Assembly: GCF_017815135.1 (NCBI RefSeq)
Contig: NZ_JAGJCF010000011.1
Coordinates: 62,001 to 126,000 of the forward strand
Direction: 5' to 3'
DNA from: Jiella mangrovi
Lineage (GTDB): Bacteria; Pseudomonadota; Alphaproteobacteria; Rhizobiales; Rhizobiaceae
Length of the DNA: 64,000 nucleotides
The notes under the pieces were generated by a model. That model had not been told where the DNA came from, ran no database searches, and saw nothing but the letters and a program-made list of their open reading frames with translations. The translations under genes and the position numbers were made by a program. Shown one piece after another: positions 1-64,000 of this stretch; positions within the stretch are counted from its first letter, which is position 1; the number at the start of each line of letters is the position of its first letter.

Positions 1-132
1 TGTGCCCTCGGCTATCTCGACTGGCGGCAGCCCTACGACTGGCGAGAACCATTCCCGCGGATCGCCGCCTGGCTCGAGGCCTTCGCTGCCGCCGAGCCCG
101 CTTTTGCCGCCACCCAACGCCCCGGAGCCTGA
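1..132 (+). CDS. Glutathione S-transferase family protein, C-terminal end (partial)
   Basis: The first 43 codons of frame 1 read without interruption into a TGA at 130-132; the gene starts before the window. The visible residues include YLDWR, then FPRIAAWLEAFAA and a short tail AFAATQRP. This is the usual last helix of bacterial glutathione S-transferases, where an aspartate-tryptophan pair precedes the 'P-x-I-x-x-W' segment. The next gene starts only 4 bases after the stop, so the two are probably co-transcribed. The GST call rests on this tail alone; the N-terminal thioredoxin fold and glutathione site are outside the window. Confidence 0.7.
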   Translation, partial: CALGYLDWRQPYDWREPFPRIAAWLEAFAAAEPAFAATQRPGA

Positions 133-136
133 CGCC

Positions 137-688
137 ATGGCCCGCATCTCACCGCCCGATCCGCAAACCATGACTGCGCGCCAGCGCGAGGTGCACGACG
201 CCATCGCATCCGGCCCGCGTGGCAAGGTGCGCGGTCCGCTTGCGGTCTGGCTGCACAGACCTGAACTGGCCGACGCCGCCCAGGCGCTCGGCCGCTACTG
301 CCGCTACGACACGCTGCTGGAGCCGCGCCTTTCGGAACTCGCAATCCTGACAATTGCCCGCATCTGGGGCTCGGAGTTCGAATGGTGGGCGCATAAGCCC
401 ATCGGGCTCAAGGCGGGCCTTTCCGAGGCCGTCGTCGAGACCATCCGTACCAATGGCGAGCCGGTATTCGAACGCGCGGACGAGGCGATCGTCCACGAAT
501 TCACCCGTGCCGTCCATACCGAGCGGAAGGTCTCCGATGATCTGTACGCCAGGGCAGTGAGCGTGCTCGGTGAGGAAGCGGTCGTCGATCTGGCCGGCAT
601 CCTCGGCTACTACGCGCTGATCTCCCTTACCATCAACGTCTTCGACGTCGACGTTCCAGACCCGGACGCGCCGCGCGAGCTCGTCTGA
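137..688 (+). CDS. Carboxymuconolactone decarboxylase family protein
   Basis: 183 residues, all-helical AhpD/CMD-like fold. The central part RLSELAILTIARIWG followed by EFEWWAHKPIG is the hallmark of this family, whose best known member removes CO2 from 4-carboxymuconolactone in the beta-ketoadipate pathway. There is no CxxC pair, so an AhpD-type peroxidase role is unlikely. The ATG at 137 was chosen because the residues upstream in this frame are low-complexity proline/serine out-of-frame reading of the preceding gene. It begins 4 bases after the GST stop and lies 45 bases before an amidohydrolase gene, suggesting one unit for an aromatic or lactone substrate. The exact reaction is not shown by the sequence. 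Confidence 0.85.
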   Translation: MARISPPDPQTMTARQREVHDAIASGPRGKVRGPLAVWLHRPELADAAQALGRYCRYDTLLEPRLSELAILTIARIWGSEFEWWAHKPIGLKAGLSEAVVETIRTNGEPVFERADEAIVHEFTRAVHTERKVSDDLYARAVSVLGEEAVVDLAGILGYYALISLTINVFDVDVPDPDAPRELV

Positions 689-733
689 GCAGCACCGGCG
701 CTTCGTCCGCAGCCCCGAGAGAAAGGCGCACTC

Positions 734-1609
734 ATGAATTCGGCCTCGATCACCTTCGATCCCGCCCCGAGCCAGCCCGCCCTCGTCCTGCCCGAGGGGG
801 CGACGGACACCCATTGCCACGTCTTCGGCCCGACCGATCGGTTTGCCTTCGCTGAAGGCGCCAAATTCCGGCCGGGCGACGCTCCCAAGGAGACCCTGTT
901 CGCCCTGCATGACCGGATCGGCATCGATCGCTGCGTGGTCGTGCAGTCCGGCTGCCACGGCTTCGACAATTCCGTAACGCTCGATGCGATGCTGGCTCGG
1001 CCAGGGCGCTATCTCGGCGTCGCTCTCTTGCCTCGTGATGTCAGCGATGCCGAGCTGCAGCGCCATGCGGGTCTCGGCTTCCGGGCGGTGCGCTTCAACT
1101 ACATGGCGCATCTGGCGGCCGAGCTGCCGATCGGGGAAATCCCCGCCTTCGCCTCCCGGCTTGCCGGTTTCGGCCTGCATCTTCAGTTGCACATGGAAAG
1201 TGGCCTGATCGCCGAGATGGCACCTGCCATTGCGTCCAGCCCGGTGCCGGTCGTCATCGACCACATGGGCCGGATCGACGCCTCCGAGGGCCGCGACCAG
1301 AAGGCCTTCGCCGCGCTCATGAAGCTGTTGGAACACGATCATGTCTGGGTGAAGGTCTCGGGCTGCGAGCGCGCCTCGCGCCAAGATGCGCCCTATGCGG
1401 ACGCGGTGCCCTTCGCTGCCCGGCTGGTCGAGACCTATCCCGACCGGGTTCTGTGGGGCACCGACTGGCCGCATCCCAATTTCCGCGTCGATACCCCGCC
1501 GGACGACGGCGTCCTCGTCGATCTGCTGAGCGGCATCGCTCCGACGCCGGCGCTCCTTCAGGCGCTTCTCGTTGACAATCCGATGCGGCTCTACCGCTTC
1601 GAGGCCTGA
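734..1609 (+). CDS. Amidohydrolase, 2-pyrone-4,6-dicarboxylate hydrolase-like
   Basis: 291 residues. TDTHCHVFGP near residues 25-33 gives the H-x-H metal or substrate motif at the end of strand 1, and WGTDWPHPN near residue 245 gives the C-terminal Asp of the amidohydrolase-2 (COG3618) fold. LigI-type lactonases with this layout open 2-pyrone-4,6-dicarboxylate; the related D-galactarolactone isomerases look similar, so substrate is uncertain. Neighbours are a carboxymuconolactone-decarboxylase-like gene upstream and an SDR 18 bases downstream, consistent with ring-cleavage or sugar-lactone catabolism. The start at 734 follows an AGAAAGG-like sequence at 719-725. Confidence 0.8.
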   Translation: MNSASITFDPAPSQPALVLPEGATDTHCHVFGPTDRFAFAEGAKFRPGDAPKETLFALHDRIGIDRCVVVQSGCHGFDNSVTLDAMLARPGRYLGVALLPRDVSDAELQRHAGLGFRAVRFNYMAHLAAELPIGEIPAFASRLAGFGLHLQLHMESGLIAEMAPAIASSPVPVVIDHMGRIDASEGRDQKAFAALMKLLEHDHVWVKVSGCERASRQDAPYADAVPFAARLVETYPDRVLWGTDWPHPNFRVDTPPDDGVLVDLLSGIAPTPALLQALLVDNPMRLYRFEA

Positions 1610-1627
1610 ATTTGATGGAGTGCAACA

Positions 1628-2428
1628 ATGGCCGGACGTCTTGAAGGCAAGGTCGCTGTAATCACCGGCGCCGGCTGTGTCGGTCCCGGCTGGGGCAATG
1701 GCCGCGCGGCCTGCGTCCGCTTTGCAGAGGAGGGCGCGAAGATCTTCGCCGTCGACCTTAAGGCCGACACGATGGCGGAGACGATCGAGCGGACCCGCGC
1801 TGTCGGCGGCGAGATCGAGAGCCATCTCTGCGACGTCACCGATGGCGACGCGGTCGCGTCGATGGTCGCCGCCTGCGTTGCGCGCTTCGGCACCGTCGAT
1901 ATCCTCGTCAACAATGTCGGCGGCTCGGCCAAGGGAGGCCCCGCCGAGATGAGCGAAGAGGTCTGGGACAGGCAGGTCGATTTCAATCTGAAAAGCGTGT
2001 TCCTCACCTGCAAGTCCGTCCTGCCGATCATGGCGGACAAGGGCAACGGTGCGATCGTCAACACCTCCTCCACGTCGGGCATGCGCTGGACGGGAGCGGC
2101 CCAGTCCGCCTATGCCGCGACGAAGGCTGCCGTCATCCAGTTCTCCCGGGTGGTTGCGGTCGAATATGCGGCAAGGGGCGTCAGGGTGAACACCGTCGTG
2201 CCCGGCCAGCTGCACACGCCGATGGTTGAGGCCAGGCTCGCCGGCCAGCGTGCAGGCGGCGACGTCGATGCGCTCCTGAGGCAGCGCCTTGCGCGCATAC
2301 CGCTCGGCTTCATGGGCGACGGCCGCGACACAGCGAACGCCGCGCTGTTCCTCGCCTCTAATGAGGCCCGCTTCATCACCGGCACCGAGATCGTCGTCGA
2401 TGGGGGCATGACGGCGCGCTGCGATTGA
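1628..2428 (+). CDS. SDR family NAD(P)-dependent oxidoreductase
   Basis: 266 residues, classical short-chain dehydrogenase. The cofactor loop is TGAGCVGPGWGNG at residues 13-25, longer than the standard TGxxxGxG because of an insertion seen in one branch of the family. NNVGG near residues 95-99 is the structural strand-4 motif, and YAATK near residues 159-163 carries the catalytic Tyr and Lys. The C-terminal VVDGGM segment is also typical. The gene is 18 bases after the amidohydrolase and is the last of this group; the following gene is on the other strand. The substrate cannot be deduced; an alcohol or cyclic acid linked to the two preceding hydrolytic enzymes is likely. Confidence 0.85.
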   Translation: MAGRLEGKVAVITGAGCVGPGWGNGRAACVRFAEEGAKIFAVDLKADTMAETIERTRAVGGEIESHLCDVTDGDAVASMVAACVARFGTVDILVNNVGGSAKGGPAEMSEEVWDRQVDFNLKSVFLTCKSVLPIMADKGNGAIVNTSSTSGMRWTGAAQSAYAATKAAVIQFSRVVAVEYAARGVRVNTVVPGQLHTPMVEARLAGQRAGGDVDALLRQRLARIPLGFMGDGRDTANAALFLASNEARFITGTEIVVDGGMTARCD

Positions 2429-2482
2429 CGGCTGTGGACGAAGAGACGGTGGGTTGAGCGTCGCCTGTCAGTCCTGCAGGGT

Positions 2483-5176
2483 TCAGCCTTCGTCCGGCAG
2501 CCTGTCGAGTTCGATGATGATATGGGCGACGTCCTGGTCGGCGCTGGCGGCCGAGTGAAAACCGAGGTCGCGCGCCATTTTCAGCATGGTCGAGTTCTCC
2601 TGCAGGACCTCGCCGGAGATGCGCTTCAGCCCGCGCTTGCGGCCATAGCCGAGGATCGCGGTCATCAAGCGGTAGCCGAGCCCCTTGCCCTTCATGTCCG
2701 AGCGCACGAGGACGGCGAACTCGGCGGTCTCGTTTTCCGGATCGGCCACCAGCCTGACGACGCCGTAGATCGGCCCTTCGCCGTGGCCGCTCTGCGGCTC
2801 GACGGCGACGAAGGCCATTTCGCGGTCGTAGTCGATCTGCGAAAAGCGCGCCGCCGTCTGGTGGGGCAGCGCCTTGATCAGCCCCATGAAACGCAGGCGC
2901 AGATCGTCGGGGGTGCATTTCAGCACCATCTCGGCAAGCGCGTTCTCGTCCTCCGGCCGGATCGGCCGCAGGAGAAAGCGGGTCTCGTCACGAAGCGTGA
3001 CGACCTTGCCGAGCTCGCCCGGATAGGGTCGGATCGCCGGCCCGGTCTGCTTGGCGCCCGGTTCTGCCAGGGCGATGCGAGCATCGAGAGCGATGACGCC
3101 CTCGCCATCGGCCAGGAGCGGGTTGATGTCCAGTTCGCCGACCTCGGGCAAAAGGACCGAGAGCTCCGCCAGCCGGACCAGCACATCCGTCAAGGCTTCC
3201 ATCGGCACGGCGGGAACGTCCCGGAAGCCGGAGAGCAGCCGCGAGACGGCGGTGTCCTCGACCATTCTTCGGGCGAGCACCGAGTTCAGTGGGGGCAGGC
3301 CGATGGCGCGATCGCCGATCACCTCCGTCGCCTTGCCGCCCTGACCGAAAAGGATCACCGGACCGAAGGTCGCATCGCGGGCAATGCCGGCGATCAGCTC
3401 CTGCGCGTCGGGGCGCGTCACCATCGGCTGGACGGTGAAGCCGGCGATCTCGGCGTCCGGCAAGGCGGCCGACATGTCCCGCGTCATTACTGCCACGGCC
3501 TCGCCCATCTCGGCGCCCGAGCCGATGTTCAGCCGCACGCCGCCGACATCGGATTTGTGGACGACCTGCGGCGAGACGACCTTGAGAACCGCCGGCCCGC
3601 CGATCGCTGAAAATTCGTCCGCAGCCGCCTCGGCCGACGTCACGAAGACGGTGGGGACGATCGGAATGCCGAACAGTGCCAGCACCGCCTTGGCTTCCCA
3701 TTCGCTGAGGCTCGCCCGGCCCTCGCCGGCCGCTTTCTGGAGGATCTGCCGCGCCTCGGCGACCGCTGCGGGCGCGATGGTCACGCCGGCGGATGGCGTT
3801 TCCAGCAAAAGTTCCTGATTGCGGCGATATTCCACCAATTGGGTGAAGGCGCGAATCGCGTCGTCGGGGCTTTCGAAGGTCGGGATCTTTTCCTGCGAGA
3901 AGAAGCTGCGAACGGGCGCTGCCGCGGAGCCGCCGAGCCAGCTGGTCAGAACCGGGATGCGGCGCTGGCGCTTGTGCGCGTTTGCCACTGCGCGCCCCGC
4001 CTCCATGCCGTCGGCAACGGCGGTCGGACAGTTGAGGACGAGAACCGCGTCGCTGTCCCGGTCCGCCATCAGAATGTCGAGCGCCGCGCCATAGCGCTCG
4101 CCGGTCGCGTCGCCGATGATGTCGACGGGATTGCCCCGCGACCAGATCGGCGGCAGCACGGCGTCGAGCGCGCTGCGCGTCGCCTCGCTCATCGCCGCCA
4201 GATGGCCGCCATGAGCGTCCAGCGCATCGACGGCGAGGACCCCCGCTCCGCCGCCATTGGTCAGGATGGTCAGCCGCTCGCCGCGAATTCGCACGCCTGT
4301 CGCAAGCGTCGCGGCCGCCTCGAACAGCTCCTCGATCGTGTTGACCCTGAGAACGCCCGCGCGCTTGAACGCTGCATCGTAGACGATGTCCGACCCGGCA
4401 AGCGCGCCGGTATGGGAGAGCGCCGCCCGCGCCCCGTCGGCGCTGCGGCCGGACTTGATGACGAGAACGGGTTTTGCCCGCGCCGCGATGCGCGCGGCCG
4501 ACATGAATTTCTTGGCAAAGGTGACGTTCTCCACATAAAGGAGGATCGATCGCGTTGCCCTGTCCGTGGACAGGAAATCCAGGAGATCGCCGAAATCGGC
4601 GTCGCCCATGTCGCCGAGGGAGACGACGTGGGAAAAGCCGATACCGCGCGCGTCGGCCCAGTCGAGAACGGCGGTGACGATCGCGCCCGACTGGCTGACG
4701 AGGGCGATGTCGCCGGCCTTCGGCGTCAGATGGGCAAAGCTTGCATTGATGCCGGCTGGCGTCGAGATCAGGCCGAGGCAGTTCGGCCCGACGATCCGCA
4801 TCAGATGCGGACGCGCGGCGTCGAGCACATGCTGGCGCAGCGTCTTTCCGCCCAAGACTTCGCCGAGCCCGGCCGAGATCACTACGGCGGCGCGGCAGCC
4901 GGCCTCGGCCAGCTCTTTGACGATCCCCGGCACGCTCGGCGCCGGCGTGACGATCACCGCCAGATCCGGCACCTGCGGCAGCGCTGCGATGGAAGGATAG
5001 CACGGCCGGCCGAGGATCTGCCGGTGATGAGCGTTCACCGGCATGACCGGGCCGGAAAAGCCCGCCGAAAGCAGGTTGCGCGCAACGACGCTGCCGACCG
5101 TATGCGGCTCGTTGCTGGCGCCGACGAGCGCGATCGAACGCGGAGCAAAGAGTGCATCGAAATTGCGGGTCGTCAT
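2483..5176 (-). CDS. Bifunctional acyl-CoA synthetase (ADP-forming)-like / GNAT N-acetyltransferase, Pat type
   Basis: 897 residues. The order is a CoA-binding domain (ALVGASNEP near residue 18), succinyl-CoA-synthetase-like domains (GPNCLGLI near 130, SQSGAIVTAV near 162), an ATP-grasp region from about 490 to 700, and a GNAT domain from about 730 to 890. Proteins with this architecture are protein lysine acetyltransferases that silence acetyl-CoA synthetase in response to acetyl-CoA, with cAMP- or amino-acid-sensing variants in other phyla. The segment ALSHTGALAGSD keeps His255, the position phosphorylated in ADP-forming acyl-CoA synthetases, so the synthetase half may not be dead. The start at 5176 has AAAGG eight bases upstream; an earlier ATG at 5197 lacks one. 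Confidence 0.85.
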   Translation of the reverse strand: MTTRNFDALFAPRSIALVGASNEPHTVGSVVARNLLSAGFSGPVMPVNAHHRQILGRPCYPSIAALPQVPDLAVIVTPAPSVPGIVKELAEAGCRAAVVISAGLGEVLGGKTLRQHVLDAARPHLMRIVGPNCLGLISTPAGINASFAHLTPKAGDIALVSQSGAIVTAVLDWADARGIGFSHVVSLGDMGDADFGDLLDFLSTDRATRSILLYVENVTFAKKFMSAARIAARAKPVLVIKSGRSADGARAALSHTGALAGSDIVYDAAFKRAGVLRVNTIEELFEAAATLATGVRIRGERLTILTNGGGAGVLAVDALDAHGGHLAAMSEATRSALDAVLPPIWSRGNPVDIIGDATGERYGAALDILMADRDSDAVLVLNCPTAVADGMEAGRAVANAHKRQRRIPVLTSWLGGSAAAPVRSFFSQEKIPTFESPDDAIRAFTQLVEYRRNQELLLETPSAGVTIAPAAVAEARQILQKAAGEGRASLSEWEAKAVLALFGIPIVPTVFVTSAEAAADEFSAIGGPAVLKVVSPQVVHKSDVGGVRLNIGSGAEMGEAVAVMTRDMSAALPDAEIAGFTVQPMVTRPDAQELIAGIARDATFGPVILFGQGGKATEVIGDRAIGLPPLNSVLARRMVEDTAVSRLLSGFRDVPAVPMEALTDVLVRLAELSVLLPEVGELDINPLLADGEGVIALDARIALAEPGAKQTGPAIRPYPGELGKVVTLRDETRFLLRPIRPEDENALAEMVLKCTPDDLRLRFMGLIKALPHQTAARFSQIDYDREMAFVAVEPQSGHGEGPIYGVVRLVADPENETAEFAVLVRSDMKGKGLGYRLMTAILGYGRKRGLKRISGEVLQENSTMLKMARDLGFHSAASADQDVAHIIIELDRLPDEG

Positions 5177-5303
5177 GGCGGGGCCTTTCGGGCTCACGAC
5201 GGACTGAAACGTCGAGACAGCGTTCCTTCGTCAGAAATAAGGAACTGGTTGAAATTCCTGCGGGCGCTCCGAGCGAGAAATATATTCCCTGCATTTCAGG
5301 CAC

Positions 5304-5340
5304 AAAAAAAACCTCGCACGGACGATCGTCCGATGCGAGG
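5304..5340 (-). terminator. Rho-independent terminator for the small gene at 5443-5604
   Basis: Read on the minus strand, 5340-5312 forms a long hairpin: CCTCGCA pairs with TGCGAGG around the self-complementary core CGGACGATCGTCCG, with one unpaired base. Eight consecutive T residues follow directly (A residues 5304-5311 on the plus strand). This is the clearest intrinsic terminator in the window. It lies 102 bases past the stop of the 53-residue gene and 128 bases before the start of the acetyltransferase gene, so it separates the two. Confidence 0.85.
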
Positions 5341-5442
5341 CAATCCGATACGCGGCTACCATGCGCGAAGCTCAGCCGTCGCCCCTGACGCAGCCTTGCG
5401 CCGGGCACGGTGCTGGCTCAGGCGGCAAAAGCCGCACGAAAC

Positions 5443-5604
5443 TCAGACGATGTGATCGAAGGAGCGCGGGTTGATCCCGAGCGCGCGAAGCGAACGCTCC
5501 GGCGGACGGCGCCCGGCATCGATGGCGGACGCGCATTCGCGCGCGGCGCTCAGTTGGCCGAAAAAGCGATCGATGCGTTCGACTATGCGGCTCGCGCGTT
5601 TCAT
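5443..5604 (-). CDS. Small conserved hypothetical protein (53 residues)
   Basis: The frame encodes 53 residues starting MKRASRIVERIDRFF and ending SLRALGINPRSFDHIV. An AGGAGA sequence (minus strand, 5616-5611) lies six bases before the ATG, which is a good ribosome site, and a strong intrinsic terminator follows. The C-terminal pattern GRRPP-x4-LRALGI-x3-SF resembles short basic proteins common in Rhizobiales, of the general size and style of DUF1127-like proteins that modulate RNA turnover. I cannot assign a domain with certainty. No signal peptide or membrane segment is visible; the protein is basic and probably cytosolic. Confidence 0.65.
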   Translation of the reverse strand: MKRASRIVERIDRFFGQLSAARECASAIDAGRRPPERSLRALGINPRSFDHIV

Positions 5605-5627
5605 GGGTCGTCTCCTGATGCGACGTT

Positions 5628-5667
5628 TGCAACATGTGCTGTTGCGCCTGATCTAGGCCATGTTGCA
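5628..5667. promoter_or_regulatory. Inverted repeat upstream of the 53-residue gene
   Basis: TGCAACATG at 5628-5636 is exactly repeated in inverse at 5659-5667 (CATGTTGCA), and a further TGTTGC half at 5640-5645 lies between them. The arms sit 24 to 63 bases upstream of the minus-strand start at 5604, where an operator would be expected. No factor is proposed. The rest of 5668-6000 holds no credible gene. Confidence 0.3.
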
Positions 5668-6000
5668 GTGCAAAAGAAGCGACGATCGGGCTTGCCTGCC
5701 ATGCGTTCGACGCAGTTCAAGACCGCACCCTTCGCAAGCTGGCCTCAGGGAGAAGTCGATCAGGCAGGATCGCGCCCTTGCCTCGGACCGGGATTGCTAC
5801 GCGTCCTGACGCGACAATCACGCCGCCTGGTAAGGGCGCGATCGGGCTTCACAGGCCCCCGACGCATTGTCGTCATTCTCGCGACGCGAGACCGGCGCGG
5901 CCCGCACATCATCACGAGCATCAAGCGGAGTAGCGAACGGCAGGGCCGATGTGCCGGCCGGACGTTCACGAAGGCGACCGACTGCCGCGCTCATAATCGC

Positions 6001-6026
6001 ATGAATATACGTTTTCATATATTGAT
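6001..6026. promoter_or_regulatory. AT-rich dyad, probable BigR/SqrR operator
   Basis: ATGAATATA (6001-6009) and TATATTGAT (6018-6026) form an inverted repeat with one mismatch per arm and an 8-base spacer. It is the only markedly AT-rich tract in this region and lies 46-71 bases before the GTG start of the sulfide-responsive operon. ArsR-family BigR/SqrR repressors bind AT-rich interrupted palindromes at this kind of position. The match to a published site was not checked. Confidence 0.5.
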
Positions 6027-6071
6027 TGCGAAGGACGATTGCGTATTCTTGATATCGTGATAGGAGGGCCC

Positions 6072-6713
6072 GTGACCAATCTCGATACACCAGCCTCGAC
6101 GCCGCCCCGGATCGGCGACCCCGCGCCCGACTTTTCCTGCCGCTCCACCCGTGGCGAGATCAGGCTCTCGGAGTTTCGCGGCCGCTGGCTGGTGTTCTTT
6201 TCGCACCCGGCGGACTTTACGCCGGTCTGCACCTCCGAATTCGTGGCTTTCGCGAAGGCGGCGGGCGATTTCGATGCGATGGGCTGCGAGCTTCTCGGCC
6301 TTTCGGTCGATAGCCTGTTCTCACATCTCGCCTGGATACGGGCGATCGAGGAGAGGTTCGCGCTGAAAGTTCCGTTCGCGCTGTGTGAGGATCCGTCGAT
6401 GGCGGTCGCCCGCGCCTATGGAATGCTCGATGCCGCCTCCGGCTCGAGTGCGACCGTGCGAGGGCTGTACGTCATCGATCCGGCCGGCACGGTGCGGATG
6501 GCGTCCTTCTACCCGATGTCGACCGGTCGCAGCGTCGCCGAGGTTTTGCGCACCGTCCAGGCGCTGCAGCTTTCCGATGCCCGCGCGATCGCGACCCCGG
6601 AAGGCTGGCAGCCGGGCGACGCGGTCATCGACCTTGCCGACATGACGCGCGACGACGACGCCGGCGTCTCCAACTGGCTCTATCGAACCCGGATGCTGGA
6701 GGCTCTGCCATGA
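6072..6713 (+). CDS. Peroxiredoxin (AhpC/TSA, 1-Cys Prx6-like)
   Basis: 213 residues. HPADFTPVC at 45-53 contains the peroxidatic Cys53 within the P-x3-T-x2-C motif, followed by a long C-terminal dimer domain (TPEGWQPGD near 175) typical of Prx6-type enzymes that reduce hydrogen peroxide and alkyl hydroperoxides. Only the peroxidatic Cys is clearly conserved; Cys23 is not a standard resolving position. The GTG start at 6072 was chosen because AGGAGG lies at 6062-6067. The gene heads the operon and overlaps the ArsR gene by ATGA, so translation is coupled. A peroxidase leading a persulfide operon fits removal of reactive sulfur as well as peroxides. Confidence 0.9.
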   Translation: MTNLDTPASTPPRIGDPAPDFSCRSTRGEIRLSEFRGRWLVFFSHPADFTPVCTSEFVAFAKAAGDFDAMGCELLGLSVDSLFSHLAWIRAIEERFALKVPFALCEDPSMAVARAYGMLDAASGSSATVRGLYVIDPAGTVRMASFYPMSTGRSVAEVLRTVQALQLSDARAIATPEGWQPGDAVIDLADMTRDDDAGVSNWLYRTRMLEALP

Positions 6714-7156
6714 GCGGCCGCAACGGCGCCGAGACGGCGGCCGGTTTCGGCCAGGCTGAGGTCATCGAGGAGGCCGTGTCGCTTCTCAAGCGCCTTGGCC
6801 ACCCCGCGCGGCTTCTCATCGTCTGCCGCCTCGTCGAGGGGGAAATGTCGGTGGCCGAGATGGAGGAGCAGATGGGGCTCAAGCAGCCGTCGCTCTCCCA
6901 GCAGCTCGGCGAATTGCGCAATGCCGGGATCATCTCGCCGCGCCGCGAGGCGAAGAACGTCTTCTACCGGCTTGCCGATCACAAGGCCGAAAAGCTGGTC
7001 GAACTCCTCCATGCGCTGTTCTGCCCGAACGGGGCCCCCGCAGCCTTCGGACAAGCCGACCTGTCTATGCCCGCCAATCTCGCACCGCAGCTCGGCGCGG
7101 CGGTCTTTGCCAGAACCGGCATCACGGCGCAGCCGGGCACGCCGGAGGATCCCTGA
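6710..7156 (+). CDS. bigR: ArsR/SmtB family repressor, BigR/SqrR type
   Basis: 148 residues. The winged helix runs from about residue 18 to 100, with recognition helix around QPSLSQQLGELR (59-70) and wing RREAKNVFYRL. Cys39 and Cys105 lie at the spacing of the redox dithiol of BigR and SqrR, which forms a disulfide or tetrasulfide on exposure to sulfide or persulfide and releases DNA. No metal-binding motif of ArsR or SmtB is visible. The start codon overlaps the peroxiredoxin stop. The downstream hydrolase, DUF442 and YeeE genes are the standard BigR targets, so autoregulation through the dyad at 6001-6026 is expected. Confidence 0.88.
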   Translation: MSGRNGAETAAGFGQAEVIEEAVSLLKRLGHPARLLIVCRLVEGEMSVAEMEEQMGLKQPSLSQQLGELRNAGIISPRREAKNVFYRLADHKAEKLVELLHALFCPNGAPAAFGQADLSMPANLAPQLGAAVFARTGITAQPGTPEDP

Positions 7157-7275
7157 TCACCGCCCCTGCCAGAGCAACCGGCGCGTCCTTCAGTCTGGTC
7201 GCGCCCGCCATGAAATCATCGACGCGTGGTTCGACTGAAACCACTGCAACAACCTGCCAGTCCCAGGAGGACATC

Positions 7276-8142
7276 ATGACCGCACATCCCGACGTCACGA
7301 CGTTTTTCGACACCGTGTCCAACACCTTTTCCTATGTGGTCAAGGACCCGGCGAGCGACGCCTGCGCCATCGTCGACAGCGTGCTCGACTTCGACTACGC
7401 CTCCGGCAAGGTCTCCTACAAATCCGCCGACGAAATCGTCGCTCATGTCAGCAAGCACGGCCTCAACGTCGAGTGGCTGATCGAGACCCACGTTCATGCC
7501 GACCACCTCTCGGCCGCTCCCTATCTGCAGGAAAAGGTCGGCGGAAAGATCGGCATCGGAGAACAGATCACCGCCGTTCAGGAGACCTTCGGGAAGGTGT
7601 TCAACGAGGGCACCGAGTTCCAGCGCGACGGCTCGCAGTTCGACCGGCTGTTTGCGGACGGCGCGACGTTCTCGATCGGCGCGATGCAGGCTCTCGCCAT
7701 CTCGACGCCCGGTCACACGCCGGCCTGCATGACCTATGTGATCGGTGATGCCGCCTTTGTCGGCGACACGCTGTTCATGCCGGATGGCGGTACCGCGCGC
7801 GCCGACTTTCCCGGCGGGGACGCCCGCCAGCTCTATCGTTCGATCAAACGGGTTCTGGCGCTCCCGGCCGAAACGCGGCTGTTCATGTGCCACGATTACG
7901 GGCCGAACGGCCGCGACATCCTGAACGAGACGACGGTGGCCGACCAGATCGCCCACAATATCCACGTCCATGAGGGCGTGAGCGAAGAGGAATTCGTCCA
8001 GATGCGCACGGCGCGCGACGCGACGCTGGCCATGCCGAAACTGATCATTCCCTCGCTCCAGGTCAACATGAAGGCCGGCGCGCTGCCCGACCCCGAGGCG
8101 AACGGACAGCGCTATCTCAGGGTGCCGATCAACGGTCTCTGA
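7276..8142 (+). CDS. MBL-fold hydrolase, persulfide dioxygenase-like (Blh C-terminal type)
   Basis: 288 residues. THVHADH at 71-77 is the metallo-beta-lactamase metal motif, followed by the distal histidines in TPGHTPA and in MCHDYGP. In the ETHE1-like branch the single iron oxidises glutathione persulfide to sulfite. AGGAGG at 7265-7270 fixes the ATG at 7276 over an upstream in-frame ATG at 7210. In related genomes this domain may be fused to DUF442 as 'beta-lactamase hydrolase-like protein'; here the two parts are separate genes in the order hydrolase then DUF442. It lies 120 bases after bigR and is probably in the same transcript. Confidence 0.88.
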   Translation: MTAHPDVTTFFDTVSNTFSYVVKDPASDACAIVDSVLDFDYASGKVSYKSADEIVAHVSKHGLNVEWLIETHVHADHLSAAPYLQEKVGGKIGIGEQITAVQETFGKVFNEGTEFQRDGSQFDRLFADGATFSIGAMQALAISTPGHTPACMTYVIGDAAFVGDTLFMPDGGTARADFPGGDARQLYRSIKRVLALPAETRLFMCHDYGPNGRDILNETTVADQIAHNIHVHEGVSEEEFVQMRTARDATLAMPKLIIPSLQVNMKAGALPDPEANGQRYLRVPINGL

Positions 8143-8258
8143 GCGCCGCGAGAGCTGGCTTTCCGGCGGCCAAGTGGAGCGGTCCGGCTGCGAGGCCGGC
8201 GCTTCACGCATCGTCCTCGCATGACATCCAGGTTTGGAAGAACGGGAGAATAACGGCC

Positions 8259-8675
8259 ATGAACGCAAAGCCACTCACCGATCAGCTGTCTGTCCGCGAT
8301 CAGGTTGAGCCCGGCGAGATCGCCGGGCTGAAGGCCGAAGGGTTTCGCGCGATCATCGTCAATCGGCCGGACGGCGAAGGCCCCGGCCAGCCGAGCTTTG
8401 CCGAGATCGAGCAGGCGGCGAAAGCGGCCGGCATGGAAGCCCGATACATCCCCGCCGTGATCGGCCAGATCACCGAGGCGGATGTCGCGGCATTCTCCGC
8501 TGCAATGGAAGAATTGCCGAAGCCGGTCGCGGCCTTCTGCAAGTCCGGTCTGCGCTCGACGACGCTTTGGGCGCTGAGCGAGGCGGGCAAGAGGCCGGTC
8601 CCCGACATTCTCCAAAGAGCCAGGTCGGCCGGCTACGACCTCTCCGGCATCGCCGAACGCCTGGCCAAGGGCTGA
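8259..8675 (+). CDS. TIGR01244/DUF442 sulfurtransferase-phosphatase-like protein
   Basis: 138 residues with the active-site loop CKSGLRS at 94-100 of the tyrosine-phosphatase/rhodanese-like DUF442 domain. In BigR operons this domain carries sulfane sulfur on its cysteine and works with the persulfide dioxygenase. The sequence around RAIIVNRPDGEGP (30-42) is the other well-conserved block. The start has GGGAGAA about ten bases upstream. It is 116 bases downstream of the hydrolase and 143 bases before the first YeeE gene, all in the same direction. Confidence 0.85.
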   Translation: MNAKPLTDQLSVRDQVEPGEIAGLKAEGFRAIIVNRPDGEGPGQPSFAEIEQAAKAAGMEARYIPAVIGQITEADVAAFSAAMEELPKPVAAFCKSGLRSTTLWALSEAGKRPVPDILQRARSAGYDLSGIAERLAKG

Positions 8676-8818
8676 ACGACGCAGGCTAGTGGCCTGACGT
8701 TTCGACTGGACAGCCGCCGCATCGCAGGCGTCGGCATCGCGATGGTCCGTGCCCGTGGCGCCAGATGCCATCGCCTCTGCCAGATCCGCGCTCGTCGCCT
8801 CCATGGGGAATAACCGAC

Positions 8819-9253
8819 ATGCCCATCGAGATCGCCACACCCTTCACCCCGATCGCCTCCACCATCGGCGGCATCATGATCGGCCTTTCCGCCGTCCTCG
8901 TCATGGCGCTGTTCGGCCGGATCGCCGGCATTTCGGGCATCACCACCGGCGCTTTGCCGATGCGCCGCGACGACTGGTCCTGGCGGTTCGCCTTCGTCGC
9001 CGGGCTGATCGCAGCGCCGCTGCTCGTTCAGGCGGTGACCGGCTCGCCCGTCGTCCAGACCGTTCCCGGCAATCTCGCCGCGATGGCTCTTGCCGGCCTT
9101 TTCGTCGGCTTCGGCACCGTCAAGGGAGCCGGCTGCACCAGCGGCCACGGCGTCTGCGGCCTCGCCCGGCTGTCGGGACGCTCGCTGGCGGCCGTCACCA
9201 TCTTCATGGCCACGGCTTTCGCAACGGTCTTCATCCTGCGCCACATCCTCTGA
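8819..9253 (+). CDS. YeeE/YedE family membrane protein, first half
   Basis: 144 residues with four hydrophobic segments (about 12-35, 55-75, 85-102, 122-142). The signature GAGCTSGHGVCG at 104-114 places Cys106 and Cys113 in the pore of this family, which moves thiosulfate or related sulfur species through the inner membrane. This half-size form normally pairs with a second half-size partner, which follows immediately. ATG 8819 was chosen over 8765 because the upstream residues are not membrane-like and GGGGAA lies just before it. Confidence 0.85.
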   Translation: MPIEIATPFTPIASTIGGIMIGLSAVLVMALFGRIAGISGITTGALPMRRDDWSWRFAFVAGLIAAPLLVQAVTGSPVVQTVPGNLAAMALAGLFVGFGTVKGAGCTSGHGVCGLARLSGRSLAAVTIFMATAFATVFILRHIL

Positions 9254-9263
9254 GGGGGCTTAC

Positions 9264-9698
9264 ATGGGCATTGTCTTCGGATTTCTCGCAGGGCTGCTCT
9301 TCGGCGTAGGGCTGATCGTCGCCGGCATGTCCGATCCGGCCAAAGTTCTCAATTTCCTCGACGTCTTCGGCAGCTTCGACCCGAGCCTCGCCTTCGTCAT
9401 GGGCGGCGCGGCAATCACCACCTTTGTCGGCTATCGCCTTGTCTGGCTGCGCGAAAAGCCGCTCTTGTTCTCCGATTTCCAGATCCCCCGTCGCAGCGAC
9501 ATCGATAGCGACCTCGTCATCGGCGCTGCGGCCTTCGGCGTCGGCTGGGGCATCGGCGGGTTCTGCCCGGGGCCCGCCTGGACGGCGCTTCCCCTCTCCG
9601 CCCCCGGCACGCTGGTCTTCCTGCCGGCGATGCTGGCCGGCATGGCGCTCGCAACCGTTATGAAGGACCGTAAGACCGGGCTCGCCTCAAGTTCCTGA
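9264..9698 (+). CDS. YeeE/YedE family membrane protein, second half (DUF6691-like)
   Basis: 144 residues, four hydrophobic stretches. GMSDPAKVLNFLD at 21-33 and GIGGFCPGPA at 97-105 are the two motifs of the partner subunit, with Cys101 facing the presumed channel. It starts 10 bases after the stop of the first half, behind GAGGGGG. The two halves together make one YeeE-size transporter, likely exporting or importing the sulfur species handled by the hydrolase and DUF442 protein. It is the last gene of the operon; the next gene converges on it. Confidence 0.85.
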   Translation: MGIVFGFLAGLLFGVGLIVAGMSDPAKVLNFLDVFGSFDPSLAFVMGGAAITTFVGYRLVWLREKPLLFSDFQIPRRSDIDSDLVIGAAAFGVGWGIGGFCPGPAWTALPLSAPGTLVFLPAMLAGMALATVMKDRKTGLASSS

Positions 9699-9836
9699 CG
9701 TCGGGAACGGCGATTTCCCTTCACCAGCGTAATCCCCACTCCGCCTCGCCACCCTGGCGATCATGCTCGCGATCGACAGGCGCGGACGGGACGGTCGCTG
9801 CGCGGTGGCCGCCAAGATGCGGCGTGCCTTATCGTC

Positions 9837-11147
9837 TCACCTCGCAAGGTTGCCTGCAAATGTCTCGACGCTGGCGTCTCCGCTGGCCAGGCCGCAAACG
9901 GCCTGCCACAAGGCGCTGGAGGCTTGCGCGCCGAGAAGCGTCGCGGATTTCGCCCTGAGCCGCTTCTCGATCTGAGCCGGGCCGATCGCCCCGAGGAGGT
10001 CGTGGCCGGCCGACAGCCTTGCGCCGTCGCGGGTCTCGACGATGACGCGGGACGCGGTGTCGGTAAGCGACGGGTCGGCCTCGACCTCCACACGGTCGCG
10101 AAGCGCGACGAGATCGGGCCTTCGGCACGTTCGTGCGTCGTAGACCGCGAGATCGGCCGTATCCATGCCGCAGATCGCCATGGCGGCGACAAGCCGGTAG
10201 CTGAATTTCGCCTCGAGGCCGGTTTGAGGCTCTCGCTTGTTGCAGACGGCGAACCAGCGCGGATTGGTCAAGATCGTCACGCGCTCGACCGCTTGCGGCT
10301 CCAGCCCCGCCTGCCGGATTTCGCGCAGGGCTTCCAGCATCGCATGCAGCCCGTGGCAGCAGGCATGGAACTTGTAGGAGACGCCCGGAAACACCCAGTC
10401 CCGCCCCATTTGGTCGAAGGCCTCAATCCTGTCGGAGCCGGCATGGGTCGGGCCGAAACCCTGAGCGTCCTCGAAGGCTTGCGGGTTGGAGATGACGCCA
10501 TGGCGGGCGAGAAGCGCGCAGGTGACGCCGACCTCGGCGGCAAAGCCCGCATTGAGGGGTTTTGCCATGGTCCCGAACTGACTTTTCAGGCCCGCCGCCC
10601 GAGTTGTCGCCAATCCAAGAGCGGAGGTCATGGCTCCCGCATCGAGGCCAAGGAGGCGCCCGGCCGCCGCCGTAGCGCCAAAGGCGCCGGCGGTGCCCGT
10701 CTGGTGGAAGCCGGCTTCGTAATGCGAGCGGCCGAGCCAGTCGCCGACCCGGCAGGAGAGTTCGAGACCGTGGGTCAAGGCTTCCAGAAACTCGCTGCCG
10801 GAGGCTCCCTCCGCCTCGGCGACGGCGAGTGCCGCCGAGGCGACGACGACGCTCGGATGGCCGATATGGAGGAAATGCGTGTCGTCATAGTCGAGGGCAT
10901 GGCTGGTCGCGCCATTGGCGAGCGCCGCGGCGCTTGGATGGGCCCTGCCACCGCCGAAGAGGGTGGCGCCATCGCCCGACCGCACCCCCACGGCCAAGGC
11001 CCTTGCGGCCTTCGAGACCGGTTCGTCGCGCCCGGCAAGACCCACCGTCGCCCAGTCGAAAAGCGACAGCTCGGCGAAGCGACGGGCCTCGGCGCTTGCG
11101 GGCTCCTTCGACAGGGCAAATTCCGCAAGCTCGCCGGCGAGCGACAT
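9837..11147 (-). CDS. MmgE/PrpD family protein
   Basis: 436 residues, the usual size for the PrpD/2-methylcitrate dehydratase and cis-aconitate decarboxylase fold. Recognisable segments are ATSHALDYDDTHF near 82-94, HPSVVVASAALA just after, and the VSYKFHACC-type block near 265 that ends the helical domain. The ATG at 11147 shares a base with the TGA of the upstream acyl-CoA dehydrogenase (TGATG) and has GAGGAG at suitable distance, so the two are translationally coupled. In Pseudomonas itaconate loci a PrpD-like gene also sits beside an acyl-CoA dehydrogenase. The reaction here is unknown: dehydration of a citrate-like or citramalate-like acid is the family expectation. Confidence 0.85.
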   Translation of the reverse strand: MSLAGELAEFALSKEPASAEARRFAELSLFDWATVGLAGRDEPVSKAARALAVGVRSGDGATLFGGGRAHPSAAALANGATSHALDYDDTHFLHIGHPSVVVASAALAVAEAEGASGSEFLEALTHGLELSCRVGDWLGRSHYEAGFHQTGTAGAFGATAAAGRLLGLDAGAMTSALGLATTRAAGLKSQFGTMAKPLNAGFAAEVGVTCALLARHGVISNPQAFEDAQGFGPTHAGSDRIEAFDQMGRDWVFPGVSYKFHACCHGLHAMLEALREIRQAGLEPQAVERVTILTNPRWFAVCNKREPQTGLEAKFSYRLVAAMAICGMDTADLAVYDARTCRRPDLVALRDRVEVEADPSLTDTASRVIVETRDGARLSAGHDLLGAIGPAQIEKRLRAKSATLLGAQASSALWQAVCGLASGDASVETFAGNLAR

Positions 11148-12304
11148 CAGTAGCTCCTCGGCATGCCGAGAACGTGCTCGGCGAGGTAGGAGAGGATGAG
11201 GTTGGTCGAGATCGGCGCGACCTGATAGAGCCGCGTCTCGCGGAACTTGCGCTCGACGTCGTATTCCTCGGCAAAGCCGAAGCCGCCATGGGTCTGGACG
11301 CAGGCCTCGGCCGCCTCCCAGCTGGCTTCGGCCGCCAGCATCTTCGCCATGTTCGCCTCGGCGCCGGGGTTCTCGCCGGCCTCGTAGAGCCGGATCGCCT
11401 CGTGCAGCATCAGCTCGGCGGCCCGCATGCGGGCATAGGCCTTGGCGATCGGGAACTGGATCCCCTGGTTCTGGCCGATCGGCCGGCCGAAGACGACGCG
11501 CTCCGTGGCGTAGGCGGAGGCCTTGTCGATGAACCATTTGGCGTCGCCGATACATTCGGCCGCGATTAGGATCCGCTCGGCATTCATGCCCGAGAGGATA
11601 TAGCGAAAACCCTTGCCCTCCTCGCCGATCATGTTGGCCGCCGGCACCGGCACCTCGTCGAAGAACAGCTCCGTCGTCGCGTGGTTCATCATGGTGCGGA
11701 TCGGCCGGATCGTGAGGCCGTTCTCTTTCGCCGCCACCATATCGACCAGGAAGACCGAGAGCCCTTGCGTGTTCTTCTCGACCTTGTCGAGCGGCGTCGT
11801 GCGGCAGAGAAGGATCATCAGATCGGAATGCTCCGAGCGCGAGATCCAGATCTTCTGGCCGTTGACGATGAAATCATCGCCCTCGCGCCGGGCCGTCGTG
11901 CGCAGCGAGCCGGTGTCGGTGCCGCTGGTCGGCTCGGTCACACCAAACGACTGGAGCCTCAGCGTGCCTTCGGCGATCTTGGGCAGATAGGCCTGCTTCT
12001 GCGCCTCGGAGCCGTGCCGCAAAAGCGTGCCCATCGTATACATCTGGGCATGGCAGGCGCCGGCATTGCCGCCCTGGCGGTGGATTTCCTCGAGGATCAC
12101 CGCAGCCGCCGACAGGGGCAGTCCCGAGCCGCCATATTCTTCCGGGATCAGCGCCGACAGAAAGCCGGCCTCGGTCAGCGCCTTCACGAACTCCGTCGGA
12201 TAGGCGCGTTTCTCGTCGAGCTCTCGCCAGTAGCTTCCGGGGAAATCCTGGCAGAGGCGGCCAACGGCCTCGCGGATTTCGTCGTGGGTCTCGATCGTGG
12301 TCAT
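11147..12304 (-). CDS. Acyl-CoA dehydrogenase family protein
   Basis: 385 residues with the full three-domain flavoprotein layout. TEPTSGTDTG near 124-133 and the IWISRSEHSD strand are the FAD and substrate motifs, and QTHGGFGFAEEY near 341-352 is the C-terminal FAD-binding loop. The first gene of a two-gene operon with MmgE/PrpD. A LysR-type dyad lies 76 bases before its start. In itaconate or mesaconate loci an acyl-CoA dehydrogenase of this type is conserved but its substrate is not settled; methylsuccinyl-CoA or a similar C5 thioester would fit. Confidence 0.88.
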   Translation of the reverse strand: MTTIETHDEIREAVGRLCQDFPGSYWRELDEKRAYPTEFVKALTEAGFLSALIPEEYGGSGLPLSAAAVILEEIHRQGGNAGACHAQMYTMGTLLRHGSEAQKQAYLPKIAEGTLRLQSFGVTEPTSGTDTGSLRTTARREGDDFIVNGQKIWISRSEHSDLMILLCRTTPLDKVEKNTQGLSVFLVDMVAAKENGLTIRPIRTMMNHATTELFFDEVPVPAANMIGEEGKGFRYILSGMNAERILIAAECIGDAKWFIDKASAYATERVVFGRPIGQNQGIQFPIAKAYARMRAAELMLHEAIRLYEAGENPGAEANMAKMLAAEASWEAAEACVQTHGGFGFAEEYDVERKFRETRLYQVAPISTNLILSYLAEHVLGMPRSY

Positions 12305-12379
12305 GGCTGTCTCCCGTGCTTTGGCGTCTTTGTACCGGTCCAGATCCGATCGAAGCAGGGCGCGAATTGAATGCAGCCC

Positions 12380-12394
12380 ATAGACCTGCGCTAT
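12380..12394. promoter_or_regulatory. LysR-type dyad, site 1 (upstream of acyl-CoA dehydrogenase)
   Basis: ATAGACCTGCGCTAT: ATAG and CTAT are perfect inverse arms around seven bases, extended by one further pair on each side. It fits the AT-N11-AT form of LysR-family boxes. It lies 76-90 bases upstream of the minus-strand start at 12304. Three other copies of the same dyad lie at the other promoters of this locus. Confidence 0.6.
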
Positions 12395-12403
12395 GGCTCG
12401 CCT

Positions 12404-13900
12404 TTACGCGCTCTTGCGCCAGAGCTTCGGCCCGCTTTCGTGGATGGAGTTGCCCCTGGTGTCGACGGCGAGCGTCACCGGCATGTCTTCGACCCTCAAA
12501 CGATAGATCGCCTCCATGCCGAGGTCCTGCCAGGCGACGGGTTCGGCCTCGCGGATCGCCTTGGAGACGAGGAACGCCGCGCCGCCGACGGCGATCATGT
12601 AGACGGCGCCGTGATCGGCGATGGCGGAGATCGCCTCCGGCCCGCGCTCGGCCTTGCCGATCATCACCTTCAGGCCGGTTTCGGCCAGCACCTGTCGGGT
12701 GAACTTGTCCAAGCGGGTCGAGGTCGTGGGTCCGGCCGGGCCGATCACCTCGTCGCCGACGGGATCGACCGGCCCGACATAGTAGATCGCCCGTCCCTTC
12801 AGATCGACGGGCAGGCTCTCGCCCTTGTCCAGCGTTTCCACCATGCGTTTGTGGGCGGCATCGCGGCCGGTATAGAGCGTGCCGGAAAGAAGCAGCGTCT
12901 CGCCGGGGGTGAGCGCCGCCAGCGTCGTCTCGTCGAGCGCGTCGAGGTCGATCCGCTTCACCGAGGCGCTGGAATTGTCGAGAACGATCTCCGGCCAGAG
13001 CGAAAGATCCGGCGGATCGAAGGTCGCGGCCCCCGATCCGTCGAGGACGAAATGGACGTGGCGGGTGGCCGCGCAATTGGGGATCAGCGCGACCGGCAGC
13101 GACGCGGCGTGGGTCGGGAAATGCCGGAGCTTGACGTCGAGCACCGTGGTCAGGCCGCCGAGGCCCTGGGCGCCGATGCCGAGCGCGTTGACGCGCTCGT
13201 AGATTTCCAGCCGCAGTTCCTCGGCGCGGTCGCGCGGGCCCCGCTCCAGAAGATCGAAGATGTCGATCGGATCGTTCAGCGACATCTTGGCGAGCGCCAT
13301 CGCCTTGTCGACGCTGCCGCCGACGCCGATGCCGAGCATGCCCGGCGGGCACCAGCCGGCGCCGAGGCCGGAGACGGTCTCGACCACCCAGTCGGCGACC
13401 GAGGCCGACGGATTGAGGACGGCGAACTTCGTCTTGTTCTCCGAGCCGCCGCCCTTGGCCGAGACGACGACGTCAACCGTGTCGCCCGCCACCATCTCGA
13501 CATGGACCATGCCGGGGGCGTTGTCGCCGGTGTTCCTGCGATCGCCGAACGGATCGCGGACCACCGAGGCGCGCAAGGGATTGGTGTCGAGACGATAGGC
13601 CCGGCGCACCGCCTCGTCGACGATCTCCTGCAGCGGCCGCCTCCAGCCGATTTTCGCCTCGCAGCCGATCTTGAAGAAGACGTTGGCGACGCCGGTATCC
13701 TGGCAGATCGGACGCTGGCCCATGGCGCACATGCGCGAGTTGGTCAGAATCTGACCGATGGCGTTCTTCGCGCCCGGCGACTGTTCGCGCTCATAGGCCG
13801 TCGTCATCGCCCGGATGAAATCCTCCGGGTGGTAACAGGCGACGAATTGCAGCGCGTCGGCGATGCTGTCGACGACATGGTCTTCGGTGATCGCAGCCAT
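12404..13900 (-). CDS. Class I (iron-sulfur) fumarate hydratase family; possible mesaconase
   Basis: 498 residues. ICQDTG at 65-70, GWCPPGMLGIGVGG at 182-195 and IPNCAATRH at 273-281 contain Cys66, Cys184 and Cys276, the probable ligands of the [4Fe-4S] cluster. The C-terminal domain begins around residue 330 and holds GTLYTGRDAAHKR, typical of the beta part. Class I fumarases hydrate fumarate to malate, and some members hydrate mesaconate to citramalate. Being set among citramalyl-CoA-type genes, divergent from the lyase gene and near a LysR-type dyad, the mesaconase alternative is attractive. Sequence alone does not separate the two activities. Confidence 0.88.
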   Translation of the reverse strand: MAAITEDHVVDSIADALQFVACYHPEDFIRAMTTAYEREQSPGAKNAIGQILTNSRMCAMGQRPICQDTGVANVFFKIGCEAKIGWRRPLQEIVDEAVRRAYRLDTNPLRASVVRDPFGDRRNTGDNAPGMVHVEMVAGDTVDVVVSAKGGGSENKTKFAVLNPSASVADWVVETVSGLGAGWCPPGMLGIGVGGSVDKAMALAKMSLNDPIDIFDLLERGPRDRAEELRLEIYERVNALGIGAQGLGGLTTVLDVKLRHFPTHAASLPVALIPNCAATRHVHFVLDGSGAATFDPPDLSLWPEIVLDNSSASVKRIDLDALDETTLAALTPGETLLLSGTLYTGRDAAHKRMVETLDKGESLPVDLKGRAIYYVGPVDPVGDEVIGPAGPTTSTRLDKFTRQVLAETGLKVMIGKAERGPEAISAIADHGAVYMIAVGGAAFLVSKAIREAEPVAWQDLGMEAIYRLRVEDMPVTLAVDTRGNSIHESGPKLWRKSA

Positions 13901-14075
13901 GAAACCTCCCTGACTTCGGCAACCCTCGGCGGCAATGGCACGCGGCGAGCCCTGCGTTCAGACTGGAATGGTTCTTACTCCCCAGACCGCGACAGGCAAA
14001 GACGGCGCCCATAGGCCTTGCCTCGAGCAGGCTTCCACTTGCGCGACGAACACCGGCAAAAATTGCCCTGAAACG

Positions 14076-14090
14076 ATAGGTTGGGTCTAT
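14076..14090. promoter_or_regulatory. LysR-type dyad, site 2 (between fumarase and lyase genes)
   Basis: ATAGGTTGGGTCTAT, with perfect ATAG/CTAT arms extended by a G-C pair on the outside. It is in the 308-bp divergent promoter region 13901-14208, 119 bases before the lyase start and 176 bases before the fumarase start. Nothing else was recognised in this region. Confidence 0.6.
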
Positions 14091-14208
14091 CCATCCCATC
14101 CTGCGACAACGCATTTCGATCGTCCCGGCGCTTCGCTATGAGGATTGTTGTCAAAGACCGGTCGTTCTTTCGCGACCAGATCTCAGCCAGACCCCGGAGG
14201 GCCCCGCC

Positions 14209-14997
14209 ATGAGAGACCTTGCCGCCGCCCGCAGCTTCCTCTTCGTGCCCGCGACACGGCCCGAGCGGATCGAAAAGGCCAAGGCCAGCGGCGCCGACGC
14301 CGTCATCGTCGATCTCGAGGACGCCGTTGCGCCGCAGGAAAAGGCCGCGGCACGCGAGACGCTGCAAGCGGCGCTCGTAGAGGACGCTGGCATTCTTCTG
14401 CGCATCAACGCCGCCGGCACGAAGTGGCACGACGAGGACCTGGCCCTTCTCGCCCATCCCGGCATCTCCGGCGTCGTGCTGGCCAAGGCCGAGCGCGCCG
14501 AAGACATCGAAAAACTGGGCAAACCGGTCGTCGCGCTGATCGAGACGGCGCGCGGCCTTGCCAATGCGCGGCCGATCGCGGCGGCCAGAGGAACCCGCCG
14601 TCTCGCCTTCGGCACGATCGACTTCATGGCCGATCTCGGCCTGCCCGAGGACGGCGCGGCGATGGCGATCTACCGTGCCGAACTCGCCCTCGCCTCCCGC
14701 CTCGCCGGCATCGGGCCGCCGATCGACGGGGTCACGACCGCGATCGACGACGACGCGCTGATCGCAGAGGAAACCCGCCGGGCGCTCGCCTTCGGCTTCG
14801 GGGCGAGACTCGCCATTCACCCGAGGCAGATCGGCCCGATCCACGACGCGCTCCGCCCCACCGACGCCGAGATCGCCCGCGCCCGGCGGATCGTCGAGGC
14901 GGCAGAGACGTCCGATGGCGGCGCCATCCGTCTCGACGGGGCGATGGTCGACGCTCCTGTGGTGTTGCAGGCCCGCGCGGTTCTGGCCCGGGCCTGA
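14209..14997 (+). CDS. HpcH/HpaI (CitE-like) lyase, probable citramalyl-CoA lyase
   Basis: 262 residues. SFLFVPATRPER at 9-20, VDLEDAV at 34-40, LRIN with Arg66 at 64-67, ALIETARG with Glu112 at 109-116, and FGTIDFMADLG are the signature blocks of CitE-like acyl-CoA lyases; Arg66, Glu112 and the Asp in FMAD bind magnesium and the acid. Members split malyl-, citramalyl- or beta-methylmalyl-CoA. With a CaiB-type CoA-transferase and a FAS1-like hydratase nearby, (S)-citramalyl-CoA cleavage to acetyl-CoA and pyruvate is the best guess. It converges on the hydratase gene with 14 bases between stops. Confidence 0.85.
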   Translation: MRDLAAARSFLFVPATRPERIEKAKASGADAVIVDLEDAVAPQEKAAARETLQAALVEDAGILLRINAAGTKWHDEDLALLAHPGISGVVLAKAERAEDIEKLGKPVVALIETARGLANARPIAAARGTRRLAFGTIDFMADLGLPEDGAAMAIYRAELALASRLAGIGPPIDGVTTAIDDDALIAEETRRALAFGFGARLAIHPRQIGPIHDALRPTDAEIARARRIVEAAETSDGGAIRLDGAMVDAPVVLQARAVLARA

Positions 14998-15011
14998 GAC
15001 TTTCGCCGGAA

Positions 15012-15845
15012 TCAGCCGAGCGTCAGCGTCGCCTTCATCGAGGTCACGCGGTCGGAGCGTTCGACCCGGCCTTCCCGGCTCGCCCCTTCGGTCTCGAAAC
15101 CGAGGCGGATGGGCGTCGTGTCGAACACCGGTGCGAGCGCCCGATAGGCAAAGCGAAGCGGCTGTCCTGTCGCGATCCCGGCACTTTCGATCATCGTGTC
15201 GCAGAGCTTCGTCGCCATCAGGGGCCCGTGCACGACGAGGCCCGGATAGCCCTCGACCTTTCGGCAGAAATCACGATCCCAGTGGATGCGGTGACCGTTG
15301 TGGGTCAGGGCCGAATAGAAGAACAGCTCCATGTCCGGATGGACGACATAGCCGTCCGGCACGGGGTCGTCCGCCTCGCGCAATGCTGCATCGGGCAGAC
15401 CGCGATCACGATAGACGACGGTCTGGATCTCGTCGATGGCGGTCTCGCCGCCTTGCGAAATCCTGTGTTCGACCGTGACGAAGCAGAGATCGCCGGTCTT
15501 GCCCGTCTTGAAGTTGACGGCGGTGATCGTCGATCTGCGCGTCGCGGCAACGCCGAGCTGCAACGGCCGCCGAACCGTCACGTCGCCCGCCGCCCACATG
15601 CGCCGGTGAAACGGCGCCGGCGGCAGGAAGAGGCCGAGCTTTTCGTGGCCGTCCTCTCCCGCATCGACGATCGGATAGCCGTGGTTGAAATAGGCCCAGT
15701 GCCATGTCGGCGGCAGCCCTTCCTCTGGCACAGACCGCCGAAGCAGTGTCGCGAGCTTCGTCGCCGTTTCAGGCGCCATCTCGTCGGTGACGGAGCGCTC
15801 GCGGCCGACATAGGCCTCGCATTCGGCCTTGATTGCGGCGTCCAT
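15012..15845 (-). CDS. FAS1-like dehydratase (MaoC-like), itaconyl-CoA/mesaconyl-C4-CoA hydratase type
   Basis: 277 residues with two hot-dog halves. The N-terminal half contains FLPPAPFHRRMWAAGD (73-88). The second half contains YSALTHNGHRIHWD (177-190), the catalytic H-N-x-H-x-I-H-x-D block of hydratase 2 enzymes, then YPGLVVHGPL. This exact arrangement is found in mesaconyl-C4-CoA hydratase and in the itaconyl-CoA hydratase of Pseudomonas. It adds water to give citramalyl-CoA. Its stop lies 14 bases from that of the lyase gene; its start overlaps the stop of the SDR by one base, so it follows that gene in one operon. Confidence 0.85.
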   Translation of the reverse strand: MDAAIKAECEAYVGRERSVTDEMAPETATKLATLLRRSVPEEGLPPTWHWAYFNHGYPIVDAGEDGHEKLGLFLPPAPFHRRMWAAGDVTVRRPLQLGVAATRRSTITAVNFKTGKTGDLCFVTVEHRISQGGETAIDEIQTVVYRDRGLPDAALREADDPVPDGYVVHPDMELFFYSALTHNGHRIHWDRDFCRKVEGYPGLVVHGPLMATKLCDTMIESAGIATGQPLRFAYRALAPVFDTTPIRLGFETEGASREGRVERSDRVTSMKATLTLG

Positions 15846-16594
15846 CAGATCGTCCGCCCGCCGTCGACTTCGAGGATGACGCCGGTCAGGTACTCCGCTT
15901 CGTCACTGGCGAGGAACGCCGCAGCATTCGCGACGTCGCGGGGCTCCGACAGGCGGCCGAGCGGGATCGTCGCGATGAAGCGCTCGCGATTTTCCGGCGT
16001 GTCGGGCATGCCCATGAAGTTCTCCAGCAGCGCCGTCGCGCCCATCACCGGCGCAAGGCCGCAGACGCGGATCCTGTCCGGCGCAAGTTCGACCGCGAGC
16101 GAGCGGGTCATCAGGTTGGCCGCGCCCTTGGAGGAGTTGTACCACGTCAGCCCCGGACGCGGGCGAATGCCGGCGGTGGAGCCGACATTGATCATGACGC
16201 CGCCGCCGGAAGCACGCCAGCGGGGAACGATCGCCTTGGTCATGTGGAAGATCGACATGACGTTGACGTCATAGAGTTTCCTCATCGTCGCTTCGTCGGT
16301 CTCCATCAACGGAGCATTCTTGTTCGACCAGCCGGCATTGTTGACGATCACGTCGACGCCGCCGAACTCAGCCTCCATCTTCGCGATCGCCGTCTCGATC
16401 TGTTCTGCGCTGGTGACGTCGCAGGTGATGGCGACCGCGCCTTTGCCGATTTTTGACGCGACAGTCTTGGCGCCCTCGCCGTTCATGTCGACGACGGCGA
16501 CCTTTGCGCCTTCCGCCATGAACTTTTCGGCAATGCCCCTGCCGAAGCCGGAGGCAGCGCCCGTGACGAGACAGCGTTTTCCTTCGAGCCGCAT
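15845..16594 (-). CDS. SDR family oxidoreductase
   Basis: 249 residues. TGAASGFGRG at 11-20 is the cofactor motif, NNAG around 89-92, and YNSSKG carries the active-site Tyr and Lys. The C-terminus EVDGG fits classical SDRs. GGAGG five bases upstream fixes the start at 16594. The gene sits between a 50-codon reading frame and the hydratase gene and shares a base with the latter. It may interconvert a hydroxy acid or its CoA ester in the C5-dicarboxylate pathway; no SDR is required for the known itaconate route, so its role is open. Confidence 0.82.
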   Translation of the reverse strand: MRLEGKRCLVTGAASGFGRGIAEKFMAEGAKVAVVDMNGEGAKTVASKIGKGAVAITCDVTSAEQIETAIAKMEAEFGGVDVIVNNAGWSNKNAPLMETDEATMRKLYDVNVMSIFHMTKAIVPRWRASGGGVMINVGSTAGIRPRPGLTWYNSSKGAANLMTRSLAVELAPDRIRVCGLAPVMGATALLENFMGMPDTPENRERFIATIPLGRLSEPRDVANAAAFLASDEAEYLTGVILEVDGGRTI

Positions 16595-16604
16595 GACGAC
16601 CTCC

Positions 16605-16757
16605 TTATCCGTGATTGTGGACGATCGTCTTGATCGTCGAGACTTCGAGCAGGGCCTCGAAGCCGACCTCCAGCTCGGCCGGCTTGTCACCATTCTGAGG
16701 CCCGGGCGGCATCGCTTGGGCGGCGAAGAGCGCGGCGCGATTACGGTGTCCTGCCAT
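16605..16757 (-). CDS. Small hypothetical protein heading the SDR-hydratase operon
   Basis: 50 residues beginning MAGHRNRAALFAAQ and ending STIKTIVHNHG. GGGAGGAAATTCGAC precedes the ATG, giving a good ribosome site, and the TAA at 16607-16605 abuts the GGAGG of the next gene, so spacing is as in a true operon member. No known domain was recognised and there is no signal peptide or membrane segment. It might be a real small protein, a leader, or the remnant of a larger gene; codon use is ordinary for the window. Confidence 0.45.
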   Translation of the reverse strand: MAGHRNRAALFAAQAMPPGPQNGDKPAELEVGFEALLEVSTIKTIVHNHG

Positions 16758-16885
16758 GTCGAATTTCCTCCCATCACAAGGATCACCCCTGCCCGCAGCC
16801 CTTCCTCCCAGGGCCGCGGGACGATACTGGCGGAGCCTACAGAGCGGGGCGGACCTTGAGAAATAGCGATTTTGGACCCGCGCCC

Positions 16886-16900
16886 ATAGATCAGGCTTAT
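16886..16900. promoter_or_regulatory. LysR-type dyad, site 3 (upstream of the SDR-hydratase operon)
   Basis: ATAGATCAGGCTTAT matches the other sites except that the right arm is TTAT instead of CTAT. It lies 129 bases upstream of the minus-strand small gene at 16757, in the space between that gene and the broken cyclase gene. Confidence 0.5.
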
Positions 16901-16904
16901 TGCT

Positions 16905-17131
16905 TCAGCGAATGGCGATCGGATTGATGATCATCTGCACGGCGCCGCGCAGCCGCGCCTGACCCAGCACGCAGAAACATTCGTTCACGTCATCCGCCGG
17001 GAGTTCGCGGGTTTCCATGTTTTCCAGGATGTCGATGCCGTGCTCGGGCTGAAGAATCGGGTGGACCTTCAAGGCCGCCCCTCTTCCTCGGCCGGAACCA
17101 CCTCCATGCCGCAGATATCGGCACCCGAAGC
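16905..17131 (-). pseudogene. Cyclase (kynurenine-formamidase-like) family gene remnant, frameshifted
   Basis: On the minus strand one frame reads GASVGASGADICG and MEVVPAEEEGRP and then stops at 17069. A second frame continues KVHPILQPEHGIDILEN and ends GQARLRGAVQMIINPIAIR. Together they match the last 70 or so residues of cyclase-family proteins (COG1878), where the GRP segment runs directly into KVHP. A single missing base at about 17071-17072 explains the break. No N-terminal part is present; upstream sequence is the end of the LysR gene. So this is a truncated and frameshifted remnant. Confidence 0.72.
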
Positions 17132-17196
17132 GCCAACACTGGCGCCACGGATGCACCGTCGGGAACATGTCCAACAGGCCGGGCGGCAGGTCCACT

Positions 17197-18147
17197 TTAG
17201 TCTTCGGTTTGCCCGGTCGGAAACTCCGCCTGCCAGATGCCGCGTCCCACGAGATCCTCGATCACCTGCCGGCAATAGGTCTCGATCGCCCGGGTCGCGG
17301 CGGTGGCGCGGGACTTGCCGGAGCGCACCAGATAGACCGGCCGGCGCATGCACGGCTCGATGATCTGGCTGCCGAGAAGCCAGCCCATCTCGACATGATC
17401 GTGGACCGCCGCCGGCGACAGGATGGTGTGGCCGCTGCCGCGGGCGACGAGCGCCTTGATCTGCTGCAGGGAGTCCATCTCAGTGACGACCCGTGGCTCC
17501 AGCCGCGCGGCCTTGGCCACGCGGTCGATCAGCGTCCTGAGGCCATGGCGGCGCGAGGGCAAAACGAGATCGAGGCGCATCACGTCGCGAAGCGCCACCG
17601 GCTCTCCCGGCGGCGTCTCGAACGGCCAGTCGTCCGGGGCGGCGTAGAACCACAGATCCTCCATCAGGATCAGTTCCGAGGTGCAGTCGCCGATGCCCTC
17701 CTGGTCGTAGAGAAGCGCCAGATCGATGTCGCCGGACTTCACCCACTCCTTGATATGGCCGCTCATCGCCTCGGTGGCGCAGAAATGCACCCTCGGCATC
17801 TCGACCCGAACGGTCTCGGCAAGCGGGATCGACAGCGCCATCGAGACGGAGGCCGGCAGGCCGAAATCGACGCGGCCGGACGGTTCGGAGGAGATCGCGC
17901 GCACATCCTCTTCCGCTTGCCGCAGGAGTTCGGCGATCCGGCAGGCATGTACGTAGAGGAGCTGGCCAGCCTCGGTCGGCGAGACACCGCGGGCGGTGCG
18001 GGTCAGGAGTTCCGAGCCGAGACGCTCTTCGAGATTGCGCGTCTGCTGGGAGAGCGAGGGCTGGGCGACGCCCAGCGCCCGCGCCGCCGCGCTCATCGAA
18101 CCGCTTTCGACGATCTGGCGGAAATAGGCGAGCTGGCGCGAATCCAT
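17197..18147 (-). CDS. LysR family transcriptional regulator, RipR-like by position
   Basis: 316 residues. The N-terminal winged helix covers about 1-60 (LAYFRQIVESGSMSAAARALG, helix-turn-helix SMSAAARALGVAQPSLSQQ in two parts), followed by the type 2 periplasmic-binding effector domain to the end. It is transcribed away from the CaiB-type CoA-transferase gene; the 107-base spacer contains one of four matching AT-N11-AT dyads. It is the only regulator gene in 9837-19394 and thus the probable controller of the whole locus, with an itaconate-like acid or its CoA ester as possible inducer. The effector is inferred from context only. Confidence 0.85.
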   Translation of the reverse strand: MDSRQLAYFRQIVESGSMSAAARALGVAQPSLSQQTRNLEERLGSELLTRTARGVSPTEAGQLLYVHACRIAELLRQAEEDVRAISSEPSGRVDFGLPASVSMALSIPLAETVRVEMPRVHFCATEAMSGHIKEWVKSGDIDLALLYDQEGIGDCTSELILMEDLWFYAAPDDWPFETPPGEPVALRDVMRLDLVLPSRRHGLRTLIDRVAKAARLEPRVVTEMDSLQQIKALVARGSGHTILSPAAVHDHVEMGWLLGSQIIEPCMRRPVYLVRSGKSRATAATRAIETYCRQVIEDLVGRGIWQAEFPTGQTED

Positions 18148-18162
18148 GGATACTCCGCGGAG

Positions 18163-18177
18163 ATAGGGTCTTCCTAT
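18163..18177. promoter_or_regulatory. LysR-type dyad, site 4 (between LysR and CoA-transferase genes)
   Basis: ATAGGGTCTTCCTAT: five-base perfect arms ATAGG/CCTAT around five bases. It lies 16 bases from the LysR start and 78 bases from the CoA-transferase start, the usual place for a LysR autoregulatory and activation site. Confidence 0.65.
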
Positions 18178-18254
18178 TGGTAGATGCCGCGAAAGCTATT
18201 TGTACAGGCCCCGTCGCATTCGGCATCTTCGCGGCGAATGCGAGAGGATGTCTG

Positions 18255-19394
18255 ATGCAGGATCTGAGCGGTCTGACCGTGGTTTCGGTCGAGCATGCGG
18301 TGGCGGCGCCCTATGCGTCGGTGAAGCTTGCCGATGCGGGGGCGAGGGTCATCAAGGTGGAGCGGCCGGAGGGGGATTTCGCCCGCGGCTACGACAAGCT
18401 CGCGGCGGGCAACAGCGCCTATTTCGTCTGGCTCAATCGCGGCAAGGAATCGATCGCCCTCGATCTGAAGGACGCGGCCGACAAGGCGGTCCTCGCCAGG
18501 CTGATCGACGAAGCCGACATCCTGATCCAGAATCTCGGGCCGGGTGTCATGGAGCGGCTCGGCTTCGGCGTCGACGACCTATGCAAAAGCCATCCGAAGC
18601 TGATCGCCTGCTCGATCTCGGGCTACGGTTCGGAAGGCCCGCGCGCCTCGCAGAAGGCCTACGACCTCCTCATTCAGGCCGAAAGCGGCCTGTCGGCGAT
18701 CAACGGCACGCCGGAAGGGCCGGCCCGCGTCGGCGTTTCCGTCTGCGACATCGCCGCCGGCATGACCGCCTATCAGGCGATCCTCGAGGCCTTGATCGGC
18801 CGGGCGACGACCGGCAAGGGCCGCCATGTCGAGGTTTCGCTCTATCACGCCATGGCCGACTGGATGAACGTGCCGTATCTCCAGTATCGCTATGGCGGCA
18901 AGGCGGCGCAGCGCCAGGGACTGCAGCATCCGACCATCGCGCCCTATGGCGCCTTTCCATGCGCCGACGGCAAGGTGCTGCTCATCTCGGTCCAGAACGA
19001 CCGGGAATGGGCTCAGCTCTGCAAGGCACTGGGGGCGCCCGAGATGGCGACGAAAGAGGGCTTTGCCACGAACCACGAGCGGATGGCCAACCGTCCGGCG
19101 GTCGACGGCTTCGTCGGCGGAAGACTGGCGGAGCGGGGCCGCGAGGAAAACATCGACCTTCTCACCAAAGCCCGGATCGCCATCGGCCGGCTGTCCGACA
19201 TGGAGGACGTCGTTCAGCATCCGCAGAACCGCTTCGTCGAGGTGCCTACGCAACACGGCCCGCTCGAACTCCTCGCCCCCGGCGCGACCGTGCGCGGAAG
19301 AAAGATCGAGGCCTTCGGGCGGGTGCCGGAAACAGACGAACATGGCGCATCGATCCGCGCCGAATTCGGCTTTGCGGCGAAGCACTCGACCTAG
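18255..19394 (+). CDS. CaiB/BaiF CoA-transferase (class III), probable itaconate/mesaconate CoA-transferase
   Basis: 379 residues, standard length. VVSVEHAVAAPYASVKLAD (9-27) and VIKVERPEGD (32-41) are the nucleotide/CoA-fold segments. Asp165 in SVCDIAAGM aligns with the catalytic aspartate of formyl-CoA transferase, which carries the acyl group as an anhydride. GKGRHVEVSLY follows as in the family. In Pseudomonas the homologous gene moves CoA from succinyl-CoA to itaconate. GAGAGGA precedes the ATG at 18255. It is divergent from the LysR gene and monocistronic as far as seen, converging on the amidohydrolase gene. Confidence 0.85.
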   Translation: MQDLSGLTVVSVEHAVAAPYASVKLADAGARVIKVERPEGDFARGYDKLAAGNSAYFVWLNRGKESIALDLKDAADKAVLARLIDEADILIQNLGPGVMERLGFGVDDLCKSHPKLIACSISGYGSEGPRASQKAYDLLIQAESGLSAINGTPEGPARVGVSVCDIAAGMTAYQAILEALIGRATTGKGRHVEVSLYHAMADWMNVPYLQYRYGGKAAQRQGLQHPTIAPYGAFPCADGKVLLISVQNDREWAQLCKALGAPEMATKEGFATNHERMANRPAVDGFVGGRLAERGREENIDLLTKARIAIGRLSDMEDVVQHPQNRFVEVPTQHGPLELLAPGATVRGRKIEAFGRVPETDEHGASIRAEFGFAAKHST

Positions 19395-19451
19395 ATCAAG
19401 GGCGTCACGGCGCTCGCGGCGAAGCCCGGCCCGTCCTGGCCTATCCCGAAA

Positions 19452-20699
19452 TTATAAGGCTTCGCCGCCCATTTCGCTGCCGAAGAGTTGCGGCAAGGGG
19501 CGCTCGAAGGTCTGGCGACCGGCCTTCCAGCCGGCAATCGGCTGGGCGATGCGGCGCACGGCATCCGTGGCGCTCGCAGCGTCGAGGATGACGAGATCGG
19601 CCGGCGCGCCGACGGCTGGCGTCGACGGCCTGTCGAGGCCAATGACGGAGGCGGCGCTCTCGCTGACCATCGCGAAGCTTTCGGCGATCTCTTCCTCCGT
19701 CCCGATCTGGGCGATGTTGGCAAAGAGGTTCGCCATGCGGATCAGCGAGGCGTCGCCGAATGGCGTGAAGGGGTTGAGGACGTTGTTGGTGGCCACCGCC
19801 GTCCTGACGCCCGCCCGGGCCAGACGATCGGCCCTTGCCATGCCGCGCGGATTGAGCCGGTCGGCATCCCGCCCCATGAGATAAAGATCCGTCGCCGGCA
19901 GGACGACGAGGCCGATATCGGCTTCGGCAAGTTCGCTCGCCAGCTCATCGAAGCGCTCCGGCGCCATCGCCGAGAGCTTGCTGACATGGCCGATCGAAAC
20001 CCGGCCCTGAAGGCCCCTCGCCTTCACGGCGGCAATCAGCGTCGGTAGATCCGAGCCTTCGGGGTCGAGATCGAAATCGATGTGGAAATCGGCCGGCACC
20101 GCGAAGCGCTCGGCCAGATCGAGGACGAGCTCGATGTGCCGCGCCGGATCGTCGTCCGTATAGGGACAGCCACCGACGCTGGTCGCGCCGCCCTCGAGCG
20201 CCGCGATCAGGAGATCACGAGTGGCCATCTCCTGGGTCAGGCCCTCCTGCGCGAAGGCGCAGAGGTCGAGATCAATGGCATGGGCATAGTCGCGCTTCAA
20301 CTGGACAAGCGCGTCGAATGAGGTCAGCTGGACGCGCGGGTCCGTCTCGACGAAGCTCCTCATCGCCATGGTTCCGTTGACGATCGCCTGTCTGAGGACG
20401 GTCTCCGCCCGCTGGTAGACGTCTTCGCGGGTAAACTCCGCCTTGGCTTTCGCCGTCAGAGACACCGCCTCTTTAAGCGTCCCCTCACAGATCGGGCAGC
20501 GCCCGAGAATCGCGGCCTTGTCGAGATGGATGTGGGCATCGACGAAGCCGGTGCAGACGAACCGCCCGTGCACGCGGCGCTCGGCTGCGCCTTGCGGCAG
20601 TCCCGGCGCGATCTCGGCGATGCGCCCGTCCAAGATGCCGATATCGACGGGCGCGTCCCTGCCCGCGATCCGCGCCTCCCGCAAAATCAGATCCAGCAT
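19452..20699 (-). CDS. Cytosine deaminase-like amidohydrolase
   Basis: 415 residues. GFVDAHIHLDK at 51-61 gives the H-x-H pair on strand 1 of the barrel, and FHIDFDLDPEG near 205 plus SIGHVSKLS near 236 give the next histidines. In CodA-type enzymes the strand-8 metal Asp lies in a G-[HS]-D-[DN] motif before P-[WF]-x-P; here that segment reads ATNNVLNPFTPFGD, so Asn stands where Asp is expected. The protein is likely a metal-dependent hydrolase of a nitrogen ring or amide, but not necessarily cytosine. It is the last gene of the ABC-racemase-GNAT operon, 19 bases after the GNAT gene. Confidence 0.82.
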   Translation of the reverse strand: MLDLILREARIAGRDAPVDIGILDGRIAEIAPGLPQGAAERRVHGRFVCTGFVDAHIHLDKAAILGRCPICEGTLKEAVSLTAKAKAEFTREDVYQRAETVLRQAIVNGTMAMRSFVETDPRVQLTSFDALVQLKRDYAHAIDLDLCAFAQEGLTQEMATRDLLIAALEGGATSVGGCPYTDDDPARHIELVLDLAERFAVPADFHIDFDLDPEGSDLPTLIAAVKARGLQGRVSIGHVSKLSAMAPERFDELASELAEADIGLVVLPATDLYLMGRDADRLNPRGMARADRLARAGVRTAVATNNVLNPFTPFGDASLIRMANLFANIAQIGTEEEIAESFAMVSESAASVIGLDRPSTPAVGAPADLVILDAASATDAVRRIAQPIAGWKAGRQTFERPLPQLFGSEMGGEAL

Positions 20700-20718
20700 G
20701 CCCGCTATTCTCCGCCTG

Positions 20719-21588
20719 TCAGCCGAGTTCGAAGCTGGTAACGCCGAAGATCCTGTCGAGGGGGAGCGACGGAGGGTCGCCCTTCACCATCCGCGCGGTC
20801 TCGAAGACCTCGACCATGCCGCGGCCTTCGGCAAGCGCGATGGCGGCTTTATTCGGCTCGGGAACGTCGAGGATCACTGCCTCGCCGGGCGGCACCATGC
20901 GCGACAGGGCGTCGAACAGGCTCGATGCGGCATCCGGCGTCTCGGCGAAGAGCGGACCGACCTTGAACCCATCCTGCGCCGGACGAACGACGCCATAGCC
21001 CCTCACCGTGTCGCCCTCGCCGGGCAGTATCCTGGCGACGTGCCCGTCCGCAAACAGCCAGGCGCGAAGGAAGGCCTCACGCTCGGTCCCGAAATGGGCC
21101 GTGTCGTAGGAAACGAGAGCGGCGCCGTCCTCGGCCGTGACCGCCCGCGTCGCGTCCGGCACCTCGGCCGCTAGTGAAACCGGGCCCTTGAAGCGGATGT
21201 TGCGATGCTGGAGGACGAAGCCGGATCGGGCATAGTTCGCCTGCTGATCGACGACGCCGTCGAGACCGACCGAGCGGCCTTCGAGCCGCGCCATGCCGGC
21301 CTGCCAGAGCGCCCAACCGATGCCCCGGCCGCGCAGCTCCGGCCTGACGATGTAAAAGCCGAGAAAGCCCTGTGTCTCGCCATAGGCGACGACCGAGATC
21401 GCGGCCGCCGGCTCGCCAGCCAGAAATGCCATCAGGAAGCCCTCGGGATCGGCGCTCCGGAACGCCTGCGCATCGCCGAGACCGGGATTCCAGCCCTCCT
21501 TCGCGGCCCATTCGACCGCCAGCTCGACATCGGCCGGCGTCATCACGCGGATTTCGATATCGGACGCTCGCGTGGCGATGCCCGTCAT
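20719..21588 (-). CDS. GNAT family N-acetyltransferase with C-terminal Acetyltransf_18-like domain
   Basis: 289 residues. The N-terminal GNAT domain (10-140) holds FYIVRPELRGRGIGWALW, with the R/Q-x-x-G-x-G/A acetyl-CoA motif RGRGIG. The second half (about 150-285) resembles the C-terminal domain found in YitH-like proteins. The start at 21588 overlaps the racemase stop by ATGA, so translation is coupled. Its substrate is unknown; acetylation of an amine or amino acid released by the neighbouring enzymes, or detoxification of it, would fit the operon. Confidence 0.8.
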   Translation of the reverse strand: MTGIATRASDIEIRVMTPADVELAVEWAAKEGWNPGLGDAQAFRSADPEGFLMAFLAGEPAAAISVVAYGETQGFLGFYIVRPELRGRGIGWALWQAGMARLEGRSVGLDGVVDQQANYARSGFVLQHRNIRFKGPVSLAAEVPDATRAVTAEDGAALVSYDTAHFGTEREAFLRAWLFADGHVARILPGEGDTVRGYGVVRPAQDGFKVGPLFAETPDAASSLFDALSRMVPPGEAVILDVPEPNKAAIALAEGRGMVEVFETARMVKGDPPSLPLDRIFGVTSFELG

Positions 21589-22355
21589 TCGACGGGCTCG
21601 AGAACGGGTGCGCTCTCGGTGTAGCCGATCATCCCGTCCGGATAGACGAAGCCCTGGTCCTTCGGGCGGGGCGTCGCATAGCCGCCGCGCTTGACGGTCT
21701 TCAGACCGAGCGTCACGGCGGCCTCCATCAGTTTCACCGCCGCCGAAACGCCTTCGACCACCGGAACCCCGTGGCGCTCGGAAAGGCTCGCGGCAAAGTC
21801 GGCCATGCCAGCGCAGCCGAGCACGATCGCCTCGGCGCCGTCCTCGTCGATCGCCCGGGCGATCTCTTCGGAGATTTTGGCGTTCGCCGCCTCCGGATCG
21901 GCCTCGAGAGCCAGGACCGGCAGCTCCGATGCGCGGACGCTGGCACAAAGGCTCGAAAGGCCGGCGCGGGACAGATTGTCTTCGAGGATCGGTACGGAGA
22001 CCGACAGCGTCGTGATCACCGAATATCGCCTTGCCACCAGCGTCGCCATGCGCGCCGCCGCTTCGCCGATGCCGATCACCGGGCCCTTGAGGATAGAACG
22101 GGCGGCTTCGAGGCCGGTATCGTCGAAACAGGCGATGATATGGGCGTCGGCTCCATCGCGTTCGGCGATCGCGAGGGCATGGAGAAGCCCCGGCACGGCG
22201 AGCGCGCCGTCGACATGGCCCTCGATCGAGATCGGGCCGGCGTCGTTCTGATAGGCAAGGATTTCAGTGCCCCGCGCCGCCGCCTGGCGCGCCGCGTGGG
22301 CGATCGTCTCGGTCATCGACCGGGTGGAGTTCGGATTGACGATTGAGATCCGCAA
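21585..22355 (-). CDS. Aspartate/glutamate/hydantoin racemase family protein
   Basis: 256 residues. The start MRISIVNPNSTRSMT is typical of hydantoin racemases. The two catalytic cysteines are in IACFDDTGL near residue 75 and VLGCAGM near residue 186, as in the Asp/Glu racemase superfamily. The C-terminal segment KTVKRGGYATPRPK is also characteristic of the hydantoin-racemase branch. The neighbouring amidohydrolase could then act on the racemised ring. The gene follows a 168-bp gap after the second permease gene and overlaps the GNAT gene. Confidence 0.85.
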   Translation of the reverse strand: MRISIVNPNSTRSMTETIAHAARQAAARGTEILAYQNDAGPISIEGHVDGALAVPGLLHALAIAERDGADAHIIACFDDTGLEAARSILKGPVIGIGEAAARMATLVARRYSVITTLSVSVPILEDNLSRAGLSSLCASVRASELPVLALEADPEAANAKISEEIARAIDEDGAEAIVLGCAGMADFAASLSERHGVPVVEGVSAAVKLMEAAVTLGLKTVKRGGYATPRPKDQGFVYPDGMIGYTESAPVLEPVE

Positions 22356-22523
22356 TTTGTCCCCTCAGACCTCTGTTCGTCCCGCCGCGACATTCGCCGG
22401 CCGTGGCTCTGGCGCTTGCGGGACGATAGCTCGATCCCGAAATTCTTAAGCCATCGCCGCTTGCAGGGGGCGACGAATTTGTCACGTCTGCGCCGGAATT
22501 CGAAGCAGGAGGCGATGACACAG

Positions 22524-23423
22524 TCAGGCCGCAAGGGCGCGGCGGCGGCGGCGTCTCTGGAGAAGCACGAAGGCCGCGAGCGTTCCGAAGATCACCGTGA
22601 AGGAAACCGCCGTCACCGACGTGCCGAGGGCGTAGATCTCGGGCGTCGTCACCGTCGTCGTCAGAGCCGCGAGTTCGAGCGGCAGCGTGTTGGTGGAGCC
22701 CATGGCCTGGCTGGAGCGGGCGATCTCGTCCCATGAGAGTGTGAAGCCGAACAGCGCGATGCCGATCAGGAACGGCGCGATCATCGGCAGGATGACATGG
22801 CGAAAGCTCTGCCAGTTCGAGGCGCCGAGGTCCCGCGCGGCCTCCTCGTAGCTCTTGTCCAGCCGGTTGAAGACCGCGAACATGATCAGAAGGCCGAAGG
22901 GCAGCGTCCAGGACAGATGAGCGCCGAGGCCGGAGGTGAAGAGGCCCAGCGAATTGCCGCGACGCGAGACGAGCCCGATCGAGGAGAGGACCGGCCGGAA
23001 GATGTCGTCGATGATGCGGAATTCCAGCGCGATGCCGAGCGAGACGACGATCGAGGGCACGATCAGGCTGGCGATGGCGATGTAGAACAGCGGCGTCGCG
23101 CCGAAGAATTTCTTGCGAAAGGCAAGACCGGCGAGGACCGAGATCACGACGGTGATCACCATCACCGTCAGGCCGAGCATCAGGGACCGCTGAAAGGCCG
23201 TGCCGATGTCGACCGTGCCGCGCCCGCTCCACAACCGCTCGAACCAGTAGAGCGAGACGCCGTTCATCGGGAAGGTCAGCCCGCCCGACGGCCCCTGGAA
23301 GGAGAGCGTCAGGATGGTGACCACGGGCCCGTAGAGAAACACCACGAACAGCGCGAAGAAAATCGCGAGGGCATAGAAGGAGCGCGGACGCTTTTCCTCC
23401 CGGGTGACGGATTTCACAGCCAT
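22524..23423 (-). CDS. ABC transporter permease, PotC-like (spermidine/putrescine type)
   Basis: 299 residues with six predicted membrane helices. The cytoplasmic EAA loop is EEAARDLGASNWQSFRHVILP near residue 200, which docks on the ATPase. The start at 23423 has AAGGAG upstream; an earlier ATG at 23477 has no membrane-like or conserved residues after it. It lies 404 bases downstream of its partner permease gene, an unusually long gap caused by the repeat element at 23544-23676. Confidence 0.85.
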   Translation of the reverse strand: MAVKSVTREEKRPRSFYALAIFFALFVVFLYGPVVTILTLSFQGPSGGLTFPMNGVSLYWFERLWSGRGTVDIGTAFQRSLMLGLTVMVITVVISVLAGLAFRKKFFGATPLFYIAIASLIVPSIVVSLGIALEFRIIDDIFRPVLSSIGLVSRRGNSLGLFTSGLGAHLSWTLPFGLLIMFAVFNRLDKSYEEAARDLGASNWQSFRHVILPMIAPFLIGIALFGFTLSWDEIARSSQAMGSTNTLPLELAALTTTVTTPEIYALGTSVTAVSFTVIFGTLAAFVLLQRRRRRRALAA

Positions 23424-23543
23424 GAGGGGGCTCCTTCCGCGTGATGGCGGGAGAGCGCTGCAGGGTCGCGACTGCATGCGTCTCGGCCATCGCCGGGCCG
23501 AGGCTCCGCAAGGGTGCCATGTCGAGGCGCTCCCCTCAACGCC

Positions 23544-23676
23544 CCGTCATCCTCGGGCTTGTCCCAAGGATCTACCGCCGTGTCCGCGTCAAAATCCGTG
23601 CAGAAACGCCCAGCTTCGACGTCGAGCTCCACCGGCCGGCGGCAGGAGTTCCTCGGGACAAGCCCGAGGATGACGG
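23544..23676. repeat. 133-bp intergenic inverted-repeat element, copy A
   Basis: The left arm CGTCATCCTCGGGCTTGTCC begins at 23545 and continues AAGGATCTACCGCC. The right arm at 23641-23675 is its inverse with a few changes (ending AAGCCCGAGGATGACG). About 60 bases separate the arms. The element sits between two permease genes of one transporter. Copy B at 30551-30682 is the same element in the opposite orientation: both share ATCTAC-x-GCCG and CAAAATC in the interior. No protein is encoded. The rest of 23424-23827 shows nothing recognisable. Confidence 0.85.
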
Positions 23677-23827
23677 CGCCGGGATGTGTAGGCCCTATCT
23701 CAAAGGTCTCATCCGGCACGAGCGTCGCGCCGCTCGAAGGTGTACGGCCGGGCCTGAGTGCCGGGTATCCGCAGGACCTAGCTCCGATAGCCCTCGCCCT
23801 GATATTCGACCGCGGCCCAACCATCGC

Positions 23828-24790
23828 TCAAAGCTCCTTGCGGATGTCGACGAGCCGCAGCATGCCCCAGATCGTCACGAGAACGACGGCGAGAAGCACA
23901 ATGGCGTTGGCGGCGGCGATGGGGAACTGGAGGAAATTGATCTGGGTCTGGATGACCTTGCCGACCGAGGCGATCTGCTGGCCGCCCATGATGCCGATGG
24001 TGAGATAGTCGCCGGTGACGATGGTGACGACGAAGATCGATCCGATCAGGATGCCGGGCTTGACCAGCGGAATGATGATGTTGGTCAGCGTCTGCCAGCC
24101 CGAAGCGCCGGCATCGTAGGCCGCCTCGATCAGCGATCGGTCGATGCGCATCATCGAATTGAAGATCGGGACCACCATGAACAGCGTGTAGAGATGGACG
24201 AGCGCCAGGGTGACGGCGAAATCGGAATAGAGCAGCCATTCCAGCGGCGCGTCGATCAGCCCGATGGACTGTAGCGTCTCGTTGACGAGGCCGTTGCGGC
24301 CGAGCAGCGGGATCCACGAGATCATCCGGATGACGTTCGAGGTCCAGAACGGGATGGTGCAGACCATGAAGAGCGCGATCTGCATCGGCAGCGTGCGCAC
24401 GTGGAAGGCGAGGAAATAGGCGACGGTGAAGCCGATGAAGAGCGTGACCGCCCAGACGATGGCGACGAATTTCAGCGTCGACAGATAGGTCGCGAAAGTG
24501 GTGCAGAGCCGGGATGAGCCGGAGAAGCAGCCGTAGAACACGTCCTGGTAGTTCGAGAAGACGAAGGCCGGCTCGATCGAATATTCGGTGTAGTTCCAGA
24601 AGGAGACGACGAAGGTCGCGACCAGCGGCAGGACGAAGAACAGAAAGAAGACGAGCGCCAGCGGCGCGGCCTGGGCATAGGGCACCCAGGCCGGCGTCCA
24701 GCTCGTGCGCCGGTTGCGCGTCGCGGTGGACGCGCCCTTCTCGGCGTTGGACGCCCCGGTGCGGGCCGCGGCGTCCATCGTCTCGGTCAT
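23828..24790 (-). CDS. ABC transporter permease, PotB-like (spermidine/putrescine type)
   Basis: 320 residues. A cytoplasmic N-terminal tail of about 45 residues is followed by six membrane helices. The EAA loop is EAAYDAGASGWQTLTNIIIP near residue 235. The first periplasmic loop is long and contains two cysteines in CFSGSSRLC, possibly a disulfide. The ATG at 24790 lies four bases after the stop of the binding-protein gene; an upstream ATG at 24805 would overlap it. The gene pairs with the PotC-like permease to form the membrane channel. Confidence 0.85.
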   Translation of the reverse strand: MTETMDAAARTGASNAEKGASTATRNRRTSWTPAWVPYAQAAPLALVFFLFFVLPLVATFVVSFWNYTEYSIEPAFVFSNYQDVFYGCFSGSSRLCTTFATYLSTLKFVAIVWAVTLFIGFTVAYFLAFHVRTLPMQIALFMVCTIPFWTSNVIRMISWIPLLGRNGLVNETLQSIGLIDAPLEWLLYSDFAVTLALVHLYTLFMVVPIFNSMMRIDRSLIEAAYDAGASGWQTLTNIIIPLVKPGILIGSIFVVTIVTGDYLTIGIMGGQQIASVGKVIQTQINFLQFPIAAANAIVLLAVVLVTIWGMLRLVDIRKEL

Positions 24791-24794
24791 GACC

Positions 24795-26078
24795 TCAGGC
24801 GGCAATGAACTCGTTCCACTTGCGGATCATGTAGATGTTCTCGTCCATGACCGCGTTCCAGCACGCGACGGCCCCCATGCGCTCGTTGTAGGAACCGCCG
24901 TCGCGCACGGCGCCGGCCTTTTCGAGCAGCTTTCCGTCCGGCGACATGATGTCCTTTTCGGCCGGCTTGCCCTCGAACCAGTAGGCCCACTCGTAGGGCT
25001 CCATGGCTTGCTCGGTGGTCTCGAGCACGGCGGTGTAATAGCCCTGCTTGGCGAGATGTGCGCCGGCCCAGCCGGAGAGGAACCAGTTGATGAACTCGTA
25101 GGCCGCGTCCTTCTCGCGGTCGTCGATCGCGATCGGAAGTCCGAAGCCCGACGCCCAGGCGCGGTACCCCTCTTTGAGCGGCTGGTACTTGCACGCGATG
25201 CCCTGGGTCCGAACGGCTGTCACCGCCGGCGACCACATCGACTGAATGACGACCTCGCCCGAGGCCATCAGATTGACGCTCTCGTTGAAGTCGGTCCAGA
25301 AGGCCCGGAACTGGCCGTTGCGCTTGGCTTCGATGAGCGCGGCGATCGTCGCGTCGATCTCGTCGCGGGTCATGTTGCCCTTGTCGGCATATTTCATGTC
25401 GCCCCGGGCTTCGATCGCCATCGCCGCATCCATGATGCCGATCGAGGGAATGTTGAGCGTCGCCGCCTTGCCCTTGAATTTCGGGTCGAGAAGCGCCGCC
25501 CAGCTGTCGACGGGGCCGTCGATGAGATCGGGACGGATGCCGAGCGTGTCGGCGTTGTAGGTGGTCGGGATGAGGGTCAGGAAGTCGGTCGGCTCGCTGG
25601 CGAACTCGGTCGCTTCCTCGTCCGGCAGATAGAGCACCTCGGTCGGCGCGGTGCCGTCGAGGCCGACCTTCTTGCCGTCGACGGTGCCGTCGCGGATGAC
25701 CGTGGCAATCTTGTCGGCGAGTTTGATCTTCTTGGCGTCGAGACCCATGATGTTGCCGGAGGGAAGCAGCTTCGGCAGCGCGAAATATTCGGTATCGACG
25801 AGGTCGAAGGAATTCGGCTGGGTGATGACGCGCTTGGCGACGTCGTCGGTCGTCACGGCGATGTATTCGATCTTGATGCCGAGATCTTCCCCGGCCTTTT
25901 CGGCGATCGCCGGCGACTGGTTCACCGCCGTCGAGAGATAGCGGAGCGTCACCGGCTCCTGGGCGAGTGCCGGAAAGCCGGTGACCTTGGTCACCAGCGC
26001 CGCGCCGCCGAGCGCGGCCGAGCCCTTGAGGATCGACCGGCGGGTCACGCCGCCGCGGGTTTCGGTGAGTATCGTCAT
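24795..26078 (-). CDS. Extracellular solute-binding protein, PotD/PotF-like, Tat-exported
   Basis: 427 residues, longer than typical PotD (about 350). The N-terminus has a twin-arginine signal, TRRSILKGSAALGG at 13-26, ending near PALAQEP. The mature part is a class I/F periplasmic binding fold with blocks such as VIQSMWSPAV and YEFINWFLSG. Binding proteins of this cluster bind polyamines or other charged amines; the ligand here cannot be read from sequence. The gene follows the ATPase gene by 63 bases and precedes the two permeases. Confidence 0.85.
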   Translation of the reverse strand: MTILTETRGGVTRRSILKGSAALGGAALVTKVTGFPALAQEPVTLRYLSTAVNQSPAIAEKAGEDLGIKIEYIAVTTDDVAKRVITQPNSFDLVDTEYFALPKLLPSGNIMGLDAKKIKLADKIATVIRDGTVDGKKVGLDGTAPTEVLYLPDEEATEFASEPTDFLTLIPTTYNADTLGIRPDLIDGPVDSWAALLDPKFKGKAATLNIPSIGIMDAAMAIEARGDMKYADKGNMTRDEIDATIAALIEAKRNGQFRAFWTDFNESVNLMASGEVVIQSMWSPAVTAVRTQGIACKYQPLKEGYRAWASGFGLPIAIDDREKDAAYEFINWFLSGWAGAHLAKQGYYTAVLETTEQAMEPYEWAYWFEGKPAEKDIMSPDGKLLEKAGAVRDGGSYNERMGAVACWNAVMDENIYMIRKWNEFIAA

Positions 26079-26141
26079 GAAGCTTCCTCCGTCTACAGTT
26101 TCGGGGGTGGGCGAGTTCTGGGGCGGACCTGGCAGCGACGC

Positions 26142-27128
26142 TCAGGCCGCAAGCTCGTGGCGGTCGGCCGGCTGCCAGGCGACCGACACCGTGTCACCGG
26201 CCGCGACGGGCGACCGGTCGAATTCCGATTCCGGCAGGGTGGCGATGAGGTCCGTGCCGTCCTTGCGCGTCATGGCGACATGAACGGTCATGCCCTGATA
26301 TTCGACATCGGTGACTTTCGCCTCGGTGCCGGCCTCGCCGGGCTGGGCGAGACGGATGCGGTCGGCCCTCACGGCATAGGACTTGCCGCCTTCGGGCACG
26401 ACATTGTGGCCACCCATGAATTTGGCGACGAACACCGTCTTCGGAGCGTTGAACACCTCGCGGGGCGAGCCGACCTGCTCGATCCGGCCGTCATTCATCA
26501 CCACCACCATGTCGGCCAGCGCCATCGCCTCTTCCTGGCTGTGGGTGACATGGACGAAGGAGATGCCGAATTCGCGCTGATAGCGTTTCAGCTCTGCCCG
26601 CATGCGGATCCTCAAGAACGGATCGAGGGCGGAAAGCGGCTCGTCGAGGAGAAGGACGGTCGGATTGGTGACGAGCGCGCGGGCGAGCGCGACGCGCTGC
26701 TGCTGGCCACCGGAGAGCTGGCTCGGCAGACGGTCGCCATATTTGGCCATGTCGACGAGATCGAGCAGCTCGTCGGCGCGCTGTCGTCGCTCGGCCTTGC
26801 CGACGCCGGCCATCTTCAGCGAAAAGGCGACGTTGTCGCGAACGTCGAGATGGGGAAACAGCGCGTAGTTCTGAAACATCATCGCCGTGCCGCGCTTGGC
26901 CGGCGGCAGGTCGTTGACGACCTGGTTTCCGATCACGACGTCGCCGTCGGAGATGAATTCGTGGCCTGCGATCATTCGCAAGGTCGAGGATTTGCCGCAG
27001 CCGGACGGCCCAAGCAGGCAGCAATAGGTGCCGGCGGGTATCTTCAGCGAGACCCTGTCGACGGCGATCGTTTCGCCATAAGCCTTGGTGACGGCTGCAA
27101 GTTCAAGATCGGCGGCTTCGTTCGGCAA
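26142..27128 (-). CDS. ABC transporter ATP-binding protein, PotA-like
   Basis: 328 residues. Walker [10 protein letters not shown] near residue 39, signature [15 protein letters not shown] near residue 137, Walker [13 protein letters not shown] and the switch His in HVTHSQEEA are all intact. The last 95 residues are a TOBE-type regulatory domain. It is the first gene of the minus-strand operon ATPase, binding protein, permease B, permease C, racemase, GNAT, amidohydrolase. A hairpin at 27193-27230 separates it from the aminotransferase gene upstream. Confidence 0.88.
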
Positions 27129-27192
27129 GGCATGACCTTCATGTCGGACGGCATTTCATCCGACAGAAGCAACGGCCATGCCAACCAGGCGT

Positions 27193-27230
27193 GGAAAGGG
27201 GAAGCCAGTCCTCCCGGCTCCCCCTTTTCC
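27193..27230 (-). terminator. Long imperfect hairpin, probable end of the asnC-ssd-atf transcript
   Basis: GGAAAGGGGAAGCC (27193-27206) pairs with GGCTCCCCCTTTTCC (27216-27230) with one mismatch and one bulge, over a nine-base loop. No T run follows on the minus strand, so it is not a textbook intrinsic terminator. It lies between the aminotransferase stop (27327) and the ATPase start (27128), where a transcript boundary is expected. A smaller perfect 7-bp stem lies at 27142-27165. Confidence 0.4.
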
Positions 27231-27326
27231 AATCGAGCCCGCCTCGCTGTCTGAAAACTGGGCAATCAGCCCATCTTCGCGGCAAAGGCGTTTGACTGCC
27301 TGATCACCACGTCAGATCGCGGACGG

Positions 27327-28706
27327 TCAGCGCGCGGCCATCACCGCATCGACCGCTTCCGAGGTCTTCTGAACGATCAGGTCGGCGTCTTCCTTCGTCA
27401 GGCAGAAGGGCGGCGCGAAGCCCAGAATGTCGCCTTCGGGCATCGCCCGGCCGATGACACCGCGATCGAACAGGGCCGCCGAGATCTTCGGCCCGATCTT
27501 CTGCGAGGCATCGAAGAAGCGGCGGTCGTCCTTGTCCTCGACGAATTCGACGGCGGCCAGAAGCCCCTCGCCGCGCACCTCGCCGACATTCGCCTTGCCC
27601 TCGAGAGCCTCCTTCAGGGCCTTGAGGAAATAAGGCCCGACCTCGCGGACGTTGTCGATCAGCTTCAGATCGTCGATCAGCTTGAGGTTGGCAACGCCGG
27701 CCGCCGCGCAGATCGGATGGGCCGAATAGGTCCAGCCATGGCCGAAGGCGCCGAGATCATCGGCCCCCTTCACCAGCCCGTCCCACATGCGCTTCGAGAC
27801 GATCGAGCCCGACAGCGGCGCATAGGCCGAGGTGAGACCCTTGGCGATGGTGATGAGGTCCGGCTTCATGCCGTAATGGTCGGAGCCGAACATCGAGCCG
27901 AGGCGGCCGAAGCCGGTGACCACTTCGTCGGCGACGAGCATGACGTCGTATTTTTCCAGCACGGCCTGGATCTTCTGCCAGTAGCCGGCCGGCGGCGGCA
28001 CGATGCCACCGGTGCCAAGCACCGGCTCGCCGATGAAGGCGGCGACGGTCTCCGGGCCCTCGGCGAGAATCAGCTCTTCCAGCTGGTCGGCGCAATATTG
28101 CGAGAACTGCTCCTCGCTCATCGAGCGATCCTCGCGGCGGTAGTAATAGGGCGAGACCGTATGGAGGATCGGCGCGCGCGGCAGGTCGAAGGCATTGTGG
28201 AAGAGCTGCAGGCCGGTCAGCGAGCCGGTCATGACGCCGGAGCCGTGATAGCCGCGCCAGCGCGAGATGATCTTCTTCTTCTCGGGCCGGCCGAGGACGT
28301 TGTTGTAGAACCAGATCAGCTTGATGTTGGTCTCATTGGCATCCGAGCCCGACAGGCCGAAATAGACCCGGCTCATATGCTTCGGCGCCCGGTCGATGAT
28401 CATCTTCGAAAGCTGGATCGAGGCGTCCGTGCCGTGGCCGACATAGGCGTGGTAGTAAGCGAGCTCATGGGCCTGCTTGGCGATCGCGTCGGCGACCTCG
28501 GTGCGGCCGTAGCCTGCATTGACGCAGTAGAGGCCGGCGAAGGCGTCCACATGGGTGCGGCCGGTGGCGTCCGTGATACGCACGCCCTCGGCGCCGGTGA
28601 TCACCCGGGTCGGGCTCTCGCCGCGGGCATGGGTGCCCATATGGGTCGAGGGGTGGAAGAAGTGATCGCGGTCGAACGCTTCGCGTTCGTTCGAGGCGTC
28701 GAGCAT
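27327..28706 (-). CDS. atf: Class III aminotransferase, probable L-2,4-diaminobutyrate transaminase (Atf/DoeD)
   Basis: 459 residues. Lys289 in LITIAKGL is the PLP-binding lysine and Asp260 in VADEVVTGFGR contacts the PLP nitrogen; GEPVLGTGG and the GHGWTYSAHP block are also intact. The fold is that of omega-amino acid:pyruvate transaminases. In ectoine catabolic loci the atf gene follows asnC and ssd exactly as here, and its product turns diaminobutyrate into aspartate semialdehyde. The start at 28706 has AAAGGAG upstream. A general beta-alanine or putrescine transaminase is the alternative. Confidence 0.85.
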   Translation of the reverse strand: MLDASNEREAFDRDHFFHPSTHMGTHARGESPTRVITGAEGVRITDATGRTHVDAFAGLYCVNAGYGRTEVADAIAKQAHELAYYHAYVGHGTDASIQLSKMIIDRAPKHMSRVYFGLSGSDANETNIKLIWFYNNVLGRPEKKKIISRWRGYHGSGVMTGSLTGLQLFHNAFDLPRAPILHTVSPYYYRREDRSMSEEQFSQYCADQLEELILAEGPETVAAFIGEPVLGTGGIVPPPAGYWQKIQAVLEKYDVMLVADEVVTGFGRLGSMFGSDHYGMKPDLITIAKGLTSAYAPLSGSIVSKRMWDGLVKGADDLGAFGHGWTYSAHPICAAAGVANLKLIDDLKLIDNVREVGPYFLKALKEALEGKANVGEVRGEGLLAAVEFVEDKDDRRFFDASQKIGPKISAALFDRGVIGRAMPEGDILGFAPPFCLTKEDADLIVQKTSEAVDAVMAAR

Positions 28707-28758
28707 GGCGGCGGCTCCTTTCAGGTTTTGTCTGGAGGTTTCTGATTTTGCGGCCGGA

Positions 28759-30252
28759 TCAGGCGAGATCGGCGCAGACATATTTGATGTCGGTGAAGGC
28801 CTCGAGGCCGTGGCGTGAGCCCTCACGGCCAAGACCCGACTGCTTGACCCCACCGAACGGGACCGGCGCGCCGGTAATCTTCACACGGTTGACGGCGACC
28901 ATCCCGTAGTCGAGGGCGCCGGCAAGACGCGCCGCCCGGGCGCCGTCCTTGGTGACAACATAGGCGACGAGGCCATATTCGCTGTCATTGGCGCGGGCGA
29001 CGACCTCGTCCTCGCTGTCGAAGGGGGTGAGCGCGGCAACCGGTCCGAAGGTCTCCTCCCGCATGATGGTGGCGCTGTCGGAAACGTCGGCGAGCACCGT
29101 CGGCTGATAGAAGAGGTGCCCTGCCCCGTGGCGCGCGCCGCCCGTCAGCAGCCTTGCGCCTCGCGCTGTTGCATCCTGGACCTGCGCCTCGATCTTTGCG
29201 ACCGCGCGCTCATGCATCAAAGGGCCGATCTCGCTCGCCTCGTCGAGACCGTTGCCCACGACCAACGACGCCGCTTTCTCGGCAAATCGGCGGGAAAATT
29301 CCGCGTAGACGGAACGCTCGACATAGATGCGGTTGGCGGCGAGGCAGTCCTGGCCGGAGGTGGCGAATTTGGCATCGATGGCGATGGCGACGGCCCGGTC
29401 GAGATCGGCGTCGGCAAAGACGATCAGCGGGGCGTGTCCGCCGAGTTCCATGACGAGGCGCTTGACGGTGGGCGCCGACTGGGCGGCGATCAGCCGGCCG
29501 ATTTCCGTCGAGCCGGTGAAGCTCATCGCCCTGACGCGATTGTCCGCACACATCTCGCCGACGATGGTCGCGGCATCGCCGGTGACGACGTTGAAGACAC
29601 CGGCGGGAAAGCCCGCCCTTTCGGCGAGTTCTGCCAGGGCAAGCGCGGAGAGCGGGGTCTCGGCGGAAGGATGGGCGACGACGGTGCAGCCGGCGGCAAG
29701 CGCGGCCGCGGCCTTGCGGGTCAGCATCGCCATCGGAAAATTCCAGGGGGTGACGAGGCCGGCAACGCCCACCGGCACGCGGGAAACGCTCATGGCAGCG
29801 CCCGGCAGGTGGCTCGCCACGCTCTCGATCGAAACGCGCCTGGCCTCTTCGGCGTAGTAGCCGACAAAGGACGCGCCATAGGCGATTTCGCCCACAGCCT
29901 CGGCATAGGGCTTGCCCTGTTCGAGGACCATCAAAAGAGCAAGGTCGTCTTTCGCCGCGAGGATCAGATCGTTCCAGCGTTGCAGGATCGCGCCGCGCTC
30001 CTGCGGCAGCAGCGCCTTCCAAGATGCAAAGGCGCCCTGTGCGGCATCGATCGCCGCCACCGTAGCGGCGGCATCGAGGCCGGCGACATGGGCAAGGGTG
30101 ATCCCGCTGGCGGGATCGGTCACGGCGAAGGTCGCGCCGCTGCCCGCTCGTGTCCAGCGTCCGCCGACATAGGCGTTGTCGCGGAACAGCCGGGGATCGG
30201 CGAGACGGTCGATGGCAGGGTGAATTTCGGTGCGGGCGAAGACGGCGCTCAT
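28759..30252 (-). CDS. ssd: Aldehyde dehydrogenase, succinate/aspartate-semialdehyde type (Ssd/DoeC)
   Basis: 497 residues. Cys303 in SGQDCLAANR and Glu269 in MELGGHAP are the nucleophile and general base, and TPWNFPMAM near 168-176 and FTGSTEIG near 245-252 are the NAD sites. The closest named group is succinate-semialdehyde dehydrogenase. In the ectoine pathway this enzyme oxidises aspartate semialdehyde to aspartate after Atf. The gene lies 52 bases upstream of atf and 546 bases downstream of asnC; the gap contains repeat copy B. GAGAGG precedes the ATG at 30252. Confidence 0.85.
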   Translation of the reverse strand: MSAVFARTEIHPAIDRLADPRLFRDNAYVGGRWTRAGSGATFAVTDPASGITLAHVAGLDAAATVAAIDAAQGAFASWKALLPQERGAILQRWNDLILAAKDDLALLMVLEQGKPYAEAVGEIAYGASFVGYYAEEARRVSIESVASHLPGAAMSVSRVPVGVAGLVTPWNFPMAMLTRKAAAALAAGCTVVAHPSAETPLSALALAELAERAGFPAGVFNVVTGDAATIVGEMCADNRVRAMSFTGSTEIGRLIAAQSAPTVKRLVMELGGHAPLIVFADADLDRAVAIAIDAKFATSGQDCLAANRIYVERSVYAEFSRRFAEKAASLVVGNGLDEASEIGPLMHERAVAKIEAQVQDATARGARLLTGGARHGAGHLFYQPTVLADVSDSATIMREETFGPVAALTPFDSEDEVVARANDSEYGLVAYVVTKDGARAARLAGALDYGMVAVNRVKITGAPVPFGGVKQSGLGREGSRHGLEAFTDIKYVCADLA

Positions 30253-30550
30253 CGATGACCTCTCGACTGTTCCGGCCAGGCAACCGGAGGGACCGGCGAC
30301 GTCCGCCAGCATGGCCATCAACCTACGAGGTCCGTGGTGGAGGGATTGGCTAAAGAGGCGATCGCGGCAGGCCGTCTGGGCTGAAGTCGGCCGCTGTCGC
30401 AGAGAGTTTCTCTCCCTGCGCGCTTTTGCCGAGCAACCTTGAATGCGTGCGTGCAGCTCCAATGCAAGTGGCCGAAGCGCTTGTCTTGGCTGCGGCTTGC
30501 ACCCGATCAGCTGGAAAAGACGCCTTGTTCGCAGTCGTATCCACTTCGCG

Positions 30551-30682
30551 ACGTCATCTTCGTGCTTGTCCCGAGGAACGACTGCGGGTTGATGATCGGG
30601 CCGCTCGCGGATGAATGGCCACTCTTGGACGATTTTGGTGAAGACGCGGCAGTAGATCCTCGGGACAAGCCCGAGGATGACG
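30551..30682. repeat. 132-bp intergenic inverted-repeat element, copy B (inverted relative to copy A)
   Basis: Left arm at 30551-30577 (ACGTCATCTTCGTGCTTGTC then CCGAGGA) and right arm at 30655-30682 (ATCCTCGGGACAAGCCCGAG then GATGACG). Read on the minus strand, the element matches copy A along its length, including ATCTACTGCCGCGTC next to the outer arm and CAAAATC in the interior. It sits in the 546-bp gap between asnC and ssd. Nothing else was recognised in 30253-30798. Confidence 0.85.
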
Positions 30683-30798
30683 CAATTTCAATGGCTTCGG
30701 ACCTAACTTTACCCAAGCCGTCTCTTGGTGAATTGTGGATCTCGCCGCATTCTGGCTGAACGGGACTGGGCAAATTGTTAGGCGGCGAGACCGCAGGC

Positions 30799-31263
30799 TC
30801 AGACGCCCGCCTCCTTGACCGTGCGGGTCACGATATAGGTGAAGTATCGGGCTATGCCGATCTCGCGGTTCAGCCAGCCGTCGATCAGCCGCTGATAGGC
30901 GTCGACATCCCGGGCGACAACTTTGAGGACGTAGTCGACGCCGCCGCCGACCGACCAGCAGGCGACAATTTCCGGCGTGTCGCGCACCATTTTCTCGAAG
31001 CGGTCGAAATCCGCCTGCCGATGCTGGCCGAGAGTGATCTCCACCAGCACCGTCGTCTGCGGCGCGACCAGCCGCCATTCGATCCGGGCGTGATAGCCCG
31101 CGACGATGCCGCTCTCCTCCAACCGCTTCAACCGGTTCCAGCAGGGCGTCGGCGACAGGCCCACCATCTCGGCCAGCTTGAGCTTGGTGATCCGCCCCTC
31201 GCGCTGGATGGCGCCGAGGATCTTCAGGTCGATCGGATCGAGCTTGATGGGCGGAATCGGCAT
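30799..31263 (-). CDS. asnC: Lrp/AsnC family transcriptional regulator of the ectoine locus
   Basis: 154 residues. The N-terminal helix-turn-helix (about 5-60) includes DLKILGAIQREGRI and the recognition segment LSPTPCWNRLKRLEESG. The C-terminal RAM/ligand domain follows (about 70-150). In ectoine catabolic clusters an asnC gene accompanies enuR and senses diaminobutyrate-type intermediates. Here it is divergent from the enuR-like gene with only 66 bases between starts, so the two share a control region. GGGAAT precedes the ATG at 31263, a weak ribosome site. Confidence 0.85.
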   Translation of the reverse strand: MPIPPIKLDPIDLKILGAIQREGRITKLKLAEMVGLSPTPCWNRLKRLEESGIVAGYHARIEWRLVAPQTTVLVEITLGQHRQADFDRFEKMVRDTPEIVACWSVGGGVDYVLKVVARDVDAYQRLIDGWLNREIGIARYFTYIVTRTVKEAGV

Positions 31264-31302
31264 GGCATTCCCTGATGAGTTGTCCGCCACCATATTGCCG
31301 AA

Positions 31303-31336
31303 TGACATGATTTGCGAAAGAGTGCTTTCATGACAA
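31303..31336. promoter_or_regulatory. TG(A/T)CATGA motifs in the asnC-enuR control region
   Basis: TGACATGATTT at 31303-31313 and its near inverse TTTCATGACAA at 31326-31336 flank 12 bases. The second overlaps the enuR start codon at 31330. The same motif occurs twice in the ehu promoter (32771-32805), so these are candidate EnuR or AsnC binding sites. Confidence 0.4.
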
Positions 31337-32712
31337 TGCCATTTCTCGATCCCGCCGCGCTCCACCGGCCGGTCTATCAGTCGCTTGCCGACCAGATCGC
31401 CCGCGCCATTGCCGACGGGCATCTGGCGAATGGCTGCAAGCTTCCGCCGCACCGCAGCCTCGCCCATGATCTGAAGATCTCGGTGCAGACGGTGAGCCGA
31501 GCCTATGAGGAACTGATTCGCCGCGGGCTGGTCTCCGGCGAGACGGGGCGCGGCAGTTTCGTCCGGCGCCAGGAGCCCTCCGGCGACGTGCCCTATCTGC
31601 AGGAGCGGCCGGGCGAAGTCGTCGACCTGTCGATCCTGAAGCCGGTCTGCGAGGCGATGCATCTCGACCGGATGAAGGCGGTCCTGGCCGAGCTTTCGGT
31701 CGATCTGCCGGCCAGCGCTGCTTTGTCCTTCCGCCCGAACGTCATCTTTCCCGGCCACCGGATCATTGCCGCGGACTGGCTGCGCCTTTGCGGGCTGAAC
31801 GTCTCGCCGGGCAATGTCGTCCTGACCAATGGCGCCACGGCCGGCATGACGGTGGCGATGATGAGCGCCGCCTCCACCGGCACGGTGATCGCGACCGAAA
31901 CCGTCGGCCACCACACGCTGATCCCGCTGGCGAGCTATCTCGGGCTGAAGATGGTGGGCGTGGAGATCGACGCCGACGGCATGGTGCCGGCAGCCCTCGA
32001 CGCGCTCTGCCGGCAGGAGGATGTGCGCTCGGTCTTTCTGCAGCCGTCGCCCATCAATCCAACGGCGACGATGATGAGCCTCGAACGCCGCAAGGCACTG
32101 ATCGCGGTGGCGCGACGCAACGCCCTGACCATCATCGAGAATGATCCGCTCGGACCGTTGATGGAAAATCGCCCGCCGCCGATCGCGGCTCTGGCGCCGG
32201 AGCTGACGCTCTATGTCACCAGCTTTACCAAAACCGTGCTGCCGGGCCTTCGGACCGGCTATCTGGTCGCGCCGGACAGGCTGATGTCCGCCGTCGCCAA
32301 TCGTCACCTGGTCAGCCACTGGATCGCGACGCCGCTCTTGGCCGAGATCGCGTCACGCTGGGTGCGCGATGGAACGGCGATGGAGCTGGTCCGCTGGCAA
32401 CGGGCGGCGCTCAAGAAGCGCCAGGAGATCGTCCGCTCGATGCTCAAGGGGATCCAATACGGCGCCCATCCCGAGGGCCTGCATGTCTGGTTGCCACTGC
32501 AGAGCCGCGCGGAGGAGGAAATCTTCGTGACCCAGGCGCGGCTGCGCGGCGTCGCGCTCGCCCCAGGCCGCAGTTTCCAGATCGGCCGGGACGACCATCC
32601 GGCCGTGCGCATCGCCGTCGGATCGGCGAGCGAGACGGAGCTGAGATCAGGCTTGCGGATCGTCGCCAGCCTGCATCAGGCGGCGCCGGAGCCGCTACTG
32701 CTCGCCATCTAG
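31330..32712 (+). CDS. enuR: MocR/GntR-type PLP-dependent regulator EnuR
   Basis: 460 residues. A GntR winged helix (about 11-80, with SVQTVSRAYEELIRRG at 51-66) is fused to an aminotransferase-fold domain. Lys301 in TSFTKTVLPG is in the place of the PLP lysine shown to be essential in EnuR of Ruegeria. N-D-P-L-G-P at 271-276 and YLGLKMVGVEID are usual fold motifs. EnuR represses ectoine uptake and degradation genes and is released by acetyl-diaminobutyrate or diaminobutyrate bound to PLP. The gene directly precedes ehuA. ATG 31330 or 31336 are both possible starts. Confidence 0.88.
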   Translation: MTMPFLDPAALHRPVYQSLADQIARAIADGHLANGCKLPPHRSLAHDLKISVQTVSRAYEELIRRGLVSGETGRGSFVRRQEPSGDVPYLQERPGEVVDLSILKPVCEAMHLDRMKAVLAELSVDLPASAALSFRPNVIFPGHRIIAADWLRLCGLNVSPGNVVLTNGATAGMTVAMMSAASTGTVIATETVGHHTLIPLASYLGLKMVGVEIDADGMVPAALDALCRQEDVRSVFLQPSPINPTATMMSLERRKALIAVARRNALTIIENDPLGPLMENRPPPIAALAPELTLYVTSFTKTVLPGLRTGYLVAPDRLMSAVANRHLVSHWIATPLLAEIASRWVRDGTAMELVRWQRAALKKRQEIVRSMLKGIQYGAHPEGLHVWLPLQSRAEEEIFVTQARLRGVALAPGRSFQIGRDDHPAVRIAVGSASETELRSGLRIVASLHQAAPEPLLLAI

Positions 32713-32770
32713 GCGGACTGCCTACGAAATGAAGGGCCGTCTGCGCGATTGTCCGGCATTTCGGCAAATA

Positions 32771-32805
32771 TTGTCATGATTTTATTTTCTCGATTGACAT
32801 GATTT
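32771..32805 (+). promoter_or_regulatory. ehu promoter region with direct repeat TTG(T/A)CATGATTT
   Basis: TTGTCATGATTT at 32771-32782 and TTGACATGATTT at 32794-32805 are direct repeats 23 bases apart, that is on the same face of the helix at two turns. The second copy includes TTGACA (32794-32799), which could be a -35 hexamer; the -10 is weak. They lie 35-69 bases before ehuA. The same core occurs beside enuR, suggesting a shared regulator. Confidence 0.5.
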
Positions 32806-32839
32806 AGCCTGCCGTCTCATCCTAGCGCGTCGCAACGCG

Positions 32840-33628
32840 ATGACCGAGGAAGCCGTGGCCGAACCGATAATCAGACTGGACGCCGTCACCAAACGCTTCG
32901 GCACCCTCACCGTGCTGGACGAACTGACCTTTGACGTGAAGCCCGGCGAGAAGCTGGCGCTGATCGGCCCGTCCGGCTCCGGCAAGACCACCATTCTGCG
33001 CATGCTGATGACCCTGGAAAATCCTTCCGAGGGCCGCATCACCGTCGATGGCGATTATCTCTTCCACATGAAGCGCGGCAACGACGTCGTGCCGGCGGAC
33101 GAGAAGCACCTCCACGAGATGCGCCGCAAGATCGGCATGGTGTTCCAGCACTTCAACCTGTTTCCCCACAAATCGGTGCTCGAGAACATCACCCTCGCGC
33201 CGATCCTGACCCAGAACGTTTCCAAGGCCGATGCCGAAGAGCGGGCGATGTCGCTGCTGACGAAATTCGGCCTTGCCGAAAAGGCGGACGCGATGCCGAG
33301 CCAGCTCTCAGGCGGCCAGAAACAGCGGGTAGCGATCGCGCGGGCCTGCGCGTTGCAGCCCAAGATCATGCTGTTCGACGAGGTGACGTCGGCGCTCGAC
33401 CCCGAGCTGGTCGAGGAAGTGCTGAACGTGATGCGGCTGATCGCGGAGGAGACCGACACGACGATGCTGCTCGTCACCCACGAGATGAACTTCGCCCGGG
33501 ATTTCGCCGACCGGGTGCTGTTCTTCGATTCAGGTCACATCATCGAGGACGGCCCGCCTTCCGAGATCTTCACCAATCCGACCCACGAGCGCACCCAGAG
33601 CTTCCTGCGCAAGGTGCTCTCTCACTGA
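32840..33628 (+). CDS. ehuA: Ectoine/hydroxyectoine ABC transporter ATP-binding protein EhuA
   Basis: 262 residues. Walker A GPSGSGKTT near 44-52, signature LSGGQKQRVAIARA near 156-169, Walker B IMLFDEVTSALD and switch His in LVTHEM are intact. The protein belongs to the polar-amino-acid (GlnQ/HisP) ATPase group, in which EhuA has the insertion GDYLFHMKRGNDVVPAD before the Q-loop; that insertion is present here. First gene of the uptake operon, 127 bases after enuR. Confidence 0.87.
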   Translation: MTEEAVAEPIIRLDAVTKRFGTLTVLDELTFDVKPGEKLALIGPSGSGKTTILRMLMTLENPSEGRITVDGDYLFHMKRGNDVVPADEKHLHEMRRKIGMVFQHFNLFPHKSVLENITLAPILTQNVSKADAEERAMSLLTKFGLAEKADAMPSQLSGGQKQRVAIARACALQPKIMLFDEVTSALDPELVEEVLNVMRLIAEETDTTMLLVTHEMNFARDFADRVLFFDSGHIIEDGPPSEIFTNPTHERTQSFLRKVLSH

Positions 33629-33709
33629 TGCAGTTTCCATGACGGGCGCCGTTAGCCGCCGCCCCTCAGCTGCGAAAACGAACCATTTTCAACAGCCAAC
33701 GGAGTTGCC

Positions 33710-34570
33710 ATGAACCGCCTCTTCACTCTTTCCCGCCGCGCCGTCCTCGGGGCCGCCATCGCCGGTCTCGCAGCCACCGCAGCTCAGCCGGTCATGGCCC
33801 AGGACGCGCTCGAAAAGCTGATGGAGAAGGGCGAGGTCCGGATCGCCATCGGCAACGAGCCTCCCTACACCGAGCTGAAGTCCGATGGCACCGTCACGGG
33901 CGCTGCGCCCGACGTTGCCCGCGCCGTGTTCAAGAAGCTCGGCATCGACAAGCTCGATCCGGTCGTGTCCGAATATGGCGCGATGATCCCCGGCCTTCAG
34001 GCCGGCCGCTTCGACGCCGTCACCGCCGGCCTGTTCATGAAGCCCCAGCGCTGCAACGCCGTCGCCTATTCCGAGCCGGTGCTGTGTGACGCCGAGGCGT
34101 TCCTGGTGAAGGAAGGCAACCCGAAGAAGCTGACGACCTTCAAGTCGATTGCCGAAAGCTCCGACGCCACCATCGGCGCGCCGGGCGGCGGCACCGAGGA
34201 GCGGCTGGCCCTCGAAGCCGGCGTGCCGCGCAGCCGCGTCATCGTCGTGCCGGACACGCAGAGCGGCCTGACCATGCTGCAGCAGGGCCGGATCGACGTC
34301 TATTCGCTGCCCGTCCTGTCGATCAACTCGCTCGCCAAGAAGGCCGGCGGCGGCGTCGAGGTCGTGGCGCCGGTCGAGGATTCGCCCATCGCCTGCGACG
34401 GCGCGGCCTTCCGCAAGGACCAGACCGATCTGCGCGACGCCTTCGACAAGGCGCTGGCGGAGCTGAAGGAATCCGGCGAATTCGCCAAGCTCATCGAGCC
34501 CTACGGCTTCTCGGCCAAGGCGGCGATGAAGACCTCCCGCGAAAAGCTCTGCTCGGCCTCGGCGGAGTAA
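33710..34570 (+). CDS. ehuB: Ectoine/hydroxyectoine ABC transporter substrate-binding protein EhuB
   Basis: 286 residues, periplasmic. The N-terminal leader has an arginine pair (SRRAVLGAAIAGL, 8-20) and ends at MAQD; it could be a Tat or Sec signal. The mature part is a class II binding protein with EPPYTELKSDG near 49-59 for ligand contact, and TAGLFMKPQRC around the hinge. Its aromatic-lined site binds ectoine and hydroxyectoine. A 329-bp gap containing repeat copy C separates it from ehuC. Confidence 0.87.
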   Translation: MNRLFTLSRRAVLGAAIAGLAATAAQPVMAQDALEKLMEKGEVRIAIGNEPPYTELKSDGTVTGAAPDVARAVFKKLGIDKLDPVVSEYGAMIPGLQAGRFDAVTAGLFMKPQRCNAVAYSEPVLCDAEAFLVKEGNPKKLTTFKSIAESSDATIGAPGGGTEERLALEAGVPRSRVIVVPDTQSGLTMLQQGRIDVYSLPVLSINSLAKKAGGGVEVVAPVEDSPIACDGAAFRKDQTDLRDAFDKALAELKESGEFAKLIEPYGFSAKAAMKTSREKLCSASAE

Positions 34571-34664
34571 GAGGCGGGCGCGGCGGCCAGGTGGCCCCGG
34601 TCGGCGGGTTGTCGACCCAGGCCCAGGCCATTTTCGCCAAAAGATGTCGACGAAGTTGAAACTT

Positions 34665-34791
34665 CGTCATTCTAGGGCTCCGTCCCGAGAATCCAGGGGC
34701 GGCGGACGCAGCGCTGGACGCTTCCCCAATTACAGCTGAGACCGAGTGCTCGACGATTCCTGGATTCCCGGGACGGGGCCCGAGAATGACG
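34665..34791. repeat. 127-bp intergenic inverted-repeat element, copy C (related family)
   Basis: Left arm from 34665 (CGTCATTCTAGGGCTCCGTC then CCGAGAATCCAGG) and right arm ending at 34791 (CCTGGATTCCCGGGACGGGG then CCCGAGAATGACG) are inverse copies with few mismatches. It resembles copies A and B in its CGTCAT-C-T-x-GGGC ends but not in its interior. It separates ehuB from ehuC within one operon. The rest of 34571-34899 shows nothing recognisable. Confidence 0.85.
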
Positions 34792-34899
34792 GGGCTGTTG
34801 GGCTGGCGCCTCAAGCTCTGACGATCCGGATGTCCCGCGATATTCATCGCCGACGAGACTGTTCGAAACCAACACCAACCTTCAAGGATCCCGACCTTC

Positions 34900-35559
34900 A
34901 TGGAGATGTGGCTCGGCTACATGCAGCTCATCCTTCAGGGTGCCTGGATCACCGTCCAGCTCACCGCCTATGGCTGCGCCTTCGCACTCGTCGTCGCAAT
35001 CCTCGCCGGTCTCGGCCGGATCTCGCGCTTTGCCGCGCTGCGCTGGCTCTCCGTCGGCTACATCGAGTTCTTTCGTGGCACCTCGATCTTCGTGCAGCTG
35101 TTCTGGATCTATTACGTCCTGCCGCTGATGGGCTTCACCCTGAGCCCTATGCAGGCCGGCGTTCTCGCTCTCGGCCTCAATGTCGGGGCCTATGGCGCCG
35201 AGGTGGTGCGCAGTGCCATTCAGGCCGTGGACGGTGGGCAGAATGAGGCTGCCGTCGCGGTCAATCTGACGCGCTTTCAGACCATGCGCCACATCATCCT
35301 GCCCCAGGCCTTCGTCATCATGCTGCCGACCTTCGGCAACAACGCCATCGAGCTTCTCAAGGGCACGGCGATCGTCTCCTTGATCTCGCTCTCCGACATG
35401 ACCTTCCAGGCGCAGGTCGTGCGCGCCCAGACCGGCAACACGGCCGTGCCCTTCATCACAATCCTCGTCCTCTATTTCGCCATCGCCTCGGTCATCAGTT
35501 TTGGAGTGCGATCCCTGGAAAAGCGCCTGACGCGCGGCCTCGACGGCGTGCGGGCTTAA
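34900..35559 (+). CDS. ehuC: Ectoine/hydroxyectoine ABC transporter permease EhuC
   Basis: 219 residues with five membrane helices, typical of the HisM/GlnP permease group. The motif FFRGTSIFVQLFWIYY near 52-67 and the EAA-like loop NEAAVAVNLTRFQTMRHIILP near 112-132 identify the family. It forms a heterodimer with EhuD. The start is an ATG at 34900, with AAGGATC about 13 bases upstream. It follows repeat copy C, and ehuD begins 15 bases after its stop. Confidence 0.87.
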   Translation: MEMWLGYMQLILQGAWITVQLTAYGCAFALVVAILAGLGRISRFAALRWLSVGYIEFFRGTSIFVQLFWIYYVLPLMGFTLSPMQAGVLALGLNVGAYGAEVVRSAIQAVDGGQNEAAVAVNLTRFQTMRHIILPQAFVIMLPTFGNNAIELLKGTAIVSLISLSDMTFQAQVVRAQTGNTAVPFITILVLYFAIASVISFGVRSLEKRLTRGLDGVRA

Positions 35560-35574
35560 AGGAAGGGATCGACC

Positions 35575-36252
35575 ATGGATTGGGACTGGCAATTCGTCTG
35601 GCAGATCCTGCCGACCCTCGCCGAGGGCGCCAAGATCACCATCATCGCGACGCTGCTCGGCTATGTGCTGGCGGTCGTTCTCGGCCTCCTTCTGGCGATC
35701 ATGCGGCGCTCGCACAACGGCTTCGTCTCGAAACCGACCGCCGGTTTCGTCGAGTTCGTGCGCGGCACGCCGCTGCTGGTGCAGCTCTATTTCCTGTTCT
35801 ACATCCTGCCCGAGGCAGGCATCACGCTGGCGCCGCTCGTTGCCGGTGTCATCGGGCTCGGCCTGCATTATGCGACCTATACGTCCGAAGTGTACCGCGC
35901 CGGTATCGACAACGTGCCGCGCGGCCAGTGGGAGGCGGCGAAGGCCTGCAACTTCACCACCCGCCAGACCTGGCGCCACATCGTCCTGCCTCAGGCGATC
36001 ATGCCCGTCATCCCGGCGCTGGCGAACTATCTGATCGCCATGTTCAAGGAAACGCCGCTCCTGTCGGCGATCACCGTCCTCGAACTGATGAACCAGGCCC
36101 GCTCGATCGCCAACTACAACTATCGCTATGTCGAGCCGATCACCCTTGTCGGCGTTTTCTTCCTGGTGATCAGCCTGATTTCGGTGGTGGGCGTCAAATA
36201 TCTCGAGCGCCGTTTCGGCGCTTACGGCAAACGCGGGCGGGCGGCATCATGA
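35575..36252 (+). CDS. ehuD: Ectoine/hydroxyectoine ABC transporter permease EhuD
   Basis: 225 residues, five membrane helices. FVRGTPLLVQLYFLFYILP near 60-78 and the loop QWEAAKACNFTTRQTWRHIV are the polar-amino-acid permease motifs. It lies 15 bases after ehuC with GGAAGGGA upstream, and its stop overlaps the eutA start by ATGA, which links uptake and degradation genes in one message. Confidence 0.87.
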   Translation: MDWDWQFVWQILPTLAEGAKITIIATLLGYVLAVVLGLLLAIMRRSHNGFVSKPTAGFVEFVRGTPLLVQLYFLFYILPEAGITLAPLVAGVIGLGLHYATYTSEVYRAGIDNVPRGQWEAAKACNFTTRQTWRHIVLPQAIMPVIPALANYLIAMFKETPLLSAITVLELMNQARSIANYNYRYVEPITLVGVFFLVISLISVVGVKYLERRFGAYGKRGRAAS

Positions 36253-37025
36253 CGGCGATGCGCGAGCTCGGCCCGGACGCCGTGACGCTGGACGAACGCC
36301 CGATCGCCAGACGGATCGGCCTGATCCTGCTCGACACCGATCATACGACGGAGACGGATTTTGCCCGTCTCGTCGCCTCCGGCGAGATCGGGGTCTATGC
36401 TGCGCGGGTCGCCTACGCCAATCCGACGACGCCCGAAAATCTCATGGCCATGCGGCCGCGTCTCGCCAAGGCAGCGGCGGCGATCCTGCCCGGGAGCGAA
36501 CTCGACGCGATCTGCTTTTCCTGTTCGTCCGCCTCGGCGGTGATCGGCGACGATACTGTGCGTGATGCGATCCGCGCGGGCAAGCCGGGCGTTGCCGTCA
36601 TCACGCCGGCACTTGCGGCCGCCAACGCTCTTGCAGCCCTCGGTGCGCGGAAGATCGCCATGCTGACCCCCTATCTCGCCGAGACCACCCGGCCGCTCGC
36701 CGCCTATATGCAGGCCAAGGGCTTCCACCTTGCCGGCGTCACCTGCCTCGGCTTCGACGACGATCGCGAGATGGCCCGCATCTCGCCCGCCTCGCTGGTC
36801 GAGGCGGCGGTGGCAGCGACGCCCGACGATGCCGAAGCGCTCTTCATCTCCTGCACGGCCCTTCGCGCGGTCTCGGTCGTCGCCAAAATCGAGGCGAGGA
36901 TCGGCCGACCGGTCGTCACCTCCAACCAGGCGACGGCCTGGGAGTGCCTGTCCCTTTGCGGCGCCACGGCCGATCCGGCCAGAGCGGGCCGGCTCTTCGC
37001 CCTCGACCGGCCAAAAGCGGCTTGA
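36249..37025 (+). CDS. eutA: Ectoine utilization protein EutA (Asp/Glu racemase fold)
   Basis: 258 residues. The protein has the Asp/Glu-racemase or maleate-isomerase fold, with cysteines in CFSCSSASAV near 88-97 and FISCTALRAV near 200-209 at the two catalytic positions. In the eut operon EutA works with EutB and EutC to convert 5-hydroxyectoine to ectoine, probably acting on stereochemistry; the exact step is not firmly known. The ATG overlaps the ehuD stop, and eutB starts 7 bases after its own stop. Confidence 0.83.
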   Translation: MTAMRELGPDAVTLDERPIARRIGLILLDTDHTTETDFARLVASGEIGVYAARVAYANPTTPENLMAMRPRLAKAAAAILPGSELDAICFSCSSASAVIGDDTVRDAIRAGKPGVAVITPALAAANALAALGARKIAMLTPYLAETTRPLAAYMQAKGFHLAGVTCLGFDDDREMARISPASLVEAAVAATPDDAEALFISCTALRAVSVVAKIEARIGRPVVTSNQATAWECLSLCGATADPARAGRLFALDRPKAA

Positions 37026-37032
37026 TCGTTTC

Positions 37033-38019
37033 ATGGAAGCCGTCACGATTTCCGCCATCGAAGCCGCCGCCGACCGGATTGCCGGCCATGTCCGCCGCAC
37101 GCCGATGGCGAATTCGGCCTCGCTCTCCGAACTCTGCGGCGCGCCGGTTCATCTGAAGCTGGAGCATTGGCAAGAGACCGGTGCCTTCAAGCTGCGCGGC
37201 GCGACCAATGCCGTGCTTTCGCTGAGCGATGAAGAGCGGGCGCGCGGCGTCGTCGCGGCCTCCACCGGCAATCACGGCCGGGCGCTCGCCCATGCGGCGA
37301 AGAAGGCCGGCGCGCGCTGCACCGTCTCAATGTCGAAGCTAGTGCCGCAGAACAAGCTCGACGCCATTGCCGCGCTCGGCGCCGAGATCCGCATCGTCGG
37401 AAACAGCCAGGACGACGCGCAGATCGAGGTCGACCGGCTGGCGCGCGAGGACGGCATGGTGCCGCTGCCGCCCTTCGATCACCCCGACATCATCGCCGGC
37501 CAGGGCACGATCGGCCTCGAGATTGTGAAGGATCTGCCCGATGCCGAGACGGTTCTCGTGCCCCTCTCCGGGGGCGGGCTGATCGCCGGCGTGGCGGCGG
37601 CAATCAAGGCGCAAGCGCCGGGCACGCGGATCGTCGGCATCTCCATGGCGCGCGGCGCGGCGATGCAGGCGAGCCTTGCCGCCGGTCATCCGGTCGAGGT
37701 GAAGGAGCTGCCGACGCTGGCCGATTCCCTCGGCGGCGGCATCGGCCTCGACAACCGCCTGACCTTTCAGATGGTGCGCGACCTCGTCGATGAGGTCGTG
37801 CTGCTCACCGAAGCCGAGATCGCGGCGGGCATGCGCCACGCTTACTTTCAGGAGCGCGAAATCCTCGAAGGCGGTGCCGCCGTCGGCATTGCCGCTCTCC
37901 TCGCGGGCAAGGTCGAGGCGCGCGGGCCCATCGTCGCGCTTTTGTCCGGTCGCAACGTCGCCATGGACCTACACGCCCGTATCATGGCCGGGGCAAACGG
38001 GTTGGAGGAGGCCGCTTGA
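37033..38019 (+). CDS. eutB: Hydroxyectoine utilization dehydratase EutB
   Basis: 328 residues, threonine-dehydratase fold. Lys53 in ETGAFKLRGA binds PLP, STGNHGRALA near 84-93 binds the substrate carboxylate, and LSGGGLIAGV near 178-187 the phosphate. It is thought to dehydrate hydroxyectoine during its conversion to ectoine. Its stop shares one base with the eutC start (TGATG). A generic serine/threonine dehydratase is the alternative, but the operon makes EutB the better name. Confidence 0.86.
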   Translation: MEAVTISAIEAAADRIAGHVRRTPMANSASLSELCGAPVHLKLEHWQETGAFKLRGATNAVLSLSDEERARGVVAASTGNHGRALAHAAKKAGARCTVSMSKLVPQNKLDAIAALGAEIRIVGNSQDDAQIEVDRLAREDGMVPLPPFDHPDIIAGQGTIGLEIVKDLPDAETVLVPLSGGGLIAGVAAAIKAQAPGTRIVGISMARGAAMQASLAAGHPVEVKELPTLADSLGGGIGLDNRLTFQMVRDLVDEVVLLTEAEIAAGMRHAYFQEREILEGGAAVGIAALLAGKVEARGPIVALLSGRNVAMDLHARIMAGANGLEEAA

Positions 38020-39011
38020 TGCCGCAGATCCGTATTCTCACAGAGGCCGAGCTGCGCCAGTTCGTCAGCCTCGACATCGAAACCATCGACGCCATCGAGG
38101 CGGCGTTTGCCGCGCTGGCGACGAAGCCGGTGGCGATGCCGCCGATCATGCGGCTCGACATTCCCGAGCATCGCGGCGAGGTGGACGTGAAGACCGCCTA
38201 TGTGCCGGGCTTGTCCGGCTTCGCGATCAAGGTCAGCCCGGGCTTCTTCGACAATCCAAAGCTCGGCCTTCCGAGCGTCAACGGCCTGATGATGCTGATG
38301 TCCTCGACGACCGGCCTCGTCGAAGCGCTGTTCCTCGACAATGGCTATCTGACCGACGTCCGGACCGCTGCTGCCGGTGCCGTCGCCGCCCGCCATCTGG
38401 CGCGCTCGGACGCCTCGGTCGCGGCGATCTTCGGCGCCGGCGTCCAGGCGCGGCTGCAGCTTGAGGCGCTGACGCTTGTGCGTCCGATCCGCGAGGCGCG
38501 GATCTGGGCGCGCGATGCCGCCAAGGCGTCGAAGGCGGCGACCGAGCTGACCGAGGCCCTGGGTTTCAAGGTGACGGCGCATGCCGATCCCCACGCGGCC
38601 ATCGATGGTGCCGAGATTATCGTAACCACCACGCCTTCCGAAACGCCGATCCTGACGGCCGACTGGCTCCAGCCCGGCCAGCATGTCACCGCCATGGGCT
38701 CCGACGCGGAGCACAAGAACGAGATCGATCCGGCCGCCCTCGCCCGCGCCGACCTTTATGTCGCCGACAGCCTGAACCAGACGCGACGGCTGGGTGAGCT
38801 GCACCATGCCATCGCGGCCGGGCTCATTACGGCGAACGAGGGTTTTCCCGAACTCGGTCAGATCGTTGCCGGCCTTTGTGAAGGTCGAACCTCCCATGAC
38901 GCCATCACCCTCGCCGACCTGACCGGAACCGGCGTTCAGGACACGGCGATCGCGACCCTCACCCATGCCCGCGCGCTTGCCAGCGATCGTGGCACACAGT
39001 TCAACACCTGA
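38019..39011 (+). CDS. eutC: Ectoine utilization protein EutC (ornithine cyclodeaminase family)
   Basis: 330 residues with the ornithine cyclodeaminase/mu-crystallin fold. VDVKTAYVPG near 53-62, the FGAGVQARLQLEAL block near 138-151 (NAD site) and AMGSDAEHKNEID near 226-238 are conserved. With EutB it would reduce the dehydrated intermediate to ectoine. ATG 38019 couples to the eutB stop; a TTG three bases earlier is in frame but less likely. eutD starts 16 bases downstream. Confidence 0.86.
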   Translation: MPQIRILTEAELRQFVSLDIETIDAIEAAFAALATKPVAMPPIMRLDIPEHRGEVDVKTAYVPGLSGFAIKVSPGFFDNPKLGLPSVNGLMMLMSSTTGLVEALFLDNGYLTDVRTAAAGAVAARHLARSDASVAAIFGAGVQARLQLEALTLVRPIREARIWARDAAKASKAATELTEALGFKVTAHADPHAAIDGAEIIVTTTPSETPILTADWLQPGQHVTAMGSDAEHKNEIDPAALARADLYVADSLNQTRRLGELHHAIAAGLITANEGFPELGQIVAGLCEGRTSHDAITLADLTGTGVQDTAIATLTHARALASDRGTQFNT

Positions 39012-39027
39012 CAGGAAAGACGGCCCG

Positions 39028-40209
39028 ATGGCGGCGCCCCAGCTCAAATTCACCCGCGAGGAATATGCCGCGCGGCTTGCCAAGACCCGAAAGGCCATGG
39101 CGGCCAAGGGCGTCGATGCCCTCTGGGTCTCCGACCCCTCCAACATGGCCTGGCTGACGGGCTATGACGGCTGGTCCTTCTATGTCCATCAGGGCGTGCT
39201 CGTGCCGCCGGAGGGCGAGCCGATCTGGTTCGGCCGCGGCCAGGACGGCAATGGCGCCAAGCGCACCGCCTATATCGGCCACGACAACATCGTCGGCTAT
39301 GCCGACCATTATGTCCAGTCGACCGAGCGCCACCCGATGCAGGCGCTGTCGGCGCTGATCAAGGATCGCGGTCTTGATCGCATGACCATCGGCGTCGAGA
39401 TGGACAATTACTGGTTCTCGGCCGCCGCCTTTGAGACCATGCGCCGCGAACTGCCCGAGGCGCGCTTCGTCGACGCGACGGCGCTGGTCAACTGGCAGCG
39501 CGCGGAAAAGAGCCCGCAGGAGCTCGACTACATGCGCATCGCCGGGCGCATCGTCGGCAAGATGCACGAGCGGATCGTCGAGAAGATCGAGCCCGGCATG
39601 CGCAAGAACGATCTCGTCGCCGAGATCTATGATGCCGGCACGCGCGGCGTCGACGGTTACGGCGGCGACTATCCGGCGATCGTGCCGCTGCTACCATCGG
39701 GCGCCGACGCTTCCGCGCCGCATCTCACCTGGGACGACCGGCCGATGCAGACCGGCGAAGGCACATTCTTCGAGATCGCCGGCTGCTACAACCGCTATCA
39801 CTGCCCCTTGTCGCGCACGGTCTTTCTCGGCAAGCCAAGCCAGGCCTTCCTCGACGCCGAGAAGGCGACGCTGGAAGGCATGGAGGCCGGCCTCGAAGCC
39901 GCAAAGCCCGGAAACACCTGCGAAGACATCGCGAATGGCTTCTTCGCGGTCCTGAAGAAATACGGGATCATCAAGGACAACCGCACCGGCTATCCCATCG
40001 GTCTCAGCTATCCGCCGGACTGGGGCGAGCGGACCATGAGCCTTCGCCCCGGCGACAAGACGGTGCTGAAGCCCGGCATGACCTTCCATTTCATGACCGG
40101 CCTGTGGCTCGAGGACATGGGCCTCGAGATCACCGAGAGCCTCGCCATCACAGAGACCGGCTACGAACTCCTCGCCGACGTGCCGCGCAAGCTCTTCGTG
40201 AAGGACTGA
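39028..40209 (+). CDS. eutD: Ectoine hydrolase EutD/DoeA (M24 peptidase fold)
   Basis: 393 residues, creatinase-type N domain (1-150) and pita-bread M24 domain (160-385). WLTGYDGWSFYVHQG near 43-57 is a strong EutD signature. The C-terminal domain contains FFEIAGCYNRYHCPLSRT and FHFMTG at catalytic positions. The enzyme opens the ectoine ring to N-acetyl-diaminobutyrate. An in-frame start at 38965 within eutC is less likely, as AGGAAAG lies just before 39028. Confidence 0.88.
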   Translation: MAAPQLKFTREEYAARLAKTRKAMAAKGVDALWVSDPSNMAWLTGYDGWSFYVHQGVLVPPEGEPIWFGRGQDGNGAKRTAYIGHDNIVGYADHYVQSTERHPMQALSALIKDRGLDRMTIGVEMDNYWFSAAAFETMRRELPEARFVDATALVNWQRAEKSPQELDYMRIAGRIVGKMHERIVEKIEPGMRKNDLVAEIYDAGTRGVDGYGGDYPAIVPLLPSGADASAPHLTWDDRPMQTGEGTFFEIAGCYNRYHCPLSRTVFLGKPSQAFLDAEKATLEGMEAGLEAAKPGNTCEDIANGFFAVLKKYGIIKDNRTGYPIGLSYPPDWGERTMSLRPGDKTVLKPGMTFHFMTGLWLEDMGLEITESLAITETGYELLADVPRKLFVKD

Positions 40210-40214
40210 CGATC

Positions 40215-41231
40215 ATGTTCGGACCCGAACCCATCGCCGAACTGCCGCCCTCGCCCGTCGTCGCCAAGGTCGAGTTCGAGGCCGATGGCATCCATCACGG
40301 CTATCTCCGGATGCCCTACAGCCGCGACGATAGCGCCTGGGGCTCGATCCTGACGCCGATCACCGTCGCGAAGAACGGCGACGGGCCGACGGCGCTTGTG
40401 ACCGGGGGCAATCACGGCGACGAATATGAAGGGCCGATCGCGCTCTTCGATCTCGCCCGCAATCTCGATCTGTCGGACGTCTCGGGGCGGATCATCATCG
40501 TCCCGGCGCTGAACTATCCGGCCTTTCGCGCCGGCACGCGCACCTCGCCGATCGACAAGGGCAATCTCAACCGCTCCTTTCCGGGGCGGCCTTTCGGACA
40601 GCCGACCGAGAAGATCGCCGACTTCGTCACCCGCAATCTCCTGCCGATGGCGGACATCGTCCTCGACTTTCATTCCGGCGGCAAGACGCTCGACTTCCTG
40701 CCGTTTGCGGCAGCCCACATCCTCGACGACAAAAAGCAGGAGGCGGCCTGCTTTGCCGCCGTCAGGGCGTTCGGCGCGCCCTATTCGGTGAAGATGCTGG
40801 AGATCGACGCCGTCGGCATGTTCGACACCACGGCCGAAGCGATGGGCAAGGTCTTCGTGACGACCGAACTCGGCGGCGGCGGCACGGCGAGCGCCCGCAC
40901 GGCGGGTATCGCCAAGCGCGGCGTCAGGGACGTCCTGCGCCATGCCGGCATCCTCAAGGGCGAGCCGGAGATCCGCGAGACCCGCTGGCTCGACATGCCG
41001 GACGACCGCTGCTTCACCTTCTCGGAAATCGACGGGCTGATGGAGCCGCTGGTCGATCTCGGCGAACCGGTGAAAAAAGGCCAGCCGATCGGCCGATCCT
41101 GGCCGATCGACCGCACCGGCGAGGAACCCTACACCTATACCGCCAAGATGGACGGCATCCTCGTCGCCAGGCACTTCCCGGGCCTCGTCAAGGCCGGCGA
41201 CTGCATCGCCGTTCTCGGCGTGCTCGGTTGA
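40215..41231 (+). CDS. eutE: N2-acetyl-L-2,4-diaminobutanoate deacetylase EutE/DoeB
   Basis: 338 residues, succinylglutamate desuccinylase/aspartoacylase (M14-like) fold. GGNHGDEYEGP near 62-72 carries the zinc His and Glu, and LDFHSGGKTLDF near 151-162 the third ligand. It removes acetate from N-acetyl-diaminobutyrate, giving the substrate of the Atf transaminase. The ATG lies 5 bases after the eutD stop. It is the last gene of the plus-strand ectoine operon, which ends at the hairpin 41270-41295. Confidence 0.88.
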   Translation: MFGPEPIAELPPSPVVAKVEFEADGIHHGYLRMPYSRDDSAWGSILTPITVAKNGDGPTALVTGGNHGDEYEGPIALFDLARNLDLSDVSGRIIIVPALNYPAFRAGTRTSPIDKGNLNRSFPGRPFGQPTEKIADFVTRNLLPMADIVLDFHSGGKTLDFLPFAAAHILDDKKQEAACFAAVRAFGAPYSVKMLEIDAVGMFDTTAEAMGKVFVTTELGGGGTASARTAGIAKRGVRDVLRHAGILKGEPEIRETRWLDMPDDRCFTFSEIDGLMEPLVDLGEPVKKGQPIGRSWPIDRTGEEPYTYTAKMDGILVARHFPGLVKAGDCIAVLGVLG

Positions 41232-41269
41232 CGGAGATCGCCAGAGGCCCGAGCGAAGGTCAAAGTGAC

Positions 41270-41295
41270 GTCCCGCGCCTTTGAAGGCGCGGGAC
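41270..41295. terminator. Perfect hairpin between convergent ectoine and nicotinate operons
   Basis: GTCCCGCGCC (41270-41279), six-base loop TTTGAA, GGCGCGGGAC (41286-41295): a perfect 10-bp GC-rich stem. It lies 39 bases after the eutE stop and 9 bases from the nicF stop on the other strand, so it can serve both transcripts. No T run follows on either side, so termination may be Rho-dependent or the hairpin may act as a 3' end stabiliser. Confidence 0.55.
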
Positions 41296-41303
41296 CGGCG
41301 ACC

Positions 41304-41933
41304 TCAACTTTCGGCGATGCCTTGCAGCCAGGCGAGCACGTCCGCGCTATCGGTCACGTCAGCGTATTTCTGGCCCATGTCGTAGAGATTGGCGTCGTGT
41401 GGGGCCTTCGCCCGGTCGGCGCAGCAATCGGCCGGCACGAGCGTGTTGAAGCCGGACTGCACCGCATCGACGACGCTCGCCCTGACGCAGCCGGACGTCG
41501 TCGCGCCGGTGACGACGAGGGTGTCGACGCCGGCACCGGTGAGAATGGCCGCAAGGTTGGTGCCGAAGAAGGCCGACGCGCCGTGCTTGACGATGAGGGC
41601 GTCCGCGTCGGTCATGCCGCAACGCTCGTCGATCTCGACGAGACGCGTTCCGATCTTCAGTGCCGCCATGCCCGTCGCCTTCTTCAGCCAGGGCAGGCTT
41701 TCGGCTTCGAGCGGCGTGTAGGCGATGGTCGTATAGATCACCGGCATTCCGGCGTCGCGGGCGAAATCGGTCAGCCGGCGCGTCGCGGCGATTTCGGCGG
41801 TCATGTCGGCCGCGGTCGGATATTGCGTATCGGAAAAGCCGTAGGAGAAGTCGACGACGAGGATCGCCGGCTTTGTCCCGCGGGGAACGCTCGCACCGAA
41901 GCCGGCGTCCTTGTAGACGGTTTCCTGGGTCAT
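41304..41933 (-). CDS. nicF: Maleamate amidohydrolase NicF (isochorismatase fold)
   Basis: 209 residues. The triad Asp29 (VVDFSYGF), Lys117 (IVKHGASAFFG) and Cys149 (TGATTSGCVRASV) is intact. The segment GATTSGCVRAS is typical of the N-carbamoylsarcosine/maleamate amidohydrolase branch. It hydrolyses maleamate to maleate and ammonia, the fifth step of nicotinate degradation. It is the last gene of the nicE-D-X-F operon, 84 bases after nicX. Confidence 0.87.
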   Translation of the reverse strand: MTQETVYKDAGFGASVPRGTKPAILVVDFSYGFSDTQYPTAADMTAEIAATRRLTDFARDAGMPVIYTTIAYTPLEAESLPWLKKATGMAALKIGTRLVEIDERCGMTDADALIVKHGASAFFGTNLAAILTGAGVDTLVVTGATTSGCVRASVVDAVQSGFNTLVPADCCADRAKAPHDANLYDMGQKYADVTDSADVLAWLQGIAES

Positions 41934-42017
41934 GCGGCTTTCCGGCAGATCGGGTGGAGGATGTTGGCGTAAGTCCGCCGCGACCCGGTGAGGCCGCGGC
42001 GGAAGTCGGCGAGACGC

Positions 42018-43049
42018 TCAGTGGCGCTCCATCTGCATTTCCTTGACGACGATGTCGCCGTCGATGACGATCGGCTCGTCGTCGAGGAAGAGCGAGCAGC
42101 CGCGCATCGGGATGTCGAGGTGGCAGGGCGTGTCGTTGGGGCCCCCGAGCTCGTTGTTCGGGCCGGTGGAGAACATGACGTTGCCGTAGAAGGAGCGCGG
42201 CTCCATGCCCATGCCGCCCGGGAACTCGCCCGGCACCATGCCGTGCCACTTGGCGTTCGGATTCATGCCCCAGCCGACATGGCTCATGCCCATGCCGCGC
42301 GGATCGTTGAAGGCGCCCATGTAGGATTTGACCAGATCGGCATCGAGCCCGCCCCGGATGTCGGTTACCCAGCCCTTTTCGATCGTGTAGGTGATCGGGT
42401 CGCGCACATACATGTTCTGCGGCAGGAGGATGTCGCCCTGCGCGACGACGATCTGCCCGTCGACGCCGTCGTCGTCACCACCGGTGAAGACGAAGCCCGA
42501 CGGCCAGTGATCCCAGCGGCCCGCCTCGTCCGTGCAGGCATATTCGGTGATCGTCGGATAGGTGTTGAGCTTGTAGGTGACGTCGGTGCCGTGCGGCGAG
42601 GTGATGCGCATCACCTTCGCCTTCGACAGGAGCTCGCCGCCGATCTCGACCTTCTCGCGGATCTCCTTGGTCGGCAGCATGCGGGCGAGCAGCTCCGGCG
42701 GCTCGACGGCGGTGAGGATGCGGGTGCCGGCGGCCTGGATCGCCATCTGCTCGGGCGAGAACAGAAGGAAGATGCAGTCGATCAGCATGTCGGCCTTCTT
42801 CAGGGCCTCCACCGCATCGGGCATCGCGGCGAGCCCGGTCTGGCCGACGGCCCAGGCACCGACCGGCGGCACGGCGGGAAGCCGCATGTGATACATCTTG
42901 GCGCCGAGGCGCTGGCCCGCCGCCATGAAGGCGTCGGCATAGTCGAGGCGCTCCGAGCCCTGCGTCAGGACGACGAGCTTCTCGCCCTCGTGAACGCCCG
43001 ACATCTTGAGCTGATGCAGGCAGATTTCAGTGAAGCTGAACTGATCCAT
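42018..43049 (-). CDS. nicX: 2,5-dihydroxypyridine 5,6-dioxygenase NicX
   Basis: 343 residues, the leucyl-aminopeptidase-like family of extradiol-type iron enzymes. His257 (MSHVGWGMN), His310 and Asp312 (PCHLDIP) lie at the spacing of the iron ligands of NicX from Pseudomonas putida. It cleaves 2,5-dihydroxypyridine with oxygen to N-formylmaleamate. The start at 43049 has GGAGAGCG upstream. It lies between nicD and nicF in one operon. Confidence 0.9.
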   Translation of the reverse strand: MDQFSFTEICLHQLKMSGVHEGEKLVVLTQGSERLDYADAFMAAGQRLGAKMYHMRLPAVPPVGAWAVGQTGLAAMPDAVEALKKADMLIDCIFLLFSPEQMAIQAAGTRILTAVEPPELLARMLPTKEIREKVEIGGELLSKAKVMRITSPHGTDVTYKLNTYPTITEYACTDEAGRWDHWPSGFVFTGGDDDGVDGQIVVAQGDILLPQNMYVRDPITYTIEKGWVTDIRGGLDADLVKSYMGAFNDPRGMGMSHVGWGMNPNAKWHGMVPGEFPGGMGMEPRSFYGNVMFSTGPNNELGGPNDTPCHLDIPMRGCSLFLDDEPIVIDGDIVVKEMQMERH

Positions 43050-43102
43050 TCTCGCTCTCCTTCTCTCGGTGAGATCGCCCTTTGCGGCGATCGGCTTGGC
43101 TG

Positions 43103-43885
43103 TCAGGCCGAAAAATCCATGACGGCTTCAAGGAAACCGTCGAAATCGTCCCAGGGGATCATGTGACCGGCATTCGCGACCGTCCTGACCTCGATCCCGG
43201 GCGCAAGCTCCTTGATCTCGGCGACGTCCTCTTCGCCGATCACCGGCGCGGCGCCGGCGACGACGAGGCGCATCGGCAGCGTCAGATGCGGCAGGTCCTG
43301 ATGGATGTCGTCGGTGTGGAAGCCCTTGAAGGCGGTGTCGATGGCGTCGAGCTGGCAGGTGTGGAGCCATTCGGCCCGAAGCGCCCGCTGCTCCTCGGTC
43401 CAGGTCGGGCAGAATTCCTTCATGTCCTCGGCTGAGCAGCCGCGATCGGCCATGAGGATCGAATCCTCGTACCAGGGCCATTTCGACGGATATTCGCGGC
43501 GGCCGGGGCCCGAGACCGGCGGATCAACGAGGACGAGGCCGGAGAATACGTCCGGCGCAAGGCGGGCGGCGCGAATGGCGTTTCTCGCGCCCATGGAATG
43601 GCCGAGGACGATCGGCTTGCCGAGCCCGGCCACCTTCGCGACCTCGACGGCGTCCTTCGCCATCGCGTCAAGAGAATAATCGAGCTCGCCGGCCTGGGAT
43701 AGGCCGCGCCCGCGCACGTCTAGAACATGGACGTCGAAGCGCTCCGCCAGCTTCTCGGCGACGAAGCCCCAGGTGATCGCCGGCGAGGTGATGCCGGGAA
43801 TGAGCAGCATCGTCTCGCCCTCGCCCGGATAGTGGATGAGATGCTGGCGAATGCCGTTGGCGTGAACGTTATAGCCGAAAGCCAT
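43103..43885 (-). CDS. nicD: N-formylmaleamate deformylase NicD (alpha/beta hydrolase)
   Basis: 260 residues. The triad is Ser97 in GHSMGA, Asp121 in LVLVDPP and His241 in NAGHMIPW, the same layout as in NicD. It removes formate from N-formylmaleamate to give maleamate. The gene is 36 bases after nicE and 53 bases before nicX on the minus strand. AGGAGGAA precedes the start at 43885. Confidence 0.87.
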   Translation of the reverse strand: MAFGYNVHANGIRQHLIHYPGEGETMLLIPGITSPAITWGFVAEKLAERFDVHVLDVRGRGLSQAGELDYSLDAMAKDAVEVAKVAGLGKPIVLGHSMGARNAIRAARLAPDVFSGLVLVDPPVSGPGRREYPSKWPWYEDSILMADRGCSAEDMKEFCPTWTEEQRALRAEWLHTCQLDAIDTAFKGFHTDDIHQDLPHLTLPMRLVVAGAAPVIGEEDVAEIKELAPGIEVRTVANAGHMIPWDDFDGFLEAVMDFSA

Positions 43886-43921
43886 GGTCGTTCCTCCTTG
43901 AATGGGTGGGCGGGCGCCGGC

Positions 43922-44671
43922 TCAGTAGAGACCCGAGAGCAGCGTGCCGCCGCCGGGCACGCGCGTGTCGAGATCGAGGGCCTTGAGCATCGACCAGGTG
44001 GTGGCGATCGCCGCCGTCAGCACCGGCTTGCCGGTCATCGCCTCGACCATCGAGACGGCGGCGAGCGACGGCATCTGCACGCAGGCCGACAGGACGATCG
44101 CATCGACGTCGCCGACCTCGAGTTCGGAGACGATGCCGGGCAGCTTGCCGGTGTCGTGAGCGGCGACGGCGAGATTGTCGGAGATTTCGAGCGCCCGCGA
44201 GGTCGAGACCTCGATGCCCTCATTGGCGATGTAGTCGACGACCATGGCGGTCAGCGGCTTCATATAGGGCGCGACGACCGCGACCTTCTTCGCGCCGACG
44301 GCCTTGATGCCCTCGCACAATGCGCCGGCCGACGTCACCACCGGAGCCGGATTGCCGTTGTCGACCGTTACCTGATGCAGGCGCTTGGCCGACGCGTTGT
44401 GGTAGCCATGGCCCATCGACATGATCGCGACGAGGCAGGCATAGCCCATCACATCGACCCGGGCGTCGGAGAGTTCGGCCGCGCAGCGGTCGCTCTCACC
44501 GTCCATCGCGGCCAGCTCTTCCTTCGTCACATGCTTCATACGCATGCGCGAGGAGTGGTAGGTGAAGCGCTCCGGCGCGATGGTCTCGCGCAGGCGCAGC
44601 AAAGCCGGGATCTCCGTCTCCATGGTGACGTTGGAACTCGGGACGATCTGCCCGATGCGGATCGGCTTCAT
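43922..44671 (-). CDS. nicE: Maleate cis-trans isomerase NicE
   Basis: 249 residues, Asp/Glu racemase superfamily. Cys79 in GYACLVAIMS and Cys197 in LSACVQMPSL match the two catalytic cysteines of maleate isomerase; IVPSSNVTMETE at 9-20 is its N-terminal signature. It turns maleate into fumarate, the last step, feeding the citric acid cycle. It is the first gene of the minus operon, and a NicR-type dyad lies 41-58 bases upstream. Confidence 0.9.
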   Translation of the reverse strand: MKPIRIGQIVPSSNVTMETEIPALLRLRETIAPERFTYHSSRMRMKHVTKEELAAMDGESDRCAAELSDARVDVMGYACLVAIMSMGHGYHNASAKRLHQVTVDNGNPAPVVTSAGALCEGIKAVGAKKVAVVAPYMKPLTAMVVDYIANEGIEVSTSRALEISDNLAVAAHDTGKLPGIVSELEVGDVDAIVLSACVQMPSLAAVSMVEAMTGKPVLTAAIATTWSMLKALDLDTRVPGGGTLLSGLY

Positions 44672-44711
44672 GGGCGCAACCTCAATCTTGTCATGAGGCC
44701 GATGCTACAGA

Positions 44712-44729
44712 TTGTTTGTGTAGAAACAA
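44712..44729. promoter_or_regulatory. NicR-type operator 1 (nicE operon promoter)
   Basis: TTGTTTGTGTAGAAACAA, with perfect six-base arms TTGTTT/AAACAA. It lies 41 bases before nicE, in the 153-bp gap between nicE and nicR. It shares CAGATTGTTTGT with operator 2. The half-site form and length fit MarR-family dimers. Confidence 0.65.
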
Positions 44730-44824
44730 GTTCCCTTGTCGGGATTTTTTGGCAGAGCAGCGATATCAAGGAGTTGGGTGGGATTGCTCCCGAGGGCCTT
44801 CGGACAACCGCGCCGCGCACGGGT

Positions 44825-45271
44825 TCAGCACAGCCTCGCCAACAGCGTCATGAAGGTCTGGCGTTCGGCCTCGTCCAGCGGTTCGAGGGTGGCTTCGGTG
44901 ATTCCCGTCACGACCGGGATCGCATCGCGGACCAGCGTGCGGCCCTTTTCGGTCGAACGCAGGAGATAGCGCCGCTTGTCCCGCGGGTCGCGCTCCGTGG
45001 TGATCAGCCCGTTGTTCTCAAGCCGTGAGATCACCCCCTTGGTGGTCGCGGCGTCCATCGCGACGAGACGTCCAAGGGCATTCTGCGAAATCGGCTCGCG
45101 TTCCGCGAACAGCCTGAACAGCGTCGAGAACTGCGTCGGGGTCAATCCGCCGATCATGTTCTTGGCGAAGATCGTCATGTGGCGCTGATAGGCCTTGCGC
45201 AACAGGAAACCGACCTGTTCGTCGAGCACATAGCCGAGGAAGGCTTCCTCTTTTCGGGTCGCTTCTGCCAC
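44825..45271 (-). CDS. nicR: MarR family regulator NicR
   Basis: 148 residues from a GTG at 45271, chosen because AAAGG lies nine bases upstream; in-frame ATGs at 45316 and 45385 have no ribosome site and the residues they add are not conserved-looking. The winged helix centre is ISQNALGRLVAMDAATTKGVISRLENNG, here in two parts (ISQNALGRLVAMD and TTKGVISRLENNG), with wing TERDPRDKRRYLL. NicR represses nic genes and is released by 6-hydroxynicotinate. It lies between nicE and nicA, like in other nic clusters, and three shared dyads mark its likely targets. Confidence 0.86.
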   Translation of the reverse strand: MAEATRKEEAFLGYVLDEQVGFLLRKAYQRHMTIFAKNMIGGLTPTQFSTLFRLFAEREPISQNALGRLVAMDAATTKGVISRLENNGLITTERDPRDKRRYLLRSTEKGRTLVRDAIPVVTGITEATLEPLDEAERQTFMTLLARLC

Positions 45272-45402
45272 GCTTGCATGCCTTTCGTGTTGGCGGTTAC
45301 CCGCCCTCGTTGCCATGTCGTCAGCACCACGGCAAGCGCCCGGCGACCGTTGCCTCCCCGCGTCAAACCGGAGGGAGGGTTGCAAGCCTTCCCGATTTCA
45401 GA

Positions 45403-45420
45403 TTGTTTGTACACAAGCAA
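45403..45420. promoter_or_regulatory. NicR-type operator 2 (nicA promoter)
   Basis: TTGTTTGTACACAAGCAA, arms matching in seven of nine positions. It is 58 bases before nicA and 132 bases before nicR, in the divergent region, so it could control both. Confidence 0.65.
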
Positions 45421-45477
45421 AATTTGAGATCACCGACGACTCCTTCCCGAAGGGGTCGCCCTACGGGAGTGTTCACC

Positions 45478-46035
45478 ATGAACCGCTCGATCGAAGTCAC
45501 AGTGAATGGCGCGCATCACGCCCTCACGATCGACGAGCGCCGAACCCTGCTCGACGTTCTGCGAAGCGATCTGCGCGTCACCGGCCCGAAATACGGCTGC
45601 GGACTTGCCCAATGCGGGGCGTGCACGGTGCTCGTCGGCGGCGCACCGGCCCGCAGCTGCGTGATGCGCGCGGCCAAGGCGAACGGCGCCGAGATCGTGA
45701 CGCTGGAAGGTCTCTCAGATCCCGTGTCGGGCACGCTTCATCCCGTGCAGCAGGGTTTCGTCGACGCGGCAGGCGCCCAGTGCGGCTACTGTCTCAGCGG
45801 CATGGTCATGACGGCGGTCGCCTTGCTCGAAAACGAAAGCGATCCCAGCGAGGCCAGGGTGCGGGACGCGCTCAAACATAATCTTTGCCGGTGCGGCACA
45901 CACAAGGAGATCATCGCCTCGGTGATGCGGGCTTCAGAACTGATGCGGCGGGAAAGGCCGGCCAAAGCCGGAGACGGCGAGCCTTTCAGCGACGGCGGCG
46001 CAGATGCTCGCCGCAGCGAGGGACCCCGCGCGTGA
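45478..46035 (+). CDS. nicA: Nicotinate dehydrogenase small subunit NicA (2Fe-2S)
   Basis: 185 residues. Two [2Fe-2S] clusters: the plant-type one with YGCGLAQCGACTVLVGG (near 40-56) plus a later Cys, and the second with CGYCLSG and CRCGTH (near 102 and 140). This is the xanthine-dehydrogenase small-subunit layout. It passes electrons from the molybdenum centre of NicB to its cytochrome domain. The usual family length is about 155-160, so the tail after residue 160 is slightly long. Its TGA overlaps the GTG start of nicB. Confidence 0.9.
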   Translation: MNRSIEVTVNGAHHALTIDERRTLLDVLRSDLRVTGPKYGCGLAQCGACTVLVGGAPARSCVMRAAKANGAEIVTLEGLSDPVSGTLHPVQQGFVDAAGAQCGYCLSGMVMTAVALLENESDPSEARVRDALKHNLCRCGTHKEIIASVMRASELMRRERPAKAGDGEPFSDGGADARRSEGPRA

Positions 46036-49000
46036 CGTCACAGTTCGGACGCATCGCCGTCTTTCGCGACGATCTCGGACCGCGCGAGGTTTTCCTCACC
46101 TTCGACACTTCGGGCGTTGCAATCGGTTTCAACGGCCATGTCGATCTCGGCACCGGCATCGAGACGGCGCTCGCGCAGATCGTCGCCGAAGAGCTCGACC
46201 TGCCCGTCCAGCGCGTCAGGATGGTGCTTGGCGACACTGAACGGACCCCCAACCAGGGAGCGACGATCGCCTCGGAAACGATCCAGGTCGCGGCCGTGCC
46301 GCTGCGCCATTCGGCAGCCCAGATCCGGCGCGAACTCGCCTTACGCGGTGCGCGCCGGCTGAACGCTTCGCCGCAGGGCGTCACGCTCGAGGCCGGCGAA
46401 GTGCGCTTCAAGGATGCCAGGGTCAGCTATGAGAGCCTGATTGCCGGCGAAGACATCGCTCTCAGGCTCGATCTCCTTACGCCGGTGAAGCGCCCGGAGG
46501 ACTACTGTGTCGTCGGAAAATCGACCCCGCGCGTCGATCTTCCGGCGAAGGTGACCGGCACGCATCCTTATGTTCACGACATCTTCGTCGAGAACATGGT
46601 CCACGGCCACATGGTCCGGCCGCCCTATGCCGGCCGCGACAGCGGCGAGTTCATCGGGAAAAGCCTCCTGTCATTCGACGAGACGGCGGTGCGGGACATG
46701 CCGGGCTTCGTAGCCGTCGTGCGGCAGGGTGACTTTCTCGGCGTCGTCGCCGAGCGCGCCGACCAGGCCGAACGGATCGCCGCGGCACTGCCGGCCCGGT
46801 GGCTGACGCCGCCGCCTCTGCCGGACATGGCAAGCCTCGCCGATACGATCCGCGCGCAGCCGTCCAAGCCGCGATCCTGCGACGCGACTGGCGACTTTGC
46901 CGCGGGCATCGCCGAATGCGACAAGCGGCTTTCGCGCAGCTATGTGTGGCCGTACCACATGCACGCGTCGATCGGCCCGTCCTGCGCGATCGCCGACTGG
47001 AACGACGGTGAACCCGTCGTCTGGTCGGGAACGCAGAACCCCCACATGCTCAGGCACGATCTCGCGCAGCTGATGGCGCTTGCCGAAGCGCGGATCGACA
47101 TCCGCCGCTATCAGGCCGCCGGCTGCTATGGCCGCAACTGCGCCGACGACGTGTGCGGCGACGCGCTGTTCCTTTCAAGGGCGGTCGGGCGCCCGGTCCG
47201 GGTGCAACTGACGCGCGAACAGGAGCATCTGTGGGAGCCGAAGGGTGCGGCGCAGATCATGGATGTCGAGGGCGGGCTGAAGGACGGCGCGCTCAACGCC
47301 TACGGCCTCGACTCGTGGTATCCTTCCAATCGCGGACCGAATCTGGCGCTGCTTCTGACCGGCACGATCTCGCCCGAGCCCCGCCCCTCGGACATGGGCG
47401 ACCGGACGATCATCCCGCCCTACCGCATCCCCCACAAGAAGATCACCGTCCACGACGTGGCGCCGATCGTGCGCGCCGCCTGGATGCGTGGGGTTTCGGC
47501 CCTGCCCAACACCTTCGCCCATGAGAGCTTCGTCGACGAGATGGCGTTCGAGGCCGGCGAGGATCCCGTCGCCTTCCGGCTCGCCCATATCGACGATCCC
47601 CGCACGGCGCAGCTGATGCGCGAAAGCGCCGAAAAGGGCGGATGGGAACCAAGGACGGCCCCGCGCAAACGGCGCGAAGGCCGCATGGCCTATGGTCAGG
47701 GCTTTGCTTTTGCGACCTATGTGCACGGTACGTTTCCGGGAACGGCGGCGGCGGCGGCGGCCTGGGTCTGCGACGTCGCGGTCGACATGGAGACCGGCGA
47801 AGTTTCGCTGACCCGTGTCTTCGTCGGCCAGGATCAGGGCCTCGTCATCAATCCGGACGGCGTTCGCCACCAGATCCACGGCAACGTCAACCAGACGGCC
47901 GGGCGCGTCCTGAAGGAAAACCTCAGCTTCGACGAGGTCACCGTGACGCCGAAGAGCTGGGCGACCTACCCGCTGCAGACGTTTCCCGAGACGCCCGAGA
48001 TCGAGACGATGCTGGTCGAGCGCTCCGGCGATCCGGCGCTCGGCGTCGGCGAAAGCGCCGCCGTGCCGGCTGCCGCCGCGATCGCCAACGCCATCTTCGA
48101 TGCGACGGGCGTCCGGATGCGCGAGGCGCCGTTCACGCCCGAAAAAATGCGTGCGGCGCTCGGCATTCACGACGGAGCGCCGGAAGCCGCCCTCGCCGGC
48201 CCGGTGGCCAGACCCGGTTGGCGCCAGCGCCTTTCGGCAAAAAGGCTCGGCGCGAAAGGCGTCGGCCTTGCCGCACTGCTTGGCGGCTCGCTGACGGCGG
48301 GAGCGCTGGCCCTGCCGATCCACCGCGCGATCCCGCCGGCGGCCGCTCCCGGCGCCGCGAGCTTCTCGCCGGAGCTTATCGCGAAAGGACGGGACGTCTT
48401 TGCCGCGGGCAACTGCGCCGACTGCCATACGGCCGAAGGTGGCGCGGCCAATGCAGGCGGACTGGCGGTCGAGACGTCCTTCGGCCGGATCTACACGTCG
48501 AACATCACGCCCGACCCTGAGACGGGCCTTGGAAACTGGAGCTACGCGGCCTTCGAGCGGGCCATGCGCCAAGGCATTTCCCGCGACGGGACGAACCTTT
48601 ATCCGGCCTTCCCTTACACCTCCTTTGCGAAGATGACCGGCGACGACATGTTCGCCCTTTACGCCTATCTGCAGACGCTCGAGCCCGTGACGAAGGCAAC
48701 GCCAAGCGCTGAGATGGCCGTGCCGTTCAATCTGCGGCCGCTGAATGCCGCCTGGAACGCGATCTTTCACGATGCGAGACCGCTCGAGCCCCAGCCCGAA
48801 CAGAGCGCGGAATGGAATCGCGGGCGTTATCTCGTCGAGGCGGCGGGCCATTGCAGCGTCTGCCACTCTCCGCGCAACGCGCTCGGTGCCGAAAAGACGG
48901 GCGAGAAGGCGCTCACCGGCGCACTCGTCAAGGGCTGGTATGCTCCGGCGATCGCAGGTCCCGAGGCGACAGGCTTCGGTTGGAACGATGAGAGCTTCTA

Positions 49001-49544
49001 TGAGTATCTGCGGAACGGAAGTGCCCACGGCCTTGCCGCCGCGGCCGGCCCGATGGCAGACGTCGTCGCCAATCTGAAGGCGCTGCCCGACGCCGATATC
49101 CGCTCGATGGCGGTCTATCTCGCATCACTTTCCCAAGGCAGCTCTGTGACGGCATCCGATATTGCCGCGACCGATCCCGGCTCCCCGTCTCCGCGGCCGG
49201 TTTCGGTGCCGACGATTTTGCCCGACGCGGTTCACCGCCTGTTCGAGAGCGCATGCGCGTCCTGCCACGAACCGGCGATCAGCAACCTCGCGACAGCAGC
49301 GCAGATTCCTTTGTCGCGCACGCCGGCGCTTCGCTCGGGCGATCTTGAGGCGATCCGCACCGTCGTCCGCGACGGCATCGAGGCGCCGCTTTCGCTCGAC
49401 ACCCGCGACATGCCAGCTTTCGGCAGGGAACTCACGGTCCGGCAGATCGACGATCTGGCGGCCTATGTGCAGGCTCGCTACCGGCCGAAAAGGGCCGCCG
49501 GCCTTGAGGAGACCAGCCCGGCGCAACCGTCCGGAATCCGCTGA
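46032..49544 (+). CDS. nicB: Nicotinate dehydrogenase large subunit NicB (molybdopterin plus three haem c)
   Basis: 1170 residues from the GTG at 46032, which overlaps the nicA stop (GTGA). The first 720 residues are the molybdopterin cytosine dinucleotide domain (FNGHVDLGTGIETALAQ near 32-48; GVGESAAVPAAAAIANA near 673-689). A membrane-spanning segment follows around 740-765. The rest is a periplasmic-type cytochrome region with three CxxCH sites at Cys795, Cys941 and Cys1075. The enzyme hydroxylates nicotinate to 6-hydroxynicotinate and sends electrons to the respiratory chain. The domain fusion and length match NicB of Pseudomonas putida. Confidence 0.9.
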   Translation: MTSQFGRIAVFRDDLGPREVFLTFDTSGVAIGFNGHVDLGTGIETALAQIVAEELDLPVQRVRMVLGDTERTPNQGATIASETIQVAAVPLRHSAAQIRRELALRGARRLNASPQGVTLEAGEVRFKDARVSYESLIAGEDIALRLDLLTPVKRPEDYCVVGKSTPRVDLPAKVTGTHPYVHDIFVENMVHGHMVRPPYAGRDSGEFIGKSLLSFDETAVRDMPGFVAVVRQGDFLGVVAERADQAERIAAALPARWLTPPPLPDMASLADTIRAQPSKPRSCDATGDFAAGIAECDKRLSRSYVWPYHMHASIGPSCAIADWNDGEPVVWSGTQNPHMLRHDLAQLMALAEARIDIRRYQAAGCYGRNCADDVCGDALFLSRAVGRPVRVQLTREQEHLWEPKGAAQIMDVEGGLKDGALNAYGLDSWYPSNRGPNLALLLTGTISPEPRPSDMGDRTIIPPYRIPHKKITVHDVAPIVRAAWMRGVSALPNTFAHESFVDEMAFEAGEDPVAFRLAHIDDPRTAQLMRESAEKGGWEPRTAPRKRREGRMAYGQGFAFATYVHGTFPGTAAAAAAWVCDVAVDMETGEVSLTRVFVGQDQGLVINPDGVRHQIHGNVNQTAGRVLKENLSFDEVTVTPKSWATYPLQTFPETPEIETMLVERSGDPALGVGESAAVPAAAAIANAIFDATGVRMREAPFTPEKMRAALGIHDGAPEAALAGPVARPGWRQRLSAKRLGAKGVGLAALLGGSLTAGALALPIHRAIPPAAAPGAASFSPELIAKGRDVFAAGNCADCHTAEGGAANAGGLAVETSFGRIYTSNITPDPETGLGNWSYAAFERAMRQGISRDGTNLYPAFPYTSFAKMTGDDMFALYAYLQTLEPVTKATPSAEMAVPFNLRPLNAAWNAIFHDARPLEPQPEQSAEWNRGRYLVEAAGHCSVCHSPRNALGAEKTGEKALTGALVKGWYAPAIAGPEATGFGWNDESFYEYLRNGSAHGLAAAAGPMADVVANLKALPDADIRSMAVYLASLSQGSSVTASDIAATDPGSPSPRPVSVPTILPDAVHRLFESACASCHEPAISNLATAAQIPLSRTPALRSGDLEAIRTVVRDGIEAPLSLDTRDMPAFGRELTVRQIDDLAAYVQARYRPKRAAGLEETSPAQPSGIR

Positions 49545-49580
49545 CAGCCGGGCCGGCTCGCACGGGGCTTTACACCGATC

Positions 49581-49610
49581 GAATATTTGTTAGTATACAA
49601 ACAAATATTC
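49581..49610. promoter_or_regulatory. NicR-type operator 3 (nicC promoter), 30-bp perfect-armed dyad
   Basis: The core TTGTTAGTATACAAACAA is at 49587-49604. It is part of a longer dyad in which GAATATTTGTT (49581-49591) and AACAAATATTC (49600-49610) are perfect inverse arms around an eight-base centre. It ends 18 bases before the nicC ATG, so bound repressor would block transcription start or early elongation. Confidence 0.75.
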
Positions 49611-49616
49611 GAGTGA

Positions 49617-50771
<1,155 letters not shown>

Positions 50772-50853
50772 GCCTTGGCCTTTGCAGCTCGTACGGATGC
50801 GGGTGATCGCTTCGCCCGTATCGCCTCGACCCCGCAACGACGCGCGGACGTGA

Positions 50854-51864
50854 TCAATCGGCGACCGTGACGATCGCCTTGACGATCTCGCCGCGATCGG
50901 CGCTCCATTCTGCCAGGACGGCGGCGACTTCGCCCCATGTCGCGGAATGGGTCTTGAGCTTCGCGGCATCGATGGCGCCGTTCGAAAGCGCGGTCTTCAC
51001 CGTCTCGAAATCCTCGCGCGTGGCGTTGCGGCTGCCCATCAGCGTCATTTCGCGCTTGTGGAATTCGGGATCGAGAAAGCTGATCCGGTCCTTGACGACG
51101 CTGACGAGAACATAGGTGCCGCCATGGCCGACGAGAGCAAAGCCGGCCTCGATCGCGCGGGCACTGCCGGTCGCGTCGAAGACGACATCGAAACCGTCTC
51201 CCCCGGTTGCGGCCAAAAGGGCGCCCGAACCGTCCGACAGGAGATGGGCGTGTTCGAAGCCAAAATTTGCGCGCAGCGTCGCAAGCCGCGCCGCATTGGC
51301 GTCGAGGAGATGGACCTCTGCGCCCTGCCCCTCGGCGAAGAGCGCGGTGCCAAGGCCGATCGGGCCGAGGCCGACGACGAGCACCCGGTCTTTGGCGGTC
51401 AGGCCGGAGCGGCGCACGGCATGAGCGCCGATGGCCAGAAACTCGACCATCGCCGCCTCGTCGGGGCTGAGATCGCCGGCAGGATAGAGATTGCCCGCCG
51501 GCACGGCGATCCGCTCGGTCAGCCCGCCGTCCCTGTGAACGCCGAGGACGGCGATGTTCGTGCAGCAGTTCGGCCTGCCGCGCCGGCACGCCCGGCAGGT
51601 GCCGCAGGACAGATACGGGTTGACGATGACGAGCTCGTCCTTGCCGAAGCCGGCGCCCGCTTCCACGACGCGGCCGCTGAGTTCGTGGCCGATGACGCGG
51701 GGATAGTCGAAGAAGGGCTGGTTGCCCGCGATGATGTGGTAGTCGGTGCCGCAGATGCCGACGCGGGCGATGTCGACCAACACCCAGCCGTCCGGCGCGC
51801 TCTCGGGCCTTGGCCGCGCATCCAGCCGCAGCCGGCCAGGCGCCTCGACGACGAGGGCCTGCAT
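50854..51864 (-). CDS. Zinc-dependent alcohol dehydrogenase (MDR family)
   Basis: 336 residues. GICGTDYHI near 36-44 (catalytic Cys), GHELSGRVVEAG near 59-70, and CGTCRACRRGRPNCC near 86-100 (structural zinc cysteines) define a two-zinc medium-chain dehydrogenase. VVGLGPIGLGTALFA near 158-172 binds NAD. Polyol or sugar-acid dehydrogenases such as L-idonate or galactitol types look like this. It is the last gene of the minus-strand sugar operon, 40 bases after the ATPase. The ATG at 51864 was preferred over 51915 because the family N-terminus begins there. Confidence 0.83.
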   Translation of the reverse strand: MQALVVEAPGRLRLDARPRPESAPDGWVLVDIARVGICGTDYHIIAGNQPFFDYPRVIGHELSGRVVEAGAGFGKDELVIVNPYLSCGTCRACRRGRPNCCTNIAVLGVHRDGGLTERIAVPAGNLYPAGDLSPDEAAMVEFLAIGAHAVRRSGLTAKDRVLVVGLGPIGLGTALFAEGQGAEVHLLDANAARLATLRANFGFEHAHLLSDGSGALLAATGGDGFDVVFDATGSARAIEAGFALVGHGGTYVLVSVVKDRISFLDPEFHKREMTLMGSRNATREDFETVKTALSNGAIDAAKLKTHSATWGEVAAVLAEWSADRGEIVKAIVTVAD

Positions 51865-51904
51865 GGTCTCTCCCTCGCCGTCCTCGGGCCCGGCTTCATC
51901 GCTC

Positions 51905-52678
51905 TCATGCTGCACGGCGGTCGCTCCAGTCGGCGGGCAGTTCGCCCTTGATGATCAGGCTGAGGACGTCGTCTTTCGACACCTGATCGATGGCGTAGTC
52001 GCCGACATTGCGGCCGTTGTTCATCACCATCACCCGGTCGCAGAGCCGGAACACGTCGTGCATGTCGTGGCAGACGAGGAAGATGCCGATCCCCTCCGAT
52101 CGCAGCTTTTCGACGAGGCTCGAGACCATCTCGGTCTCGGAGGGACCGAGCGCCGCCGTCGGCTCGTCCATGATCAGCACCTTCGCCTCGAAATGGATGG
52201 CCCTCGCGATGGCGATCACCTGGCGCTGGCCGCCCGACATGGCGCTGACCGGCACGGTGAGGTTCTTGAAATTGGGATTGAGCCGGTGGAGCACGCTCTC
52301 GGCCTCGCGCAGCATGCGCTTCTTGTCGAGATTTCCGAGCCAGGTCTTGAGTTCGCGCCCGAGAAAGAGATTGGCCGGCGCGTCGAGATGGTCGGCCAGC
52401 GCCAGCGTCTGGTAGATCGTCTCGATGCCATGATCGCGCGCCGCCGAGGGCGTCGGGATCTCGATCTTCTCGCCGCGCAGGAAAATCTCGCCGGACGAGG
52501 CGGCCATCGCGCCGGACAAAATGCGCATCAGGCAGGACTTGCCCGCGCCGTTGTGGCCGAGAACACCCACGACCTCGCCGGGATTGAGCGAAATCGACAC
52601 GTCCCGGACGGCGTGGAGCCCGCCGAAATGCTTGGAAATGTGCCGCATCTCGACGAGCGGCGTTGCGCCATTCTGCAT
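51905..52678 (-). CDS. Sugar ABC transporter ATP-binding protein, single domain (FrcA-like)
   Basis: 257 residues with one nucleotide-binding domain. Walker A is GHNGAGKSC at 41-49, where Cys49 replaces the usual second Thr; Ser48, which binds magnesium, is kept. Signature AMSGGQRQVIAIARA at 147-161, Walker B KVLIMDEPTAALG and switch His in CHDMHDV are present. It is half the size of RbsA and must act as a homodimer, like FrcA. It lies between the binding protein and the dehydrogenase genes. Confidence 0.83.
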   Translation of the reverse strand: MQNGATPLVEMRHISKHFGGLHAVRDVSISLNPGEVVGVLGHNGAGKSCLMRILSGAMAASSGEIFLRGEKIEIPTPSAARDHGIETIYQTLALADHLDAPANLFLGRELKTWLGNLDKKRMLREAESVLHRLNPNFKNLTVPVSAMSGGQRQVIAIARAIHFEAKVLIMDEPTAALGPSETEMVSSLVEKLRSEGIGIFLVCHDMHDVFRLCDRVMVMNNGRNVGDYAIDQVSKDDVLSLIIKGELPADWSDRRAA

Positions 52679-52798
52679 GATCGAGCCTTGGTTGACCGGC
52701 TGCCCTTCGTCGCCTTGAGGCGGAAAAGTGGCGCCGCGTGTTTCGGAAGGCGCGGACGGCGCCGACACGCCGCCCGCAGCGATCTCGCGAAAGCCGCC

Positions 52799-53749
52799 TC
52801 AGTAGAGGACGTTCTGGGCTTCCGGGCTGTCGATATTGTCCTTGGTGACGATGACGACGCCGGTATTGACGAAGGGCTCGACAGTCTTGCCCTCGATCAG
52901 GTCGATGACCGTATCGACGCCCTTCTCGCCCATCTGAAACGAGCCCTGGACGGCGATGGCGTCGAGTGTCCCGTCTCTCACCATGGCCTGCAGGTCCTCG
53001 TTGCCGTCAAAGCCCAGCGCGACGATCTGGCCCTTCTTGCCGGCCTGCTCGATCGCCCGGCCCATGCCGACGGCCGTCGGCTCGTTGGCGCCGAAGATGC
53101 CCTTGAGGTCGGGATTGGCGGCCAGTGTGTCGGTTGTCTGGTTCAAGGCGGTGGCCATCTGCGACTGAGAGTAGAGCGTCGAGACGATCTTCAGGTCGGA
53201 GTTCTTGGCGATATAGTCCTTGAAGCCGCCGACGCGGCCGATCTCCGAACCAACGCCCGGCACGTAGGACATGACGGCGATGTTGCCGGTCTTGCCGACG
53301 CGGTCGATCATCTCTTTCGCCATCGCCTCCCCGGCCGCCTTGTTGTCGGTGGAAAGGAAGGACTGGTAATATTCCTTGCCGCCATCGGCGAGGAGGCTGT
53401 CGATGATGACGACCGGAATGCCGTTCTCATAGGCGCGCTTCACCGGCGGGATCAGCGCCTCGGGGTCGGAGGGCGCGAGCACGATGCCCTTGACGCCGCG
53501 ATTGATGGCGTTCTCGACGAGATTGACCTCGTCGGAAATCGCCGACTCCGTCGCCGGCCCGTCGAAGCTCATCGTATAGCCGTCGTGCTTCTTGATCGCG
53601 GCGGACGCGCCCTTGTTGACGTTCTGCCAGAAGTTCGAGGAGTTGGTCTTGACGATGACCGCGATCTCCTGCGCCGAGGCGGCTCCCGCGAAGGCCGTCG
53701 CGACACCCGCCAGAATGGTCGCGGCTGCGAGTTTCCCGATGAAATTCAT
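52799..53749 (-). CDS. Sugar ABC transporter substrate-binding protein (RbsB-like)
   Basis: 316 residues. A Sec signal peptide (1-26, ending AGAASAQE) is followed by a class I periplasmic binding fold. FWQNVNKGASAAIKKH, GVKGIVLAPSDP, VVIIDS and GIFGANEPTAVGMGRA are the usual RbsB-type blocks lining the sugar site. It is 120 bases upstream of the ATPase gene and 78 bases downstream of the permease. The ligand is not readable. Confidence 0.86.
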   Translation of the reverse strand: MNFIGKLAAATILAGVATAFAGAASAQEIAVIVKTNSSNFWQNVNKGASAAIKKHDGYTMSFDGPATESAISDEVNLVENAINRGVKGIVLAPSDPEALIPPVKRAYENGIPVVIIDSLLADGGKEYYQSFLSTDNKAAGEAMAKEMIDRVGKTGNIAVMSYVPGVGSEIGRVGGFKDYIAKNSDLKIVSTLYSQSQMATALNQTTDTLAANPDLKGIFGANEPTAVGMGRAIEQAGKKGQIVALGFDGNEDLQAMVRDGTLDAIAVQGSFQMGEKGVDTVIDLIEGKTVEPFVNTGVVIVTKDNIDSPEAQNVLY

Positions 53750-53827
53750 GCCTGTTCCTCCCGTTATGCGGCCGAAGCGGCCGTTCGTTCCCAGTTTGCT
53801 GCGATGGCCGGCACCTCCCGTGCCGCC

Positions 53828-54874
53828 TCACCGCCGGTTGCGCAGCTGATCGACATAGACGGCGCCGATGACGACGCAGCCGATGACGATCTGCTGGATG
53901 AAGGACGACACCCCGGCCATGTTCAGGCCATTGCGCAGGATGCCGATGATGAAGGCGCCGATCATCGTGCCGGAGATCGTCCCGGCGCCGCCCATCAGCG
54001 AGGCGCCGCCGATGACGGCTGCCGCGATCGCGTCGAGCTCGGCCATGACGCCCTCGCTCGGCTGCGCCGTGACCAGCCGCGACATCAGGACGAGGCCGGC
54101 GAGACCGGCCATGAAGCCCGACAGCGAATAGGCAAAGAGCTTGGTGCGCCAGACGCTGACGCCCGAAAGATGCGCCGCCTCCTCGTTCGAGCCGACGGCA
54201 TAGACATGCCGGCCGATGCCGCGCTTGTGCAGCACATAGGCGATGATCACGGCGGCAACGAGAAGCAGGATCGCCGGATAGGGAATGCCGGGAAACACCA
54301 CCTTCGGAAAGCCGTTGGGCGCCTTTTCGACGATCCGGAAAAGCGCGCCGTTGCCGAGCCGGCCGAAGGCATCGCCGAGTTGCGAGACCGGTGCGGCGCC
54401 GGTGATCTGTAGCGCGACCCCCCGGGCAATCAGCATCATGCCGAGCGTCGCGATGAAGGGCGTGATCCTCAGCTTCGTGACGATGAGGCCGTTGAGGAAG
54501 CCGCAGAAGGTGCCGACCGCGACGCCGCCGGCAAACCCGACTGGCACGGACCATCCCGCCTTGACCAGAAGACCGGCCGCGACGCCGGACAGCGCCAGCA
54601 CGGAGCCCACCGAAAGATCGATCCCGCCGGTGATGATGACCACCGTCATGCCGAGGCCGAGCAGGCCGATCACCGCCGTCTGCAGCAGGATCGTCATCGC
54701 ATTGGCCGATGACAGGAAGGCGCCGTTGACGAAGGAAAAGGCGATCACCAGGACGACCAGCGTCGCCAGCGCCGAAAGCTTCTGGATCAGGTCCCCCTGC
54801 CGGGGAAGCGACGCGGCGATGCCGATCAGGTCGAGATCGCCTGGCTTGGATGTCGAGCCTTCGACCTGGCTCAT
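53828..54874 (-). CDS. Sugar ABC transporter permease (RbsC-like)
   Basis: 348 residues with eight or more membrane helices of the ribose-type family. MTVVIITGGIDLSVGSVLALS near residue 82 (here MTVVIITGGIDL then SVGSVLAL) and ALDAIAAAVIGGASLMGG-like segment ELDAIAAAVIGGASL near 280 are the family motifs. It is the first gene of the minus operon permease, binding protein, ATPase, dehydrogenase. The ATG at 54874 was chosen over 54928. Confidence 0.85.
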   Translation of the reverse strand: MSQVEGSTSKPGDLDLIGIAASLPRQGDLIQKLSALATLVVLVIAFSFVNGAFLSSANAMTILLQTAVIGLLGLGMTVVIITGGIDLSVGSVLALSGVAAGLLVKAGWSVPVGFAGGVAVGTFCGFLNGLIVTKLRITPFIATLGMMLIARGVALQITGAAPVSQLGDAFGRLGNGALFRIVEKAPNGFPKVVFPGIPYPAILLLVAAVIIAYVLHKRGIGRHVYAVGSNEEAAHLSGVSVWRTKLFAYSLSGFMAGLAGLVLMSRLVTAQPSEGVMAELDAIAAAVIGGASLMGGAGTISGTMIGAFIIGILRNGLNMAGVSSFIQQIVIGCVVIGAVYVDQLRNRR

Positions 54875-55031
54875 CCACAGTCTCCCATTCGCCCCGCCGC
54901 GACCGTCGCAGCACGACACGCTGCGCAAGATCTTCGCCGAAGGTCTTTCACCCGACTGGCATTCAGCCTGCCGGGCCTCCCGGACGAAAGACTAGACAGT
55001 CGCTGCAAATGCGGTCAATGGTTTTTAATTA

Positions 55032-55050
55032 TTTCCGTACAATCCGGAAA
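55032..55050. promoter_or_regulatory. 19-bp dyad in the divergent sugar-operon promoter
   Basis: TTTCCGTACAATCCGGAAA has perfect TTTCCG/CGGAAA arms around seven bases. It lies 26 bases before the GntR-type regulator start and 158 bases before the minus-strand permease start, within the only AT-rich tract of this gap (55019-55070). It is the likely autoregulatory operator of the tandem-helix regulator. Confidence 0.55.
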
Positions 55051-55075
55051 AATGCGCTAAATATCAATCGACTGG

Positions 55076-55993
55076 ATGGACGGTACGAAAGTCGTGGCCA
55101 GGACCAACACCCGTTTCAAGACCGCCTACAATGCGCTTCTCGCCCGGCTGGACACCTGGCCGGAAGAGACGCCGCTTCCGTCCGAGGCGGTGATTGCGGA
55201 CTGGCTCTCCGTCAGCCGGACTGTCGCGCGCTCGGTCCTCCGGGAACTCGACGAAGCCAAGATCGTCGACTGGCGCGGGCGACGGAAGGATCTCCTGCGC
55301 CGTCCACTCCCCTCGGACCGCTTTTCTCTGACCGAGCTGCGATCCGGCAGTGAAAAGGTCGAGCGGGCCTTTCTGGAATGGATCCTGCGCCGGGACGTAC
55401 CGCCAGACACCCGGCTCAACGTGCGCGACCTGTCGCGGCGCTTTTCCGTCAGCCCCTCGTCGGTGACCGAATTTCTCAGCGGGTTCAGCCGGTTCGGCCT
55501 CGTGCGACGCGAGGGGCGCGACGGATGGATGCTCGACGGCTTCACCCCGCAATATGCCATGGAGCTTTCGGATTTTCGCCAGATGATCGAGATCGACGCC
55601 GCGCTCCGCTTCGCCGCGCTGGGCGGAGAGCATCCGGTCTGGGCAGAACTCGAGGCGATGGAACGCGAACATCACCGGATCCTCGACGAAATCGAGGTCT
55701 CCTTCCACGACTTCTCCGCGCTCGACGACCGGTTCCACGCGACCATCGTCGCGCAGAGCCAAAACCGTTTCGCTCTGGAGTTCCAGAACCTCATCTCCTT
55801 CGTCTTCCACTACCATTACCAGTGGAACAAGCGTTTCGAACGCCAGCGCAACGAGGCGGCGATCGGCGAGCACCTCGCCTATATCGCAGCGCTTCGCTCG
55901 CAGGAGCCGGCGCGGATCGAGATCGCCGCAAGGGCCCATCTGGCAACGGCTCGCCAGACGCTCCTCGCCTCCATCGAACGACCGCAGGTCTGA
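55076..55993 (+). CDS. GntR/FadR-type regulator with two N-terminal winged helices
   Basis: 305 residues. Helix unit 1 covers about 12-75 (LPSEAVIADWLSVSRTVARS). Unit 2 covers about 90-155 (RLNVRDLSRRFSVSPSSVTE, then GLVRREGRDGWML). A helical FCD-type effector domain fills 160-300, with DDRFHATIV and HLAYIAALRS around the likely metal/ligand His. Ordinary FadR-type proteins have one winged helix and about 230 residues, so a tandem is unusual. It lies between two sugar ABC operons and could control both. No strong ribosome site is visible before the ATG at 55076. Confidence 0.82.
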   Translation: MDGTKVVARTNTRFKTAYNALLARLDTWPEETPLPSEAVIADWLSVSRTVARSVLRELDEAKIVDWRGRRKDLLRRPLPSDRFSLTELRSGSEKVERAFLEWILRRDVPPDTRLNVRDLSRRFSVSPSSVTEFLSGFSRFGLVRREGRDGWMLDGFTPQYAMELSDFRQMIEIDAALRFAALGGEHPVWAELEAMEREHHRILDEIEVSFHDFSALDDRFHATIVAQSQNRFALEFQNLISFVFHYHYQWNKRFERQRNEAAIGEHLAYIAALRSQEPARIEIAARAHLATARQTLLASIERPQV

Positions 55994-56150
55994 GACGGGC
56001 CGGGACTGAAATCGTCGCGCAGCCATGGCCGCGACCTCTCGGCGCCCGGAGACTGGCCGGGACGTCCGCTCGAAAGGATTGTCACGACGAGCCGTTGCAC
56101 TTGCTCCGGTTCCAGATATCATCGCCACTGACGGTCACGGGAGAAAACCG

Positions 56151-57668
56151 GTGTCGCAGCTCGTGTTCAACGACGTCCGCAAGCGGTTCGGCGGCACCGA
56201 GGCGCTCAAGGGCGTCGGCTTCGAGGTGACATCCGGCGAGGTCGTCGCGCTGCTCGGCGAAAACGGCGCCGGCAAATCGACCCTCATCAAGATCCTCGGG
56301 GGCGTCTACACGGCCGATGGCGGTCGGGTGACGATCGACGGCGCGGACTATCTCCACAAATCCCAGCGCCGCACCGGCGCGGCCCAGGCGGTCGCCTTCG
56401 TTCATCAGGATCTCGGACTGATCGAGTGGATGACGGTTGCCGAGAACGTCGCCATGGTCAACGGCTATCCACGTCGCGGCAACCGGCGTTTCGGGGCGAT
56501 CGACTGGGCCGAGGCCGACCGGCGCGCCGCGTCGGCGCTTTTTCAGATCGGTTGCGACATCGATCCCCAGACCCGGGTCTCCAGCCTCTCGCGTACCGAA
56601 AAGTCGCTGGTCGCCATCGCGCGGGTGATCGGCACGGATTGCGACTTTCTCGTCCTCGACGAGCCGACCGCCAGCCTGCCGGCCGACGAGGTGGAGACGC
56701 TTTTTTCCGCCGTGCGTCGCCTGAAGGCCAAAGGGGTCGGCATCATCTATGTCTCGCACCGGCTCGACGAAATCTTCCGCATCGCCGATCGCGTCGTCGT
56801 CCTTCGCGACGGTCTGCTGGCGGGGGCGCAACCGGTCGCCAAGACGACGCCTGACGAGCTGATCGAGCTGATCGTCGGCGCGGGGACCCTGCAATCCTTC
56901 CGGAAGCCGCAGGTGCCCGAGACGCGGCCCGACGACGAGAAGAGGACCGTCACGGTCCGCAATCTTGCCAGCGATCATGCCGGCCCGGTGGATTTCGACA
57001 TCAGGCCCGGCGAGATCCTCGGCCTCGTCGGCCTGCGCGGTGCCGGCCAGGAAGAGATCGGCCGATCGCTCTTCGGGGCCCTAGAGCATAGCGGCGAGGT
57101 CCGCATCGGCGGCGAGAAACTCGACCTTTCGACCATGCGCCACGCCCTCGCATCGGGGGTCGGCCTCGTGGCACGAGACCGCGCGGCGGAATCGGTGGCC
57201 GGGTCGCTTTCGATCCGTGAGAACGTCTTCCTCAATCCGCAGGCCACCGGCCGGACCCTTGCCTCGGTGCTGTCGCGCCGGACCGAAACACGGCGGGCGG
57301 GCGAAGTCGGGCGGGCGGTTGGCTTGCGCCCCAACCGGCCGGAGCTTCCCATCGAGAGCCTTTCGGGCGGCAACCAGCAGAAAGTCGTCGTCGGCCGCTG
57401 GCTGTCGACAGGCCGGCGGCTTCTGATCCTCGAAGACCCAACTTCGGGTGTCGACGTCGGGGCCAAGGCGGAGATCTACCGACTGGTCGAGAAGGCCATG
57501 GCGCAAGGCCTCTCTGTTCTGGTGGTCTCGACGGATTTCGAGGAGATCGCGACCCTGTGCCACCGGGCGCTGGTGTTCAATCGCGGCAAGATTACCGCCG
57601 AACTCGACGGCGATGCGCTGACGACGGAGGCGGTGATCGCCGCTGCCAGCGCCTCGGAGGCAGCCTAG
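56151..57668 (+). CDS. Sugar ABC transporter ATP-binding protein, double domain (RbsA/MglA-like)
   Basis: 505 residues, two nucleotide-binding domains. The first has Walker A GENGAGKST near 38-46 and Walker B FLVLDEPTASLP, but its signature is altered to SLSRTEKSLVAIARV instead of the usual LSVGQQQ form. The second has a degenerate Walker A (GLRGAGQEE) as is normal in RbsA, and a full LSGGNQQKVVVGRWL signature. The GTG at 56151 was chosen because GGGAG lies eight bases upstream. It is 157 bases after the regulator gene and 165 bases before the permease gene. Confidence 0.85.
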   Translation: MSQLVFNDVRKRFGGTEALKGVGFEVTSGEVVALLGENGAGKSTLIKILGGVYTADGGRVTIDGADYLHKSQRRTGAAQAVAFVHQDLGLIEWMTVAENVAMVNGYPRRGNRRFGAIDWAEADRRAASALFQIGCDIDPQTRVSSLSRTEKSLVAIARVIGTDCDFLVLDEPTASLPADEVETLFSAVRRLKAKGVGIIYVSHRLDEIFRIADRVVVLRDGLLAGAQPVAKTTPDELIELIVGAGTLQSFRKPQVPETRPDDEKRTVTVRNLASDHAGPVDFDIRPGEILGLVGLRGAGQEEIGRSLFGALEHSGEVRIGGEKLDLSTMRHALASGVGLVARDRAAESVAGSLSIRENVFLNPQATGRTLASVLSRRTETRRAGEVGRAVGLRPNRPELPIESLSGGNQQKVVVGRWLSTGRRLLILEDPTSGVDVGAKAEIYRLVEKAMAQGLSVLVVSTDFEEIATLCHRALVFNRGKITAELDGDALTTEAVIAAASASEAA

Positions 57669-57833
57669 GAAAGACGAGATGCAGATGACGGGACAAGCCG
57701 GACGGCAAGTCCCCAAGGAGACCGACAAGAGTTGAAGCGAGCCCCGAACCGGGGCCGGGTGCGGACGGGAGACCGCAGCCGGATGCGATGAATGCGGAAG
57801 GCGCCAAACGGTGTCTTCGGGAGGAAAACGAAC

Positions 57834-58916
57834 ATGAATTCGCTGAAATCGAACGCGCTCGAGCCGACGCGCGCCGAGCTTGACGGGCTCGGCCGTGGCG
57901 AGGCCGCCCTTCGGCTCCTGCCGGTCTACGGCCTACCGATCATCACCCTCGCCCTGATCGTCCTGTTCTCGATCATCCTCCCAAACACCTTCCCCACGCT
58001 CCTCAATCTGCGTTCGGTGATCTCAGACAAGGGCGTGATCGCGCTGCTGGCGCTGGCAGCGATGATCCCGATGGCGGCCGGCAAGATCGACCTGACCGTC
58101 GGCTATGCCATCGTCATCTGGCACATCCTGGCGATCAGCCTGCAGACCGTCTTCGGCATTCCTTGGCCCCTCGCAGTCCTGATCGTTCTTCTGCTCGGCG
58201 CCTTTGTCGGCTTCCTGAACGGGCTCCTCGTCGAGGTGGCGCAGATCGACAGCTTCATCGCGACGCTCGGGACCGGCACCGTGCTCTACGCGATCGCGCT
58301 CTGGTACACGGGCGGCAGGCAGGTCATCGGCATGTTGCCGGCCGGCTTTCTGGCGATCAACGGCACGATGCTCTTCGGCCTGCCGATTGCCGGGGCCTAC
58401 GTGCTTCTGGTCGCCTTGGTGCTCTGGGCCGTGCTCGAATACACGCCGACCGGCCGCTATCTCTACGCCATCGGCGCCAATCCGAACGCGGCGGCCCTGA
58501 ACGGGATCGACGTCAAGCGTTTCACCATCGGGGCGTTCGTCGCCTCGGGGGCCCTGACGGCGGCGGCCGGCGTTCTCCTCGCCTCCAAGCTGCGCATCGG
58601 CCAGGCGAGCGTCGGGCTCGAATATCTCCTGCCGGCTCTCGTCGGAGCCTTTCTCGGCTCGACGACCATCCGCCCCGGACGGGTCAATGTCTGGGGCACG
58701 GTGATCGGCGTCGTCATCCTCGCCGTCGGCATTTCCGGCATCCAGCAGTTTGGCGGCTCGTTCTGGGTCGAGCCGATGTTCAACGGCATGACGCTTCTGA
58801 TCGCCATCGGCATTGCCGGCTACGCCCAGCGCAAGCGCGGCGCCAAAAGCGGTCTTCAGGATACCAGAAAGACGGCCATTTCCGAGCCGTCGCCAAAGGG
58901 AGGAACCACCCCATGA
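57834..58916 (+). CDS. Sugar ABC transporter permease (RbsC-like)
   Basis: 360 residues with about nine membrane helices. MIPMAAGKIDLTVGYAIVIWH near 77-97 (family motif in two parts: MIPMAAGKIDLTVG and YAIVIW) differs from the usual GGIDLSVG by AGKIDLTVG. NPNAAALNGIDVKRF near 218-232 is the cytoplasmic coupling region. GGGAGGAAAACGAAC precedes the ATG at 57834. The stop overlaps the start of the binding-protein gene by ATGA. Confidence 0.85.
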   Translation: MNSLKSNALEPTRAELDGLGRGEAALRLLPVYGLPIITLALIVLFSIILPNTFPTLLNLRSVISDKGVIALLALAAMIPMAAGKIDLTVGYAIVIWHILAISLQTVFGIPWPLAVLIVLLLGAFVGFLNGLLVEVAQIDSFIATLGTGTVLYAIALWYTGGRQVIGMLPAGFLAINGTMLFGLPIAGAYVLLVALVLWAVLEYTPTGRYLYAIGANPNAAALNGIDVKRFTIGAFVASGALTAAAGVLLASKLRIGQASVGLEYLLPALVGAFLGSTTIRPGRVNVWGTVIGVVILAVGISGIQQFGGSFWVEPMFNGMTLLIAIGIAGYAQRKRGAKSGLQDTRKTAISEPSPKGGTTP

Positions 58917-60031
58917 CGTGCATCACCACCAGACGGCTGTTACTGGCGACGGCAAGCCTCGCCGCCCTCACCCTGTCACAGGGCCCCACCCGTGCCGACG
59001 CCTTTACCGACGAGGCCAAGGCTGTCGTCGAAAAGGCGGTGGCACCGGTGACCAAATGGGAAGGCCCGACCAGCGGTCCGAAGGCCGCCACGGGCAAGAC
59101 GCTCGTCTATGTCGCCGGCGACATGCGAAACGGCGGCATTCTCGGCGTTGCGCAGGGCGTCAAGGAAGCGGCCGAAGCGATCGGCTGGACCTATCGCGAG
59201 ATCGACGGGCAAGGCACCGTTTCGGGCCAGTCCTCGGCGCTCAGCCAGGCCGTCGCCCTGAAGCCCGACGCGATCGTCGTCGGGGGCAGCGACGCCGTCG
59301 AGCAGAAGGCCGCGCTTCAGGCCGCAAAGGACCAGGGCATCACCATCGTCGGCTGGCATGCCGGGCCGAAACCGGGCCCGATGGAAGATTCGCCGGTCTT
59401 TGCCAACGTCACCTCCGATTCGGCGGAAGTCGCAAAGGTCTCGGCGATGAAGGCGATCGCCGATTCCGATGGCAAGGCCGGCGTCGTCATCTTCGCCGAT
59501 TCCACCTATGCCGTCGCCATCGCCAAGGGCCGCGCGATGGAGGAGGTCATCAAGCAATGCGCCGAATGTCAGGTGCTGTCGTTCCAGGACACGCCGCTCG
59601 CCGACGTCTCGACGCGCATCCCGCAGCTAACGACGACGCTGCTGCAGCAGAACGGCGAGAAATGGACACACTCGCTGGCGATCAACGACCTCTATTACGA
59701 CTTCATGCCCCCAGCGCTCTCGGCCGCCGGCATTCCCGGCGACGGCGCGCCGCACAACATCTCGGCGGGCGACGGCTCGGAATCGGCCTATCAGCGCATC
59801 CGGGCCGGCGACTATCAGAGCGCGACGGTGCCCGAACCCTTGAACATGCAGGGCTGGCAGGTCGTCGACGAACTGAACCGGGCCTTTGCAGGACAGGAAT
59901 GGTCCGGCTTCGTTCCGGGCATCCATCTGGTCACCAAGGACAATATCGGCAGTGACGGCGGCCCGAAGAACCAGTTCGACCCCGACAACGGCTATCGCGA
60001 CGAATACAAGAAGATCTGGGGCGTCGAATAG
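58913..60031 (+). CDS. Sugar ABC transporter substrate-binding protein
   Basis: 372 residues, exported by a signal peptide (TTRRLLLATASLAALTLS, ending near TRADA). Mature part is a class I periplasmic binding fold with VYVAGDMRNGGILGVAQG near 62-79, LKPDAIVVGGSD and DLYYDFMPPAL. The two cysteines in QCAECQ around 216-219 may form a disulfide or be free. Longer than RbsB by about 60 residues. Translation is coupled to the permease, and GGAGG lies nine bases upstream. Confidence 0.85.
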   Translation: MTCITTRRLLLATASLAALTLSQGPTRADAFTDEAKAVVEKAVAPVTKWEGPTSGPKAATGKTLVYVAGDMRNGGILGVAQGVKEAAEAIGWTYREIDGQGTVSGQSSALSQAVALKPDAIVVGGSDAVEQKAALQAAKDQGITIVGWHAGPKPGPMEDSPVFANVTSDSAEVAKVSAMKAIADSDGKAGVVIFADSTYAVAIAKGRAMEEVIKQCAECQVLSFQDTPLADVSTRIPQLTTTLLQQNGEKWTHSLAINDLYYDFMPPALSAAGIPGDGAPHNISAGDGSESAYQRIRAGDYQSATVPEPLNMQGWQVVDELNRAFAGQEWSGFVPGIHLVTKDNIGSDGGPKNQFDPDNGYRDEYKKIWGVE

Positions 60032-60202
60032 CGCCCTCGGCCGGCGGCGATGCGAGGCCCCTCGCGTCGCCGCTTCCTGCCTGTTTCGAACTCCTTGCCG
60101 AGACATCGACCCTCGACGATGACTATTTGATCCGCATTCGCGGATGACGGCTCGACCGACACACTCCCCATCGTTCCGGGTTGAACGACCACGAGACATC
60201 CC

Positions 60203-61117
60203 ATGAGCGACTACATTTTCCACGACGACCGCTTCAAGCAGCTCGTCATCTTCCACGCCCGGCTGGAAAAGCTGTGGACCGGCGGCCGCTGGGTCGAGGG
60301 CCCGGTCTATGTTCCGGCGGCCAAGAGCCTGCTGTGGTCGGACATCCCCAACGACCGCGTGATGCGCTACGACGAATGCGACGGCTCGGTCTCGGTGTTC
60401 GAACGCCCTTGCGGCTTTCACAACGGCCACACGCTCGATCATCAGGGCCGCGTCATCGCCTGCGAGCACGGCGGCCGTCGGATTTCGCGGCTCGACCATG
60501 ACGGCGTCTGGCGGGGCCTCGTCGACAGGGTCGACGGAAAGCGCTTCAACTCGCCCAACGACGTCGTCGTTCATTCCGACGGGTCGATCTGGTTCACCGA
60601 TCCAACCTACGGCATCGACAGCCATTACGAGGGCAAACGCGCGACCTCCGAGCTCGAGGGCAGCTACGTCTACCGCTTCGATCCCGAAACAGGCACGGTG
60701 GAAGCGATGATCCGGGACCGGCTGCGACCGAACGGCCTCGCCTTCTCGCCGGACGAGACGATCCTCTACGTCGCCGATACCGGAGCGACCCACGTTCTCG
60801 ATCATCCGGTGACGATCGAGGCCTATCCGATCGGGCCGGACGGAAGGCCCGGCAAGGGCTCGACTTTCGCCACGTCTCCTGCCGGCCTCTTCGACGGCTT
60901 CCGGGTCGATGGCGAGGGCAATGTCTGGACGTCGACGGCGCGAGGCGTTTCGGTCTACGCAGCGGACGGCAGCCATCTCGGCGAGATCCCGGTTCCGGAG
61001 CTGGTCTCGAATCTCACTTTTGGCGGAGCCAAGCGAAACCGGCTCTACATTACCGGCCAGACCTCGATCTACGCCATCTATGTCAATGCCCATGGCGCGG
61101 GCTTCGAGGATGCATGA
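60203..61117 (+). CDS. SMP-30/gluconolactonase family protein
   Basis: 304 residues, six-bladed propeller. WVEGPVYVPAAKSLLWSDIP near 26-45 holds the first metal Glu, FNSPNDVVVHSDG near 114-126 the Asn, and FSPDETILYVADTGA near 180-194 the Asp of the calcium/zinc site. It opens sugar lactones to acids. As the last gene of the plus-strand ABC operon, after an oxidising step by a dehydrogenase, it suggests the imported sugar is degraded through a lactone. Confidence 0.85.
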   Translation: MSDYIFHDDRFKQLVIFHARLEKLWTGGRWVEGPVYVPAAKSLLWSDIPNDRVMRYDECDGSVSVFERPCGFHNGHTLDHQGRVIACEHGGRRISRLDHDGVWRGLVDRVDGKRFNSPNDVVVHSDGSIWFTDPTYGIDSHYEGKRATSELEGSYVYRFDPETGTVEAMIRDRLRPNGLAFSPDETILYVADTGATHVLDHPVTIEAYPIGPDGRPGKGSTFATSPAGLFDGFRVDGEGNVWTSTARGVSVYAADGSHLGEIPVPELVSNLTFGGAKRNRLYITGQTSIYAIYVNAHGAGFEDA

Positions 61118-61416
61118 CTTTTGCACGGACCGGCACGCGAACGCGAACCGATCCAGGATGAAACATCCCGCATAATCAGCACCTTAAGACGTATCACAAC
61201 ACCAGTTGTCGCTTTTGCCGGCCGATGATCGGCTCGTGGAAGGCGGACGGTTGCGACCTGGCGCCCGTAGCGGCGCCCCTCCCTTGGCGCGAACCCGGCA
61301 AAGACCGATCCGGTCCAGACTAAGCATCTGATCTGGAACCAGGAATGCCGCTCCTTGCTTGACAGTCAAATCCTGGACGCGTGTCGGCCGGGACAACAAC
61401 GTCAGGGAGAGCGACC

Positions 61417-61998
61417 ATGCAGCGGAAAATCCTCGGACCCATCACGGCCTTCGTCCTCGCAGCGAGCCTCCCGGCCTTCGCGCAGAGCGAGAGAACGCCC
61501 GATGGCGGCGAAGCCATGGGCACCAACGCAATGGACACCGACAAGGGACCGACGCCTGCGCCACAGGACGTCAAGACCGCCGCAGACTTCGTGCCGCTGG
61601 CGGCCGTCGGCAACAGCTTCGAAATCGAAACGAGCAATCTCGCCCTGACGAAATCGACCGACGAGGCCGTGCGTGAGTTTGCGAGGCGAATGAACGCCGA
61701 CCATTCCGAGGCTGCCGTGAAATTGCAGCAGGCGGTCGAGCAGTCCAAGAGCGGGCTTGCCATCCCGACAGGCCTCGACGCCAGACATCAGGAACTGTTG
61801 AACGAACTATCGGCAGCCGACGACGGCGACTTCGACGCCGAGTACGTCGCGATGCAGCGACAGGCCCATGAGGAGGCCGTCGCCTTGTTCAGCGCCTATT
61901 CGACGAACGGCGAGGACGGTCCGATCAAGGAAATGGCTGCTTCCACGCTCCCGACGCTGAAGGAACATCAACAAATGGTCGGCGACCTGGGAAAGTAA
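61417..61998 (+). CDS. DUF4142 domain exported protein
   Basis: 193 residues. A signal peptide (MQRKILGPITAFVLAASLPAF at 1-20 plus AQS) is followed by a Pro/Asp-rich linker and a helical DUF4142 domain from about residue 50. FVPLAAVGNSFEIE, FARRMNADHSEA and LKEHQQM are the conserved blocks; members resemble ferritin-like bundles but without clear metal ligands. Many are general-stress genes in Alphaproteobacteria. GGGAGAG precedes the ATG at 61417. No operon partner is close. Confidence 0.83.
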   Translation: MQRKILGPITAFVLAASLPAFAQSERTPDGGEAMGTNAMDTDKGPTPAPQDVKTAADFVPLAAVGNSFEIETSNLALTKSTDEAVREFARRMNADHSEAAVKLQQAVEQSKSGLAIPTGLDARHQELLNELSAADDGDFDAEYVAMQRQAHEEAVALFSAYSTNGEDGPIKEMAASTLPTLKEHQQMVGDLGK

Positions 61999-62140
61999 TC
62001 TCGCCATTCCATCTAAGCTTGCCTCCAGATATAAATACAGTTTCAGATAACCGTGAACGGCATTGGAAACATGCAGAATATTGATCGCATCCTGTGGTGG
62101 ACATGAACGGGCCAAGGCATACTGGCGTGAGCTTTGAATC

Positions 62141-62236
62141 AGCTGCCGTCAACGACCGGGACGTCGATATCGCAAGGACGTCTGTAGCGGCAGCTTGAAA
62201 CAGACATGCCGGGCGCCAGATAATTGCGGGCCCGGC
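62141..62236 (+). other. Structured leader of the diguanylate cyclase gene (two hairpins)
   Basis: AGCTGCCG (62141-62148) pairs with CGGCAGCT (62188-62195), and the interior has GACGTC twice (62159-62164 and 62178-62183). A second stem, GCCGGGC (62208-62214) with GCCCGGC (62230-62236), lies 28 bases before the TTG start. No known riboswitch was recognised. The hairpins may control translation of the cyclase. Confidence 0.4.
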
Positions 62237-62264
62237 TGTTTGTCGATGCGCGAAGGACGTCGGG

Positions 62265-63422
62265 TTGGGAGATACGATCAGTCTCTTCTCTGCGGTATTC
62301 GGACTGGTACTGGCGCTCGCGTTCGTCTGCACGTTGATCTATGCCGGCATGCGCAGCCAGTCGTCGCTTTTGTGGTTGGCGGGAGCGCTGGTCAGCGGCG
62401 GTCTCGAAGTCCTCGTGTTGCGCCCCGGCACCGAACCCGTCTTGCAGACGACCTGCGCGACCATCCTGCTTCCCCTGACCTATTTCTGCGGTAGCCAGAC
62501 GATCCGCCTGGCGCTTGGCCACAAGCAGGCGAGCGGCAGCTTCGTCGCGATCATCGGTCTTCTCGTCTGCGCATCGCTGGTCATGGCCGGGCTCGGGATC
62601 GAAAACCTTTACCAGACCATGCCGTTCAAGATCGCCGGCGCGATGGGGCTCGCCGACATGCTCTGGTGGACGCTGCGCGTGCGCGGCAAAAGCTTCATCG
62701 ACTACGGTCTTCTCGTCGCCATCCTGGGTCTGACCGTCATCTTTCTCTTGCGAATTCCGGCTTACCCGACGGTCGGCGAAGGCTTCGTTTCGATCTACGG
62801 TATGGATCGCCCGGAAATCGAACGATTGCTTCTGTCACTGACGGCCTTCATCACGCCAGCCGCCGTCGTCCTCATCGTGGCCAAGCTCTTGAATGGCGCG
62901 ATGCTGGGTTATCGCGAGAAATCGGAGCGCGACGGGCTCACCGATCTTCTCAACCGGCGTGCCTTCGAGCGAATGGCTCAGGAAAGGCACTATCGAAGCG
63001 GGGTCCTGATCCTCTGCGACATCGATCATTTCAAACGGATCAACGACAGCTACGGACATCTCGTCGGCGACGACGTCATCCGCGCGTTCGGCAAGGAACT
63101 GCGCAAGGAATGCCCGCAAGCAGCCCGGATCGGCGGAGAAGAGTTCGCGCTGCTGCTGCCGGAGGAGACCGTGCCGACCGCCGTCGCGATGACTCACGCG
63201 ATCCGTGCGCGGCTCCAGTCGGTGAGCCATCCGCAGATCGACGCCGATCACAAGCTGACGGCCAGTTTCGGCATCGCGCCGCTTTCGCCGGAAGAGCCGT
63301 TTCGTGACGCCATGGAGGCAGCCGATCGCGCGCTCTACCGCGCCAAGAATGCCGGGCGCGACCGGATCGCCCTCCACCCCACCGGCATTCTGGTTCCCTC
63401 CAACACGCCGCGCGCGGCCTGA
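62265..63422 (+). CDS. Membrane diguanylate cyclase (GGDEF domain)
   Basis: 385 residues. Six or so membrane helices occupy about 5-220. The GGDEF domain covers about 225-370 with DGLTDLLNRRAFE, CDIDHFKRINDSYGH and the active loop GGEEF; all catalytic residues for making c-di-GMP from GTP look present. There is no R-x-x-D inhibitory site at the usual place before GGEEF, so product inhibition by that site is unlikely. The TTG start at 62265 was chosen because GAAGGA lies just upstream and no ATG or GTG fits. No EAL domain is present. Confidence 0.87.
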   Translation: MGDTISLFSAVFGLVLALAFVCTLIYAGMRSQSSLLWLAGALVSGGLEVLVLRPGTEPVLQTTCATILLPLTYFCGSQTIRLALGHKQASGSFVAIIGLLVCASLVMAGLGIENLYQTMPFKIAGAMGLADMLWWTLRVRGKSFIDYGLLVAILGLTVIFLLRIPAYPTVGEGFVSIYGMDRPEIERLLLSLTAFITPAAVVLIVAKLLNGAMLGYREKSERDGLTDLLNRRAFERMAQERHYRSGVLILCDIDHFKRINDSYGHLVGDDVIRAFGKELRKECPQAARIGGEEFALLLPEETVPTAVAMTHAIRARLQSVSHPQIDADHKLTASFGIAPLSPEEPFRDAMEAADRALYRAKNAGRDRIALHPTGILVPSNTPRAA

Positions 63423-63447
63423 ACCGGCCCAACATGACGAAAGAGCA

Positions 63448-63972
63448 TCAGCGACGGGTGTTCAGACCGAAGCTCTGATAGCCCTTGCCGAGCGTCGGCT
63501 TCTTCGACGAGAGAACCCGCGAGTTCACGCCATTCCAGCCGATTTCGCCGGAAAGCCGCGCATATTCGATCTTCGGGCAGCGATCCATGATCACGGTGAT
63601 ACCCGCCGCCTCGGCCCGGGCTGCCGCCTCGTCGTGGCGGACGGTCAGCTGCGTCCAGATCACCTTCGGCAAAGGATCGAGCGACAGCGCCTCCTCGACG
63701 ATACCGGGCACGGCGTCCGAGCCGCGGAAGACATCGACCATGTCGATCGGCACGGGGATCGATTTCAGGTCCGCATAGACCGTCTTGCCGAGGATCTGAC
63801 CGCCCACAAGCCCCGGATTGACCGGGATCACGTCGAAGCCCTTGGCGAGCAGATATTTCAGCACGAAGAAAGACGGCCGGATCTCCCTGGCGCTGGCACC
63901 GACCATGGCGATGGTCTTCGTGTCTGAGAGGATCCGCCGGATCAGCGTATCGGGATAGGTGAGCGGCGCCAC
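63448..63972 (-). CDS. CoA-binding domain protein (YccU-like)
   Basis: 174 residues from a GTG at 63972. IAMVGASAREIRPSFFVLKY near 21-40 is the Rossmann CoA-binding motif, VIPVNPG follows, and VDVFRGSD and QLTVRHDEAA complete the family pattern. The reading frame continues without a stop to 64000, so the true start may lie outside the window and the gene may be partial. It converges on the diguanylate cyclase gene. Function of the family is unknown; it is related to the CoA-binding half of succinyl-CoA synthetase. Confidence 0.82.
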   Translation of the reverse strand: MAPLTYPDTLIRRILSDTKTIAMVGASAREIRPSFFVLKYLLAKGFDVIPVNPGLVGGQILGKTVYADLKSIPVPIDMVDVFRGSDAVPGIVEEALSLDPLPKVIWTQLTVRHDEAAARAEAAGITVIMDRCPKIEYARLSGEIGWNGVNSRVLSSKKPTLGKGYQSFGLNTRR

Positions 63973-64000
63973 GCCGTTCGAGGCGGGCCTCTCGGGTGTC

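What the first reader, a model, noticed from the sequence alone, without database searches (positions are those of the whole stretch)
12380..18177. Four matching 15-bp LysR-type dyads, one at each promoter of an itaconate-like locus
ATAGACCTGCGCTAT (12380), ATAGGTTGGGTCTAT (14076), ATAGATCAGGCTTAT (16886) and ATAGGGTCTTCCTAT (18163) share ATAG-N7-(C/T)TAT, the AT-N11-AT form of LysR boxes. They are in the four regulatory gaps of the set 9837-19394: before acyl-CoA dehydrogenase/MmgE, between fumarase and lyase, before the small gene/SDR/hydratase, and between LysR and CoA-transferase. A single LysR protein at 17197-18147 is the only regulator. This defines a probable five-transcript regulon directly from sequence.
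Basis: partly seen in the sequence, partly recalled or inferred. Interest (0 to 1): 0.78.

Follow-up and report, generated by a model that had tools for sequence, protein, structure and literature searches.

The report
LysR operator sites in methylsuccinate/itaconate locus
A bacterium related to Jiella carries four matching DNA control sites in front of a set of genes for breaking down small branched acids, and the same sites recur beside the same regulator gene in related species, so they are very probably where that regulator binds; this is a well-supported but ordinary kind of gene control.

Summary
The four dyads are at the stated coordinates and beyond chance: the only ATAG-N7-YTAT places in 64 kb and 4 of 18 in the 4.93-Mb genome. 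Of 13 foreign loci around LysR orthologues, 11 hold 27 such sites, placed at matching promoters; one lies inside an unrelated gene, and 2 loci hold none. Among 5376 palindromic dyads ATAG-N7-CTAT has the largest enrichment (27 seen, 0.15 expected). Acyl-CoA dehydrogenase promoters carry it in 6 of 6 loci whose cluster has the LysR orthologue, and in 2 of 24 others. The LysR-operator reading is supported; binding and ligand are unproven. Corrections and additions: gene content matches the published itaconate/methylsuccinate cluster (PMC12290011, PMC9875883); there are six transcripts counting lysR; the "small gene" is a deletion scar behind the former operator of a missing transporter-aldehyde dehydrogenase operon; a second half-site, CTATTTG, lies 22 bp downstream at the CoA-transferase promoter. 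ATAG-N7-CTAT is also published for OxyR, and BhbR1's site is similar, so the motif alone does not identify the regulator. New member of a known kind.

The parts
9837..11153 (-). MmgE/PrpD family protein; candidate (S)-(R)-methylsuccinate isomerase
   Evidence: Pfam MmgE_PrpD_N and _C; prpD equivalog far below cut-off; candidate catalytic residues located by motif
11147..12304 (-). Acyl-CoA dehydrogenase; candidate methylsuccinyl-CoA dehydrogenase
   Evidence: Pfam; neighbour of MmgE as in PMC12290011; 79-96% identical in 7 of the 13 foreign loci
12380..12394 (.). Dyad 1, before ACAD-MmgE; centre 83 bp from the ACAD start
   Evidence: 7 of 8 ACAD promoters have the centre at 80-86 bp
12404..13900 (-). 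Class I fumarase-type hydratase; candidate mesaconase
   Evidence: Pfam Fumerase and Fumerase_C; mesaconase role by analogy only
14076..14090 (.). Dyad 2, between fumarase and lyase
   Evidence: dyads lie 118-164 bp (centre) before the mapped lyase start in the 5 foreign loci listed, start codons uncertain
14209..14997 (+). HpcH/HpaI (CitE-like) lyase; candidate citramalyl-CoA lyase
   Evidence: Pfam; RipC 152.6 bits against cut-off 375; best PDB chains named acyl-CoA lyase beta chain
15012..15845 (-). MaoC/FAS1-type hydratase; candidate itaconyl/mesaconyl-CoA hydratase
   Evidence: The two PDB hits include 8khg, named itaconyl-CoA hydratase, 167 bits
15845..16594 (-). Short-chain dehydrogenase
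   Evidence: Pfam
16605..16757 (-). Deletion-scar ORF: start of a transporter binding-protein gene joined to the 3' end of an aldehyde dehydrogenase gene
   Evidence: DNA alignment to L053 breaks at window 16659-16664 (L053 12263 then 18272); residues 30-50 match the aldehyde dehydrogenase end at 90%, residues 1-37 match weakly (E 0.56) as protein
16860..16866 (-). Half-site CTATTTC, 23 bp (CTAT to CTAT) from dyad 3
16886..16900 (.). Dyad 3 (weakest), before the scar ORF, SDR and hydratase
   Evidence: counterpart L053:12008
16905..17195 (-). ORF that holds the 3' remnant of a cyclase-family gene
   Evidence: Aligns to the end of the L053 cyclase gene; no Pfam match of its own
17197..18147 (-). 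LysR-type regulator, the proposed binder
   Evidence: Pfam HTH_1 and LysR_substrate; orthologues listed
18163..18177 (.). Dyad 4, between lysR and the CoA-transferase; centre 23 bp from the lysR start and 85 bp from ATG 18255
18196..18202 (+). Half-site CTATTTG, 22 bp (CTAT to CTAT) from dyad 4; proposed activation site
18255..19394 (+). CoA-transferase family III; candidate itaconate/methylsuccinate CoA-transferase
   Evidence: Pfam CoA_transf_3; mesaconate CoA-transferase model 213 bits against cut-off 700

Best explanation
The four dyads are the main operator sites (T-N11-A 'recognition binding sites') of the LysR protein at 17197-18147. A LysR tetramer would hold one dimer on the 15-bp dyad. 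At the CoA-transferase and SDR promoters its second dimer would sit on a half-site (CTATTTG/CTATTTC) about two helical turns downstream, near the promoter; when a pathway acid binds, this contact would shift and activate transcription. The dyad 23 bp before the lysR start would give autoregulation. The controlled genes are the CoA-transferase, acyl-CoA dehydrogenase + MmgE, lyase, SDR + hydratase and perhaps fumarase, which by gene content would turn methylsuccinate-, itaconate- or mesaconate-type C5 acids into acetyl-CoA and pyruvate. Shown: the sites, their rarity, their conservation, their dependence on the LysR orthologue, and the spaced half-site. Inferred: binding, tetramer geometry, activation, and the ligand.
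For: 4 of the genome's 18 ATAG-N7-YTAT places lie here. 27 sites in 11 of 13 foreign loci, at matching promoters. ATAG-N7-CTAT has the highest fold enrichment of 5376 palindromic dyads over 14 loci, 27 against 0.15. A matrix from 26 foreign sites ranks the four window sites 1, 2, 4 and 5 in 64 kb. In eight CoA-transferase promoters the dyad arms (7.75 and 8.00 of 8) and the half-site (7.71) are conserved against 4.2-5.1 elsewhere. ACAD promoters: 6 of 6 with the LysR orthologue in the cluster, 2 of 24 without, Fisher p 5e-5. In L051, where the CoA-transferase has been replaced beside lysR, the dyad stays and the half-site has decayed.
Against: No binding or expression data. L061, L062 and L078 (45-51% LysR) have no such site. 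In G213 and G151 (64% LysR) the ACAD copy lies in another cluster without the dyad. Dyads 1 and 2 lack the half-site. The motif is shared with OxyR and resembles BhbR1's site. By Poisson score over all 14 loci a GC-rich word pair ranks above the dyad. A matrix from one promoter class alone ranked dyad 3 only 20th and left dyad 1 outside the 25 listed.
Confidence: 0.83

Rival explanations
1. The dyads are OxyR sites: a hydrogen-peroxide regulator encoded elsewhere controls this locus, and the local LysR does not bind them.
For: ATAG-N7-CTAT is reported for the oxyR-oxyS region (PMC5002191 passages), and the 22-bp spacing fits the tandem OxyR arrangement (spacing recalled).
Against: The sites follow the presence of the local lysR orthologue, recur at each of several promoters of the same cluster, and one sits in the lysR promoter in most of these loci. 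In the window none has the full OxyR tandem of two dyads.
Confidence: 0.05
2. The LysR binds the dyad in its own promoter, but one or more of the other three (above all 16886) are relics without present function.
For: 16886 is the weakest site and lies in a region reshaped by deletion.
Against: 16886 keeps a half-site 23 bp away as in L053, and its positional counterpart is conserved there; 12380 and 14076 have counterparts in several loci.
Confidence: 0.1
3. Chance similarity in the AT-richer gaps of a GC-rich genome, picked after the fact.
For: The pattern was chosen by eye; 14 single places occur elsewhere and one foreign site lies inside an unrelated gene.
Against: Recurrence in related genomes, the untargeted dyad enrichment and the invariant arms.
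Confidence: 0.01

Closest known systems
OxyR operator (ATAG-N7-CTAT repeats; PMC5002191, passages)
   Same: Same 15-bp core dyad, and a CTAT 22 bp further on at the CoA-transferase promoter (OxyR spacing recalled)
   Different: One dyad with at most one extra half-site in the window; tied to a different LysR gene and a catabolic locus
BhbR1 site of Pigmentiphaga (ATA-N9-TAT, footprinted; PMC12016517, passages)
   Same: 15-bp ATA-N9-TAT; the protected stretch holds ATAGCAAACCGTTAT, which fits ATAG-N7-YTAT
   Different: Other pathway (3-bromo-4-hydroxybenzoate); proteins not compared
Itaconate/methylsuccinate cluster of Pseudomonas and Cupriavidus (PMC12290011, PMC9875883)
   Same: The five gene kinds ict, ich, ccl, mcd and mmgE all have counterparts here
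   Different: Extra fumarase and SDR; genes in several transcripts; no pathway-specific equivalog cut-off passed
ItcR of Yersinia (PMC11275114, passages)
   Same: LysR-type regulator divergent from C5-acid catabolic genes
   Different: Described there as a repressor relieved by itaconate; sequence and operator not compared here
NAC (PRK11233) LysR regulator
   Same: Best NCBIfam model for this LysR; ATA-N9-TAT box recalled for NAC
   Different: 188 bits against cut-off 309, so not a member by that model; catabolic-cluster context

Membership tests
LysR-type regulator with its own operator (RBS/ABS) | LysR HTH and substrate-binding domains | tested here: met
   Pfam PF00126 and PF03466
LysR-type regulator with its own operator (RBS/ABS) | T-N11-A dyad in the regulator's own promoter, conserved in orthologues | tested here: met
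   Window, L049-L054, L056, L058 and L060; not in L057, L059, L061 or L062
LysR-type regulator with its own operator (RBS/ABS) | Second half-site on the same helix face towards the gene | tested here: inconclusive
   Present at the CoA-transferase and SDR promoters, absent at the ACAD and lyase promoters
LysR-type regulator with its own operator (RBS/ABS) | Protein binds the dyad and responds to a ligand | not testable with these tools
   Needs EMSA or footprint
Itaconate/methylsuccinate degradation cluster | CoA-transferase, hydratase, lyase, ACAD and MmgE genes together | tested here: met
   definition from PMC12290011
Itaconate/methylsuccinate degradation cluster | Enzymes pass specific family cut-offs | tested here: not met
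   RipC 152.6/375; mesaconate CoA-transferase 213/700; prpD 35/458. No methylsuccinate-specific model was seen among the hits
Methylsuccinate isomerase (MmgE/PrpD) | His88, Glu91, His102, His152, Lys202, Lys266 and Tyr148 (P. aeruginosa numbering, PMC12290011) | tested here: inconclusive
   Same residue kinds in order at close spacing (H85, D88 for Glu, H99, Y145, H150, K198, K261), placed by motif; no alignment to a proven isomerase was made
OxyR regulon | Full tandem ATAG-N7-CTAT-N7-ATAG-N7-CTAT (recalled) | tested here: not met
   Each window gap has one dyad; dyads 3 and 4 have one extra half-site
NAC | PRK11233 equivalog cut-off | tested here: not met
   188.1 bits against 309

The most novel reading that the evidence does not exclude
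A dispersed LysR regulon that kept its operators while its genes were rearranged. A fumarase gene sits between two operators that in relatives share one lyase/ACAD gap. A deletion of about 6 kb removed ABC-transporter and aldehyde dehydrogenase genes and put SDR-hydratase behind the surviving transporter operator. The regulator's wider family shares an ATA-N9-TAT core whose flanking preference moved between CTATA...TATAG-like and ATAGG...CCTAT-like forms.
Probability: 0.5. Interest if true: 0.42.

Novelty: new member of a known kind. Interest (0 to 1): 0.33.

Why it matters
It gives a testable operator (ATAGG-N5-CCTAT-like, with CTATTTG 22 bp on) and regulon for a regulator of itaconate/methylsuccinate-type catabolism in Alphaproteobacteria. 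In my searches of the open library I saw no operator described for such a cluster (listings and a few papers' passages only; subscription papers on ItcR are not covered). It could serve as a promoter-regulator pair for sensing C5 dicarboxylic acids.

Tried and rejected
NAC membership: best-scoring family model but well below its cut-off.

An extended regulon elsewhere in the genome: the 14 other ATAG-N7-YTAT places were read by eye as 3-kb loci, three clusters of them were fetched and ten ORFs annotated. A pair on contig 23 lies near a TRAP transporter and another LysR gene, not followed further. I recognised no pathway genes; I treat these as background or other regulators' sites, without proof.

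A matrix built from nine orthologous CoA-transferase/lysR-gap sites ranked 18163 and 14076 first and second but 16886 only 20th, and 12380 was not among the 25 listed. A matrix from 26 foreign sites of several promoters ranked the four 1, 2, 4 and 5; its training sites were chosen by the pattern itself, and I left out the one inside the decarboxylase gene.

The first untargeted dyad ranking used 12 loci and left out L061 and L062, which have no site; there the dyad ranked first (27 against 0.35). Repeated with all 14 loci it is second by Poisson score behind GCCG-N4-CGGC (177 against 49) and first by fold enrichment. I read the GC-rich pairs, at 3-4 fold, as codon-phase effects; not tested.

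ATAGG-N5-CCTAT with one mismatch gave 35 places in the genome, against 31 for the backward control: no power.

The composite dyad + half-site pattern over 297 family genomes gave 23 hits against 16 backward-control hits (my count from the table), so it does not mark this LysR by itself. 13 of the 23 hit loci have a LysR-like tblastn match within about 1.5 kb, which suggests a shared LysR-family architecture.

In G213 and G151 the ACAD copy lies in another cluster with ATA-N9-TAT but no ATAG-N7-YTAT sites; they were not among the 30 loci (of 104 genomes with a match).

A class-wide LysR search found matches at E<=1e-70 in 3 of 385 genomes, the window's own included. Structure prediction was not used.
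Full report
WHAT IS THERE. Between 9837 and 19394 lie MmgE/PrpD, acyl-CoA dehydrogenase (ACAD), a class I fumarase-type hydratase, HpcH/HpaI lyase, MaoC/FAS1-type hydratase, SDR, LysR and CoA-transferase III. The four dyads are at the stated coordinates and are the only ATAG-N7-YTAT places in 64 kb. The genome has 18 distinct places, 14 elsewhere.

MORE THAN CHANCE. At the genome background (14 in about 4.92 Mb) the 5.8-kb stretch should hold about 0.017 sites; four has Poisson probability about 3e-9 (my arithmetic). The pattern was chosen after seeing the sites, so the independent test is orthology. Of 13 foreign loci of about 20 kb around LysR orthologues (45-92% identical), 11 hold 27 ATAG-N7-YTAT sites and 2 (L061, L062) hold none. 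No site lies within a mapped pathway gene, except that in L057 and L059 it overlaps the lysR stop codon by 4 bases; one (L056:13891) lies inside an Orn/Lys decarboxylase gene. No gene caller was run, so starts and some gaps rest on homology and on the ORFs I annotated. Over all 14 loci, of 5376 palindromic 4+4 dyads with gaps 0-20, ATAG-N7-CTAT has the highest fold enrichment (27 seen, 0.15 expected) and the second Poisson score, behind one GC-rich pair at 3.6 fold; an earlier run without L061 and L062 had it first.

CONSTRAINT RATHER THAN SHARED DESCENT ALONE. In eight CoA-transferase/lysR promoters aligned without gaps on the dyad, the two arms average 7.75 and 8.00 identical of 8, against 4.21 in the 5' flank, 4.86 in the centre, 5.06 in the linker and 4.36 further on. 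A second block, CTATTTG, starts 19 nt after the dyad (22 bp from CTAT to CTAT) and averages 7.71 of 8. Among five more distant promoters the invariant columns are dyad positions 1-3 and 11-15, the block at 36-40, and two single columns, 17 and 66. Similar half-sites recur at other promoters: CTATTTC at 23 bp for window 16886 and L053:12008, and CTATTGG at 22 bp in L057 and L059. Palleronia L079 has two ATA-N9-TAT sites 22 bp apart in one divergent gap. The 8 ACAD and 6 lyase rows examined, and L054:10982, lack CTATT at that distance.

NATURAL CONTROLS. ACAD homologues are common in the family: 104 of 297 genomes at E<=1e-150. Of the 30 ACAD loci held, all 6 whose cluster has the LysR orthologue (64-100%) carry the dyad within 300 bp upstream, against 2 of the other 24 (Fisher p 5e-5). 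Of those two, G133 has a 32% LysR-like match within 1.5 kb and G274 a 43% LysR homologue about 5 kb away. Two further genomes with a 64% LysR, G213 and G151, keep ACAD in another cluster without the dyad. In Aurantimonas L051 the gene divergent from lysR is not the CoA-transferase but another LysR gene, and L052 looks alike in sequence; the dyad remains and the CTATTTG block has decayed. The two species are close, so this counts as one event.

REARRANGEMENTS. In L049, L051 and L052 lyase and ACAD are divergent with two dyads in the gap; in the window a fumarase lies between the two dyads. L053 (Jiella pelagia) has, after lysR, a cyclase gene (its frame seems interrupted near the 3' end: homology runs on in a second frame), a dyad, ABC transporter genes, an aldehyde dehydrogenase, then SDR and hydratase. 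Aligned to L053, the window shows two breaks: 17222/17125, where most of the cyclase is missing, and 16659-16664, where L053 12263 is followed by 18272, about 6.0 kb missing. Which state is older was not tested by a tree; deletion is inferred from the partial ends of two genes.

MECHANISM. I infer an ordinary LysR scheme: dyad as recognition site, half-site as activation site at two promoters, and autoregulation from the dyad 23 bp before the lysR start. The dyad centre lies 84-97 bp before the start in the eight CoA-transferase promoters and 80-86 bp at 7 of 8 ACAD promoters (120 in L054). By gene content this is the itaconate/methylsuccinate cluster of PMC12290011 (abstract, two sections and passages read) and PMC9875883 (passages), where the ACAD is methylsuccinyl-CoA dehydrogenase and the MmgE protein is methylsuccinate isomerase. 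The hydratase has two solved-structure hits, one named itaconyl-CoA hydratase. No enzyme here passes a pathway-specific equivalog cut-off, so the substrate remains inference. ItcR, the itaconate LysR regulator of Yersinia, is a functional parallel (PMC11275114 passages); its sequence was not compared.

SPECIFICITY. ATAG-N7-CTAT is reported for OxyR (PMC5002191 passages), and BhbR1 binds an ATA-N9-TAT site (PMC12016517 passages). In 19 remote homologues (38-43%) the top 3-bp dyad upstream of lysR is ATA-N9-TAT, 8 of 19 loci against 0.62 expected, with flanks such as CTATAACGAACGGATATAG in some; with 4-bp arms no such dyad stands out. So the core is common to many LysR proteins, and position beside this lysR, not the motif alone, assigns the sites. 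Of nine homologues at 44-51% for which wider stretches were held, L060, L079, L080, L081, L139 and L140 have at least one such site (one in L081 lies inside lysR) and L061, L062 and L078 have none.

VERDICT. Observation confirmed; interpretation supported with corrections; a new member of a known kind.

Noticed in passing
   Followed up: yes
window 16905-17195: 3' remnant of a cyclase-family gene after lysR; the L053 copy is longer but its frame also looks interrupted.
   Followed up: partly
window 19452-22355: Next to the locus lie a cytosine deaminase-like amidohydrolase (below cut-off) and an ORF that looks by eye like an Asp/hydantoin racemase; probably a separate operon, with no ATAG-N7-YTAT dyad.
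   Followed up: no
L008 (G000 contig 14, 29137-29151): An ATAG-N7-CTAT dyad between a LysR-like gene (27%) and what looks by eye like a formate dehydrogenase operon: a candidate operator of another LysR.
   Followed up: no
L072 (G000 contig 23, 3359 and 5495): Two ATAG-N7-YTAT places 2.1 kb apart near a TRAP transporter (DctM) and a LysR gene.
   Followed up: partly
L101, L102, L105, L086 (family genomes): Composite hits with near-identical tandem elements close to a LysR-like gene; possibly OxyR operators.
   Followed up: no
L137 7471-7558 and L138 2830-2910: Pairs of ATA-N9-TAT sites 66-73 bp apart upstream of ACAD in clusters without the dyad; perhaps operators of a related LysR.
   Followed up: no
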